This document shows positions 1 through 64,000 of a stretch of 64,000 bases of DNA, in pieces. The notes under the pieces were generated by a model, which worked only from the letters and a program-made list of their open reading frames with translations, searched no databases and was not told the origin of the DNA. The DNA is from Microthyrium microscopicum. Lineage: Eukaryota > Ascomycota > Dothideomycetes > Microthyriales > Microthyriaceae. Each line of letters opens with the position of its first letter. Within the stretch, counting starts at the first letter, position 1. The position numbers were made by a program, and so were the translations under genes. Location: positions 2,181,345 through 2,245,344 of the forward strand of contig MU004237.1 of assembly GCA_010405405.1 (NCBI GenBank). Direction: 5' to 3'.

Positions 1-347
1 TCGACGGCAGCAACACTCAGTGCAACCACACCTGGTCTTCCACTGAGCAGAACGTCAACTTCGTCGGCACCTGCTCTGACTCCCACACTCGCTTCAAGCT
101 GTCAGGCACTTCCGATGGTGGTGGATGGGTCGATGTCTACCGCGTGGCCGAGTAAGTTTTCCCCCAGTTCCTCACTATCTTTTGTTATAGCTAACCATCC
201 GTTCCCAGTGCCTCTGCCTACAACCACGGCGTTGCGCAGGTTCCTGTCAGCAGCCTCAGCTGCAGCCAGAACAATGGCTGGATCGTCTGTCAGAGTCGCG
301 GAGGTATTGGCATGTCCACTCAGCGCGAGGGTGGAAGCATCCCTTAG
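1..347 (+). CDS. 3' end of a small Cys-containing protein (partial)
   Basis: The frame is open from the left edge (first full codon at 3) and is joined over a 57-nt intron at 152-208 (GTAAGT...CCCAG) to a second exon that ends at TAG 345-347. The visible part is about 96 residues, rich in Ser, Gly, Asn and Thr, with four cysteines, in the contexts QCNHT, GTCSDS, LSCSQ and IVCQS. That composition is common in small secreted fungal proteins, but the N-terminus, where a signal peptide would be, is outside the window. I do not recognise the family. The splice is supported because the frame would otherwise stop immediately at the GTAAGT, and the downstream exon keeps the same composition. Confidence 0.6.
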
Positions 348-1224
348 ACGGGTTCTTGGATCATGTCGGCTTGTCTGCTTGTGAATCGACTTTGCCATTT
401 TGTGACGTGGCCAGTGGTGGACGGTGATGGCGATTTGAAGGAATTGCGATTTGTACCTGGGCTTTGAGCTACTTTAGATCATCCGCAGATTAGAGGATCG
501 ATCAAATAAAACAGTACACATTCATCTTCGTTGTTTTTATGCCAACTGTAGTTTTTGTAAGGCCCTCGTGCGGTGATAGGGGCATCATCTCTTTCCAAGG
601 TTCTCTTAACAGCTCCAGTTGCGCCACCATAATTGCACTTACTTGCACACTTCAATGATCGATAGATTATTTGGCGACAGTCAACAAGCGCGTCGTATAT
701 ATCTTCAAGCCTTGCCAATGAACTTTTCGATGGATGGTCAACCTTGGAATCCCGTTCATGGGATGAGGTCAAGCCTCACACAGCCCCGGTTGGCCGCAGT
801 TTCTCGTCTATGAGTCAACAAATCACCCGTCTAACTGGTTTCGGACACCTTTACTTCTTTGACTTCATTTTGTCTGTAAATCGGGACATATTCTATCCAT
901 TTGCCCAAAAAGGTACTCCAGGGCAGAGTCACTGCGGTAGGAGCTGTCATAGCAGGAGTGGCAGGTTTGCTTGAGCTGTGGGATGCGACACAATGCCAGC
1001 AAGCCGCAAAGTATCCGTGATGGATGAACCTATCAAATGAATATGTCCTCTGAATCCTCACATCTTGCAATAAATATCGCTCCATGCCTTGCCAGTCTCT
1101 TACAAGGTCACATTTAATTTCCTCGCTCAAGAGCTTCGCCATCATACCTGTTCGAGGGACCACCCCATTCCACCTCCAACAACAATCCAACCACATAGCA
1201 AAACACAACACAAACTCAAAACCA
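348..1224. other. Intergenic region, no clear gene
   Basis: This stretch holds the 3' flank of the first gene and the promoter and leader of the RNA-repair type gene. A minus-strand open frame of 97 codons at 479-772 has no recognisable motif and is not called. The last 100 bases before the ATG at 1225 are rich in A and C (CCAAC/CACAAC runs), as is usual for a fungal 5' leader. Confidence 0.5.
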
Positions 1225-4200
1225 ATGGCGTCCTTGGGCTCATTCCAAATATCATCGACCCAAACCGCCCTGGCCATAGTCCCCTTAGCAACATACACTG
1301 AATCCGTCGACACCTTCCGCGCCAAACACGACAAAGCTCACGGCAAATGGCCATCACATATCAACCTCATATACCCCTTCGTCCCACCCTCCCAACTAAC
1401 ATCCGCAATCGCCTGCATAAAGCACAGTCTCACTGAAGACTGGATAGGCGGTTTCAACGTCAATTGCGATTCACTGGGTGTCTTCCGACATGCCAAGAGC
1501 GCAACGCTATTTCTACAACCGCATGAAACGAGCGCTGAGACGTTGATACGGCTCAGGAAGGTGTTGGTGAATAGCTTGGGATGTGCGGAGAATGAAGGCC
1601 TGCATGATGGGGAGTATCGGCCGCATTGGACGGTTGGGCAGTCTGCGGTTACGGATAAATCGGTGGAGGGATTGAAGGATAAGGCGAAGGGGCTTGTTGG
1701 TGTTGATTGGGATGTCGTATCGCTGGTTGTGCTGAAGAGACGGGGACCTGGTGGGCCAATGGATATTGTGGAGCGGTATGTGTTCTTGTGTGGGGTGGTT
1801 TGAAGGTTTGAGATTGACTGACTATTGGTTAGGATTGAACTAGGACCAGTGATACAGAAACAGGCTCCTGAGAAGCAGTTGGGCTGGCTTGCAGAGGCTT
1901 CTTCAAGTCCTGCGGCTCTACCTACACCGAAGAACTGGCATGAATGCTACCATTATCGAACTGATGGGGACTGCTGGGAACCATTCACCGCATCGGACAG
2001 CAAAACAGCGACCATATCAGAGGTTGTCGTGAGCAGCATCAATTTGATGGTCGAAGAGTACGCAGCACCATTCGAAGAACGATTTCCTCTTGTGATCAAA
2101 GCACTGGAGAAACTACAATACCTCTCGAGCAAACGTTCAAGCATACTCTGCCTGCAAGAAGTGAGCCCAGAAATGCTCCCAATAATTCTCAGTCATCCCG
2201 CAATTCAGGAACTATATCCTTACTCAACACACTCGCTAGAGTCCCGGCTTCCCAGTCATCGAAATCAGATCAGTCTCTCTTCCTTACCTTTCTCGCGTTA
2301 TCATATGAAGTTTGAAGAGCCACATAAGGCAAGTGTCATCATCCGACTCAGCGGCACAAACACTACTATCGCCAACGTTCACTTAACCAGTGGGCTAACA
2401 GAAGAAGCTGTAACGAGAAAAACATCTCAGATGATTGTTCTGACTAGGTTCTTGGAACAGAATGAGCTGTTGGAATCCACAATATTCGCAGGAGACTTTA
2501 ATATCTCAACGTCACTTGCAACCATTCAAACTGCCATCGAAAAGGGACTCATTAAACCAGACACTGCACAAAATCTCCAATCAATCATCGACTTGGATCA
2601 TTGGGAAGATTCTTATCTAGAAGCCAATGATAGTGCCCACGACCTCGATGATGAGGAGACTGGAGAAGATGGTGCTACGTTCAACCCCCAGGAGAATTCG
2701 TGGGCTGCAATGAGCAGAGCGCCAGTCGATCGCCGTCCACAGAGATTTGATCGCATTATTTATCGAAGAAATGGTCTGATCAAGGCTGTCGACTATGGCA
2801 TGACCACCCTCTCATCGGCGGATGGCAAGTTTGCTAGTGACCATTATGGTATCTTTGCAAAACTGCAAATTGCTGAGCCTAAACCACGGCCACTGGCTTC
2901 ACTCGCTTACGATATGTCCAAAGTACAGCTGGCTGAGCATAAGATTGAGATCGTTCAAGACGATACCGATATATCAGAGCTACTCAACGCGTACCTTCCA
3001 ACTGACGAAGACCGAAAGGCAAGAGAGAAAGCTCTTGAAACTCTTACCGCTGGCCTCAATCAAGGCAATTCGGCAGAAAGCATCATACTGGCTCCTCTCG
3101 GAAGCTATGCACTAGACACCTACCTCGCCAACTCCGACATCGATGTCCTGGCAATCGGCTCTATCACTTCTCGAGCCTTCTTCGACTCCATAATCGCACA
3201 TCTGAAGTCTATCGAAGGTGTTTCCAACTCGTCACTCCATCTAATCAACTCCTTGGTGCAAATCGTTGAAGTGACCATCAATGGTATCAAAATCGATATT
3301 CAATATTGTCAGGCGTTCGAACTTCTTGAGGCACACTGGGCGAACCTTCAAACTCCGCTTAAGAAATTAGTGTTCGAACAGGAAGTAGTCGAGTCCCTGC
3401 GGCCTACATCGCTCCGCCCTCTAAACACATATCGCGATGCGGCATACTTGCTCAACACTATGCCATTCATCGACTCATATCGCACTGCCCATCGGCTCCT
3501 TGCACTATTTATGCAGCGCCGCGGGCTATACTCTGCAAGATACGGTTACTTGGGAGGCATCCATCTGTCACTTATGCTGAATCGAGTCACCAAACTTGCC
3601 GCTGCCCAACTAGACGACCACAAGGAATCCAGTCCATCGACTCTCTCTCCAGCGACCCTAGTGCGCACCTTCTTTGGCCACTATTCCAATATCGACTGGA
3701 CCAACATCGCCATCACTGACCCGACCCTCCCACCCCGCTACTCAGAGAAACGGTGCACGCGCGAACCAGTTCTCATCCCCTGTCTCTTCGTTCCGTCAGC
3801 ACGCCCAAATGTGGCAGCCAGCTGCTCACGCCTATCGGCCGATGCTTTCACGACCGAATTCAGCGCCGCTCGCGATCTCCTGGCCGATGGTGCCTGGAGC
3901 CGGGTCTTGCGGAACAGCAGTGAAAGCATCAGCGATTTCCTGAACGGCAGTGAACTCTTCATCCGCGTACACCTATCACTGTGGAACATGCACACCACAC
4001 CATCCAGCGATGTTCGTTCCGCCATTGGCACACTAGAGGCTAAGATGCCGTCCCTTCTAGTAGCCCTCAGCAAAGTTGAGGACATGAGTTCTCGCGTGTG
4101 GCCAGCGCGCTTCGCACAGCCTGCAACGAATGCAGATGTGAATATGGATGAGGCGAGCGGATACTGGCTTGTCGCTGTCAGTCCTCGCCACGATGAGTTC

Positions 4201-4776
4201 GTGGATGTGACAGACGAGCGCAAGAAATTGATCCATGGGAAGGTCTTGTCTGCCGCACGCGCGTTTGAGCGCACTCTGAAGATGGCTCACGCGCTTGACG
4301 CGGAGCGGTCCTTTGTGCAGGTCGAGGTAGTAGGCAAGAAGAAAATTTGGGATATGGGGTTGGAGATCGATGGACGAGATTGGCCTTCTTATGCCAAACA
4401 AGACTCAGGCTCTCCTACCACATCTACTGCTACAGCTACACAAACATCAAGGGCGAGTGAGACTTCTGAACGGAAGGTGGAGCACGAGTCAGGAAGTTCA
4501 GGCAAAGGCAAACTACGCCCCGTACAAGACATCATTGCCCGGATCAAGTGGGATGAAGACTACGAAGTTAAAGACTTCGTGGTCGGGTACGAGGATCGAT
4601 TTTATGGGGTTATGGAGATTGATTTGGCAAGCTGGAAGACTGAGCAGACGGATTTGGAGTTCATTCCTAGCCATCGTATTGTGTGGATTGGTAGGAAGGG
4701 AGGCGCCAAAGTCTGGGATCGGAGATTAAGACTTGATCGTGTATTTGGGAGTGGTGCTAAGAAAGCTGAGGAGTAG
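1225..4776 (+). CDS. Four-domain RNA-repair type protein: 2H, EEP, nucleotidyltransferase, MJ1316
   Basis: Two exons (1225-1775 and 1833-4776) flank a 57-nt GTATGT...GGTTAG intron and give 1164 aa. The ATG at 1225 (ACCAATGG) was chosen because the first domain starts just after it; an in-frame ATG at 1084 would add an unconserved leader. Domains in order: (1) a 2H phosphoesterase/2'-5' RNA ligase-like domain, about residues 1-184, with HINLIYPF and HWTVGQ; (2) an endonuclease/exonuclease/phosphatase domain with LQEV (E about 293), GDFN (about 394-397) and SDH (about 509-511); (3) a poly(A)-polymerase/OAS-type nucleotidyltransferase with GSY...SDID (about 597-612) and a helical C-lobe; (4) an MJ1316/DUF504 domain, about 1074-1156, with IKWD, GYEDR and PSHRIVWI. 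From family knowledge, 2H and MJ1316 domains act on RNA with cyclic-phosphate ends. The inferred role is end-healing or tailing of damaged or processed RNA. The catalytic motifs look intact. The substrate is unknown. Confidence 0.93.
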
Positions 4777-5463
4777 ATATGTAACGATACTCTCTACGGG
4801 CAACCAATAATTGAGGCAACCAATAATTGACTTTCAAGAACTAATGACTTCTTCTGAGTTTGGTAAAATCAAGATCTCCTAAGTGCCGTCAACTACTTCC
4901 TTAGCCATTTGGCAATGAGGTGTTCCAAACCTCTGTTGCCTTCTTGAGATTATAAATCTTTTTAGAGCCTACAGAAAGCACATGAAAAGATGATGCTGCG
5001 ACTCAGGAATCAGGAGTAGATTTTGGTACCAGCAAAGTACTTGGCGACTGAACCCACGGACTTACTTCACGCCAAGGCAACGATTCAGCAATCATGAAAG
5101 CAATTTCATGGGCATACCTAAGCCACCTGTTGATGTAAATGTGAGTCAGGTCATCAAGAACGATAACAAAAAAAATTGATAACGACTCATATAAGGCTGA
5201 CAAGGCTGAAAACGACTTCACAAGTGACCAATCATAGGGCCTGAATTAGTGATCGGCCCGAATATTTGGCAACATCATCCGAGCCCCACTAACGTTTGTT
5301 CTTTCCCCACCATCAACGCCAAAACGTTCTCGAGCTCTAGAAAGACGACGCTGCCTTTGACACGCCTTTATTGTCTTGGTCGCAACTCTTGTAGTCTGAT
5401 ATCTATCATCTTCCACGCCTCAGAGACCTTGGCCAGCAAGCCTATTGCCTACTGAACGACACC
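4777..5463. other. Intergenic region upstream of RLI1
   Basis: No gene is supported here. It contains the 3' flank of the RNA-repair type gene, a 16-bp tandem duplication (listed separately) and the RLI1 promoter and leader. The pyrimidine-rich tracts around 5290-5400 fit a fungal transcription start region. Confidence 0.5.
4799..4830. repeat. 16-bp perfect tandem duplication
   Basis: The 16-mer GGCAACCAATAATTGA occurs twice head to tail (4799-4814 and 4815-4830), just after the stop of the RNA-repair type gene. Each copy contains a CCAAT pentamer, but the position in a 3' flank makes a promoter role doubtful. A recent local duplication is the simplest reading. Confidence 0.85.
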
Positions 5464-7598
5464 ATGCCTGACAAATTGACGAGGTAGCATTCCGCTCATG
5501 CGTTGGGCATAAGCAATGACTGACTGAGCTTTTAGAATCGCCATTATCAATTCTGACAAGTGCAAGCCGAAAGTATATGCCCTGCCTAAATTGTCGAAGA
5601 ACGTAGCTAACTGTTCCCAAGAAATGTCGACAAGAATGCAAGAAATCTTGCCCCGTTGTTCGTACTGGAAAACTATGCATTGAGGTTGAGCCAACTTCCC
5701 GCATCGCCTTCATTTCTGAACGGCTATGTATTGGATGCGGTACGTACTCCTCAGCTACTTTGTACTCTGAGGTACAGAGAATAGCATACCCTGCTGTTCA
5801 TACATTTTGACTTCTTCCGAACAAAGACTAACAAATATCAGGTATCTGCCCCAAGAAATGTCCTTTTGATGCCATTATGATCATCAATCTCCCTACCAAT
5901 CTCGATTCCATGATTACCCATCGATATTCGGCCAACAGTTTCAAACTTCATCGTCTTCCTATGCCTCGACCCGGACAAGTACTTGGATTGGTTGGAACAA
6001 ACGGTATCGGCAAGAGTACCGCATTGAAGATTCTTTCTGGCAAACTGAAGCCAAATTTGGGGCGATTTGACAATCCTCCGGACTGGGAAGAGATCCTTCG
6101 CTATTTCAGAGGCTCGGAGCTACAAAGTGCGTATATTATAAATCTTAGGAACTGTGATGCTCCAATTGGACCGAACCCCGGCACTTGCATCGCAGTCTCC
6201 TATTACGGACCGAGAATGAAGTACTAACAATCATTAGACTATTTTACCAAAGTCCTCGAAGACGATCTCAAGGCCGTTGTCAAACCCCAATATGTTGATC
6301 AAATTCCAAAAGCTGTTGCGAAAAGCGCAGACAAGACTGTTGGAGGTCTCATCAATGCTCGAGCCCAGACCTCACAAAAGGAAGAAATCATGGAGGTTTT
6401 GGAGTTGAACCACGTCTTGGACCGTGAAATTGGTCTACTCTCTGGTGGAGAGCTTCAGCGATTCGCTATTGCCACAGTCTGTGTTCAGAAGGCTGACGTT
6501 TACATGTTTGACGAGCCATCTTCTTTCCTTGATGTCAAGCAACGTCTCAATGCTGGTCGTATTATCCGTAATCTTCTTCGACCTGATGACTATGTCATTG
6601 TGGTTGAGCACGACCTTTCCATTCTGGACTATCTTTCGGATTTCATCTGCGTTCTCTACGGAAAGCCAGCCGTTTACGGTGTCGTTACTCTACCAGCTTC
6701 AGTTCGTGAAGGTATCAACATCTTCCTCGATGGCAATATCCCAACTGAGAATTTACGATTCCGTGAAGAGTCTCTACAATTCCGCATTGGCGAAGCCGGT
6801 GAGGAGTTCCTCATTGATCATGATCAGGCATATGGCTATCCAGCCATGACAAAGACTCTTGGCGGCTTCAACCTCACTATCGAGGCTGGCCAATTCACCA
6901 ACTCTGAAATCATCGTCATGATGGGTGAAAACGGAACAGGCAAGACCACGTTCTGTCGAATGCTTGCAGGAGCCGAACAACCGGATGGAACTAAGAAGAT
7001 GCCTGGTCTCAACGTCTCCATGAAGCCTCAGAAGATTACGCCCAAGTTTCAAGGCACGGTTCGACAACTCTTCTTCAAGAAGATCAAGGCCGCCTTCCTC
7101 AATCCACAATTCCAAACCGATGTTTACAAGCCGCTCAAACTCGACGATTTCATTGACCAAGAAGTCCAAAACCTTTCCGGTGGAGAACTTCAACGTGTCG
7201 CCATCGTCCTCGCCCTCGGTATCCCCGCTGACATCTATCTCATCGACGAGCCGTCCGCCTACCTCGACTCTGAACAACGTATCATCGCCGCCCGTGTCAT
7301 CAAGCGCTATATCATGCACACCAAGAAGACCGCCTTCGTCGTCGAGCACGATTTCATCATGGCTACATACCTCGCCGATCGCGTCATTGTCTTTGACGGT
7401 GAGCCAGGCATCAAGAGTCGTGCGAATTCACCCGAAGGTCTATTGACAGGATGCAACAAGTTCCTCAAAAACTTGGATGTTACGTTCCGGCGTGATCCTA
7501 ACTCGTATCGCCCACGTATCAACAAGGCCGGCAGTCAGATGGATCAGGAGCAAAAGACTGCAGGCAATTACTTCTTCTTGGAAGATAACGATTCATGA
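5464..7598 (+). CDS. RLI1: RLI1/ABCE1 ribosome-recycling ATPase
   Basis: Five exons (5464-5483, 5536-5572, 5622-5739, 5842-6126, 6238-7598) give 606 aa, close to the usual ABCE1 length of about 600-608. The N-terminal ferredoxin-like part carries the eight cysteines for two 4Fe-4S clusters ([29 protein letters not shown]). It is followed by two ABC ATPase domains with Walker [10 protein letters not shown] and GENGTGKTT, and two signature motifs [12 protein letters not shown]1 splits ribosomes after termination and is essential and cytosolic. The first three exons are very short, so the Fe-S domain is spread over four exons and would be missed by a simple open-frame search. The intron phases all fit. 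Nothing is missing. Confidence 0.97.
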
Positions 7599-9134
7599 AA
7601 GGCGCCCATGGTGAATATCAATATTGTCCAATCGACGGACCAGCAATCGAATCTAGAAGCAGCAGTTCAGTGAGCGCGCGCGGCTCCGGCGGTCTGCCGG
7701 ATGAAGAAGCGGTGGGAGAGGACGACGATGAGGAAGATATCCTAGTATTTGATGCGACGATGGGAGTGGCCTCCTGTGCATACTCAAGATAGAGGCATAG
7801 AGTAAACATATCGTTTGCCTGTACGGTTCAAGCTAGGCACTGTCGTCGCTAGGTGGACTCTTTTAGGGAGGAATACCTTATCTACTTGCGGTCGGAATGA
7901 CTGCTCAAAAGCACTGCTGCGAGTGTATTGATTCAACACTAGTCGTTTTTGAATGAAATATCACGGCGCCTTGATCTGTTTCCAAACCATCGCGAACTGA
8001 CAGTGGGAAGTGATATAGCCAAATTGGCGTGCTCAAAGCGAAGCCACCCATATCACGGATGCAGTCACCAAAGGGAGAAATGGTTTAAGAGAGAATATAG
8101 ATCGCTTCATTGCTCTAGTAGACATATCATCACACCCAGTATGCCATCCAAACAACCACACACACACATAGCCTACAAAAACACCCAACAGCCAAAATGC
8201 ATAACCATTGATATCATAGGATCTCGCCGAATCCAGTCTCCGTTTCCCAAAGCGTTAAGCCGGGAAAATGTATTTGTTTCCCCAAAGGTAACACCACAAC
8301 CACACACATGTAACAAAAACGCCCCATTTCCGCAAAAAAAAAAAGATATCATGTCGCATATGCACACACTGGCACTATGCAGACGGAGTATTTCCCAATT
8401 GTAAACCCACAAGTAAAACGCTCCCAAGAATTTCTCCCTCGTTTCAGGTTGACATATAGAGACATATCATAACAAACAACAACAAAATGACAAAGATGGG
8501 GAAGGCCAAATCTAGTTTATGTAAAAAGGTGTTTTTTTGACGACAAAGTCGAAATGAAATGCTGGAAAAGATGCTTGTTTTTACCATCATGCTTTGCTTG
8601 CAAAATAAAAGAGGATATCATAAAAAGAAGACATGTTCATGTCTGCAACGCCGTGCCTGTGCTGGAACCAAGGGAGAATCACCGCTATTTGTGTATCAAA
8701 AAATGTCGAGTATGGTTGGAAAGGTTTGTCGCCCGCGTATTAAGAGTATCGTCCGATAGTGGGGATAGAGATGTTGAGTGGGCGAGGACGTTAATCGAGG
8801 TTGATGTTAAATGAGTAGAATGGGACTTTGTACAGATGTAGGTGCTAGGTGAAAGCCCGACATTTCGTAATCATTATTGACGTGGAAGATTGAGATATCC
8901 TTTCAAAGGTTGTGAGATTTTTAAAAAAGTGGTGTAGATGGTAAAAGGTGGTGTTGAAGAAGTGAAATAGTGGTGTCCACTTAGCCCTGGCAAAGCAAAT
9001 CGTAGAACGCTGGCATGAAGTGATATCCCATCGTCGCTTGTAAAGAAAATGCCGTCTCATATGTCAAATGAAATAAGGAAGAAGATAGTTGAGAGCGTGG
9101 TTACAGTCCGTCGCAAAGTGTTTGAGTGGACGAA
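7599..9134. other. Convergent 3' flanks of RLI1 and the His/Ser-rich gene
   Basis: About 1.5 kb lies between two stop codons that face each other. Short open frames occur (a 65-codon frame overlapping the RLI1 stop, and one of 151 codons at 7949-8404), but they have no domain or splice support. An A11 tract lies near 8334-8344. It probably holds long 3' UTRs. Confidence 0.5.
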
Positions 9135-9817
9135 CTACCACGCCCGTCGAGGCATGAATTGTTGGGCCTGTAACATTTGACGTGCTGGGGAGACGGATGG
9201 TGGTGGAGAAGCGACATTGCGTGTTGATGGGTCGACGATGGGAATTGCCTTTGCGCCAGTTCGCTGAGCCAGGGGTTGATGGAGCTTTTGGGTGTGGGAT
9301 TGGAAAGATGGGAAAGAGTTTGATGGTGGTAGGAGGAAGGTTGGAGCGGGTTGAATTTGCTGAGTCACAGGAGATTGCTCGGGGGAGCTGCTTGCCAGTG
9401 AGGAGCGATCTGATCCAGAGCTCATAGATTGAAGCTGTAGAAAACCATACATCAGCAACTGTATGAAGTAGACAAAGAAAGTATACAAAAGCAAAGCAAA
9501 CAAATGCTTCACTCGGGTGATGATCAACTTACATCGTCATCGGTCATGAGGTTGAAAGGGCAAAACAATTCATCGTCGTCAAAGTCAAAGGATCGAGCAG
9601 CATCGAATTCTCGACGAAAGAGTAGAGCTCGTTCCATTGCGGACTCTTCAGCCTCTTTTTGTAACCTTAGCTGCCGCATTTGTTTTTGATGTTGCTGGTG
9701 ATGGTGGGCGGCTGAAGCCCTTGTCGCTCTTCTTGATCGGCCGGCATGATGGTTATGCGAATTGTGTAGATTCGAATGAGAAGAGTGATGCTGAGGCGCA
9801 AAGTAAAAGTTTGACAT
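9135..9817 (-). CDS. Conserved-looking fungal protein with His-rich N-terminus and acidic FDDDE motif
   Basis: Two exons (9817-9533 and 9434-9135 on the minus strand) are joined across a 98-nt GTAAGT...TACAG intron and give 194 aa. The start at 9817 has context GCAACCATGT. Residues 1-50 are rich in His, Asn and Arg (HHSSHSNLHNSHNHH, RSRRATRAS). There follow a short charged helix, QKEAEESAMERALLFRREF, and an acidic segment, SFDFDDDELFCPFNLMTDDD. The second half is Ser/Pro/Gln-rich and low in complexity (SSGSDRSSLASSSPEQSP) and ends in PRRAW. The acidic-aromatic segment looks like a short conserved motif, perhaps a docking site. No catalytic domain is visible and I do not assign a function. A long gene-free region lies upstream, which could mean complex regulation. 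Confidence 0.75.
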
Positions 9818-12800
9818 GGTTGCAGTCAGATTGAGTAGCAATATGGCAGAGTTTGAGTGGTGGTTGAAAGGAGCTGATAAGCAGGATCAGAACAACAACA
9901 AAGACCAGGGTGGTATGTAAGCGACGGAGTTGACGGAAGGGCGGATGGTTGTTGTACAAGAGTAATTGTAAATGAGGATAGCGTTCAAGAATAGTGTGGA
10001 TTGTTGGTAGAGAGTAATTATTATGGAATGGTGGAGGAATGCGAAGAACCGAAAGCGGATGATGGAGAGAGGTGGAGGGGATGGGGAGGGTAGATGAAGG
10101 CAAGAGCAAGGCAGGCACAAAGAGTAAAAGGCAGGAGCAGACCGTGGGACAGCTGGGGAGGGAAAGTGCTGAGTGGACAGACAGGCAGGCACTGCTGGGA
10201 ACTTGGAGAACTTGGGAAGGGAAGGGTCGGTCGGCAGGGTGGGCCTGGGGAGGAAAGGGCTCTGGGAGTCTGTCTGGCCTAGCGCTGGGCTCGCTGGCTT
10301 TAGTCGCTGCAAAAGCTTGCTCTCCAGTCTTCTCTGAGAGTCTGCTGCTCTGCTCGCATGGCAGCACACACAAGAGCAAAACCAGCCCCGGTCAAGGAAA
10401 GCGCAGCCTACTAACCAATCATATTCCTCAAATGCGACCGGGCTACCCGCACCCAGTCCTTTACAAAGCTGCAGATGAAAGGCAGGCGGAGGCAGGCACA
10501 CGCTTGTCCAGGCCTGCCCACCGCCTCTTAGCTGCAGGCCCGGGCGTTTTCCCACGCTTTTGACTGGCTAGCGCTGAATTCCTGGCGCCGTCTCACTGGT
10601 CATTCCCAGGCGCATTGACGCAGAGCTTGGCCTCTTGAGGGCTAGTGCAAACTTAGCGGGATCAAAACTGCACCCGCACGAGTAATTGCGGTCCCAAGTC
10701 GCCACTTCCGGGCAGTGGATGCTGTGGGTGGCCACTTCCGATCTGGTTCCAATTCTGAACCTTCATTTCATTTCCAACCTGCACCATTGATTATCCATGC
10801 TTCTATCAGATTCAATTATGACAATCTTCCCCTCAAGCAAGACCTTTCCCGCCTTAAAATCGTGAGATAAGTTTCCGAGAGATGGTTATGTATCTTCACA
10901 ATGTCCATATCAATCCTAAATTATGTGCTGGCGCCCATGTTAGATGATATTTGAAGCTGTTGAGCGCTTGCAGATTAGCAAACAACTGTCGTGGAATATT
11001 AGCGCTTGCTTGGCCGCATCTGACAATGCAGTAGTCTACGCTAGCTCTGCTGTGCCTGGTCCTTGCACATTACCAGATGCGATATCTGTGAGGCCTCATG
11101 GCATCGAACTCTCGTAGCACTGCTAGAATGCAACCTATACATGACCATATTCAGTTACAGATCTGTCAATCAAGACAGCAACGAGATGCAGGTCGTGCCT
11201 AGTTCAATTCGATTCCTGCTTCCACCAGGTTTATTATTGCTTCTATCATTTTCTATATCGTCAACAACATCGTGAGATATCAATGTAGGTTTGCGGATAG
11301 ACAATTGCTTACGACCTAGATCTAGCCTTCATTTATAACCTTGTATTAGCCTCTCCATCCCCTTCAATGGCGCCCATAAGGTCCCCACCACCATTCAAGG
11401 GTGCATGAGATACCCCTCGATATCTCCGCCACCTTTTAGCATCCCCAGACTTAGCCTTCCATCTGCGAAGATAATGTTCACCCCTGATGTCAAAGGAGTA
11501 ACCGAACCATCATGTCTTCAATCGTTCATTATTGAAAGTAGTTGCGCCTCGATATCAGGCTGTGTACTACAACCTAACCTCCAACTACTCAACATCGGGT
11601 ATCAAATCCTTCAAGCACGAGAAGCTGCTGCGCCTACTCCGAAGCAAAAGATGAATTGTCCAATCAAGCCCCTCCCCATCTACATCAGAAATCCTATTAT
11701 TCTTAGCCAGACTTTGAATATGCAGATCCTTCTTCAACGTGAACGAACGGCCACCCCCGGCCTCGGTTTCACCTTATCAAATTGAAAACCCTTGGCGGAA
11801 TGCCCTATCCAGTCCCGGCTGTCCAGCAACTTGCTTGAACTATTATAGCAACATCCCAAACTTGACGCTTGCATACTTCTTCTTCTATCCCATCTACGTT
11901 GTCCAAATATACCACAACAGTTCTATTATAGAACAAAGTGTACATGCATCGTCCAATCTACCCTATGCCTCTGCTGCTTCAGCATCAACATCCACCGTTA
12001 CCTATTCTCATGAACCACTCGTCATCATTTCAACAAGGCAATTATTCGTTGTCTGTATGAAGTATGACAGATGGTGCTTGTTGGCAGTACTTGCATGTTT
12101 GACCTTCTTAAGCCCATGTGCAGAACTCCATACTCCCCCATCAAGCACAGGCAAGCATCGTCAACCACCCCTACCACACATACTACTCACAAACCATTGA
12201 ATTATCCAATATCTCCCCTACACACCGCCCAAATCCCCAATCCAGCACCCGTATCCCAATATCCCCAACCCGCTCCGACCTCGCATCTTATAGAACCAAC
12301 TATGAGAAACCAGCCAATCCCCATGTCCATGTCTATCACGATATATTACAATTCCAAGGTCCCCGTCGATCCTAACGCTGACCACCCAACATCAGCCAAC
12401 GCAGGCCACAGCAAAATCATGCCCTCGTTTCTTCGCCGAACGATACCCATGCGCATCTGAGCGTACAGTCTGTATGGTGCTTTGTCACGAAGGATACCTT
12501 ATCCTTGTGTCATCCCACGCTCTCTTGTGCGATGAACTGTTTCATCTACTTCTTGGCATGCACCAATGCCAGCAGAGCAAGCAGAGCTAGCAGAGCCGCA
12601 CAGTATATTCCGGAACCTTGGATTCCTTTGTTTCTTCTGCTTGGGCACAGTAACCCTTAACGATCTGGCTTCGTGAGACTATGAACCCCAAAACCGTTGA
12701 AAGATGCCCCACGAACCCGTGGTTATAGACGTTGCGGACGGTCGGTTGCACAAATAACTTGCGTGCGTGATTCCCTGTAAATAGATTCCTGGCGCCAATC

Positions 12801-13777
12801 ACTACACGCCTTCTGCTCGACCTACCCAATCTGGAGTGTCGTATAGTGCTACTATATAGTATATTAAAGCGCATCATTTGGGTCGTTGGTGGACGATCGC
12901 GTCATGGTGATTCTCCTAACGTGGCCTGGCATTGGACTGTTAAGATGTGGTTTGGTCTGATATACCTGCTAGTCGTCTATGGCTTCAAGGGAGGTGAGGT
13001 TATGCAGGTATGGTAGGCTCACTAAGTTCTTGGGTACCAGTCATTCTGTATTAGTTGGATGGGACCGATGGTATGAGGCTGAAGAGGCTTAAAGGAGAGA
13101 GCCTCAGCTCTTTCCTGGGACGATCGCAGGCTAGAACTTAGAAGGGGGAAAAGGCGTTCTAGCTTGTTATTTGGATGGGACTGGGTTATGTTGTGTACCA
13201 GTGTTGTGTAATGGGGTAATTGGAGCATAAATTGTGCTTGGGGAGTAGATATGCAGCGTGGCATGGTCAAGATATACATTATTTTTATGTTTTGAAAGGT
13301 TATGTTCAAAATTGTGAGCTCAACTTTGATAGTTTTACGTTTTGGTGCTTGTAAAACAGAACAAAATGGAAGTTTATATTGAATACGAAGCTGGAAAGTT
13401 ATGGGAAAGATCATCTTTTGGTATTAAGCTTGTGGTTTCTACTTGAGGCATTTGTTTCTTTCTTTTTTGTTTTGATATATGCTGCATATAACAAGTAGGT
13501 ACTTATACCAATATCTTGAAGTCTCCTACTTACATTTTGACATAAGCTCGATTAGCGAAGATAAGGAAGTGTCCGAAACTTATCTTCTTACTTCTAGCAG
13601 TACAAGACTTGATCTGTGTCCATGGAAATCGAATAAGAGTTGATGTGAAAAGATAGTCGTTAAGCTCCTCATAAAGGACATATGCGCTATCAGAAGCTTA
13701 CGACCTGCTGCGTAACATTCTCACATAGAGACTCATTCTCCACAGCGTCAAACATCCACTCTTGATTTGGTTGCTTG
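9818..13777. other. Long region without a supportable gene (about 4 kb)
   Basis: The minus strand of about 10070-10420 is strongly pyrimidine-rich and probably forms the promoter or 5' leader of the minus-strand gene that starts at 9817. From about 11300 to 12460 the plus strand is C-rich and carries overlapping open stretches rich in Pro, Ser, Gln and His in different frames (for example 11739-12200 and 12071-12460). None has a recognisable domain or a splice structure that joins the frames. It could be a long untranslated leader, a non-coding RNA or a decayed low-complexity gene. From 12500 to 13700 I see nothing coding. Confidence 0.4.
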
Positions 13778-14878
13778 ATGGAAAAACTTGAAGGTGTGAT
13801 CATACAGGAAGGAGAATCAGTGGAGTATGAGAGGGGAAAGCACATGCTCTTCGAACCTTCTGCAACCGTCAAGATTGGTTTCGGGGGATACAGTACAGTT
13901 TACAAAGAAATCATCCCAGCTGGTCAATTCAGATATAAGGCAGTTTCTGAATCCGCAACTAGATTGAACGATGTCAGTTATGATCCTTCCTCCGTTCACG
14001 AAGATTTTACTGATAATTGTTCATATACAAAGGCCCCTTTACCTGTGGCACGTAAATACTTTCCATACAAGCCTGACTTTGACCGCGAGCTTGAGTTCCT
14101 GTCAACCATTACCTCAGCACCGAATCAAGGCCACGAACGTATCGTCCAGTATTTAGCGGTGGTGATATATACGCAAACGAGCCTTCCTCCTACTGTTGGC
14201 AAATACAACCTTCTCTTCCCACTGGCCAACTGTGATTTGGCTCAAAGTTTCAACACTGAAGATTTCTCACGATTCGAACTCAAGCATCTCATAAGAGAGC
14301 TATTCCATCTCGCTGATGCCCTCGTCTACCTCCACACCAGCATCAAGACATCTTTGGGCGCATCGTTGATCAGCAGCCACATGGATCTGAACCCAAGGAA
14401 CATTCTCATCTTTCGAAGCGATGCAGATAATTCACCAGCCGGAACTTGGAAGATTACAGATTTCTCAACATCGACTCTGATGGATGAGAACGGACACGAT
14501 ATCCTGTCACTTCCCAAGCTTGTGCCGGAAAGTTACATGGCTCCTGAGATACAAACCCCCATCGGTAAGAATAAAGCTGATCCAGCTTGTGATATTTGGT
14601 CGTTCGGATGTATCGTTTTTGAGGTTTTGTTGGCACATGTGGAGGGAGTAGAGTGTAGGTCTTGGAAAGACAAGTTTGGGAATCCGAGATGTTATTATGA
14701 GAGGAAAGGAAACGCACTTAGTGTCGAGAGTCGGGCTTGGGAGTGGCTCAACTCGGATGTTGGAGATGAGTTTATGAGAATGGGCAAACGGGTAGTTATG
14801 GATATGCTGACGATTGAGCCTCGAGGTAGACCTACGGCTGAGCAGGTAAGAGATAGACTAGAGATGCTGTTAGAATAA
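13778..14878 (+). CDS. Protein kinase-like protein with DFS in place of DFG
   Basis: This is a single exon of 366 aa. The ATG at 13778 is the first after an in-frame TGA at 13763. The kinase landmarks are a glycine loop GFGGYS (34-39), a candidate VARK lysine (93), HMDLNPRN (201-208) in place of the usual HRDxxxxN, DFS (228-230) in place of DFG, MAPE (about 254-257) and DIWSFGC (272-278). The catalytic Asp and Asn and the metal-binding Asp are kept, so activity is possible despite the altered HRD Arg and DFG Gly. A 50-residue insert lies between the glycine loop and the VARK lysine. There is no membrane segment and no regulatory domain. Such divergent stand-alone kinase-like proteins are common in filamentous ascomycetes. 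The substrate is unknown. Confidence 0.85.
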   Translation: MEKLEGVIIQEGESVEYERGKHMLFEPSATVKIGFGGYSTVYKEIIPAGQFRYKAVSESATRLNDVSYDPSSVHEDFTDNCSYTKAPLPVARKYFPYKPDFDRELEFLSTITSAPNQGHERIVQYLAVVIYTQTSLPPTVGKYNLLFPLANCDLAQSFNTEDFSRFELKHLIRELFHLADALVYLHTSIKTSLGASLISSHMDLNPRNILIFRSDADNSPAGTWKITDFSTSTLMDENGHDILSLPKLVPESYMAPEIQTPIGKNKADPACDIWSFGCIVFEVLLAHVEGVECRSWKDKFGNPRCYYERKGNALSVESRAWEWLNSDVGDEFMRMGKRVVMDMLTIEPRGRPTAEQVRDRLEMLLE

Positions 14879-15596
14879 ATTGACGTTGTTCTTTCTCTGA
14901 GTTTTGATGCATGATAGAATGACCACTTTGGCTCTCTCTCATGTCTTCAACTGTTACTTTCCAGACGCAGGATATTCTCTGGAAACTATATTAGTCTACT
15001 AACTTCAACATACAATGTATTCAGCTTTCAAAATCCTGTTGACGGGTGTTGTCGAAGGCATTAGGGAGAGCGGGAGTGCCTGGCACGCCTGGGTATAAAA
15101 TTTATAGACGCCACATGCAGTTCGGAGCTAGCTAATTGAGCATGCAGATCTATCGAAATACCATGCAAAGACATGGGAAGGTTAACCTCGGAAACGTTTA
15201 AAGCATGACCCCATGAAATTGAAGTATAAGCTCTATTCTGGCAATAATCGCCAAAGACTTGCGGAAATGCCTCCGTAAAAGAAAGGCCCCTTGATCAAAT
15301 CATTGTTGACACCAGAAATGACATCATTGGTACTTTTCCTTTGTCGATGACAGCTATCAACCACCTCCATTGAAAAAGTCACCCCACCGACAACTAAAAC
15401 TTCTCAAGAACCCCTCAAACCTCAATCGACTTCAAGATTCCAGTTCAAACCTTGCTACACCTGTCAATTGACCGAATAACATCGCCGTTGTTCAACCACA
15501 GCTCAAACCCGAACGCATCGCTCTTCAGTCAAGCTTCCAGCTCTCAAACCTCTACCGCACCCCATTGGCCACTACCGAGCTCAAAGAAAAGCAAAT
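14879..15596. other. Intergenic region upstream of the small mitochondrial protein gene
   Basis: It holds the 3' flank of the kinase-like gene and a promoter. A TATAAAA lies at about 15094-15100, some 500 nt before the next start codon, which is far for a fungal core promoter. From about 15350 the sequence is rich in C and A, as in fungal 5' leaders. No gene is seen. Confidence 0.45.
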
Positions 15597-16056
15597 ATGC
15601 AGTCAGCTCGAGCAATTGTCAGACTCTCCTCGCGAGCAGCACCTCAACTATCACGACCCTTTGGAACGTCGACTGTACGGATGAGTGGAAAGGAAGATGC
15701 TTTACGTAAGTTCCATCTACCGAGGTTACCGCCCAAAGAGCCAGCAGCTATGTGAAGCTCAATGCGCCTGGAAACCTCCTCCATTTAATGGTGTATATAG
15801 CAGGCTCGCTAATCTTCTTATCAAGATGAAGACGCCGAAGATCGCGCTGCTGAGGTTGAGAAGCACAAGCATGAATCGATAAAAGACAAGGAGTGGAAAG
15901 ACGGGCTTGCTAGCAACTCGGAGAGCATTGTATGTCTGTCTCAATCGTATCTAGGTGCCTTACTAATTCTTGACTTAGATCAAGGCTGAGCGTGAGGAGA
16001 CCAAGTCGACCGACGAACATATCAAGAAGCTTCAACATGATTCCGTAAAAAAATGA
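15597..16056 (+). CDS. Small mitochondrial-type protein, charged and helical
   Basis: Three exons (15597-15705, 15826-15929, 15979-16056) with introns of 120 and 49 nt give 96 aa; it is too broken up to appear as one open frame. The N-terminus, MQSARAIVRLSSRAAPQLSR, is a typical amphipathic mitochondrial presequence (Arg and Ser rich, no acids). The mature part is very charged and predicted helical: KEDALHEDAEDRAAEVEKHK, then KEWKDGLASNSESIIKAERE, ending HDSVKK. No cysteines or hydrophobic segments follow, so a soluble matrix protein is likely. Small charged proteins of this kind include ATPase-inhibitor and stress proteins, but I cannot match it to either. Both junctions restore the frame, and the charge pattern continues across them. 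Confidence 0.8.
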
Positions 16057-16342
16057 GCATTTCTACTGTAAGCATGGAGGTAACAAGTTGTCATGCTATA
16101 GCTTATAGAAGCGGGTGGATATGTTTGCATCGTGTGTGGTTTGAGGACGCTGCAGCGCTCTAGCTCATTGCATCTGTAGAAGACTGAATTCAGTATATTA
16201 TCAAGTTTCACTCTATCTACGTCCAATGGTAATTGTGTGCAGAGGGAGCGATCATGGAAGACCACGACCTTCATTGATAGCTTTTGACACTTCACTCGTA
16301 TTCGGTCGATTCTCTGTATACACATCAGCACAATTTCACACA

Positions 16343-17310
16343 TCATGGGACGAACATACCTGCGTAGCGCTCATAACTGTCCAAATACAGCTGATCATCA
16401 CTAGTAGTCCTCTTCACATGCTCGTCATTCTCAACAGCATGCACCCATTTTCCCCATCGACCCTTTCCGTCATCCTCGGGCCAGCCACGGTACGGCACAA
16501 GCACCTTCTTCATCCTCACAATCCACGGCGCAAACTGCACATCCACAAAACCCAGCTTATTGCCTAAGAAGAACGGCCCCTCTGGATCAGCGGCGTCCAC
16601 CAACACGTCAATCTGCTTCTTGAATTCAGCCGCTTGTTCCCCCTGCTTGCTAATATCCTGTTCTTGCAGATAGCGATAGAACAGCGGGATGATTTTACGA
16701 TTGATGTGATCTGCCCAGAGCCGTGAATGAGCTCGTGCTTTTGGGTCTGATGGTAGCAATGGCTCGCCTTGATTCAGGTCCTCCAGCTAGATACTTCGTC
16801 AGAATACTAAAGGTTGGTACGATTGGGAAGCATACATATTCCATGAGTACGGTGCTCTCATAGCATCCCCAGTCACCATGGCGGAGTGCTGGAACTAGGC
16901 CGCGTGGATTCACGTCGAGGAGGGATTTGGGTTTGGCGTACGGGTCGACTTCAATGTATTGATAGTCGAGACCTTTGTGTTCTAGAGAAATCCATACGCG
17001 TTGGACGAAAGGACTGGGAATTTGTTAGTTGAGTGTTTGGGGGAGGCGTGTGGGTTGGAGACTACCAGAAGCAACTTCCATAGAGTTTTAGGTCGTGGTC
17101 GGTTGAGTGCTTCTCTACAGTTTGTAATGCTTGGCCGGTTGCTTTTGTGTGGTATGATTTCTGCTCTTTGGATGTCTGGTCCTTCGATGTTTCATTCTTC
17201 GCTAATTGGTTTAGCGATGTTTTCGCCTGGGTTGTCGATGTTGGGTCATTATCTAATGTTGACATTGCTTCCCTCGCTTTAGTATGTGCTTTGCTGAGAG
17301 CAGACTCCAT
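16343..17310 (-). CDS. Glutathione S-transferase, omega-like (Cys type)
   Basis: Three exons on the minus strand (17310-17066, 17013-16836, 16786-16343) with introns of 52 and 49 nt give 288 aa. The thioredoxin-fold half contains LYGSCFCPFVQRVWISLE. The Cys of CPF, residue 82, is split between exons 1 and 2 and is the likely catalytic residue, as in omega-class GSTs. VPAL and YESTVLMEY (the glutathione gamma-glutamyl site) follow. The C-terminal helical half has FFLGNKLGFVDVQFAPWI. Cys-type GSTs act as thiol transferases or dehydroascorbate reductases. The unusual part is the first 70 residues, rich in Ser, Thr, Lys and Gln, ahead of the fold. No clear signal or presequence is seen there. The gene is divergent from BNA7. 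Confidence 0.92.
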
Positions 17311-17956
17311 TTTGTTATGGTAGATTTGTGATTTGAACGAAAACGATGAGCTGGTAATGTTCTGAAGTACAAGTTTGTAGTTTTGTGAGATGACGATGAA
17401 GACAGGTTACGTCAATAATGAGGCAATGATTTATGCAGCCAAGTCAAGACCCTGACGATCGTGCTACTGTGCTGTAATAGTTCTGTCATTGTGCCTAGTA
17501 CCTTAGGTACTTTTATTGTCCTTGAAAAGAAACGATACTGTATTTACGACATATGTTACGGGAAGAATATATTCTCCATGTCGACTGATGATCACTTACG
17601 ATACTCAGACCATTCACCATCTACATAGATTTGCTCTTCCAACTATTAAGTCAATGTGAAAGAGGTGGTTATTACCAAAGGCTCCAAGGCCTTTTAATTA
17701 CATTTGAAGAGGGAGTTTACCATGAGTTTCTGTTAGGAAGGTACGACATCGAGTCGGCTGAAGGAGTGAACATGGACTTGACCCCGCTGATCCTTCACAA
17801 ATTCCTGGACACCATGGACAGAATATGCGTGTACAAGTTCCAACTAATAGCAATCACACCATTTCGAAAAACAAAACCTGAGCCGACAACTATTTGACTT
17901 CATCGTGGGCCAGTGAGTGGATCAAAGGACTTTGAAGTCCACAGAGTCACAGAGCC
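17311..17956. other. Divergent promoter region between the GST gene and BNA7
   Basis: About 650 bp separate the two start codons. An 88-codon plus-strand frame at 17631-17897 has no recognisable feature and is probably chance. A TAGTACCTTAGGTAC motif near 17498-17512 is partly palindromic. No further gene is seen. Confidence 0.45.
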
Positions 17957-18832
17957 ATGTCCTCAACCTTCAACCCTGAACTGGATGAATCATTTGAGTA
18001 TGGGACAGCTCATGATCTTCAAACCTTGACGGTGGATGTTCCAAATTCATTGTCTAAAACTCCCGACCCATCAAAATGCTTTCTCATCTATATCCATGGC
18101 GGAGCCTGGCGCAGTCCTGCACAATCCGCCGCTGACTTCGACCCAGCTCGGAACCTGATACTCAACACTGCAGCATACTCTGACATATTACCTCGAATAG
18201 CCGGGTTTGCTTCCATCAATTACGGTCTCTCGTCTCCATCTTCCAACCCATCGAGAATTCCAGGGCGGAACTACAAGTATCCACAGCACTTGCAAGATAT
18301 CCGCCTGGCGCTGGACTGGCTAAGAGAAAGATACAACATAGGAGCAACCGATGGGTGGAACTATATCCTCATTGGACATAGCTGTGGTGCTACTATGGCC
18401 TTTCAGATCACCTCGTCCCTGACCCCATCCGGCACAGGTTACAGATCACCATTGGCAGTGGTTGGGATCGAGGGATTGTACGATCTTCCTCTTCTTTTGA
18501 AGAATTTCCCTGATCCTTTCTATCGACAATTTGTCACCGATGCGTTTGGAGACAGTGAGCAAAATTGGGCAGATTGGAGCCCAGTGAATGATGCAAAGCT
18601 GGGGGATACTGTCACGAGCAGCACAGTATTGACGATAGCACACTCGGATGATGATGAGCTCGTAGATTGGGCACAAGCGGAGGCCATGAAGCTTGCAATT
18701 AGCAAGTGTAAAGGCAAAGAGAAGACACTAGTAGTATCATTAAAGGGCAGTCACGATGATGTATGGCAAAAAGGCGTCGGAGTAGCTGAAGCAATCCGCC
18801 AAACACTAAACAAGTGCTATGAAACAGAATGA
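17957..18832 (+). CDS. BNA7: Kynurenine formamidase (alpha/beta hydrolase)
   Basis: This is a single exon of 291 aa, the expected size for fungal BNA7. The oxyanion-hole motif HGGAW is at 47-51, the nucleophile elbow GHSCGA has Ser142, and the acid and base are likely Asp in SDDDELV (231-233) and His266 in KGSHDDVW. The enzyme hydrolyses N-formylkynurenine to kynurenine in the tryptophan-to-NAD pathway and is cytosolic. The set of motifs and their spacing match the family. A different small-ester hydrolase of the same fold cannot be fully excluded. Its stop codon lies only 45 nt from the stop of the convergent Nod19-like gene, so their 3' UTRs must overlap. Confidence 0.9.
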   Translation: MSSTFNPELDESFEYGTAHDLQTLTVDVPNSLSKTPDPSKCFLIYIHGGAWRSPAQSAADFDPARNLILNTAAYSDILPRIAGFASINYGLSSPSSNPSRIPGRNYKYPQHLQDIRLALDWLRERYNIGATDGWNYILIGHSCGATMAFQITSSLTPSGTGYRSPLAVVGIEGLYDLPLLLKNFPDPFYRQFVTDAFGDSEQNWADWSPVNDAKLGDTVTSSTVLTIAHSDDDELVDWAQAEAMKLAISKCKGKEKTLVVSLKGSHDDVWQKGVGVAEAIRQTLNKCYETE

Positions 18833-18877
18833 TTTATTAGTCTAAAGTGGTTATCTATGGCTTATGCTCTATCAAAT

Positions 18878-20231
18878 TCAATGTGTCTTGGCCGCGAAGT
18901 TGACAAAAAAGACGCCCATACTCTCTGCGTCCCCATGTCCATGGGCAGCGTGTCTCCTATCATCAAGTTAGTTTCATGAAAACACTTTCATATTGCTGCA
19001 CTTTTACTCACAAAGGATGAAGATCGGTGTCATAAACGGCCACAGTCGTCACCTTGTCCCCTGCTTTGACTGGTACTGGGTCGTTGCATTCTGTCATGGA
19101 ACTGATCGTTGCCCATTTCTTGCCATCTGCACCGATTGTTTCACTTCCAGCTCCTCCATAAATTGCTTTCGAGTCGCAGATGAGGCGGCCATTGAGCTCT
19201 AGTTGTATGCCGACTCCTCCATCGTGGAGATGGCCGATGGACGATAGAATGTATCCGTCCATTGGAATTGTTGTAGGTGGGGACGTAAGATTATATCGTG
19301 CCTATGATGTGCAATCACGATTAGCCAATCCTTCATGTCATAAAGTGTGAGAGTTTCTTACGGCTCCCGTTGGCGGTATGAAGTTTGGTGTGGTACAGCT
19401 AATCAAAGAAGTCAGTATCAAGTCCAGCTCACAGACAGATTTATCAAAACTGACCCTGTAACACTCAACAAGCTCATACTAGCATCCATATCTCTGGTTT
19501 TATCTTCACCTGGAAGATATTCGATTTCCGTCGTGATGTAGGTCTGAATAGCATCGGAGTTGTAGTTCACCATCTCCGCATTGAGCGTAAATCGCGTTTG
19601 ATTGTCAATCCTATACCCACTTCCAAACTTTCCATCTGGCGAAGTATACCAGTTTGTAGCCTCCGCAACTCCGGTAATCATGAATCCAGCCGATCGTGAA
19701 AGCCCAAGATCAGTTTGTCCTGCACAGATATACCAAGGCAGCAGTGTCTTTTTCGCGTTATCCAGCACGAGAATGTGGTGGTTGTATAGGCCTGAAGAAA
19801 TTGTCTGTCGTTGAGTTAAATCTTTGGGGTTGTAGGTATCCGCTTTCGCGTACAGCACTGTACAGTTGGTACAGAGACCTGTTAGAATGCGGGAGAAGAC
19901 TGTGCTGTCGCTGTCTGTTCCTCCATGTCCGTGTGCTGGCGGTAGTTCAGTGCTGTTTTTCTGGCTGGGTATTGTGAAAGGTCCGAAGTAGAGTCGCTCG
20001 CGGATTGCATCTTGTCGTACTATTGGTTTTAGCCATACTGATTTCACTGGTTTGAGAGCGTCGGTTGGTCTTGTTTGTCTAGATTCTAGTCGCGGTCGTC
20101 CTTAAACTCTGTCAGCACTTTCAATGTTATCCTCAAGGTAGACCAATTATACCATTTTCATTCTGAAATCCTAGACTTGCAGCAGAAACCTCCAGTAACC
20201 CACACAACGCAAACAGTGCGATGCCAATCAT
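18878..20231 (-). CDS. Secreted protein, probably stress up-regulated Nod19 family
   Basis: Five exons on the minus strand (20231-20153, 20100-19455, 19398-19362, 19301-19012, 18953-18878) give 375 aa. A clear signal peptide, MIGIALFALCGLLEVSAAS, begins the protein. Landmarks are YFGPFTIPS, GLYNHHILVLDNAK, SAGFMITGVAEATNW, a 12-codon exon around TPNFIPPTG, GYILSSIGHLHDGGVGIQLE and a C-terminal segment LHAAHGHGDAESMGVFFVNF. His-rich motifs (HH, GHLHDGG, HAAHGHG) could bind metal. The pattern agrees with fungal SURNod19-type proteins, named after plant Nod19. Their biochemical role is not established. The last intron was placed at 18954-19011 because it alone restores the conserved-looking tail; its 3' site is GGAG and not the nearer TAG. 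Confidence 0.78.
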
Positions 20232-21751
20232 ATTTCCGGCGAGTTTCTTTTACTGTAACTTACAGATTAACGATAGTGAGAGATGCTTAGTGCGACAAGC
20301 AGCGTGATGAAATAGTTTTACCAGATTCCGGCCATTAATACCTGAGCTAAGCAAGCACATGAAATATTTGGCAGGGTTTGGAATAATTATAATTTGGCCA
20401 CACTGCTCATTAAAGGGCCGGGTCGGTAATATAACTTGAGTTATACATGAGCCTAGGTACCGATAGCATCTATATTTGGTACTACCGATATTAGAGGATC
20501 GCGAACTAGTCAGATAACTGATTGTGTTTTTATGATTGCCGGACTTGAATCAATGATGCGCATAATAATAATAGTCAAGAGTCTTGCAAGAAGCAGTTGT
20601 ACTGCAGCTGCTCAAAACGCTCAATATCGAGAATAAACTCGTCAAAAGGCATTGATGGCTGTACGATAGGAGACAGTGTGACAAGTTATTGAGCTATTGG
20701 AGTGAATGTAAGAAGGATTCGACACTGATAGATCAGCGGCTAGTCTGTGTATTGATATAATTCCAATCCTGCGAGATAGAAAGTCCACTTGCTCATGCTA
20801 ATAAGTAATGATCCTATTTCATTTGGCTATTTGGCACGTCTTCGAACAATTACCAGTTTAGGACCCCGATTGAACTTTGTCCTACCAATCGCAAAGATAT
20901 ACCCGCGGGTTGCAAGTAAGACTACAAAAGTATGGAAGCATCCAGAAAAGGTATCGACAACCTATGTTTGATATGTCATAGCAAGATTGTGTACTTGCCA
21001 CCTAGAGAGGAATGTCGAGATCTGTGAAGCCAAGTCAACGTTAAAAGCACGCATGGAGTAACGACCCTCGAGTTGCTCAGTGCCGCTGGAATGGGATTTA
21101 TCGGGACAGTTTGAAGCTTGGAAGATATGATTCGATAGAACTGATGCACGAGCATCTGCAAGGCGGATTGAAATATCTGCAGCCATTGGTTCAACTTGGT
21201 ATAAGGCAGTTTTGGCAAATGCGCTTCACTTCTTTCAGCCTCGCGATAGGTTAGACTTTGCACCGTCCTTGGTCTCGCCTATTTCTTTGAATGGCTTTTG
21301 AGTTCAGCCACCGCACATGGCAGAACTTTTTAGCAATATCGTCGTCCCCACAAGTTAAAGAAATGGTGAATTGCCTGATGTAGTGCAGTCATAGAGATGA
21401 GGAGTCAATAGCACCGGCCTGATTTTATGCTTGTTAAGACTCGTCACTGCATATGATTTGTATCAGGCTGAGGGCAAGCCGTAATATTTGACGGTATCTG
21501 AGCGTGAGGAATCCTAGTAGCCTCAACCAATGGGCGAGATCAAAGCTCTTTCTTTGCTGCAGACGGTTGCCTTTCAATAAAAAGGGAGAAGCGGGAAGGA
21601 CGGATACGAGCGATACCTAGTCGCATCTTCAGCCTGACCAAAAACATTCGAAAAGTCGAACGTTCGTAGTCCTCTTCAGAATGCTACACTAACTGGGATA
21701 CCGGGGCCCGTGAGTTCGAGAAACAGGCACACCCGAAATATCTTTGCTACC
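20232..21751. other. Intergenic region, no clear gene
   Basis: About 1.5 kb lies between two divergent genes. Overlapping minus-strand frames at 20962-21263 are the longest and carry no motif. There are CCTAGGTACC-like words near 20453 and AT-rich stretches. The 3' part (21580-21751) is a plausible leader for the coiled-coil gene. Confidence 0.45.
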
Positions 21752-23424
21752 ATGGCAGCAAACCCGATTGATGTTGCTGGCAGAATTCTTGGTATCCTTG
21801 GAGAGTCTTTTCGAATTCGCGAGAACCGCCAGAGCGTGCAGAATGCTGCTACGGAAAGTCAAAAATCATTTCGTGCGGACGTTGAGGAATTCCAGATAGT
21901 ATGTGAGCTCATGGAGGCGGTCTGGGGTCGATGGGGGAGGCAACATTTCAATGAAGACTTGCGATGGCGTATTGTTGGTGTGCGTGGTGATAGTGCTCGG
22001 CAACTTGAGATCATCCAATTGCGTCTTCAAGACTTCGCAAGGACGGATAGTGAAGACTTCAACAGAGATCTAATAGCACAAAGACCTGTGCTCAGGAGAG
22101 ATCGCAGGAATTTCAGACCGTTAACCACACTGACACGTGAGGATGTTGCTATAAGAAATCAAGCAGCAAGGAGAGCCCAGTTCTTTGCAGGAGATGCAAT
22201 GACACGAAACTTACTACGCCTGAGGATATATAAGCAAACGCTGAAGCTCTGGTTGGCTATCACAAGGTTCGTAGTCAAGTCCAGATCGAGGATGTTGACT
22301 AACTCTTGGAACATAGAGCTTCATATGGAAACCTGCCTACAGAGCACCAGCAAAACGTACAAGCTGCAGCCGAAGGAGCGCTTGAGGAGCTACAAATCTT
22401 GATCGCCGCAGGCAATTCTATACCGCAGATTGGATTTCTTGATGAGCTACCTGATGTTGGGGACTTGATTACCCATTTACGACAACGTTGGATTGTGGGC
22501 TTGATAGGCCTCAGTCCTGCAGCTGGCTATCAGCGTGAAGAGGATAGTGAAACTCTACAGCGAGAAAGAGTCTTGATCGAGCAGATTGCAGGCCTTCAAA
22601 ACCAAGTCGCGGTTCTGGGGCAACAAGTAAGGCAGGAGCAAGCGGCAAGAGTTCGTCAATTTGATGAGACCCGCGATCTCTTAGTAGCTGCAGACCAAAA
22701 TATCGCCAATGTACGGGAAGCGCATGCGCGGACTAATCGGCACCATCGTGCAGAAAACCAGCTACTTCGAGAGCAAGGTCGGGATCTTGCTCAAGCCCGC
22801 GACTTGTTTTATCAACAGCGACAACAGCTAGCTAACAACAATCGTCAATTAGAGGAAGATTTACGCATTGCGCAGGCACAAGCCGAGCAAGATGCTGCCC
22901 GAATCGCTGAATTGGAACAGGAGAATCGCAATCTGACAGTAGAGAATGCAAGACTCACTCGGGAATACGCACAAGTGGCGGCAGAAAACGACAATCTTCA
23001 GGCGGATCGTGGTCGGCTAAGAGGACTTGCAGTCAATTATCGAGATAGAGCAAGAGCGGCTCTGAATGCTCAACAAATAGCTCAAGAGAATGAAGCAAAT
23101 GCTCGAGCAGCACAGCAAACGACAACTCAGCGATTTCAGGCTGAAGTGAACCGGCGCCGTGAGGTTCAAGCTGATAATGCACAAATTCAAAACAACGCCA
23201 ACAGGGTTGGCCATCAAAACAGGCGTCTCAGCGCTGACAACGAGCAACTCCAAAGGGATAATCGAGAACAGCGTCATTTGAAACATGAACATGAGCGAGC
23301 TGCGAGAGATTTTCAACGACACAACGCCCGGCTAAGAGCAGACAATCGCGTACTGGTAGATCAGTTGGCAGACGAACGACGACGTGTTCAGAGACGCGAT
23401 CGTGAGATTAGGCGTCGAAAATAA
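21752..23424 (+). CDS. Orphan coiled-coil protein, about 540 aa
   Basis: Two exons (21752-22266 and 22317-23424) are joined over a 50-nt intron with the branch-like sequence TTGACTAAC. The start context ACCATGGC is good. Residues 1 to about 250 look like a helical, partly hydrophobic domain (NPIDVAGRILGILGESF, WRWGRQ-type Trp-rich stretch, LWLAIT, VGDLITHLRQRWIVGLIGL). From about residue 270 to the end it is an almost unbroken coiled coil rich in Gln, Arg, Asn, Glu and Ala (LQNQVAVLGQQVRQEQAA, ELEQENRNLTVENARL). The protein ends in a very basic RRRVQRRDREIRRRK. There is no catalytic motif. The N-terminal start resembles in style the short helical N-domains of fungal NLR-like proteins, but that is only an impression. 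No function is assigned. Confidence 0.85.
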
Positions 23425-23504
23425 CAAAAGAGTGAATTCCAGGAGTAGAGATATGTTGGGCGAGAAAGCGCGCTAATGGCATGAGAACTTCTGACATACG
23501 CCGA

Positions 23505-24533
23505 TCAATGCACTGATCTCCTTGACTCCATTTCATTCGAGGCCCATTGGTAACTTCCGAGAAATATGGCACCTCCAATGGAAATCCACATGACTCTTGG
23601 TCCAATTCCGGCAAACAACGCTCTAGGTCCAGACTCCTTGAGTATGGTGCTAAACATATGGAGAGCTCCGACTCTTTCCTTTGACAGCATTAATCGTGTC
23701 TTCAATACGTCCAGCGGTGTTGTTAGACCTGCTGCCACCGCACCAGCTGCTGATCCATATAGAGCAGATGGAATGGCACCAATGGTGTCTGCTTTTCGCA
23801 AACTTTCCGAAACAGAACCATTCTTGTCCTCGATGGAGGAAACCGGAGTGCTCATACGAGTTACATGCCATGCTTTTAGTGCTTCCCAGAGAGGAAACTG
23901 TATCATTGTAAATGGTAGCTCGCGCAATAACGTGATGCCTCCACCACGATACATTTCCCGCACGAACGCCAGGCCATTATTCGACCGCACAATATGCATC
24001 AACGAAGAAAATGAGCTTGGGTGCTGATTGGCTTGAGCGCGTTGTTTGACAACTTCGACGGGTACACGAATGACGCAGCCAGCTATTTCGCCAAAGGAAC
24101 CGGCAACCATATGTATGGCAGCAGCAGTTTTGGGATCCACATTTCGAGGTGCTGTTATCAACTCTCCCGTGGCGGAACGCGTACTTGACGGGTCACTAGA
24201 TGTTGAAGCCGCGTAGTCGAGCAAGACGCGTTTTGTTGTGTCATAGGTGACAAAGAAGAGGGCGGCGGAGGGTGCGCTTCCAGCTACCACAGCGCCAATG
24301 CCTCGATATATATTGCGGAAGCCTCCAGAGCGGAAAAAGCCCTCTTTGGCTTGAAGGCGGGTTTTAAGTGTATCGAGAGGATAAAGGGAAATATCGGTGC
24401 ATGTACCAGCTACGGCACCGGCCTATCACGTACATGTTAGTGGCGAGTTCAATTGAGGACACAGGAGATATTATACCAACAGTGACCGCACCCATGGAGA
24501 CTCAACGCTCCATCTTGAGCCATCTTTGGACAT
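23505..24533 (-). CDS. PET8: Mitochondrial S-adenosylmethionine carrier
   Basis: Two exons (24533-24477 and 24422-23505 on the minus strand) with a 54-nt intron give 324 aa. Three mitochondrial-carrier repeats carry PLDTLKTRL, PVEVVKQRA and PLDVLKTRL. The segment GFFRSGGFRNIYRGIGAVVAGSAPSAALFF matches yeast Pet8 and animal SAMC closely. It imports SAM into the matrix for mitochondrial methylation, biotin and lipoate synthesis. Exon 1 encodes only MSKDGSRWSVESPWVRSLL, ending at the start of the first transmembrane helix. The gene ends 80 nt from the coiled-coil gene in opposite direction and starts 289 nt from the WRAP53-like gene, with which it shares a promoter region. Confidence 0.93.
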
Positions 24534-24822
24534 TGGAGAGAAATATGTAAGGATTGACTGACCACTCGACTTTTTGAAAGATTAGGAGACGTGAATTCTA
24601 CTAGAAATTGATTGGCTGATAAACGCGAACCACCAGGATGTCGCGTCTATTTTTAAGCCTCATCTTCCTACAGCATCACATCAACAAATTCATACTTTCT
24701 ACAGCAAATTCAAAGACCCGGGAACCGAAACATTTGCGTAGTATCGCTATCATCTTGCATCAAATCATGAAAGTGGATGATAAAGAGCCACGGCCCACAA
24801 GCATCACAATCACCAATCCGCC
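24534..24822. promoter_or_regulatory. Shared divergent promoter of PET8 and the WRAP53-like gene
   Basis: Only 289 bp separate the two ATGs. It contains TGATTGG (24609-24615), the reverse of CCAATCA, which is a good site for the fungal HAP/CCAAT-binding complex. An upstream short open frame (ATG at 24768, stop just before the 24823 start) could affect translation of the WRAP53-like protein. Confidence 0.5.
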
Positions 24823-26196
24823 ATGATGGACGACGATCACTTGCAGGACACCCAGAGAGAAACCGTACCGGAGAAAATTGAAACTGTCGAGGATGTTAGC
24901 TCCGATGCTCAGGATTTCAATCCTAGGTTGATAGCCACGAAGGAGCAAACAGACATACTACCTGAGGATACTTCACCCATTCAGAAAAGCGATCTACGGC
25001 GTTGTCAATTGTATATCTTCCTGGAATAATAATTGAAGGCCACTGACATTGATGCAGATCACCGGATGGAACGTCTCTTCTTCTTGTCAGCGCATCTGGC
25101 TCCAAAACGTCAAGTCTGCTAGAAACCATAATTCTTCCCCCGGATCTATTAACAGAATCCACTAAGCAATTGGCAACATACTCGTCGATAACTCTGCCAG
25201 AGCAAGTCCGCACAACAGCGACATATCCCTTCTTTGATTTAAGCCAGCCCAGTAGTCTACTTCAGCTCGTGTCTCTTCCAGATCATCCATTGCGGCTAGT
25301 TAATTCTCTTGCATTAGATTCGGGCATAGTCGCAACTTATCCATATATCATCCCCACGACCGAGGCGTACCTTTGCCCACACAGTCTTTTATTCACACCC
25401 GATGGGACGCACTTCTTCGCTGGAGTGGATTCCCAGCTGGCCATTTTCGATGTGAGTCGACAAAAGGCTGATCCCGTTCGTGTTTCCAAGCTGCGCCCTA
25501 ATGGATACCTGGGAAAGCAGTACGAATGGAGAATGAGACGGGGCATTGTAAGCACCATGGACATATCACAGCATAACCTCTTAGCTATTGGAACTTTTGG
25601 TCGCGAAATTGGCTTGGTAGAGTCTGGCGGTTGGGGCCAATGCAGCACAGTTATTGATCTAAAAGATGGAGCTGAAGGTTCAGGTGTCTCTAAAGTCAAA
25701 TGGAGTACTTGTGGGTCATATCTTCTCGTTGGAGAACGACAAAGTGATGCTATCCAGGTCTTTGATGTTAGAGGCAAACATGAACTACTACAGACATTTG
25801 TCGGCCGACATGCAATGAGCATGATGCCGCTCGGCTGGGATCTGACTCCTAATGGAGAAGTCTGGGCTGGTGGAATGGATGGTCATGTCCGTATTTGGGA
25901 AGGCATTGGCAAATCAGAAGGAGATGTCGTTGCTTCTGCATCATGGAAAGCGCATGAAGGTAAGCTTTCGAACAGCCATAGGGGCGATGCAAACTAACCA
26001 TATCTTCCTAGACGTTACTATAGCTACAGAGGTACACTCCTCTGGATCAGTCATAATAACTGGATCAGCCGAGGACAGGAACAGAAAACGAGGCAATAGT
26101 GGTCATGAAGACGACGATATCTCTGATAATGACTCGCAGTCATCTCAAGCAACTGATGATGAACTTGACGCCTCAATCAAGGTTTGGAGCTTGTGA
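24823..26196 (+). CDS. WRAP53/TCAB1-like WD40 protein
   Basis: Three exons (24823-25010, 25058-25959, 26012-26196) with introns of 47 and 52 nt give 424 aa. After an acidic N-terminus of about 58 residues, the WD40-type beta-propeller begins with CQLSPDGTSLL. The strongest family marks are PHSLLFTPDGTHFFAG, GIVSTMDISQHNLLAIGTFGREIGL, VKWSTCGSYLLVGERQSDAIQVFDVR and LDLTPNGE-type blocks. They align in order with human TCAB1/WDR79, which guides box-type RNAs and telomerase RNA. Fungi lack clear Cajal bodies, so the role here is inferred to be small nuclear RNP handling. The last exon carries an acidic Ser/Asp insert before the final strand KVWSL. Confidence 0.88.
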
Positions 26197-26502
26197 CGAG
26201 ACAGGTTGCTGCTGTCCTTTGGCACTTGACACCTTCGATCTTATGCACAGATATGACGCTTTCATTACAGGATGTTCAGTTGCAACCAGGGTCAGCAAGA
26301 TCAGATGTCCATTGGAATATTCCTTCTGGCGTCTTATGGAGTAAAAGATATAATTCATGCTTTGCAACGCTCGTAATATCCAGGCTCAACTAAACCATCA
26401 ATCCATATAAAATACATCACGAGATATCTTCATGGACCCTCAGATATCCGGAACTCCGTTCTCTGTCAACAGCGACAATCATGGAAATCCAATATATCCA
26501 CT

Positions 26503-27581
26503 CTATCCGTCCTTTTTCCCGTTCTGTGTGGGTTTCGCAGGCTGACCGGTCGAAGAAGCTGTCGAGCTTATCTTTTCGGGCGTTACTGCTGGTCCAGAAT
26601 ATGGCGCAAATCCTCCAGGCGGGACTGATTTTGGCTGATCAGGCTTTGGTGGATCTGGCTTCCCTTGTTTCGGAGGCTCGGCTCCTTTTGGTTCAGATTT
26701 GGGCTTTGCTGGTGATTGCTGTTGGGCTTGCTTTGGAGCTGCCTGACCCGGTGGTGCCGTCGGAAGTGGAGTGCCCATCTGCTGTTTTGTTGACGATGGA
26801 GATGCGGGTTTGGGAGCTTGCTGTGGTTGAGCTGGGGCTTTCGGCGCTGCCGCTTGGGACTGCGCTGGAGCTTTTGGAGCAGGCTGTTGCTGAGCTGGGG
26901 CTTTGGGAGCCGGTTGTTGCTGAACTGGAGCAGCTGGCGGCGCTTGTTGAGCAGCCTTTGGAGGCGCTTTTTGTTGCCCTCCTTGCATTTGCTGTAACTG
27001 GGCCAGCGAAATGCAGATGAAGGGTCCGGCGTTTGTTTGCTGTAGCATAGCGCCTTGAGGAAGAGACTGAGGGGCCATCGGAGAGCCCATTTGAGGTGCT
27101 GCAGGAGGCTGTTGAGGAGCTTGCGCAGGCTGTGCTGGAGCTTGCTGACCACCTTGAGCCGGTGGTGGTTGCGATGAGCCACCGAGCCCGCCGAGTGCGT
27201 TCGTCAATCCTCCAACGAGGCCGCCGCCATTTTGACCATTTCCAAGGAGGGCCCCTACATATTGTTAGTGCTTCTTGGACGAGGTAACATGTTTCGTGTA
27301 ATACCGAGCAATCCGCCGCCTCCTTGTTGTTGTTGGCCGCCCTGTTGCTGGCCGCCTTGTGGAGGAGGGCCGTTCAGAAGAGTTCCTGAGAGGAATTTAG
27401 CATTCTGACTGGATTAAACTACTGATTTCGTCGTACCGACAGTGCCCACGAGGTTTCCTAGCAGTCCACCGCCGCCCTGTGCAGGCTCGGTTACAGATCC
27501 AAGCAATTGGCCTTGCGGCATTGAGTTTACCAGCGCCACATTGGACGCAAGTCCGATAAGGCTGAGAGTACGAATCATCAT
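26503..27581 (-). CDS. Secreted Pro/Gln/Ala-rich low-complexity protein
   Basis: Three exons on the minus strand (27581-27437, 27385-27305, 27254-26503) with introns of 51 and 50 nt give 325 aa. Two ATGs are in tandem at the start. The N-terminus, MMIRTLSLIGLASNVALVNS, is a likely signal peptide. Residues up to about 100 are Gly/Leu/Gln-rich with repeats such as GGGLLG, GGQQQ and GALLGN. One non-repetitive island, AGPFICISLAQLQQM, follows. The rest is Pro/Ala/Gln/Lys-rich with imperfect copies of QQQPAPKAPA and ends basic (TQNGKKDG). It has only one cysteine after the signal. Similar proteins are found in fungal walls and surfaces, but I do not recognise a family. The two introns fall inside Gly-rich repeats. 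Confidence 0.82.
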
Positions 27582-28410
27582 GGATACTATAATTTAACGA
27601 ATGTGATGGGCACTGGTAGCTTCACAGGATGGGAGTGAGTTTGTCAAAATCAGCAGTATCACGAATCGACTACAAAGGCGACCATGGTCCACAATATATC
27701 AAGTACTACAAGCCGTCCGACTATTCAATGGCCTCCAGGATACGATAGGAAAACTTGATTTACTTCATAGTTAGCGATAGTAGTATTGCAGGCCTCTCTT
27801 CATATCGAGTCCACATCACGAGTGGCCGGTGGCTCGATGAACCGTAAAATCTCTCAACAACGAGCAAGCTAGAAGAATCAATGCTGACGACGATGTTAAA
27901 GCTGGTTTGTGATAGGTTTAAGGTGTGATACCAATATAGTTAGTGCAAGCTATTTGATATCAGGCACATTCGAAGCGGGATTGACAGCGTCACATTGGCC
28001 AAAATGTTCGCGGTGACGGCATTGCTGTACGAATTCTGGCTATCTCCCCTGTTGGTACGGAAATTAAGCAAGTCTACTTTGGGCAGATAGTGGTCGGTGA
28101 GCTGCAAATCAAGTCGGACTTGATATTGACAGGGCTCGATATGGATACAGGGCTCGATATGGAATCAGTGCGGCTGCTTTAGGCACGAAGAACATGGGAA
28201 TCTGGGGATGCGATTTCGCGCTATGTTCTTGAGCTTGGTCCAGCATCCTGAAATCAAATACAGTAAATGATCGGTGATGTCAACCTTTTAACATTAGATG
28301 GATTCTTTCACCAAAGGCCCAGATGTGCCTTCCGGACGATATTGTTATAGTGACAGAGCAAATCAAGCTCTTGATTACCTAGGTATACTATCTTACATGA
28401 TAGCCTACCA
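27582..28410. other. Intergenic region between the Pro/Gln-rich and MFS genes
   Basis: It holds the promoter of the Pro/Gln-rich gene (which reads away to the left) and the 3' flank of the MFS gene. Apart from the 18-bp tandem duplication at 28129-28163 I see nothing that needs naming. Confidence 0.5.
28129..28163. repeat. Short tandem duplication (about 18 bp, two copies)
   Basis: The word ACAGGGCTCGATATGGA is repeated at 28129 and 28147 with one extra base in the first copy. No function is apparent. Confidence 0.8.
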
Positions 28411-29992
28411 CTATTCATCCTTCTTTTGGACCTTTGGTAGACAAAGCCACAAAATGAACAATGTCGACAGTAATGCTAGTGCAATCGGTTGCAATACTTG
28501 AACGCCCTTGTCAGAATTCTGCGCAATGGCACCAACAGCAAAAGGGAAAGCAGATGCTCCTCCACCACCACAAGCCGCTGCGAACCCTATAGCAAAGACA
28601 TGTAAATGTCGCGGTAGAAGCTTCATCGACTCTACAACGGCGGCCGGGAACAGAGGGCCAATGAAGAATCCTACCAGAGCAACTGCCACGGCTGATACAT
28701 GAAATTGAGGAACAAGCCAAAATACTAGCTCAAGACCCATGGCTATTGGTATATAGATCTGGGACAGTTAGCCAATAGGAGGCGCCAGAGTTAACATCTT
28801 GCTTACCATGACAGACAGACGCTCACCAATTCTAGGAGTGACGAATCCAAGCACAACGCGTCCAATGGTCATACCCAGCCAGAAGCCCGTTCCGGCCATA
28901 CCACTAGCAAATGGAGAAGCATGGCGTACTCGAAGCATGAATTCGACGATCCAGCCACCAAGAGCAACTTCAACACCCATGTAGATGAATAAGAATACAG
29001 TTAGAATCCAAGTAGTTCGAGCCGCTGGAAGCGACAATAAAGCTTCCTTGAACGGAGGACCACTCTTCTCCGTAGGTCTCGGATGCGATGCGCGAAACGC
29101 TTTGCCATCCTGTTTCCAGAAAGCCAGGCTACTCCAGACAAGTTCGAGACCCGAGAAGCCTATCATGAGATAATAGAAAGTATACCATGGTAAGTGAGCT
29201 TTAGTGATCAAACTGGTAGCAATGAGTGGAGAGAGTGTGGCGCCGAGTCCATAAAAGGCGTGTAGGAAGCCCATGATTTCGTTGACATTCGCCATGTTGG
29301 CTACCCAAGCATTCCAGCCGGCATCCGCAAGGCCACCGCCGAACCCAGAGAATATGTAGATGACGATAAGAGCTGGGAATGGTGGGTGCAATGATGCTGC
29401 TGTGTAGGAAATAAGATGGCAGGAAGCGCAGATGATGGCTATACCTCGCTGACCAAAGTGGTGGTGTATTTTGTCGTTAGAGAATGCAGAGAGGGCATAT
29501 CCGCACAAAGGCGAGAGGAAGAGAAGTGATACGACAGTATATGATGCATGGTAGTAGGTTTCAAGCTATTTTGTTTAGTTTCCATGGCTGTGGTATGCAG
29601 TGATATCGGCTTACATATGGTAGCATTGCCTTGGTAAACGATTAGCATATGATCAATCTTGCAAAGCTTCAAAACTTACACCAACAGCAGCATCATTTGC
29701 TCCCAGAATGATGAACGTCCAGAACGCAGCTCCTAGTCTTCAATATGTAAGCATCAATGGCCAAAAGCCTGACTTATTTATGGTTCTATACATACCGAAA
29801 GATGTTGGCTCTCGGTTTGTTCCATCTTTGAACTTCCTCAACTGCCTCAAGATGCTGTCCATCTCCCACGAAGTTGTCAGCCTTGCGTTCTAGCTCATTA
29901 AAGGTTTGGGCGTGTTTCTCATTCGAAAGAGCTTGATCTCCATCAACCCTTGAAAAATTGTTGAGTTCGATGACAGAGGTGGATGTGGTCAT
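28411..29992 (-). CDS. MFS transporter, BSC6-like
   Basis: Five exons on the minus strand (29992-29796, 29737-29680, 29629-29615, 29565-28807, 28758-28411) give 458 aa. A 65-residue hydrophilic N-terminus is followed by about 12 hydrophobic segments. The first contains FWTFIILGANDAAVGAMLPY and a later one FSGFGGGLADAGWNAWV, the pattern of the fungal 'bypass of stop codon 6'-like MFS subgroup. The protein ends with the short cytosolic tail PKVQKKDE. Exon 3 is a 15-nt micro-exon encoding Ala-Met-Leu-Pro-Tyr inside helix 1. All junctions keep phase. Substrate and membrane are not shown by the sequence. A TATA-like box lies about 110 nt upstream of the start. Confidence 0.92.
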
Positions 29993-30535
29993 GGTGATTC
30001 GCAAAAGCAACAAAGCCGTTCAATGAAATTGGATTTCGACAGCTCTAGACAACCCAATCGTTAGATATCTTGCTATCATTTTCATGAGGAGAGCTTTAGC
30101 TTTTTATACTCTACCTTTCGGCGGGGCTGCGGGCCGGAATGAAGATGCCAAGTGAAGGGATAACCGTTGGATTGACGATCATTGAGCTGCTAGGCCGGCA
30201 TAGGCAAGCTTATCCAGACCACGTTTTCCATCTCGGGACCGACATACGTAGCATTATATGTATGAGGCAGTGAGTGAGATATCTCTTGTCATAGTTCTTC
30301 TGCGCTCTATTACCTAAACTCAATGAATGATCATTTGCTGATTGGAAATACACCGAGCATAACCTGTCATCTCCAGTCAGTCGGTCAAGGAGATCAGTGC
30401 TAAGAACCTTAGGGTAGTGCGTTTGCTGAGAATTATCGATATGGTAGCTCAATTGAATATGAACAGATGACATTGAGCTTGGATAACCAAGGTAAGAGAA
30501 ATTGCTGACATTACCACATTGAGCCATTAACAAAT
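29993..30535. other. Intergenic region between the MFS gene and VMA5
   Basis: It contains the MFS promoter (TATA-like box listed separately) and the VMA5 3' flank. No gene is seen. Confidence 0.5.
30101..30108 (-). promoter_or_regulatory. TATA-like box of the MFS transporter gene
   Basis: On the minus strand the sequence reads AGTATAAAAAGC, about 110 nt before the ATG at 29992. That distance is normal for a fungal TATA element. There is no transcript evidence. Confidence 0.5.
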
Positions 30536-31913
30536 CTATGCCATTTCAAACTCATAAAAAACATAGGCAGCATATTCTTCACCACCACCTTGACCGGCAG
30601 CTTGTAAATCAGCTTGCACAGACTGATCGTCCTTCTGAACTCGACCCTTCTTGTCTCTACCGAAGGCATTGCCTCCAAGGTACGAGTAACTCGAGTCGAG
30701 GTTGCCCCTGATCTTCTTTGCGAGTTTCTCGTTTGTCTATAAACAATTAGTAGGAGAAATATTGGAGGTAAACAAAAGCTGACCATTATCAAACCACATA
30801 TAAACTCGAGTGGCAGGCCATAGCGCAAGACTGTTTCCACAAACACTCGCAATGCAAGAACGTGTACCCAGATCATTGCGCTTTCGCTATAACCAGTTCT
30901 ACCCATTCTTAAAGCTTCGCCCCAAACTTTCCTTTCCTCTTTGCTTAAACTTTCAACTTCTTTGAGTTCTTCTTCTTTCCCACCCTCGGAATATTTGAAG
31001 TCTCGTGGTATCCATCTCATTTCGCGGCATTTATGTACAAACTGCGCTGAGAATTTCTTGAATGAGGTGACTGCAAAGAGTGTGAACTCGTCATCCGATG
31101 CGATTTGAATTGAAGACCGAGGAACAACCATTTCAGAGACGCTTTCGTAGTGTTTGAGGTAATCTTTCACGAGGGAATTTGGGACAGCAATGAGGTGGGT
31201 TTCTAGATATTCGGAGTCTTGAACAAGAGCGCTTGGAGGTACGATAGAAGCCAGAGATCGTGTCGATAGATTCCCCCTACGTCTTGTTAGCTAGATCTAC
31301 TAGATGAAAGGGAAGCTGACTCTTGTCTTCGCTTGGAGGCGGTAAGGTTAGTCTTAATTTGGTTGTATTGGTTGAACTTGGCTTTCACATCGTTGTCAAT
31401 GCCTTGGATTTCCTGAACCACATCAGTAAGAAGCTTTCCCTAGGCTCCGTGATATGTCCCACCTTTTGTAGGGAGTCCAGCAAATCTGCGATTGGTTTAT
31501 CTGCTCGATATTTGACCTTGTTCCACTGGAAAGTACGAAGATATTGTTCGACAGGTTCTATTCCAATATTTAGCAAAATTGAGGATCTTCTTGAGAGCTT
31601 AAGAGAGCTTCATACTGTCATTTATGGTCTTCTGCTGGGATATCTTGTCCTCATCTCCATCTAGAATTGTCCTTAGGGAGTCCCCCATCTTGTTCACCAC
31701 AGCTTCACACGCATGATTGAGCTTCGATAGATCGTCGGCCTGTTGAACCAAAGCATCTAACGTGCCAATTTTGAAAGTCGGGATCGCGAACGAGTAGGTG
31801 GAGCCGTCTCTCGCGACGCCGGATTCGAGAGCTTTAAGGGCATCTTCCTTATCGTTTGAGGACGCGATAGAGGTTGGGAGGGACACGAGCAAGAATCTAC
31901 TGCTCCTCGACAT
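30536..31913 (-). CDS. VMA5: V-type ATPase subunit C
   Basis: Five exons on the minus strand (31913-31616, 31557-31463, 31412-31321, 31276-30784, 30736-30536) with introns of 44-58 nt give 392 aa, the same length as yeast Vma5. Landmarks are the N-terminal SRSSRFLLVSLPTS, FQWNKVKYR, the coiled part DNDVKAKFNQYNQIK, MVVPRSS, ALRVFVETVLRYGLP and the C-terminal AAYVFYEFEMA. Subunit C is the peripheral-stalk clamp that holds V1 on Vo and is released when the pump is switched off. No part is missing. It is divergent from GCV1 across about 230 bp. Confidence 0.96.
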
Positions 31914-32145
31914 GTTTTCGAGCAGGTCTCACACTAGAGGCAAACAAAAACCAGAGAAGGAGTAGAACAGGTACTGGTGATAGCAAGTGGTGGTGGAGTC
32001 GAGATTGCATGAAGCAGATCCAAAAGGCCCGAGCTCCACCCCGCGCCCGCCTTCGTTTTTCGTTCTAGACATTCTGCATCGTCAACTTCTCCGAATCTCG
32101 ACCTAGTCACTGCGCAATTGTGTCTCAACAACGTCTGCTGGAGCT
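31914..32145. promoter_or_regulatory. Shared divergent promoter of VMA5 and GCV1
   Basis: Only 232 bp separate the two start codons, so core promoters and 5' leaders must be packed back to back. No TATA box stands out. A minus-strand frame across this region is a chance overlap. Confidence 0.5.
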
Positions 32146-33617
32146 ATGAAACGGGCTCAATCGTCCTCTTTACGGGCATTCTTATGCATTCGCCCGGCAT
32201 TTAGACCTTTACCTCGAGCTGCTGCGGTCCACCAACCCATCGCATTACGATCAAATTGCCCCACATTTCTTCGCCATTCAAGAGTCACACAAGCTTCGCT
32301 ACCATTGCTGTCGAGAAGAGGATTCGCGTCAACTGTGACAAGATATGAGGACCTCAAAAAGACGCCTCTTTATGATCTTCATGTCCAACATGGCGGAAAG
32401 ATGGTAGAATTCGGTGGTCATTCGATGCCGGTTCAATATAGCGGACAAAGTATAATAGACTCTTCAAGGTGGACGAGAGAGAAGGCCAGTGTGTTTGATG
32501 TCAGCCACATGTTAGTCTATCATCGCGCCCCTTGAGCAATTCACTGACCAGGTCCAGGACGCAGCACAAATTTGTTGGACCGAAAGCAGCAGCATTTTTA
32601 GAGTCAATTTCTCCTGGTCCAGTGTCATCTCTGAAACCATTCCAAGGAACATATTCCGCATTTCTTAATGAAAATGCTGGCATCGTAGATGATACCATCA
32701 TAACTAATATCACCGAGGCCGCTCCTACTTTTCACGTTGTGACCAATGCGGGAAACTACGAGAACAACCTCAAGTATCTTCAGCAAGAGTTGAACAAATT
32801 CACGTCAAAGCATGGGAAGGATGGTGTAGCTTGGGAGGTCATACAAAATACTGGACTCGTTGCTTTACAAGGTCCCATGGCCTCAGACATTCTCCAAACT
32901 CTCCAACCCGAGCACGATTTCCAGCCTTTTGACCTCGACACTTTAACCTTTGGCAACTCAAAGTGGCTTACCTTCCGTGAGCCGAACGGGAGCGACGTCA
33001 CATGGTCGAGCCTAGTCGCGCGAACAGGATACACAGGCGAGGACGGCTTCGAACTATCCATACCACATCCTGAACCTGCCGAAAACACAACCCAATCGTT
33101 CACAGAAACTATTCTAAGCACGGGAGGAACCGATCGCGTTCGCCTTGCTGGATTGGGCGCGCGTGATGCCTTAAGGCTCGAGGCTGGGTTATGTTTGCAC
33201 GGTCATGATATCAATGATACCACAACGCCACTACAAGCGTCGCTCCTCTGGATCATTCCGAAAGCTCGCCGATCAGCCGACGCGGGCTTCAATGGCGCCG
33301 ACAAGCTGTTTGGGCCTAACAAAATTAAGGAGGACCCTGTACTTCGTCGCGTTGGTATGGTCTTGGAAGGTAGAGGCCCATCCGCTCGAGAAGGAGACAA
33401 AGTATACAGTGACGCAGAAGGAACTCATGAAGTCGGTACAATCACATCTGGAGCACCAGGTCCAACTTTAGGCAAGAATATTGCCATGGGCTACGTACAG
33501 AAAGACGTTGGCAAAGCAGGTGTACCATGTTGGATCAAGGTACGAGGCAAACTACGAGCAGCCACATTTGCAAAGATGCCATTTGTCCCAGCCAAATACT
33601 TTAAAGGCAAAGCGTAG
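32146..33617 (+). CDS. GCV1: Aminomethyltransferase, glycine cleavage system T protein
   Basis: Two exons (32146-32510 and 32558-33617) with a 47-nt intron give 474 aa. The 3' splice site is the second of two nearby AGs (CCAG at 32557); it restores [15 protein letters not shown]. Residues 1 to about 65 are rich in Arg, Ala, Leu and Ser, a long mitochondrial presequence ending near RRGFAST. Family marks include [56 protein letters not shown] and the C-terminal FVPAKYFK. The T protein passes the methylene group from the aminomethyl-lipoyl H protein to tetrahydrofolate in the matrix. The catalytic region around [15 protein letters not shown] is intact. Confidence 0.96.
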
Positions 33618-36600
33618 AGATGTCGACGTTTTTCCAACTCTAGATACCCGAACGATGGCAGTCAATACCTGCATGAGATGATTCATCAGTCCTGTATTTG
33701 TAGAACAACATTTAACTGTACAAACTGGCGCAAGCCTGAAACCATTTCAACAGCACCAACCAAGTCATGAACTGTTCATTTCCCAAGACCGCTATCTATT
33801 CTTACTTGCCACGCCAATGTATTCTGTTCAACAATCCCATCCTCCTCGACCTACCTAGCCATGCCGCCCCGTTTCGCCCTGTATGCTGCTGTACCCCCTA
33901 TATCAAACCGCTAATATGAGACTGCCGCACAGCCCGCGAACGTTACCAACCGACACAGCCTTCATGTACCCCACAGCAGATTCTGCGATCGTGCAGCGTT
34001 ACTGTGCTACGCGCCTCGCGCGGTACACACCACGGGGAGCAGGGTAAGAGGGCGGAAGATGTTGTACGTCGACGCCTTGTTTGGCTGTGGGGAACGGAAC
34101 CCATAAATGACGAAAGATTTATGTACGCTGCGAAGAACTGGTAACTTGCTGCGGAGATTTATGGGGATTGTAGTAAATGAGACAACTTGTGTGAGCGAGT
34201 TTGGTTTCAAGTGATGTTTGTGTTATTGGTCTGGAAATAGGTTTGGAGGTAGTAGTAACTAGTGCTTTCTATCTTCGAGCTCGAATGATGTCGGTACATA
34301 CTTGTTCAATGAACGCTTGTATCCAGACCGTCTCATCATGACAACTTGATAGCGTTCGTAGGGTCTGTCTAACAGCAGTTGTTATCGCAATGTTTATTGC
34401 CGGACCCGATACATCTAGATATCAGATACAATCGGCGCTTATCGTACATTCGCACTTCGTACATTCCCCAAAGATAGAGGCAGCTAGCATGCAGTGTTTA
34501 AGCGAACACCATACCCATATCAGCTCAGAACTTGAGTCTACTAGCCCGATTGTTACAGACGCTAAGTATGGTCGCCGCATTCGGCCGCTTGCTACACTGG
34601 TTCTCGCCCAGATTGGCCATATCGGAGGTACAGATTCGAGCCAGCGCGAACGGGAAGGTTAAACTGTGGATTTCGTTCGGTTTCCTAGCCGTGGGAACAC
34701 TAGGAAACACCAAAGCCGTCGCGCTGGACGCACAGTGGTGACCGAGTGGGCGGTTCTGGAAAGCGTGGGATTATTTGCGGAGTTTCTCTCATGAGAGGAG
34801 CTGGTAGTCTAAGGAGATGGCTCGGCGGAAGGGTTGAGGTGGTTCGGATATGGAAACGTAACCAAGACTGCTAAGTGGTTGCTACGACGAGAGTTTAGTG
34901 TAGTTGATTGCCAAATGATAGGTGCTATATTAAGCGTTCGCTTGCATAGACTATGTGTGTTCAGTATCAATGACTATGGTAGAAACAGACGACTTCATTG
35001 AGACTTGCTACTCTCTGCACAGTGCTGGCTTGTTCGCAGGCGGCTGAAAGGTACATAAGTGTGATATATAGCGCTGGACTTCAGCGCGCGGTAGTGGATA
35101 GGTGATCTGAGCGGCCATGATAAGTCCTGGATAACGTCAGATCTCTACTGCCCACGGATAGTAGAACAACCGAACCAAGCGAAGAAGGAAGATGTTCTTG
35201 GTCTGAGAGGAGTGATGGAGATTTCACGTGTGAGGTTCGATAGTCTGGTAAGCTAAAATGGCTGCCAGAGATCAACTGACGAGAATCACTGCATGTCTGA
35301 AACTAATCGCCAGGTTTCGTTACAAGACAATCAGAGATATTAACTACTAGTCGAAGTAGTAGATTGGAGAGAGAATAGTTTTGTATTGGGGACTATTGAA
35401 ACTTTCAAGGGCGAAACATAAGGTAGATTCTGTACTGTAGCAGTTTGGTAACTCTGTACCGCAAACTTGTTGTTGAATTTATGTATCTGGGTCTTAAAAG
35501 CATTTTGATAATGGCAACTAGCTTCATGTGTGGCACTTCAACTTCCCGGCACTAACAAGTCAAAAGTGTAAGCTGTCAACTGTCAAAAGGCCGCCACAAG
35601 TGTCATGTAACAGCGTCACCAACATATCAAACCCTTTGTCTTGTTCTTGTGCAATATCTGTACAATCACCTCTCAAACTTCACGATGGAGAAAGAACAGA
35701 TATCAGAATGAAAAGACTAGACAAGCATTTGACGCGAGTATCATGCCCTGTAGTTGATCGACCTACTCTATTCAATATCATCCTGGATCCCAGCTGGCGA
35801 TGATTCAAAGATTCAGCTAGGATTCCAAAGGCAGCAAGGTCTAGCGACGGAACATTCCTTTCAACACAACATCATATGACCAAATCTTGGTGCCAATAAT
35901 TGGCCCCGTTTAGGAGATTATCCCAAGGCTATTAACGAGCATTGTGTCTTTTTCTAGGGTAGAACATACGCCGACTCATGCGGAAAACTAGATCTTGAAG
36001 TTAGCTTTCTTCACAGAACACTTACCCATGATTGCAATGATCGAGCAAGGAAATCTTGTCATAATCCAAGGCATCTGCCGCTTGCCGGTTTCCGAGCTAG
36101 AGTATACCTGGTGTAGTTGAATAGATAGCTTTTCCATTCCGAGTAACGTATTGCTTTCGTATTTATTCCAACTCTACGGGCTGTGTTCTATATTTCTACC
36201 TTGATATTTCCCAGATACCAAGAGGAACTAGTGATTGCTTCCTCCAGTCCCTGTCATATTCGAGCATAGCCTGAGACTAGATTTAAGACATGCGCATTTT
36301 CATCGTAGGTCACAAGGCATGCGCTCAATGATGCTGAACTAGCCTCAAAGCGGAACAAGGCGAAGATGAGATATCTGTTTACTTTTTGAGATTTTTGAGC
36401 CTCCATGCCACGGGAAAGCAAGGAACCAAAAAGACAATTATTTTCATGATCAACGGAGGATGCAAGTAAGAATAGACATGGATTCTTATCTTTTCTTGTG
36501 ATCGAGCGCGATCAAACGTCCCTGTATGGTAATATGCCTGAAAGTTTGAGCATATATCGAATCCTTCTATCACCACGTTTTGACCTGACTTGACTTATAT

Positions 36601-39600
36601 CGCCCCTAGAGCTTTCAAGACCCTCTATTAGTATTGAATGGTCCAGATGATCTCGCATTTCGGATCCAAAGTGGCCATTGTGGCGCAAGGGCGGATTTGA
36701 CGTTTTGACTCCGCCTTTCTTTGTTGGGAACTAGGAGAAGGGTGTTACACAAGCCTAAGTGTAACAAGGATACCAGTTGGCGGCCAGACGGGTTTTGCGT
36801 TTCAAAACTTGCACCGGTGAGGCGAAAAGTTGGCTATCAGGCTGTAGGAACGAGCGGCATGCCCATGTGCGAGGCTTGCTGCGAAGTGAACAAAGGATTG
36901 GTTGATGCTTTGGTGGTACATGCCGATTTAGATCTAGGTTCTGGCATGTAAGGGGAATTGGAGCCCGGCCACTGCCTGGACCTGAATGGCCTAGAAGGAA
37001 TAGTATCCGTAGGAATAGGTAACTATTGCCAGATATCAGTTATGCATCGAGGTCAAACGTAGGAGCGCATGCGCGGATATTTCTCAAAATAGATTGTATG
37101 ACAGCTTGTTCGTAATGCTGGTATGTAACATGCGCAAATTAATACACGTTTGAAAGCTAAAATCGTTTGCCTGATCACTTTGCTCTTGAAAGCCGAAAAG
37201 CGATGATACTTACTTCGTACGCCATAATTTATAAACTGCTCATGGGCAAAGTCTGGGGAAGCCATACGCGAATAACGCGTGTCATCGATGCAGGCTGAAA
37301 TAGAGAAACCTATCCACTCACAACTCTATCCTTACGCCGCACAGTATTAGACCCTCAGCGGCGTTTTTATACGGATAGACGCGCTGCTAATGGTGAACAC
37401 TACCTTACTTGCTCAATTTCCTGAGCCGTTTCTGCGGCCGCTTGCCGCCCCGTCACAGACTACTTTGTGCTCGCAGGCTCGCAGCATCGGACAAGGCTGG
37501 CGGGGAACATGAAGGATCTGGGCTATGAATGGTCGCTGTTTCTCGGGAAGGATTTGATTGAAGTAGTTCGTAAGGAGCTGTTCCAGCCACCAGCGTTGCT
37601 CGCTGAAAATGGTACGATGGTTTGTTCCAGAGCTCGAGCCAACGGATTGCGAAGGAGCATTTGGGCCAGGCCGTCAGGGGTTTGCAAAGTGAACGAGGCG
37701 TCCAAGGTTTGCGAGAAATGCTCTAGGCGAACATCTGATGTCTTGTGGTTGTTGGAAGCGAGGTTTTCTAAAAGTTTAGGAGGAGCAGCAAGCGCTTCGC
37801 ACAGACGGCACGGTGCGGTTAGTGGATGAACTTAGTTGGGGTAAATTGGGACCTTTCAATAAATAATGGATATCGTGTTCGCGATAGGCGTTGGATTGGC
37901 GTTTTGTGCCACCAACTGTTGCTTGCGCGCAATTGAGGAGAGGCTCGCGCGGGCCTGTCTTACTCTTGTTTTTTCGCCTGTGACAAACGTCACTAAAAAG
38001 TGTGGGGAAATATACATCGTCGCAGTGCCATAACCAGTTTTGTGAACTGTATGCAAGGCTGCGCAGGTTAGGCAGTGATTTTACTGGCAGAACCGAATTT
38101 TCAATGTCAGACTCAGCAGGTAGTAATATGCAGACATGCAGATGCTGCATGACGAGATTTATGCTGAAGACATGCATTGAAATGTCAGGCCAAGCAAAAG
38201 TCAAGTCAGGAGGGCCTCGCGGGAATGCAAGAGGCCGAGTTTGGATTTCTTAGGAATCATCCTTACGGTGCGGCCGATGCCGTGTTGGCTGACGGTAATC
38301 CGAGTGGGTACGGATACCTACCGCATCTGTACTTTTCGGCGTCAATGGGCCGGATGATTGCATTCGCCATTTCCGGTGCATGGATTATTCATGGAGAGAT
38401 GGGTCATTTGTGTTTGAGGAAATGAGGCTGGAAATGGATAGAGGTGAGACAGGATGGAGAGAAGTTGTACAAATGTATGGATCATCGGATATATGAGACA
38501 GGAACGTGGTTTACACGTATTGAGAGGGATGCACCTTCCTAAGCTGATGTACTATTAGTTCACCAGAGACGAATATAGAATATATCAAAATGCCCTTTCC
38601 ATTGTAATTGACTAATTGTAGTAAGACGAGTAGTAAGGTCGCTGACGATCTGACGCTGTAAGATACCGGAACGATTCGGATGGTTAAAAGTACAGCAAGT
38701 AGGATGCAGATGATTAGCGAATGAGTATTAACAGAATAGCTAGCATACAATATTCTTGATCCTTTGAAATGCAGGCACGGATTCAGACCCAAAAGGGAAG
38801 GCACGATATGTCTATTATACAGGAGTATCTTAACCCAATGGTCAGAGTAATAAGTTATTCCATATCATCCAATTTCTGAGTAACATTACCAGTCCTTGAA
38901 AACTGGCCACCTGATGTCCCTATTTCTTACACATCTTGACCTCTATTGTCTACGATACCCCGCTGCCCTCAATTATTCGCAATGAAAATTCAATTTTAAA
39001 ACCATAGTCCCATCGTCGCATTTGATTTCAGGCTTTGCAGCAAGCCGAGGCCGTTTGGTGTTACGCGAGGAACTAACTGCTATTCGGACTAGTTCGCAAT
39101 TCAGCCAGCCCGTGAGTTTTCATTGGATTTTGCATATTTCACACTTGCTCTTTGACATGCATGATCAAAAGCCTCTGTAATAGCCTAATAGGCTGACACA
39201 GAATTGAGATCAAGGACGAAGCAGTTCGCCGGCTCGCCTAACCGGTTTGTCAACCTTTTCTTTGGCGATTGTCTTTACTCTTTTCTCTCAAATACGCCAT
39301 TCAATGTTCAAACGGTTTATGCAATACTACCAACAATCAAACAACAACACCAGACCTGGAGTTGGGGGAGACATAGAGAGAGAGGCAAGGAACAGCGGTC
39401 CTTCAGCGGCGCTTCTACCTGTTATGTTTCTCCACAGTAGGGTAGTCTCCCCGCAGAAAGACAATCATCCGTTCATGTTCAAAGCAAGGTCCCTCGTCGG
39501 CCTACGCAATGCAAGCCAAACCCTTGCCTGTCCACTGTTGCAGGACTCAAGGGGGTAGATGTAGCGGGGGGCTCTGCTTTTCTTTGCCGCGAATTGCGCG

Positions 39601-40500
39601 AAACCCACACTTTGGTTTTTCGGTACGGTACGGCACGCGTAAGTGCCACCCTGATTGGTCCATGGCCTAGGCCTCTGCTAAAGCGAACTTGTGCGGATGG
39701 GACCGGGAACTGGCAATTGTGTTTGAATGCTGGATGCTGGTTCCTTGGTTGATAAATTAGATGTAGGGGGGGCTTTGGTGTTTACCATCAGGATGTATCT
39801 AAAGACTGTAGGTACTGTATCAACAGATAGTATTTGTAGACAGGTTTCTACGATTATTTTGTAGGTTGGAGGGTAGTGGAAAGTGTACTTGTCATCATCG
39901 CTCGGATAGATGGCGACGGCTATCCGTGTTGATCTTGGACTACATTCCACCTTGTTGGGCGCCACTACTCTCTTTTCGGTAGAATGGGCGCTGAGAAATG
40001 AGGACTAAATGTCACTGTTCAGCGGAGAGTGCGGAGTAGACGGAGTGTCCGTAAGTTGCGCGGTCATTCCTTTGACTGATTTACGAGCTGAAGGGCCTGG
40101 ATTCTAGAGTCTTGAATAACCGGAGGCAAATCCTTTAACTTAGACGATGGATTTCGGCATTAGCGATGAGTCTTGTCAACTACTCAGCACAGCTATGTTC
40201 TTTGCAGACGGAGCGATAGAGGCTCGGTGGATAAAGACCCAACAGCCTGATGGATGATGGATTTAGGGTGGCGTGTCTATTCGTATCATCTGTATTCTTG
40301 ATCTGAAGCTGAACGTTTCTGGTATGGCTTGCATCAAGTTCTCCATCAAAAAGAATAAAAAGCAAGTTGTAAGCCGCTGTCATCGTTCATGTCCGAGCAT
40401 TTCATAGGCTGCCGCGGCTGTTAACCCTGCCGTAGTCGCTTTAGTCGTTTTAGTGCTCTCCAAGATTGAGAGGAGGAAGGATATGTGGCGTCTTTGGTTG
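33618..40500. other. Gene-poor region (about 6.9 kb)
   Basis: No open frame here is longer than about 140 codons, and none shows a domain, a believable multi-exon structure or a conserved-looking composition. Base composition is mixed and not strongly AT-rich, so a heavily RIP-mutated repeat is not obvious. I see no terminal repeats or transposase-like motif, and no tRNA-like pair of A and B boxes. Short features include partial palindromes and CCTAGG-type words. The region could hold non-coding RNA, an old degraded insertion, or long regulatory DNA. Confidence 0.45.
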
Positions 40501-42388
40501 ATGTTGTTAGGCTTCGCAATTTCAGTCTGTTCTTTTGGTACGATATTCGATACTTGGTAGACGTTGTATGGCCCCAGTTCACGTCGTTACTCAACCCTTT
40601 CTAAATCCTTTCCTTTCCTTTACCACAACTGCTACCCATCACCCTTTCCACTCTCTCCATCCCAGACTTCATAGGCTAAACTACTGTCCATCTTCATCTG
40701 CACGCCGGCTACCATCTGCAACTAATACTCCCCAGCTCTACCCAAAGCCTGAAGCCTGAAGCCTGCTGCATCTCTAGAGTAGACTCTGTCAACGAAACAT
40801 CCACAGTCACTCAACCACTCGCGACAACATCAATCCATCATCAATCCTATCATCAGTCACGGCATCTCCATCTGGGTCTTTACCTATTCCAGGTTCTTGA
40901 GGATCCCAACGCGCTTCTCCAGACTACGCCCACCACTCGTGACTTGACTGACGCCTTTTACTCCTGGTCAAGATCACTTAGTCAGTCTCCCTCTATTGCC
41001 CTTTTACTCCCTAGTAAGTAATCTTTCTATCGTATTTCCTTTTTTGCCTCTTCCCGCCGTGGCCGCCGCGCTATTGCAAAGCTCGCCATAACCGGTATCA
41101 TTATTACCAAAACTCAACACAGACATGGAGCAAGAACCTTTTGTCGCAACTTGACTTGCAAGACTCGCCTCCAGGAACAAGCTACGCGCGCTCATGCAGT
41201 TCAAGATTGCTCCACAAAATACTTACTCTGCATCTTTGCATTGCTGCATCTGTGCTTCTTGAATGTCGCTGCTTGAAGTTCGCACTTGTAACTTGTTGGC
41301 TTGCTCTCCCGCGCGCGCTGCCCGTTGATTCCAAGCCTGTCTGGTCTGGTCTGTCTTGGATCTCTGTACGGATTATCGCGACTCGCGACTCGCGACTCCG
41401 TCTACAACCCTCCCCATTGCTCAACTACTGTCCTGCGTCTGGGGATTGCAAAACCCCTCCTTCAAATCGCCATCATCATCATCCTTCCCCAGTCTGCTTT
41501 GCCCAGTCTCTGTTCCGCCCAGACGCCAGTCTAGCATCATCTTCTCCAATTACTTACACATATCATAATACCCTTTTGATTGCTTTCTTCATTACTATTG
41601 CCCTTTCTCATTACCCTCGACAATATCCTTCGCCCTATTCGCTCTGTCCTCAACCCCCCTTCCACTAATCGTCCCTTGACGGCCTGTCTACTGACCGGAT
41701 GCTTCCCTGCATCTAGTCTTGTCTCGTCTGGTCCTGGGTCCAATCTCTGTCCTCGACTGCCCCCGTCACTTCCGCCCCGATTCTGCCACTCTACGCTTGC
41801 TCAACCAACCGCATTTCTTCCTCTTCCCCATCTCTCCACTCACCAGCCTCAGGCTTCAGCTCCTTCAATCCACTAACCTGGCTCAAAGGCGCGCCTGTCC
41901 TTATCCCCCGACTGCATCTCACTCTCCAATCCTCAAGCAACCTCTCATCTTCCAACAAGCCGACCTGCACCAGATCCCGCTGCTTTTGCTGCGAACCTTC
42001 CGTCGTGGCCCCAAGCATCCCTTCAACCTCTGCCACCTCTAACCATCTCGTTGGCTCCCTCTCTGCATGTCCTGATTACCCCGATAGTCTCCCTATCAGG
42101 TCTTTTTATCCAAAAGTCCTGCGCCTTTCATCCAACTACCATTGCTGGTCCATTCCCTGGTAATCTCGCGTCAGGATCCTGCAGCCTACTCTTGCGCCTA
42201 TTACTCGGGCCCTCAATCACATCCTCCACCAGCTCCATCTCATCTCTTGCGACCTATCCAATCGCATGAAGCTAACTTCGCCTTTCTATTCGCAAGTTCG
42301 ACAACAAATAATCGATCTTGTCAACTAAAACTTCACTTTTCCTCCTAGGTGATTCTTAGTTTGGCTATCCTTTATCTATCGTCTTGAC
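40501..42388 (+). promoter_or_regulatory. Probable long pyrimidine-rich leader and promoter of RSC7
   Basis: From about 40560 the plus strand becomes rich in C and T and stays so up to the RSC7 start (for example 41450-42060). This is the usual look of long 5' leaders of fungal regulatory genes. Many short open frames in all phases begin with ATG, so uORFs are likely if it is transcribed. CCTAGGTGATTCTTAG just before the start could hold the end of a leader intron. The extent of the transcript cannot be read from the sequence. Confidence 0.45.
41377..41397. repeat. Seven-base tandem repeat, three copies
   Basis: CGCGACT occurs three times in a row in the presumed RSC7 leader. It is short enough to be chance or slippage. 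Confidence 0.8.
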
Positions 42389-44490
42389 ATGCTCATGTCG
42401 CACCCCGCGCCTCTCAATGGGGGCTTGGGTGGACCTGGCTCAACAGATGCATCCGGTACCATCAATCCCGCAGCTTTGAACAATCCAGGTAAGATTTCCA
42501 TCAGCTGTTGTTGTATGAAGCTTGAGCAGGCTTGTTATCATAGGCTCGCTTTACCGGCCTGCACCATCGTTGGAACACGGCTAACGCGCATCACCATTCA
42601 GGTCAACTAGGATCCAGTAATGCTCTATCACAGCAAAGTCCAAGAGGTATAAAACGTAGCAGGAGTAGAACTCCTGATAATTACGATCATCTTGGAGTAC
42701 AGTATGATGAAGGTATGTAGTGCGCCGGCGCTAATTTGGCCACCTGATGTCTTGTAAGTTGAAGCTGACAGATTTTAGATGACAAGCCTCGAAAGAGAGG
42801 TAGACCACCAAAGGCTGTCAAGCTATCTGGTAGTCCAGTAACACAGCCATTGCAGACTGCGACTCCTCAAAGTGCTCCTCCTGTTCAAACTCCACAATCT
42901 TCCCACCAAATACAGACCCAGGCTTCGCCTTCACTAGCATCTCCTTCTAAAACTCCAACAAAAACCCCAGTATTAAAGGCGCTTCCAACCGTTCGCGATC
43001 ACACGTCCAACGAGCTCAATGAGCAAGGAGATGAGTATCTGCCTCGAGAGATTGACGAAGCAGGTGAAAAGAAAGTCGCCCCAAATGGAGCTCCCCTTGA
43101 AGGCCGTCAGTACAAATGTCGAACATTCTACATGCCGGATCGTGGAGACAAACTGTTTATGCTTGCCACGGAATGCGCCAAGGTTCTCAACTACCGTGAT
43201 AGCTATTTACTGTTTAATAAGAACAGATCGTTGTACAAGATCATCGCAAATCAACCGGAAAAGAACGAGCTGATTCACCAGGACATTTTACCATCCTCGT
43301 ATCGTTCAAGACAAATAGCAATCGTGACAGCACGATCCATGTATCGACAATTCGGCAGCAGATTAATTGTCAACGGACGAAGAGTGCGTGATGACTATTG
43401 GGAAAGCAAAGCTCGGAAGCAAGGATTCACCGAAGATGATCCAGCGGGAGAAAAGAGACCAGGAGCAGCTAAAGCTCGGGAAGCTGCAGCTGCAGCGCAA
43501 GCAGAGAGCAACGCCGCAGCTCTTGCAGCTCTTCCTCAAGGACCTGTCATCTACAGCACCTCAAGTGGAAGTCAAATCGCTCACGGACAACTACCAATGA
43601 TTCAACCTATCCCAGAACACGAGCTGGGCGATTACAGCTCCGTGCCTCGTCCCAGACACGACATCACCGGTCCCGCATATGTGGACAGGACTCAACCAAG
43701 CAGCGCAACTGAAATCATGACCCAAGCAACTCAAGCTGCCGAATACAATAAACAACTCGCCACTCAACGAAGGGACCGTGCCAACTACCTGAACAATATC
43801 TGGCGCACACCGCATCCGCCAGCATCACAAGCCCAGCCCGGCGAAGATGAAACCTCCAACGCTCAGCGTTCCCCACAACAGTCCGTCGCTGGCCCATCAT
43901 CATCCGCCAACCAAGCAATGGGCTCGCTCAACCCGCAATCCCGCCACCCCATGATGGCCGCTCCCCCGTCTGCGTACTCGCAACAGCCCGTCCACCACAG
44001 CATGCTCGCCCAAAGCCCGAACCGCCCCGCCCAACAACAACTCCCAGGACAACATCGATCACCCACCATGCCCATGGGCCTCACTAACTATGCTCAACCA
44101 CAACAGTACTATCCCCAGCCTATGTGGACTTCTTCGCAAACGCAGCCTTCCCAACTCGTCCAAGCGCCTATGCAGTACGGCGGTCCAACAATACAATCCC
44201 CTCCACCACACATGCAGCCTAGCGCGGTTCATCCTGGCATGTCCGTAGGTGGTATGGGTGGAAATATGCCTGGCATGGCTGGTGGAATGGGTTATAATGC
44301 TGTTCCGGGTGGAATGAACCCACCAGGATACGCTGGAGTTCCGCGCCAAATGTACCAACCGCAGCAACAACAGCAGGGCCAAAACTCACCACACTACATG
44401 CAGCAACAGCAGACGAATCAGGGCTGGCCGCAAGGACAGGCGCATCCGGGTCCGCAACAGCAACACTGGAACAGCAACTATCATCAATAG
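42389..44490 (+). CDS. RSC7: RSC chromatin-remodelling complex subunit RSC7 (NPL6 family)
   Basis: Three exons (42389-42488, 42602-42712, 42779-44490) with introns of 113 and 66 nt give 640 aa. Two in-frame ATGs (42389, 42395) are possible starts. An AT-hook-like KRGRPPK lies near residue 78. The Rsc7/Swp82 domain spans about residues 179-290: GRQYKCRTFYMPDRGDKLFMLAT, YRDSYLLFNKNRSLYKI, ILPSSYRSRQIAIVTARSMYRQFGS, VNGRRVRDDYWE. After an Ala-rich linker and TYLNNIWRTP-type segment, the last 300 residues are Gln/Pro/Met/Gly-rich and disordered. The subunit supports nucleosome sliding and nuclear import phenotypes in yeast. Coding-like sequence continues in frame after the stop (see the entry at 44491). 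Confidence 0.94.
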
Positions 44491-44796
44491 AATTGGGATC
44501 CTGCGATGCAAAATGCAATGGGTGAAAGTAGAGTCGAGAATATTCATGACACGATGGGCGACAACAGAGTTTATCGGGGAATGCAGCTGCAGCAATACAG
44601 GTGCGAATATACTCCTTGTTCCTACTCAGCCACGAGAAGGCCGGACGTGAAGACTCACATGAACTATCCACATGGCCGGGATTACGTCAAATATCCCCGG
44701 TTTGGTCGTGCGGCCCACGGTGACTTTTCCCAACTCGACAAGCGCGATGAGGACCTTGATCCGCGATGGGTCGTAAGAAATGCGAAAGCAGGTTGA
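44491..44796 (+). other. In-frame coding-like extension after the RSC7 stop, with a C2H2-like finger
   Basis: Directly after the RSC7 TAG (44488-44490) the same frame stays open for 101 codons, to TGA at 44794-44796. It contains YRCEYTPCSYSATRRPDVKT followed by HMNYPHGRDY, a C-x4-C-x12-H-x4-H arrangement (Cys at about 44602 and 44617, His at about 44656 and 44671). The rest is charged and varied, unlike the Gln-rich end of RSC7. It could be read-through, part of an alternative transcript, a relic of a longer protein, or chance. A simple stop-skipping intron that keeps the frame was looked for and not found. Confidence 0.35.
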
Positions 44797-46674
44797 AACT
44801 GCGATGGACCACAAGAACTGCGATTATTATTCCAACAAACATACACACACATTGTTCTGTACTCTTAACTACACTCACATTCCGGGTGCATGGCATTACT
44901 TTCGGTACTTCTTTGGTAACCTGGAACTGTTTTTCTGTTCGGCTCTATTCTCTTCTTGTTTATCCATTCAATTTGCTCATTTGAGTTCATTAGTATTCTG
45001 CATTGCTGGTTAGGCCGCTTTTTCTTTCTTGCTTGTTCTGTCACCTGTACGTCCTGTATTAGCATGGACGTCTGGAGGTGTGTAGATGATGATCAGCATA
45101 CGATGGCAGCATTACTATTATACGTTGGAGGCAACGTTGAGCGATTTTCGCATGGCATGTGGAGGCTCATATTGTTATTACTCACTCAACTTGATGTTTT
45201 TCCTTTTCGGTTTTTGTGCTAGGTTTTCTTCATGGAGGTCTCTTGCTGTATTTCGGATTAGTGTTGGTTTGGGCTGGTTGGATTGAAATTTTTGGTGCTT
45301 TTGGTGCTTGATACCAGTTGCTGCAGTTGGCTTATTTACGCATATGGACTCGGGGTCTTTGGTATCATTGAGACTATTTCACTTTCATCTGTTTCTTGAT
45401 GACTTCTAGTAATGGTATCGCACCTGGTGGCTCCTATCGCATCACGCAGCTGCCATTGCGCTTATTGAGATTCTGAAGTTATTCTAAATTCCGTTCCGTC
45501 TCTGCATTCTTGGATCTGGCGAAATCACTATGGCACACTTTAAGGTTCCCAGACAGCCGATGGGTACGATGGCTACAATGGCTACGATAACATTTGATGG
45601 CTACGATAAGACCTGATGGCTGCCATCACCCTCGATAAGTCAGATCATACTCGATGACTACTATATCACTCGATGGCACAGATTACATTCGATGGCCTGC
45701 ATCACACTCGATGGCCTGCATCACACTCGATGGCTCCCATAGCATTCGATGGCTCCCATAGCATCCGATAACTCTATGAAGATTTTACGAGGTGATACTA
45801 CGACCGGAAGAAATATTCTGAGCGCGCTTTGATCTTTACTCCCCTCAACCTCACCATCCCCAACTCCTCCACCAACATCATCCATGCCCCATACAAGCCT
45901 GCGCCACACACCAAAATACATCAAAACACCTCCCCCACCCAGCTCAAGCCCCGCAGACCTCGGGTACACCATAGCGCGAAGACTAGGCAGACATCCCACA
46001 ATCAATTGACATCGGAGATTCAGCACGTTTGAGATATACAGCGCCTGGAGGCTGCTGACATGTCAAGATTTGTCGAGCGGTGAGGGCGGCAAGGCGGCGA
46101 GGCGGCGCAAAGAATATGGATGGTGAAACCTGGGGAAATTTGAACGGGGACGTCGGATGATGGGAGGGTTGAGCTCGGTTGGGGTAATGTTGTTATTGGG
46201 CTGTGGGTGGGTGCTATTAGAGGGGAGGGCTATATATGATGATCGGAGGGAGAGTCCGAGGGGTGGAGGATGGGGTTGGGAGGTGGAGTGGTATTGATAG
46301 GTTTGAGTAAGCGCTGGATATGATGCTAATGAGGTTGTAGAGTAATGATACGGTAAAATGGATGTAAGGTGGAAGGAGAATGTATTGTCGATATGAGATT
46401 TAATCTAGCCAATCAATGAGCTCCATCTTCAGCCTTATACCACGGCAGTTGGAATGCACTCGACCGGAGGTGGAGAAATGATGGAAGTTTACTAAGAAGA
46501 CATTATAGTAGACAAGAATCTGATAATAGGTAAACCGCTTTCGTTGCTGAGCGCGGGTAGCATCCAAACAGGAACAGAATACGATAACACACCGATACGG
46601 AGTACTGACTATAATGAACAAAAACGCCCTTTCGCTATGCATAACCACTGCCTCCTCTTTGAAAAGTATACAAC
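44797..46674. other. Intergenic region between RSC7 and SSK2
   Basis: This is a convergent region with the RSC7 3' flank, the minisatellite at 45558-45775 and, near 46080-46110, a GGCGGC-rich run. Short frames on both strands carry no motif. Confidence 0.5.
45558..45775. repeat. Degenerate minisatellite with 19-bp units
   Basis: The core is four head-to-tail 19-mers at 45687-45705, 45706-45724, 45725-45743 and 45744-45762 (ATTCGATGGCCTGCATCAC and the variant ending GGCTCCCATAGC), then a broken fifth. Upstream, from about 45558, the shared word CGATGGCTAC/CGATGACTAC recurs with irregular spacing, so the array has decayed on its left side. It lies in an intergenic region, so it is not coding. 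Confidence 0.85.
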
Positions 46675-46860
46675 TCAAGTAAAGTCACACTCTGCAATAG
46701 AGTCCCCACGAGCCTTTTCCGCAGCATCGTCTTCGAATTGGGCACCAATATCAGCAAAATCAATCTCATCACTATCCTCACTGCCCACCTCCAAAACCGT
46801 CGCCATCTCCCCACTCAAAGTCCTCGCTGTTGACGTCCTCGTTGGTCTTCTTCTCGATTC
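46675..46860 (-). other. Coding-like acidic tail in frame after the SSK2 stop
   Basis: In the same frame as the kinase, after TAG 46863-46861, the sequence is open to TGA at 46675 and encodes an acidic tail: LSGEMATVLEVGSEDSDEID, then FADIGAQFEDDAAEKARGDS, ending AECDFT. Two GT-AG removals would keep the frame and skip the TAG: 46864-46823 (42 nt, GTAGGA...GCGAG) or 46898-46827 (72 nt, GTAGCG...CAACAG). Both 5' sites are weak. The composition is not that of random 3' UTR, so a spliced longer isoform is plausible. Confidence 0.45.
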
Positions 46861-49800
46861 CTACATCGCCGAATTCTGCCGTGACGCATAGCCGCTACTA
46901 GTGCCACTTCCGCTCTCACTGACAGGTGTTGCCGGCTCCAAGCTCAACTGGCTGCGTAGGGTCATAATCCACGCATCCTGGAGGAGCTCTGCGGCACTCG
47001 CTCTCTTGACTGGATCGCGATCAAAGCACTTGTCCAAGAACGCAATGCCCAGATCCGTCAACTGATCACCTTGTGGCAGCTGCGGCGTATTGCCTTGAGC
47101 GATGTTGTACATGATCGCCCACTCATTGTCCAGTGACGCCCAAGGTCTTCGACCCGTGGCCATTTCAAGAATAACACAACCAAGTGACCATATATCTGCA
47201 GAACCTAGACGGCCTGTGTTGGCGCCACGGATGACTTCAGGCGACATGTACATAGGCGTGCCCTGCATGCTGTTCTGGCGATTGCCGTCTGCAGCAGCGC
47301 CAACGCCAGCAGCAAGAGTTTTGCCACCTTGGCGCGCAATAACCTTTGCAGCGCCGAAATCAACGAATTTGATGACGCCGTCGTGGTCGAGAAGGATATT
47401 TTCGGGCTTGATGTCACGATGCACGATGCCGCGCTCGTGTAGATAGGCGAGACCCTCGAGCATTTGAAGGGCGTAGACCATAACGACGGTCTCGTCTTCG
47501 ATGCGGCCGTGCTCGAGGAGGGCGGATAGGGAACCACCGTCGCAGTATTCCATGAAAATGTAAACCTTGTCGCGATGGGGCTCAATGCCGTAGTAGGAGA
47601 CGACGTTAGGATGGTCGAGGACTTGTAACACGGTCATTTCGTCCCGGATTTGCGAGACGATTGTAGGAATTAGCTGAGGATCGTGGAGGCGGATTTCTTT
47701 GACGGCCATAAGTTCGTTGCTTTCGAGGTTGATGGCGACGTAGACTGAACCAAAAGTACCACCACCAATAAACTGGCCTTGCTGCCAGCGAATGTGGACG
47801 TTAGAAGAAGATGAAGTGAGATAGGTCAGAGCCCTCAATGCAGGTTCATTTGAGTCTTCAAGAACTCTGCCAAGGGTAGATTTTTCGATATCGCGCTGCT
47901 TTCGAGAATCGTCCAATTGCTCAATGCAATCTATACGTTTTTGTCGCACAACTGCCGTCGATTCGGATTCATCTTGAAGATTGCTCAAGTCCATTCTGTG
48001 TTTGCCATGCATGCTCTCTTGATTATGTTTCTCAGCTTGAGCCGCCAAGGTAGATCTCGCTCCCATAATATCAAAGTGAGATACCAAAAGTGACATGCAT
48101 CCAGCAACTTTGGCCCGGAGTCTAGAATATTCTGTATCATCCATGGAAAGGATATTTTGGCCTTGAGTCATTATCATGGCGAATTCAAGAGCCGTGACGG
48201 CCCAGCGAAAGGTTTTTCGATCGGATGGATTGCAATCGTCACAAATGAAACTGATCCAGTCCAGCGCCAACTTCATAAGTTTCTTATTATTCATTGTTTT
48301 GCGGCCGCCGTCCATATAATGAATGGATCGTTGTCCAAATTCGGTGGCGAATGCAAAACAACTCTGGATCAATTCTTGACAATCCATTCCTTCTGTTTGT
48401 TTCCGAATGATCTCAACGCTGCTCATGATCGTATTGGAGAGATTGAATGCTGTGCGCTTGATCTTCTTCAACTCAAAATTGACTCGAGTCAGGTTTGCTC
48501 TCTGTTCGTTGGTGACAGACAAGTCATGACCTGTCTGTTGTTGGAAAGCATTTTTAGCAGTAGCGAGGCGCATATGCGATCCATCTGCTACTAATCTTAG
48601 GCGCGATTTGTTGAGGTCTAAATCCTCGGGAGGTGGAACCTGCATTTCCATAGTCTTTCCGGCCCAGAACAAAGTGTTCTCTGGTCTAAGAATCAAGACA
48701 TATGGGTTGGTAGGATCTTCTGGATTGTCCTCTGCATGGTAGCATGTCCCTAGAAGTGATGGGATATCTTCAGGTCTGTCTTGGAGAGCTGGAGATCCAA
48801 TCATGTATATGCCGTCGTCAAGAAGTTTGCTGTCGATCAAAAAGTGTCCAGAAAAGATTAAAGAGTTGTAAAATTCTACAAGAGAATCATTGTCGAGGTT
48901 AAGGTTATATTCAGCAGAATTCTCAAAGCGCTGAGTAAGAAGTCGAGAGAACCGGAACAGCTTTCGTTGTCGAACTCGAACAGAGTCCAGCATGGTTTTG
49001 TATCGTTTGTCTATATCAGAATGAGACAATTCGTCAGGCCTTTTCTGAAGTTCCCGTTCGAATTGTGTGTTGAGACGGACAAGAGATTTGGAGGTCAGGG
49101 AACTATGTTTTGATTAGCACAGGTTTACCTCTCGTAAATTGAACATACCTGAATTGTTCTGCTACCTCAATGTCACCACCATAAAGATAGCGACCAACTC
49201 TGGTGGAGAAATCCCACTCTTGTTCCATGATTTCAGCTTCCTTGAAAGCGTTCTTGTTGGCTGACAACTTCCAGTTGAGTAGTTTGAAGTAGAATTTGAG
49301 AGCATCAACCACGACAACATCGAAATTTTCCTCAATGCAATCTGAAGGATCCCAACCAGGTTCCGGACGAGATATTTGTATATAAGAGTCCTTGATTCGA
49401 ACCGCAAGGTCCAAGAGAATCTGAAATTGGCCAATCATTTGTTCCGTGGTCATGACAGGCTGTTGAGACCAGTCCTTGATCTTTTTGGCGTATGATAGAC
49501 GGATCCTAATTAGTTCCTTCACCAATCTCGATGGAAAGTTGATGAGAGTTTGGAGTTCCTCAATGTATGGTGGAAGATGTCGTTCATGAAAAACATCGCG
49601 ATGAACGATCAAAGTATTTTTGGCCTGTTCAATAACTTTGGTGAGGCCAATCAAGAGACCTTCTTGGCTTTGCAGGGACTTTAGACCGTCTTCCTTGAGA
49701 ATTCGTTCTATGAAAGAAGCTTCGTCCACAAGTCGACCATCTTCAGCCTCTCTTTTGCGTGGAAGTGAGAAATTGAGCTCTTCATTCCCGACCCATTTTC

Positions 49801-50977
49801 GAAGGATGGAGAGTTCTGTGTTGATGAGCTCCATAGTGTTGTGCCACGCGATAATAGCACTGTAAGCTGCAAAGAACTCTGGAGTCATGACTCGAGGATG
49901 GGCCTTTTCAAGAGCACTACTGTTTGGGTAAAGACCTTCAATCTTTTCAATCTTCTTGACCATGTCTGTGACTTGTTCGGCGGCAGTTTTACCAGCTTCA
50001 GCGACCCCTTGAATCTCAAAGCCGATAATGTTTTCGATGATAGTCTTGATCTCTGCGCGACCATTTTCAACCATTCCGCGATGTACTTGTAATGGCCTTC
50101 CACAGATTTTTGCTCGAAGCCCAAGCCATATTTCTGCTCTTAGTGTGGAATCATTGTTTTGGTCTCCGCCACCTACGAGTCTCCTCTTTTCTTGGCTGAC
50201 AACATCTCCACGAAGCACACTTGCTAGCATGGAATGCCATTCTAATCGTTCTCGGTTCTCCGGAATCTTCAACTCTTCAACTGATGGTTGCATCTCATCA
50301 TTTCCATAGTATAACAGTGTGTCCTGTTCATAAGGATCATCAGCTACGTCAGCTGTCGAAGGCGATCCCTCATCAGTGCCTGCATCCGAGCTCATGTCCA
50401 CGCTTGGTGTCCGCAAGTCCGTGTCAACATAGCCATCAGATTCTCGAGCATCCTGGCGTATCCGTTGAACATATGCTCGTTCTTGTGCGCGGTACTCAGC
50501 GTTTGGATTCGGTTTGCGAGATCGGGTAGTCGAAGAATTGCGCCCCCGACTCGTGTTGCTGTTGAGACTATATTGCGTCGGTCGACGGGCGGTGTAGGGC
50601 GCGTACGCGTTTGATGGGGTTCGGGCGGCGTTTGGTCGCTGCTGGCGAGTAGCAATGCCGTTGCTCAAACCGGGTGTCATGGGAGTTATAGGGGATAGGT
50701 CGTTTGCTCCGTTGGGCGACGCGCTGGTACTACTGCCGTGTCCGCGGGAGGTCCAACTATAGGTGGTAGATGCTGAGAGCATGGGTGGTACATCGTCAAG
50801 CGGCGTAGTGACGACGGCTGGTGTGAAGTCAAACTGGCCATCAACATCATCGTCTGAGGAGGATGCTTTATTGACTTCGGAGTCGGTGGAAGCACTAGAA
50901 TCGCCAGACTCGTTCCTCAACAAGTCTGGAGGAGCCGAAGTCGGCTGTGAATGGGAGTTTGGAAGCGCGGATGCCAT
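46861..50977 (-). CDS. SSK2: SSK2-type MAP kinase kinase kinase of the HOG pathway
   Basis: Two exons on the minus strand (50977-49149 and 49102-46861) with a 46-nt intron give 1356 aa. Residues 1-240 are disordered (Ser/Thr/Asn/Pro-rich). A long helical regulatory region follows, where the response regulator SSK1 binds in yeast. The kinase domain spans about 1049-1325: GGGTFGSVY, MAVKEIRLHD (Lys about 1078), HRDIKPEN (Asp about 1172), VDFGAAK (about 1190-1196) and GTPMYMSPEV. It phosphorylates the PBS2-type MAPKK in osmotic and fungicide response. The call over other MAPKKKs rests on the combination of the long N-terminus and the SSK2-like kinase sequence. The stop at 46861 may not be the true end, since an in-frame acidic tail follows to 46675 (separate entry). 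Confidence 0.93.
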
Positions 50978-51690
50978 GGTGGTACTATTGAAGTGATTGC
51001 TGATGACGATGGGGCGAACGGGTCATTGCTTATCAAGGAGGTGCAGCACTGAAGCTGACAGGTAGATAAAAGAGAGTGAACAGGCAATAAAGGATTAAAG
51101 GATGAAAGAGAAGAAATAGATATTAGGTTGGAGGGAGTAGAGCCTGTCGAAGGAGGACAAGTGGAAAAGTTGGCAGTTGAAGTCCGGGCGCTGCATCAAT
51201 TTTCTAGGAAGAAGACATGCATCGCTTGCTTGCAGCGCCATGTGTTTACAAGGTACGATATGCCGGCTTATTCTAGGTCTAGGGTTGTACACGTAACCAA
51301 TTTGCCCCTATCTCGCTTGTTGATTCTCCACAAAGGCAAGAAATTAGAGTACAGTCCAATGAATTTATTCTTAAAAATCAAAATCCCTCTTGATAGCCGA
51401 ATCTTACGAGATCATGACTTTGGCGAAACATAAGCAATAAATCTCAAGAAATCCATGCCCATCCACTCATAAATTCATCTTGATATCATACAATAAACAG
51501 TAGAGTTGGGAATATACATGACCCGGAAATCCCCCATTGCCATAGCACTATACCGATGCTTACCATTATGTCCATACAATATCCACAAAGATGGGGGGTA
51601 TTCACCACATACGCCAAACAAATCATACACTAACCACACATAAACTCAAAACCTTCACTCATGCCATCCCAGACGTAGTCTCTACTTCTT
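50978..51690. other. Intergenic region between SSK2 and the Zn2Cys6 regulator
   Basis: Both genes read leftward, so this is the SSK2 promoter and the 3' flank of the regulator. A plus-strand 101-codon frame at 51128-51433 has no motif. Nothing else is seen. Confidence 0.5.
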
Positions 51691-54501
51691 CTATCCATTT
51701 CTCTCTTCCTGAAAGCCCGACGAAGCTTGCATATTCCAAGTATGCCCCGTCTCCGTCCAATCTGCCATCGGCGTCAACCCCGTCGTCGTACTAACATCCA
51801 CATTCCCCATGTCCCAGCCTGGCGTCATGCCCGAGCTGCCATCATTCATGTACGAATTGCCGAACATCTGCCCTCCGGCGAATCCATTGAATGTCGGATC
51901 GGGCACGCCAAAGAACATAACGTCTGCTGCAGATGCCATGTTTGGCGTAGGCAGAGCCGAGCTCCCGTCCATAGTTCGCGGTGAGTTTTTCGAATTGCCG
52001 TGCATAGAGTGTGTCGTGGTTTGCGATTGGTCATCGTTGGCGGAAGGTGGTGTGAATGAGGCTGGTGAATTTCCTTTGAAGGATGGATTGCGAGAACGTG
52101 ATGACGAGCTGCCTGTGCCGGAGTAGTCCATGTCTGTGGATGAGGGTGTGTTCGCATTATCGGCACCGATACCCATACCTTCAGCCATGGCTAGTACTGG
52201 GCCGCGGAAGGGACTGGATTTTGTGCGGTTGGGGAGCTGAAATGCAGATGGTGAGCCAGCAGAGAGATTGAATGAGTTGTCCATGTCAATGTTGATTTGG
52301 CCATTCAAACCAAAGTTTTGAGGGTTCATGTTGGGAGCGTGGAATACTGATGGGTCGGGGTTGACAGTTGTCTGTGTTTCGGTTATCTCGAATATTGATG
52401 TACACTTCTCGGGGGCTGACACTGCAACTTCCGTTGGGATAATTCCTGGCATAGCCTTTTGGTTCTTCTGATTTTGTTGTCGTTGTCGTTCTGTCCAAGG
52501 ATTCCTTGTTTGGGGTCCGATTACAATTCCCGTTCCTTCCAGATCAACTTCTAGTTGGGCAAGAAATGATTCTGTCAATGGATTCTTCCTTTTGAGGATA
52601 TGCATTGCGGTTCCGAGGAATTGGAGAGACGCTATCATGCTTTGATCTGTTGGGCGCCATTTAAGGTACTGTACAAACACCCTTGCTGCCACATAGAGAC
52701 AGAACGCAAGGAACGGGTTGAGCTAGAAACTTTAGTCGTCATATTCTCAAGGTCAGGCAAATACGTACTGTTCCAAGATCAATATGGCTCATCATTTTCA
52801 TTATTCTCGTTATCTCTGACGCTCCTGTAACGCAACGAGCTCGACTCTCCGATATTATGTTTTGGGGCAGTCGATTTCGATCTGCCTTGTATATTGCGGC
52901 TTGATGGAGACATATTACTGATGTGTGAAGCATCATATTCATGAATATAACATTCGGATCAGGAAGGCCTCCAGGAATGCGCAGATGATCTGGCAGAGCG
53001 AGACATATGTTCGCAAGCAGACTTTCTAGTTGACGATGTCTTTGCCAGAACTCGCCGTTGAGATCTTCTTCATTGTCGTGTGGAGTAGGCCGATGTAAAT
53101 GGGTGAGGTTACGGCCAAGTAGACATGCTATTATAATGACACTTGATATTGCGGAGATGTTGGTAGAGCCAGCGAGGGAGAATGCTTGTTCCAGCGAAAT
53201 TGCGGGTTCGGGTTGACTCTTGAGATAGGCATCGTCGGACGCTGGAAGTAGAGTCATAATCTATCAAAGTCAGTGCTGATTCGAGAAAGTTCAAGGGGCC
53301 GGTTTACATCTCGTTCATCAAGTCTAAGAGCCCAACCAGTACCTATACTTGCATATCTATCTGCGCAAAAGCACATCCAAAAGGTACGTCGTCTTTCTTC
53401 TCTTTCCGTCCAATCTTTTGGTGGAGGAAGACACTGCTTGACGTCTAAGCCCGATCCATCAATTCGATATAGGCCCATCATCAGCGCTAGACTTCCAGCT
53501 CTACCAGTATCTTGCCATGCTCTTGGAAAGTACATGAGCTTGAATTCGTACCATGCCAATAATAGCCAGGTTTGGCAATGTCCTACGGTGAGGATGCTCT
53601 CTCCATGGCCTTTCATTTCGTCAAGCTCGGCATACTTTCTAGCTCTATGATAGAATTCGTCGGTAAGGTTGTGATATTTGTCAGATACGGAAGCAGCTAA
53701 ACACCACATGATATATCTCAAGCAAACTGGTGGTCGCATACCCGGTATCAAGTTCATTGCCGCAAGATAACGAGGTTGATGAATCATAGGAATGGAAGGA
53801 TGACACTGGCGGAAATAGATGTCGTGTCTGCATTAAGAAGTCAGCACATTTTGTTGATACTATGCGACATCAGCATGAAGAAATTGGGCAACATACAACT
53901 CGTCAATGACATCCTGTGGGGGAAGAGCCTCTTCTGTTCCAATTGAAATCATTTCCGTAAAATTTGAGGATCTGTCTTGTACCGGTGGAAGACCTCCGAG
54001 ACCAGTCATGAGTGGACCACCATCACCAGAGGCATCTGGGTTGTATGGCGCATTACTCGAATTTGTATTTGCAAGAGACTTGTTGTGAGAATCGAAGCTG
54101 CCGTTGGTCGCTGGTTGCCCATCTGTGGTTTTCAACATTGTCTCGACATGCTCTAAACGGTGGTTAGTACTTTATCACAGGGACAGCCAATTGGTTCACA
54201 ACGCACGAAGTCTTGCTTCCAACAGTTTGACATATCCCCTCTTAGGGCCACTCTTCTTGCGAACCTCATCATAACCACAATCATGCGATAACCGACTGCA
54301 GGTTCCACATTTCGGTCTTGCTCCATCACATCTTAATTTTCTTTTCCTACACAGCACGCAAGCTATCCGCTTCGCTCGCGGTTGATTTTCATTATCGCCC
54401 ACAGTCTCGGTATTCTTTTCGCCCTTTGACGAGTCAGACGGTTGTCGCGACAAGTCGTTGAAGAAGGAGTCGTCCGGGGAACTCGAGGACTCTGGAGCCA
54501 T
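51691..54501 (-). CDS. Zn2Cys6 transcription factor with fungal-specific middle homology domain
   Basis: Five exons on the minus strand (54501-54207, 54152-53897, 53827-53308, 53260-52769, 52722-51691) with introns of 46-69 nt give 864 aa. The DNA-binding cluster is exact: Cys48, 51, 58, 65, 68 and 75 in CX2CX6CX6CX2CX6C, with RKRKLRCDG. The linker KKSGPKRGYVKLLEARLQHVETML reads into a short coiled coil across exon 1/2, the usual dimer element. The middle domain contains HPSIPMIHQPRY, WCLAASVSDKY, LLAWYEFKLMYFPRAWQDTG and RRRTFWMCFCADRYAS. The last 300 residues are Ser/Thr/Pro/Met-rich and probably activating. Target genes are not indicated by the neighbours. Confidence 0.93.
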
Positions 54502-55284
54502 CGCGATAAAGGTTAAGGAAGTCTCGAAGGCAGTAAAATCGGATAGCGCCGGGTTTAAGGAGGATTGGAGATTTTGGAGTTAAAGTGGTTCAATGGAATG
54601 CAGCCGATATTGACTTGCTGTATGATGTTGGTGACTGATCTAGACCCCTCTTGTCGCGCGTAGGGTTGGATCATGGGTCAATAGTGACGGAAAGGAGAGG
54701 AGCGTGGAGAAGGATGTCAAGGGAGAGGTAAACAAGGCTTGCATTGGGTGTAGGCAGTTGTGTATGGTTGTGTTGTAGAAAGTGTAGTTCGTCATGCAGA
54801 GTCAATGTTGCTGCCTGAGACTCTTGATACGAGCATCAAGATCCTTGCCTTGGAATATGGCGGGTCCGTGGGAGGCTTAGAGCAAAGTCCGGGCTTGCGG
54901 GTGTCCTTGAATGGTTCAATCTCTATGCTTGTGGGCTCTGTGGGCTCAACCTTAATCAAAAACTTGGTCGTGGTCAGGCTGGTCTTACAGTCTTACTCTA
55001 CGCGAGAACCCGACATAACTTGCATCCAAGTGCATTACTAATCGCATCTTCTTTCCTGTCTTGGTATTTTGGATGGGTCATGGAAGACCGAGGAACCCTT
55101 GACTCCACGTGCTATGCTCAGCATCAAACACCATCGCAAAATAATCATCGGAGAGTCCGACCTTGTTGAATCGTGGCATTAAACAACCTGGGTCTGATAC
55201 GTCGTTTATGTACGCTATCTCTATCGCGATTGACAACGTATCTAGGAAAACTATCTTTCATTCATTCGGACTTGAAATAAAAAG

Positions 55285-55308
55285 ACCTACCTAGGTAATT
55301 AGGTAGGT
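55285..55308. repeat. Inverted repeat, 8-bp arms and 8-bp loop
   Basis: ACCTACCT and AGGTAGGT flank AGGTAATT. CCTAGG/AGGTA words of this kind occur elsewhere in the window (for example near 20453 and 28378). A binding site or a weak hairpin are both possible. Confidence 0.6.
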
Positions 55309-56104
55309 ATGTGTATCTCCTATCACAATACAATCAATTAGAATCATAACGAAAATTGTAGAGATTGGGGCGGATATGGTACAAGCCTACAATCTCGAGT
55401 CTCTCTAACCAATTCTTCCTCTACCCCATATCAGGGGTCAATTCACAAAGCTGAGCATTATACTGCCTTCGTTGCATGATCCTACGATTCTTCTAGACAT
55501 ATTATTTGAAGTCTGATTGGAACCTGCCCCTGGTCCTACTTGATCCTTTATGTTTATGCGCCTCAAGGAGCCTCTGGAAAGATTACCCGAATCTTTAAAA
55601 CCACTTTACATACAATAGATATCATATGCCCCAAATGGACACTTTGGTCTAATACATTCTAGAAAAAGGTGTGTGTTAGGCTTGATCATGGGATACAGTT
55701 GGCGAGATGTCATCCTCCATACTCCGTACTGCCAATGCCATGGTAAGCAATAGCCCTCGGATAACAGGTGGTGGTATGCTGCTAAAGATGTTCATTCGTT
55801 GGTCCAGATCATTGAAATACAGCGTCCAGCATCAAGAAATTTAAGAGCTGGAGCGCTGTATATATCCATTTTGGGCATCGCAGTATGACAAGGTGAACAA
55901 GGGCGATTTTCCTGACGTGCGGTTTGGCGGATGGTACTGAGTAGATCCGATGATCGTCCCTGTATCATGTACTCTTTCTCGTACCTCTGAGTGCCTTTGT
56001 CCATTATGACTTCCGAAGAAGGTCAGATTGTGTGCCCAGAATGAGCTTTCGATACCCGTAAACATGAAATACCTTATGAAGTCACATTGGACTTGGCCGA
56101 TTAC

Positions 56105-56112
56105 TATAAATA
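56105..56112 (+). promoter_or_regulatory. TATA-like box of the GFA-family gene
   Basis: TATAAATA lies about 120 nt before the ATG at 56231, at a normal fungal distance. The leader that follows is A/T-rich with CTTCAATTCATCAC just before the start. Confidence 0.55.
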
Positions 56113-56230
56113 GCGGCTTCCTCCGCATGTTCACACGATATTGAAGCTATAAATGGTCTTATAAACATCTTCATTTCTCAATACTAGTTTGAAAATATCC
56201 TTCAATTCATCACACTATCGCATATAAATC

Positions 56231-56740
56231 ATGACAGAACCCAAACAAGTCACAAAATTTCCACCTCCCCAGCAAGGCGAACGCGTAACTTACACCGGCA
56301 GTTGTCACTGCAATGCCGTCGTCTACCAAATCACCCATTGCAAACTGGAAGAGAATGAAGTCGTCACCTGTAACTGCTCCATCTGTACTCGAAATGGCTA
56401 CTTGTTCATATACGCACCGCCAGAAGACTTTGAGTTTGTGACTGGAAGCGATAATATACTGACGGTAACTACGATAGATCATTGACTTGCATTGAGTCTG
56501 ACGGATAGCAGAAATACAAGTTCCATAAGATGAATAGCGCGCATTACTTCTGTCCCCGATGTGGGACCAGTATTTTTGCAGTCAGTGAGGCTGCGGAGTT
56601 TTTTCCGGGGTATAGAGGTGTCAATGTAGGTTGGACTGTTCGAAATATCTGTTGCTGTTGACATGAATTAGGTTCGGACGCTTCATGATGTGGACATATC
56701 CAAGTTAAATCTTGTTCATCTTGACGGAAAGAGTTTCTGA
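56231..56740 (+). CDS. GFA/CENP-V family zinc protein
   Basis: Three exons (56231-56464, 56512-56625, 56672-56740) with introns of 47 and 46 nt give 138 aa, a normal length for this family. All the zinc ligands of the GFA fold are present: Cys25 and 27 (GSCHCNAV), Cys47, 49 and 52 (TCNCSICTRNG), and Cys92 and 95 (FCPRCGTS). The founding member was described as helping glutathione react with formaldehyde, but most fungal homologues have no proven substrate. The short exons 2 and 3 carry the last two ligands and the final strand, so an open-frame call would lose the second zinc site. Confidence 0.93.
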
Positions 56741-57281
56741 GTGGGTGGAACGCGTTTGGTTGAAGAGAAGGCCATTGATGGCAATTGCTGGTAACTTTTA
56801 GTGGCGGCGAGACAAGATGGGAACGCCATTGCAGATGCTACTCTAGAGTAATTCATATAGACCACTAGGCGATGTATGATGACTGGATCTTGACCGCTTT
56901 CGTGCTATCATTATAAACCAGTACATGGCCTGTTTCAGCCAATTACTACAACGCAACATGACAGAATGGAGTGCTTCATATTCTCTCTCAGATTGATCTG
57001 GAAATCAAAGCAGACTCAGCCGCGAGCAGTAAAAATGATGGTTAGATCTTGATGAAATGTGAGAATGTGGTTGAAAAGAGGAGAGTGGTGGAGAGATAGA
57101 CGAGGGGATGTCGTCAAAGCACAGCCCTTGGTTAAAGGTTGGGAACTCTAGCTGCTACCACTCCATACTTCAACCACCACCATCCTACTCCGCATTATTG
57201 CTGCCTTGCGCCTTCAAAGCTTTTTGAGCGCTTGATGAGATGGAGCTGCGTCGATGTTCCTATCCGATATAACACCCAGCT
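56741..57281. other. Intergenic region upstream of RIC1
   Basis: Holds the 3' flank of the GFA gene and the RIC1 promoter and leader. An out-of-frame open stretch at 57139-57426 overlaps the RIC1 start and is not a gene. Nothing else is seen. Confidence 0.5.
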
Positions 57282-60200
57282 ATGTACTGGCCCATTGGAG
57301 CTCCGCGAGTCTATGCCGCAAGCCAGCATCAGCTCGATACCTCGAGAAATAGACGTAAATCATCCACACAATTGTCTGACGATGGCGCCCCTAAAGCTAG
57401 ACGAAGGTCATCGACTTTGGCCCTAGACAGTGACGAGAAAGAGTCTATCTTGGGCGCAAAAATCATTGGTGTTCGTCTGAGTCGCAATGGTAATTTGTTT
57501 GTGACCATCACTCAGTCAACCTTGACACTTTGGCAAACAAAGGTAGGCCACCAAACGTTATGTCTTAGAGCTTATTAGCTAACGACATACAGCCTACTAC
57601 TGTAGTCGCGTCGGTCTTACGCTCGTCCAATTCCCTCAAAACATATGGCGAAAATGTCGATGTTCTACTTCGTCCAGACACCGCGATCATCGTCATTCAA
57701 ACGGCGCTCGGCTACCTCATAACGTACTCCCTATCGACCGACTCCCAAGCGCGGCTCTACCAGCCAATCCTCCCAGAGCATCATCCACAGAACCGTCGAA
57801 AAAGTATAATTGGCAATGTAGCGTCGGTGGATCCTTTCGCTGGCCCTGGAGAGGCGCAAGGCATCCGAGAATTCACTATCAAATTCCGCATGGTCATTAA
57901 GGTTGATGCAGGAGTGTCCAAAGCCATCGCCCTAGATGACGAGCTCATTGTTGCAACGGAGATGCCTCCAGCTATTCAATGTGTACGATGGATACCCAAT
58001 GAGAAAGGATCTCAGGCCACAACCGCGCTGCTTAAATCAATGTCTTGGATTTCCAAAAGTACGCATATCAAGGAAATCATCCATGATCGCCCTATGAATC
58101 TATCAGTGTGGATTACAAGTGATGGGAAAGGCTATGCTGTTCAGAAACCGCAATCTGCTAATCCGTCAGAGCCGTCAGACTTGTTCCAAGGCCATTGTTT
58201 TCATGATCCTGAAAGTGATGACAGCAGAGCTACCAAGGCTGCAATCAGCGCAAGATTCTCTCTGATTGCTGTTAGCTGCGTGGACAGTGATATTCTCGTT
58301 TATACAGCTCGAGATTATGCTGGTCATATCCCACTGTCTCACAAGCTGTCCTTGCCAGTTTCTCGGACAAGCGCTGGGGCTGTAACATGCTTATCTTACT
58401 CCCCAGATGGATATGCCTTGTTTGTAGGATATGAAAAGGGATGGGCCATCTGGAGTGTATACGGCAAATTAGGAGCCTGTAGTTTCGCCTCAGACAAGAA
58501 GATATCCACTTCAGCCGACGAGTCCTGGCTACTTGGTGTCAAAGAAGCATTCTGGATTGGATCAGGCTCGCAGCTTATAATGTTGAGTCCCAACGACAAT
58601 CGTCTTTGGGCCTTGGATATGGCTAGAAGTGCAGTAACAGGATGCTTTTCATCTGCCAATGTTGCTAGATCATTACTTCAAACTCCTACCGGTTTCATGA
58701 TTTATCGAGGATATGATCTTCCAGATTTAGGAACCGTTTCACTGGAATCAGGTCTTTGGCATCAAGTTCAAATACCAACAGAATACATTCATAGGCAATG
58801 GCCAATCCGAAGTTCTGTTATTTCAGCAGACGGTCGTTATGTTGCCGTTGCTGGTCGTAGAGGCCTGGCTCATTATAGCGTGACTAGTGGAAGATGGAAA
58901 ACGTTTGATGATACATCATCCGAAAATGATTTTACGGTCCGGGGAGGTATGTGCTGGCATCAACATGTATTGATCGCCGCTGTTGAATCTGGAGAAGGAT
59001 TTCAGGTAAGTTCCGGACGCAGCTTACAAGTCTTTGTCTAATATCAATCAGATTAGAGTCTACTCCCGTGAGTCGGCCCTCGACAATGCAATGATAATGC
59101 ACATTCAACAACTACCTGCACCCATCGTCCATCTCGCACCTTCTGGTCAAGACTCACTTTTGGTCTACACTTATGACAACTTGCTCTACCATTACATCAT
59201 CACTGTGTCAAATGCTGCTGTCAATCTTGTTCAAGTGGGAGAGATTCAACTTCATGGCATTATTAGAGCACCTCTTCGAGTTCGAGCTCTGAGCTGGATT
59301 CTCCCTGAGGATCAATTGGGTAATTTCCTCGCACCTTGTGTCACAAACGGCTAACAATGATAGAAAATGGTGATCCATCTCACGATGTGGAAATCGCCAC
59401 GATCTTATTTTTGGTGGATGGTAAGCTTGTCGTGTTACAACCATCTTATCAAGAGAATAAAGAGCTCAAATACGACATGCGAATCATTGCTCAGAACGCC
59501 GAGTATTATGTTTTGATGAGAGATCAGCAATATTTCAACAGCCTCAACCAAAAGGTTCTACCCAAGCTCTCTGAGAATGAAAGTGAAGAGTCATCAGAAA
59601 TATCGAAATATCATCAGAACGACTTGCGAGACTCTCTCTGGTATTTTGATGGTCACGATATGCAAGTTTGGACTGATGCACAAGAACTTTTGGCTTCTGC
59701 TCCTCCTGAACTGGGCAGAGAATTACCTGTGCCCATCCGAATATCAACAGACTTTTATCCCCTTTCGGTTCTGCTCAGCAAAGCCATTCTTTTTGGAATC
59801 GAGCCAGATATGCTCCAGAGGCGTGATATGGGTTTCTCGGTCTTGAGATTCACAACGAGGGTAACAATTGCGTCTCTAATTCATAGTCACTTGCTAACTT
59901 GAGACAGACACAACTATTTCTTCCACAAATTCTTCGACATCACTTATCACAATATAATGCGCCTTCCGCACTATACGTATCACAGAATTATAGCCACCTC
60001 GAATACTTCGCCCACGCTCTTGAGGTCTTACTCCACGACGTGCTAGACGACGAAGTCGACTCCCCACCTGCCCACCCCGAACAAGCTCTCCTCCCATCAG
60101 TCATATCCCTGATCTCATCTTTCGATCAATACCTCGATATTATCGTACAGTGCACTCGAAAGACTGAAGCTCGCTCATGGCAGACTCTCTTTGCCCACCT

Positions 60201-60492
60201 TCCACCACCCAAGCAGCTTTTTGACGAATCACTCGCCAATGGCAATCTCAAAACTGCTGGTGGCTATTTACTAGTCCTGCACACTTTTGAAGAAATGCAA
60301 GCCGAAGATGAAGGCCTGAGCGAAAGGGCTGGTGAAGAGCAGATGCTTGAACTGCTTCAGCGGGCTAAAGATGTTCAGGATTGGGAGCTTTGCAAGGAGT
60401 TGGCGAGGTTCCTGATGGCGATGGACGATAGTGGGACTACTTTGAAGAGAACGTTGTCCAAGGCTGGTTTCAGCATTGCGGTGGGAGAATGA
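57282..60492 (+). CDS. RIC1: RIC1, subunit of the Ric1-Rgp1 GEF for Ypt6/Rab6
   Basis: Five exons (57282-57542, 57593-59005, 59052-59319, 59364-59860, 59908-60492) with introns of 44-50 nt give 1007 aa, close to yeast Ric1 (1056). It begins MYWPIGAPRVYA, the characteristic start of the family. A Ser/Arg-rich insert comes next, then WD-like strands (IIGVRLSRNGNLFVTITQSTLTLW, TCLSYSPDGYALFVGYEKGWAIWS, VISADGRYVAVAGRRGLAHY). The C-terminal helical RIC1 domain has LEYFAHALEVLLHDVLDDEVDS and LARFLMAMDDS. With Rgp1 it activates Ypt6 at the Golgi for endosome-to-Golgi recycling. Exon joins all keep phase. No Rgp1 gene is seen in the window. Confidence 0.94.
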
Positions 60493-61014
60493 TTTCATGA
60501 TGAATTAAGCTTGTGCTTTTTGCAGTGGAGAAGGCATACTCATAATGCTCCAGGCTGGGATTGTGTTGTTTGTTGACAACTGTTGAGATGGCTGCTTCGC
60601 CCATTCTAGGCTTTTGTCTCGCCATACACTCACGATACCTACCTAGAGCTTTACTCACTTGCTCTCCCTCAAATGGCCGTTTCACCAAGGTCTTGAAGAT
60701 CTCGATCAGTCATTTCAAAATCTCGATGATAAAGGCTTAAATCCGCTAAATTCCGAACTCCGATGGAGACACCATCACACCATCTTCACTGGACCACTGC
60801 CGCGTTGGTAATATAGAGTCGTGCAGAGATGATGTCGTAGGCTCGGGCATCTCATAGTAACCGATCCACGGCTCATATACCATTTCAGGTCCGGTTCCCT
60901 GCTCTTTGAAAGGCTATATAAGGACGGAGTTAAGTTGTGGGATGCTGATGCCATACCTGGTACCAAACGACCAAGTGCATACTTAGTCTTGCACAACAAA
61001 AGCTCCCATCAATA
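60493..61014. other. Intergenic region upstream of the MDR reductase
   Basis: It holds the RIC1 3' flank and the promoter of the next gene, with a clear TATA-like box (separate entry). No gene is seen. Confidence 0.5.
60915..60922 (+). promoter_or_regulatory. TATA-like box of the MDR reductase gene
   Basis: GGCTATATAAGGACG lies about 95 nt before the ATG at 61015. Strong TATA boxes are typical of regulated genes in fungi, so this gene may be inducible. Confidence 0.6.
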
Positions 61015-62133
61015 ATGACAGACTCACTCCCAGCCAACCATAAAGCTTTGGTGCAGGAAGTTTACGCTAAGCCACTGGTGGTCAAATCGATACCTACACC
61101 GCGACCTACACCAGGCTCCGCCGTCATCGAAATCCTCCATGCGCCTATCATATCATATACCCGCGACGTGTACAATGGCAAGCGCAAATATCCCTATCCG
61201 ACACCTCTCGTAACAGGCGCCAGCGCCATTGGCCGAGTCGCCGCCACGGGGCCTGATGCGACCTTGCTCAAAGAAGGAGATTTGGTTTACTTTGACTGCA
61301 CTATCCGCGGCCGCGATGATAGTAGTGCTATCATTCTCGCTGGGATCGCAGAAAGTGGTACTGAGGGTAGTCGCATACTGTTCCATGGCGAGTGGCGAGA
61401 TGGCACATTTGCTGAGTATGCCAAGGTACCGCTGGAAAACGTGTTTGTGCTGGATGAGAAGAGACTGTGTGGCAAGCCGGCAGATGGTGGGCTCGGCTAT
61501 CAATTGGAGCAGATGAGTTGGCTCTTGCAGGTACTGGTGCCGTATGGTGGTCTAAAGAGCATTGGACTTCAGGCCGGTGAGACGGTCATCGTGGCGCCTG
61601 CAACTGGTGGGTTTGGCTCGGCAGCTGTGGTCATTGCGTTGGCGATGGGAGCCAGAGTCATTGCAATGGGCAGAAGCGCAGAAAAGCTTGCGGATTTGAA
61701 GGCCCTCAGTTCCAGAGTGGAAACCGTGCAGATGACAGGAGAATTGGGATCTGACGTGGCGGCATTGAAGAAGTTTGGCAAGATCAACGCGTTTCTCGAT
61801 ATCTCGCCGGCGGAGGCTGAAGGTTCAACACATTTCAAAGCAGCAATTCTTAGCCTGGCACCAGAAGGACGCGTTAGTCTTATGGGAGGCTTGCTGAACG
61901 ACGTTGCTATCCCCCATCGCTTCGTTATGAGATTTGACATCACCTTGCGAGGCAAGTGGATGTACTCGCGAGCAGATATCCTTTCCCTGATCGATATGAT
62001 GACGGCTGGTGTTTTGAATTTCCGCGATATTGTCAACATCCGTGGCACATATAATCTGGAAGATTGGGAGAAAGCGCTGGAATTGGCAGCAAACTCTGGC
62101 AAGCTTGGTGAATTGGTCGTGTTCTCTCCGTAA
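61015..62133 (+). CDS. MDR-family NAD(P)-dependent reductase, without zinc site
   Basis: This is an intronless gene of 372 aa. The N-terminal GroES-like part is followed by a Rossmann fold with VIVAPATGGFGSAAVVIALA (about 191-210) and ARVIAMGRSAEKLADLKAL, where the Arg/Ser after the second strand suggests NADP(H) use. The catalytic-zinc motif GHE of classic alcohol dehydrogenases is replaced by TGASAIG, and there is no four-Cys structural zinc lobe, so it is of the quinone-reductase or enoyl-reductase type rather than a zinc alcohol dehydrogenase. The region VFVLDEKRLCGK...YQLEQMSWLLQVLVPYGGL is typical of fungal members acting on secondary-metabolite or xenobiotic substrates. The actual substrate is not known. 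It is convergent with the F-box-like gene. Confidence 0.9.
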   Translation: MTDSLPANHKALVQEVYAKPLVVKSIPTPRPTPGSAVIEILHAPIISYTRDVYNGKRKYPYPTPLVTGASAIGRVAATGPDATLLKEGDLVYFDCTIRGRDDSSAIILAGIAESGTEGSRILFHGEWRDGTFAEYAKVPLENVFVLDEKRLCGKPADGGLGYQLEQMSWLLQVLVPYGGLKSIGLQAGETVIVAPATGGFGSAAVVIALAMGARVIAMGRSAEKLADLKALSSRVETVQMTGELGSDVAALKKFGKINAFLDISPAEAEGSTHFKAAILSLAPEGRVSLMGGLLNDVAIPHRFVMRFDITLRGKWMYSRADILSLIDMMTAGVLNFRDIVNIRGTYNLEDWEKALELAANSGKLGELVVFSP

Positions 62134-62415
62134 TAAGGATCATATAGGCATGTATACTCTGTATCTGAGAGGGTAAATACATAAATGTAGAAGCGAACCA
62201 TAGGATGCTCTGAATGGATGCTTTGTGTGTCAATCATACAATAGTGAGGAGCGTAGTGAACAGGTGATCCGCTGGGCGCCCATGCATTTGAAGGTTGAAC
62301 GCAGGGTGTCATCTAATAGCGTTATATATTTCTAGCTTGGTGAGGTGGATTCTTGGCATCATCAATTGCTCGTGGTGATAGAGATGATTGCTATGCTAAT
62401 ATAGGCTGTGTATAT

Positions 62416-64000
62416 CTAAGAGTCGTACAGGTAGTCGACCTCATATTCCAGCCCTGGACCAAATACGACTACTTCCTTCTTGTCATTTTTACATATGGCC
62501 GAGAAGTTTTCGGCGTGGATGGACACCGAAGCAGTAATCGCGTGGTTGCGAAGCATTGCACAGAACTGTTTCAATGCTTGTCGTTGTCTGACCTTTTCCT
62601 CATCTCCATGAAGCCAGAGAAAGCTTCCCCTTCCACAGTCTTGGAAGCTAATTTTCAGCTGGAGGGTTTCAAGGTTGAAATGTTTGCGGATTAAAGCAAA
62701 TAGTGATAGAACGCTCGGCCAATCCTCCTTGGTGAGAGTTTGCTTTAGAACAGATCTCTCGTGACATAGATACCTCGATGTCCCGGTGGTTCCTGGAAGG
62801 CCGATAAAATTGAGATGGAGCTTTTTGATAGAATAAAGCCCCTGGGAAGGGATTGCACCAATTTCGTTACAGATATCCGCTGCGGAACCAGACGCTTCGA
62901 ACGAATTTTGCCCGTAAAAGATATGAAGAGCCTCGTCTCTTGTTATTGTATTGACTGCGAAAAGTGGCGAAGTACGAAGAAGATTACACCTACAGCTGCT
63001 CGAGTATATAGGGTGAATGCTGTCGCAGAAACATAGACTTTGTGTAGGGAACCGCTGATGTATCATTCCTCCACAGTGTCCGCAGCAATTTTTGATATCT
63101 TGGATCCTTCCGCAAAGGGGTAGTGGGATGTTTTTGCCATTACAATCAGCAAGACCGGCATGTGATAGAATCTTTGCCCAGATTTCGGGGGGGATATAAC
63201 GCAATGATGGTGAGCTTGCAGCTCTTTGGTACGGTTTTGAAACTAAGGCGCGACCAGACGCGGAGAGGATATTTTTTATTATGGCAACATGCGCCGCGTC
63301 ACCGTTGTTAGCCATGGGTCCAAGGCTCCAGGGAATTCCTGAAACTAGATTGTAGCAGCTTTCGAAGACTTTGGTGAAATTGACTGAAAATCTTACTGCT
63401 CCAAGGGGTGGTAAAGAGACTGCAGCTACAGCTGCTAACAGTTCGTTCACTTCGTCCAAACTCTGCACAGCCGTAAAGGCGAAGGTAATTTCGACCTCAT
63501 TGTGGCGATTATGTGAGTGATTCGAGTGAAGGAGCTTCGAAAGTGTTGCGCAGGTCTCCTTGAAGGACGAGAGCCTGTCCTGGAAATCCCCTGGTTCACG
63601 GGACTGAGAGAATGTATCATTACTAAGCTCTATTTCTAGTATTCGTAGATAGCTCCAGACGATAGACGGCAAAGTCTTGATCGTATTTACAGTCTTCCAT
63701 GAGGCATGCATCCGAAATCTGTTCTCGCTGTAGAAGATCTGCAGTGTCTCCATGTACAGTGTTTTGCATGTAACGAGTAGCGCTCCTGGAAAGGAAACAT
63801 AGTCTGGCGCGTCAGGGTACTCTCTATATCCAGTCATGTCGTCGTAACTGGAAACCTCCGGACTGAAGTGGTAATTGTGCGACACTTCCAGGTTTATGCA
63901 TGCGAGCTTGAGGGGATATCCACGGACTAGGCCAGTAAGACGCAGTATGGACAATCGGAGTTCCTTGGGAAGGCCAAGCAGCCCAGCAAAGGGTGTGGGC
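62416..64000 (-). CDS. Partial protein with two F-box-like units
   Basis: The minus-strand frame is open from the right edge to the stop at 62416, giving at least 528 residues with the N-terminus missing. The first unit starts near the edge with LPKELRLSILRLTGLV and continues to LLVTCKTLYMETLQIFYSEN and a set of strands (LRILEIEL, AVRFSVNF). A second unit starts with LRYIPPEIWAKILSHAGLAD and repeats the same order: SPLFAVNTITRDEALHIFYG and then KLHLNFIG, LETLQLKISF. Between them CGRIQDIKNCCGHCGGM and CFCDS add a Cys-rich insert only in the second unit. F-box proteins recruit targets to SCF ubiquitin ligases, and many fungal ones are rapidly evolving. The duplication within one chain is inferred from the matching order of motifs. 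Confidence 0.85.
   Translation of the reverse strand, partial: PTPFAGLLGLPKELRLSILRLTGLVRGYPLKLACINLEVSHNYHFSPEVSSYDDMTGYREYPDAPDYVSFPGALLVTCKTLYMETLQIFYSENRFRMHASWKTVNTIKTLPSIVWSYLRILEIELSNDTFSQSREPGDFQDRLSSFKETCATLSKLLHSNHSHNRHNEVEITFAFTAVQSLDEVNELLAAVAAVSLPPLGAVRFSVNFTKVFESCYNLVSGIPWSLGPMANNGDAAHVAIIKNILSASGRALVSKPYQRAASSPSLRYIPPEIWAKILSHAGLADCNGKNIPLPLCGRIQDIKNCCGHCGGMIHQRFPTQSLCFCDSIHPIYSSSCRCNLLRTSPLFAVNTITRDEALHIFYGQNSFEASGSAADICNEIGAIPSQGLYSIKKLHLNFIGLPGTTGTSRYLCHERSVLKQTLTKEDWPSVLSLFALIRKHFNLETLQLKISFQDCGRGSFLWLHGDEEKVRQRQALKQFCAMLRNHAITASVSIHAENFSAICKNDKKEVVVFGPGLEYEVDYLYDS

Follow-up and report, generated by a model that had tools for sequence, protein, structure and literature searches.

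A fungal protein with 2H, EEP, poly(A)-polymerase-type and MJ1316 domains as a reshuffled relative of a bacterial four-domain module

In broad outline, phosphoesterase modules heal the ends of cleaved RNA together with a kinase and a ligase in Trl1, T4 Pnkp-Rnl1 and Pnkp-Rnl-Hen1. MJ1316, a domain whose reading of cyclic ends is, as far as is known, a prediction, occurs as a eukaryotic fusion in LENG9. Eukaryotic fusions of MJ1316 to RNA-repair domains were described by Burroughs and Aravind 2016, as cited in a passage of PMC6514570, which also states that MJ1316 binds cyclic-phosphate RNA ends. Here, we analyse a 64-kb stretch of DNA (the window) from Microthyrium microscopicum, the one sequence that makes up the fungal side of this work, and a gene in it whose product likewise joins MJ1316 to RNA-end enzymes. 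Unlike Trl1, T4 Pnkp-Rnl1 and Pnkp-Rnl-Hen1, the fungal chain contains no ligase or kinase, but a polymerase and MJ1316 instead. All four of its domains are homologous to those of a group of bacterial proteins (e.g. loci L001, L004, L018 and L056), with which it has catalytic residues in common, while the order of domains is 2H-EEP-PAP-MJ1316 in the fungus and MJ1316-EEP-2H-PAP in the bacteria. A literature search by title and opening abstract (MJ1316/2H, DUF504, LENG9, ANGEL2, RNA repair, fungal fusions) found no paper on the fungal fusion among those listed, by which we do not claim its absence from print, and searches for MJ1316/2H, DUF504, LENG9 and fungal fusion terms found no functional study of the fungal protein.

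Four domains in one spliced chain

The sequence-only reading of this DNA had proposed a single chain of 2H, EEP, nucleotidyltransferase and MJ1316 domains whose motifs look intact, and this is borne out with exact coordinates (Table 1); the motifs that it quoted (HINLIYPF/HWTV, LQEV/GDFN/SDH, GSY...SDID, GYEDR/HRIVWI) are present in the spliced chain. It had also proposed profile searches and structure prediction as checks. In the former, the 2H domain (PF13563, residues 26-174, E 3.9e-21, 76.1 bits against a Pfam cut-off of 27) and the MJ1316 domain (PF04457, residues 1079-1147, E 1.3e-16, 61.4 against 26.3 bits) pass, while the EEP domain (PF03372, 18.7 against 24.5 bits) and the polymerase (PAP_central, 26.8 against 27.1 bits; NTP_transf_2, 18.7 against 21 bits) fall below the cut-offs and are confirmed by family profiles that we built from 76 bacterial relatives. 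Run on the fungal chain, these profiles score 118 bits for 2H, 92 for PAP, 65 and 34 for two stretches of EEP, and 51 for MJ1316, and the top score on the shuffled chain (200 shuffles per profile) is 4.5 bits. The best BLAST matches between fungal and bacterial proteins have 23-43% identity, depending on the domain.

Table 1 Features of the four-domain gene, in positions of the window
Feature	Position	Strand	Details
Spliced four-domain gene	1225-1775 + 1833-4776	+	1164 aa; ATG at 1225, stop ends at 4776
Exon 1	1225..1775	+	2H (2'-5' RNA ligase superfamily, PF13563) domain
Intron, 57 nt	1776..1832	+	GTATGT...CTGAC...TAG; placed by sequence and by homology spanning the junction
Exon 2	1833..4776	+	End of 2H, linker, EEP, PAP and MJ1316 domains
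EEP (endonuclease/exonuclease/phosphatase), TDP2-like	1999..2880	+	N254, E293, H367, D405, N407, D490, D520, H521
PAP-type nucleotidyltransferase with central and C-terminal RNA-binding parts	2914..4446	+	G607 S608, D619, D621, D672
MJ1316 (RNA cyclic group end recognition)	4513..4743	+	WD 1090-1091, P-x-HR 1129-1132, VWDR 1144-1147

Every catalytic column kept in the bacteria is also kept in the fungal chain: the eight of EEP (76/76 bacterial relatives), both His of 2H (76/76) and the three Asp of PAP (76, 75 and 74 of 76). The 2H motifs are H45-x-N47 (1357-1380) and H134-x-T136 (1624-1638), of which the second agrees with the family pattern, and at the position of N47 the bacterial relatives have Asn in 53 and Thr in 23 of 76. 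PDB sequence searches with the 2H piece alone and with the MJ1316 piece alone gave no credible match, a scan of a viral collection with the exon 2 chain and single domains found no relative, and searching the window with Rfam and for tRNA genes gave no match.

If the intron is read through, the protein stops after 192 aa with the whole 2H core kept and scores 116 bits with the 2H profile, 7 bits below the spliced form (123 bits; exon 1 alone, 115 bits), as would suit a 2H domain made as a separate protein from an intron-retained transcript, with exon 2 being another gene. However, the profile spans the exon junction, in-frame ATG codons of exon 2 begin only at residue 256, just past Asn254, so that exon 2 alone would be without this EEP residue, and 75 of the 76 long bacterial relatives join the same domains in one protein; we consider such a split very improbable. 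Four introns placed in the neighbouring Rli1-like gene with the help of protein sequence (49, 52, 102 and 111 nt) have ends similar to those of the 57-nt intron. As judged from its sequence, the four-domain fusion in one spliced fungal chain is confirmed as real.

Nearest relatives of the EEP and polymerase parts

All eight residues of what we take to be the metal-binding and catalytic set of EEP enzymes (N, E, H, D/N, D, DH) are in the window chain. By itself, the EEP sequence finds TDP2 at E 0.084 only, while a profile of the window and 46 bacterial EEP domains finds TDP2 at E 5.2e-23, ahead of nocturnin, CCR4, PDE12 and ANGEL2 at 1e-6 to 6e-5 (ANGEL2, 5.5e-5). A structure model of the EEP-PAP part made with 46 bacterial alignment rows has a mean pLDDT of 72.9 (a model of exon 2 made without an alignment, at 32.6, was of no use) and, in line with the structure prediction proposed earlier, yields a TDP2-like EEP domain and a PAP-type match. 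In Foldseek, TDP2 is the top non-polymerase match (E 1.3e-9, TM 0.74 by target length). The EEP domain of the sequence-only reading is thus present, and by sequence profile and modelled fold its nearest relative among solved structures is TDP2, which was solved as an enzyme on its own and acts on 5' adducts. The listed TDP2 complexes are mostly with DNA, and one is with an RNA/DNA product. ANGEL2, also an EEP enzyme, is described in part of PMC9525292 as hydrolysing terminal 2',3'-cyclic phosphates in vitro. Because the fungal domain is nearer to TDP2, a 5'-end enzyme, than to ANGEL2, a role at 5' ends is possible.

The polymerase part has the GS motif and the three Asp residues of poly(A) polymerases. 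A phmmer search with the window chain matches bovine PAP at E 8e-12, and Foldseek matches the model to PAP gamma (E 1.6e-18), with the alignments to PAP gamma, yeast Pap1 and Pla1 extending over 504-550 columns, gaps included. By sequence and model, the match is thus to the canonical poly(A) polymerase of the nucleus (Pap1, PAP alpha/gamma), with which this part has in common the three Asp, the central and RNA-binding parts and the fold. It differs from bovine PAP in its fusion to phosphoesterases and in that the positions aligned by phmmer with K228 and N239, which we take to be ATP contacts of the bovine enzyme, are both Ala, so that use of ATP is not assured.

Bacterial relatives and their gene neighbours

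A scan of bacterial genomes confirmed 339 loci, of which 79 were kept (30 actinobacterial, 21 cyanobacterial, 25 myxobacterial/deltaproteobacterial, 2 acidobacterial and 1 Bacteroidota). Of the bacterial proteins, 76 are longer than 850 aa, and 75 of these contain the full set of domains, in the bacterial order given above. A kinase gene immediately precedes the four-domain gene, on the same strand, in 37/79 loci, accompanied in 34 of these 37 by an RNA ligase, whereas in 42/79 neither neighbour was found with our tblastn queries, which could miss a divergent one. A ligase and/or kinase gene precedes the four-domain gene in 29/30 actinobacterial and 8/21 cyanobacterial loci; with the same proviso about divergent neighbours, tblastn found none at the 25 myxobacterial/deltaproteobacterial, 2 acidobacterial and 1 Bacteroidota loci. 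In 17 of the 29 actinobacterial cases, the gap to the upstream gene is -1 nt (a one-base overlap), and at L013 and L014 the gaps to the ligase/kinase are 152 and 178 nt. These upstream genes place the four-domain module beside RNA repair in part of its range.

A Pfam run on five ligase-bearing proteins, two actinobacterial and three cyanobacterial, found RNA_ligase in all five (E 8e-33 to 8.5e-38). Both actinobacterial proteins also contain an AAA_33 kinase, while the three separate cyanobacterial kinases each have AAA_33 and an HD domain, so that two phyla have two layouts, one with a fused kinase and one with a separate HD-kinase. A family search agrees with the tblastn counts: Streptomyces G018 has a ligase match near its MJ1316 match, and among the ligase matches listed for the seven genomes G006-G012 and for Calothrix G001 none is near an MJ1316 match. 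Genome-wide presence of RNA ligase (23/23 genomes) was dropped as evidence; since the ligase family also matches 6/14 control genomes, and the comparison was made without matched genomes that lack the four-domain gene, we use adjacency only. Clustering of conserved neighbours at the myxobacterial loci, with clusters judged without a family scan, gave none recognised as repair-like.

In contrast to this part of the bacterial loci, the fungal window has no ligase or kinase relative: the bacterial ligase and kinase queries found nothing credible in its 64 kb (best E 0.94). On sequence grounds, the fungal chain is a reshuffled, ligase-free relative of the bacterial four-domain module. We name no donor, because the nearest bacterial group differs from domain to domain.

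Proposed action and its alternatives

Many bacteria also have these four domains in one protein, and an RNA ligase is often encoded next to it, which suggests that the protein mends or tags broken RNA. From the domains with their catalytic residues, the homology to the bacterial proteins and the linkage to ligase and kinase genes in many bacteria, we infer every chemical step, the sequence of the steps, what the enzyme acts on and what becomes of the RNA, and we give even chances to the likeliest reading, a one-chain enzyme that heals and rebuilds RNA 3' ends. In this model, MJ1316 would help to grip the RNA end that a metal-independent ribonuclease leaves, and opening of the 2',3'-cyclic phosphate would fall to the 2H domain. 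The TDP2-like EEP domain, as a Mg-dependent phosphoesterase, would take off the remaining phosphate or trim the end to give a free 3'-OH, to which the PAP-type domain would then add nucleotides, so as to replace those lost or to mark the RNA for decay. Some of the bacteria have an RNA ligase and a 5'-kinase that are apparently co-transcribed with the same module, while the fungal chain would pass its product to another enzyme, with Trl1 ligase and the exosome as candidates. The sequence-only reading had seen a self-contained RNA end-healing or tailing machine. The healing or tailing gains independent support from the bacterial proteins of the same domains that sit behind a ligase and/or kinase gene; as a repair machine, however, the protein would not be self-contained, because neither the chain nor, credibly, the window holds a ligase or kinase. 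The suggested sequence of recognising, opening, trimming and adding does not follow from the layout of the chain, since domain order differs between fungus and bacteria and so gives no order of action.

The lead of TDP2 over nocturnin, CCR4, PDE12 and ANGEL2 in the EEP profile, with which the Foldseek match agrees, would also fit an enzyme that cleans both ends, its EEP domain working at 5' ends blocked by an adduct of protein, tyrosine or adenylate (e.g. abandoned App-RNA ligation intermediates) and its 2H and PAP domains at the 3' end; a neighbouring bacterial ligase could leave such adenylated ends. We think this rather unlikely, given that TDP2 is seen mostly with DNA and that the other three domains of the chain suggest action at 3' ends. 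Similarly unlikely in our estimate is a decay factor without a part in repair, in which 2H and EEP would trim as USB1- and CCR4-like exonucleases and tails would mark RNA for the exosome. The absence of ligase and kinase from the fungal chain and window, the RNA-binding part within the PAP match and the bacterial loci in which neither neighbour was seen are all consistent with it, but the linkage at the other 37 loci and an EEP domain nearer to TDP2 than to CCR4 argue against it.

Second messengers of the oligoadenylate kind offer a further parallel: OAS makes 2-5A, and 2H enzymes and PDE12 break it. A polymerase that makes such molecules, with 2H and EEP domains that break them, might be glimpsed in sub-cut-off matches of one bacterial protein, L009, to CBASS oligonucleotide cyclases (NCBIfam, E 5.9e-8, 32 against 200 bits; PADLOC, E 1.9e-7) and in weak Nrap PAP/OAS-like matches (window, E 0.011; bacteria, 3/46). 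These weak matches were our reason to consider signalling, but we rank it low and hold it to be highly improbable, as neither L056, the second bacterial protein scanned, nor the window exon 2 chain has a cyclase match in NCBIfam or PADLOC, the top fold match is canonical PAP with its RNA-binding part, and both the RNA ligase neighbours and MJ1316 sit badly with such a role.

Returning to 3'-end healing and rebuilding, we note that nucleotidyltransferases adjoining RNA ligases were predicted, in a part of PMC7824862, to restore lost nucleotides. We speculate, as a doubtful but possible extension, that the fungal protein and the related bacterial ones constitute one RNA-repair module for rebuilding ends short of nucleotides, whereby a blocked 3' end would be cleared, residues re-added and the RNA passed on for sealing. 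In fungi, such a module might repair or salvage ribotoxin-cut tRNA or rRNA, after exchange between bacteria and fungi and reshuffling, with Trl1 ligating in trans.

The fungal protein is now tied to a module of bacteria, in many of whose genomes a ligase and a kinase accompany it, and this link turns a predicted RNA-end enzyme into one with concrete, testable reactions. Damage that removes nucleotides is known from the tRNase RloC, as described in part of PMC2610378. If the proposed action is true, RNA damage with nucleotide loss could be repairable, and fungi would have a route for rebuilding RNA ends besides Trl1.

Gene structure and domains of the fungal chain

Our results favour a model whereby the four-domain gene of the window encodes one chain rather than two proteins. 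The spliced product has 1164 residues, along which a 2H domain is followed by an EEP domain, a poly(A)-polymerase-type nucleotidyltransferase (PAP) and MJ1316. Retention of the intron ends the protein at 192 aa, the first in-frame ATG of exon 2 is residue 256, two residues beyond the EEP Asn254, and a 2H profile built here from bacterial relatives spans the exon junction, with a small difference between the spliced (123 bits) and retained (116 bits) forms; together, these features of the sequence argue for a single chain. The window is eukaryotic, and its short introns and genes for an Rli1-like ABC protein, a mitochondrial carrier, RIC1 and kinases suit a filamentous fungus.

Coordinates of the four-domain gene, its surroundings and selected bacterial relatives
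Feature	Position	Remarks
Four-domain gene, exon 1	1225-1775 (+)	Sequence
Four-domain gene, intron	Between exons	57 nt; signals GT, CTGAC, TAG
Four-domain gene, exon 2	1833-4776 (+)	Sequence
Tandem repeat	4799-4830	Perfect pair of the 16-nt unit GGCAACCAATAATTGA, directly past the four-domain gene's stop
Rli1/ABCE1-like gene	5464-7598 (+)	Immediately downstream of the four-domain gene; several short introns; last large exon is ABC_tran (Pfam)
Upstream gene	1-346	Apparent 3' part of a small intron-bearing gene; perhaps a Cys-containing secreted protein
Streptomyces plasmid, L006	6716-7621	MJ1316-2H protein of two domains, lacking EEP and PAP
Streptomyces plasmid, L007	4298-5158	As for L006
Genome G663, contig C333	6281-9775	Two MJ1316-bearing frames >1000 aa, ~3 kb apart, one strand; suggests a tandem pair

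The bacterial profiles (one per domain, from 76 relatives) bore out the sequence-only reading that a single chain carries all four domains, matching 2H with 118, PAP with 92, EEP with 65 + 34 and MJ1316 with 51 bits, compared with a maximum of 4.5 bits in 200 shuffled chains per profile; the alignments take in the active-site motifs. In Pfam, 2H (E 3.9e-21) and MJ1316 (E 1.3e-16) exceed the cut-offs, and the EEP and polymerase matches fall under the curated ones. By phmmer, the polymerase part matches bovine poly(A) polymerase at E 8e-12 and the EEP part alone matches TDP2 at only E 0.084. A structure model of the EEP-PAP part, built with 46 bacterial rows (mean pLDDT 72.9), matches PAP gamma, bovine PAP, yeast Pap1 and Pla1 (E 1.6e-18 to 1.6e-16), followed by CCA-adding enzymes from E 1.7e-10 and TDP2 from 1.3e-9. 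By profile search and structure match, the fungal EEP domain is nearest to TDP2.

Bacterial relatives with a different domain order

Among plasmids, the MJ1316 piece matched seven records by tblastn; the 2H piece matched five of these at adjoining places, and the EEP piece matched one (Embleya), between the MJ1316 and 2H matches. The scanned proteins of Calothrix and two Embleya plasmids comprise MJ1316, EEP, 2H and PAP (Pfam). When four such proteins were aligned and used as the query, a GTDB genome scan matched 375 stretches; confirmation left 339, from which 79 distinct loci were retained. Their titles assign 21 to cyanobacteria, 30 to actinobacteria, 25 to the myxobacterial/deltaproteobacterial group (one of these says just Proteobacteria), 2 to acidobacteria and 1 to Bacteroidota. 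The extracted proteins exceed 850 aa in 76 of the 79; L049, L052 and L070 are short or frame-interrupted copies, L052 having MJ1316 and PAP only as extracted. Among the 76 long proteins, 75 are arranged MJ1316-EEP-2H-PAP, the exception (L043) having its MJ1316 outside the chosen frame start, whereas the fungal order is 2H-EEP-PAP-MJ1316. When thinned at 75% identity to 46 proteins, all had 2H, EEP and PAP_central in Pfam and 45 had MJ1316 (E 0.001).

MJ1316 is patchy, occurring in 2/117 cyanobacterial, 3/396 actinobacterial, 63/193 myxobacterial and 1/198 Bacteroidota genomes, the centre genome of each set included. Counted by frame length alone, 47 of 64 myxobacterial matches lie in open frames of at least 895 aa. 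Calothrix brevissima NIES-22 (L009/L001, L028) has two long MJ1316-bearing genes, one chromosomal and one on a plasmid typed as conjugative. A shortened relative on L005 lies ~2.5 kb from a Ku gene.

The EEP columns N, E, H, D, N, D, D, H and both 2H histidines are invariant in the 76 relatives, and the three PAP aspartates are kept in 76, 75 and 74 of them. The fungal chain carries all these residues; its first 2H motif is HxN, as in 53/76 bacterial proteins, the other 23 having HxT. Preceding the conserved His-Arg of MJ1316, the fungal chain has Ser and 74/76 bacterial proteins have Trp. Two fungal PAP positions, aligned with bovine K228 and N239, which we take to be ATP contacts, are Ala.

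Ligase and kinase neighbours

In 37/79 loci a kinase is encoded upstream in the same orientation, accompanied in 34 of them by a ligase. An upstream partner is present in 29/30 actinobacterial loci (27 with ligase; at L055 and L062 the contig starts inside the partner gene), and the gap is -1 nt, a stop/start overlap, in 17 of the 29. Among cyanobacteria, 8/21 loci have the kinase, seven with ligase, the eighth being the short copy L052; L052 excepted, gaps are 35-363 nt. The actinobacterial partner is a single ligase-kinase protein (RNA_ligase and AAA_33 in 2/2 scanned). In cyanobacteria, ligase and HD-kinase are separate partners (3/3 scanned), a layout resembling the HD-Pnk healing enzyme of Runella. 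Although the loci are not mutually independent, the occurrence of two layouts across two phyla makes a chance linkage unlikely. With actinobacterial and cyanobacterial queries, which divergent ligases could escape, none of the loci from the myxobacterial group (25), acidobacteria (2) and Bacteroidota (1) yielded such a neighbour. Neither a ligase nor a kinase relative was seen in the 64-kb fungal window.

A possible role in completing RNA ends

Diverse MJ1316 fusions to RNA-repair domains across eukaryotes are noted in a 2019 paper citing a 2016 survey (PMC6514570). That survey may list the fungal fusion, perhaps the bacterial one too; our contribution is to count how often a ligase is linked and to describe the rearranged domain order.

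Ends left by metal-independent RNases are described as unusable directly by such ligases, requiring a kinase and phosphoesterases (PMC7824862). We infer all of the chemistry: most likely, the four-domain protein supplies the RNA 3'-OH, completing ends for ligation beside the kinase. The kinase would provide the 5'-phosphate and the four-domain protein then the 3'-OH, with 2H opening the cyclic phosphate, EEP clearing the phosphate thereafter and the polymerase domain replacing lost residues. EEP enzymes are capable of such clearing: ANGEL2, one of them, hydrolyses 2',3'-cyclic phosphates in vitro (PMC9525292). Another polymerase family, found beside RNA ligases, is predicted to re-add lost nucleotides ahead of ligation (PMC7824862), and a tRNase removing the wobble nucleotide is known (PMC2610378). 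In the fungus, with chain and window both lacking a ligase, the product would either be sealed in trans or receive a tail for decay.

Several observations speak against 3'-end rebuilding: the closest relative of the EEP domain, TDP2, is a 5'-end enzyme; over half of the retrieved loci (42/79) have no ligase or kinase neighbour; the fungal side rests on one sequence; and domain order is not alike in fungus and bacteria, so that order along the chain is no guide to the sequence of steps.
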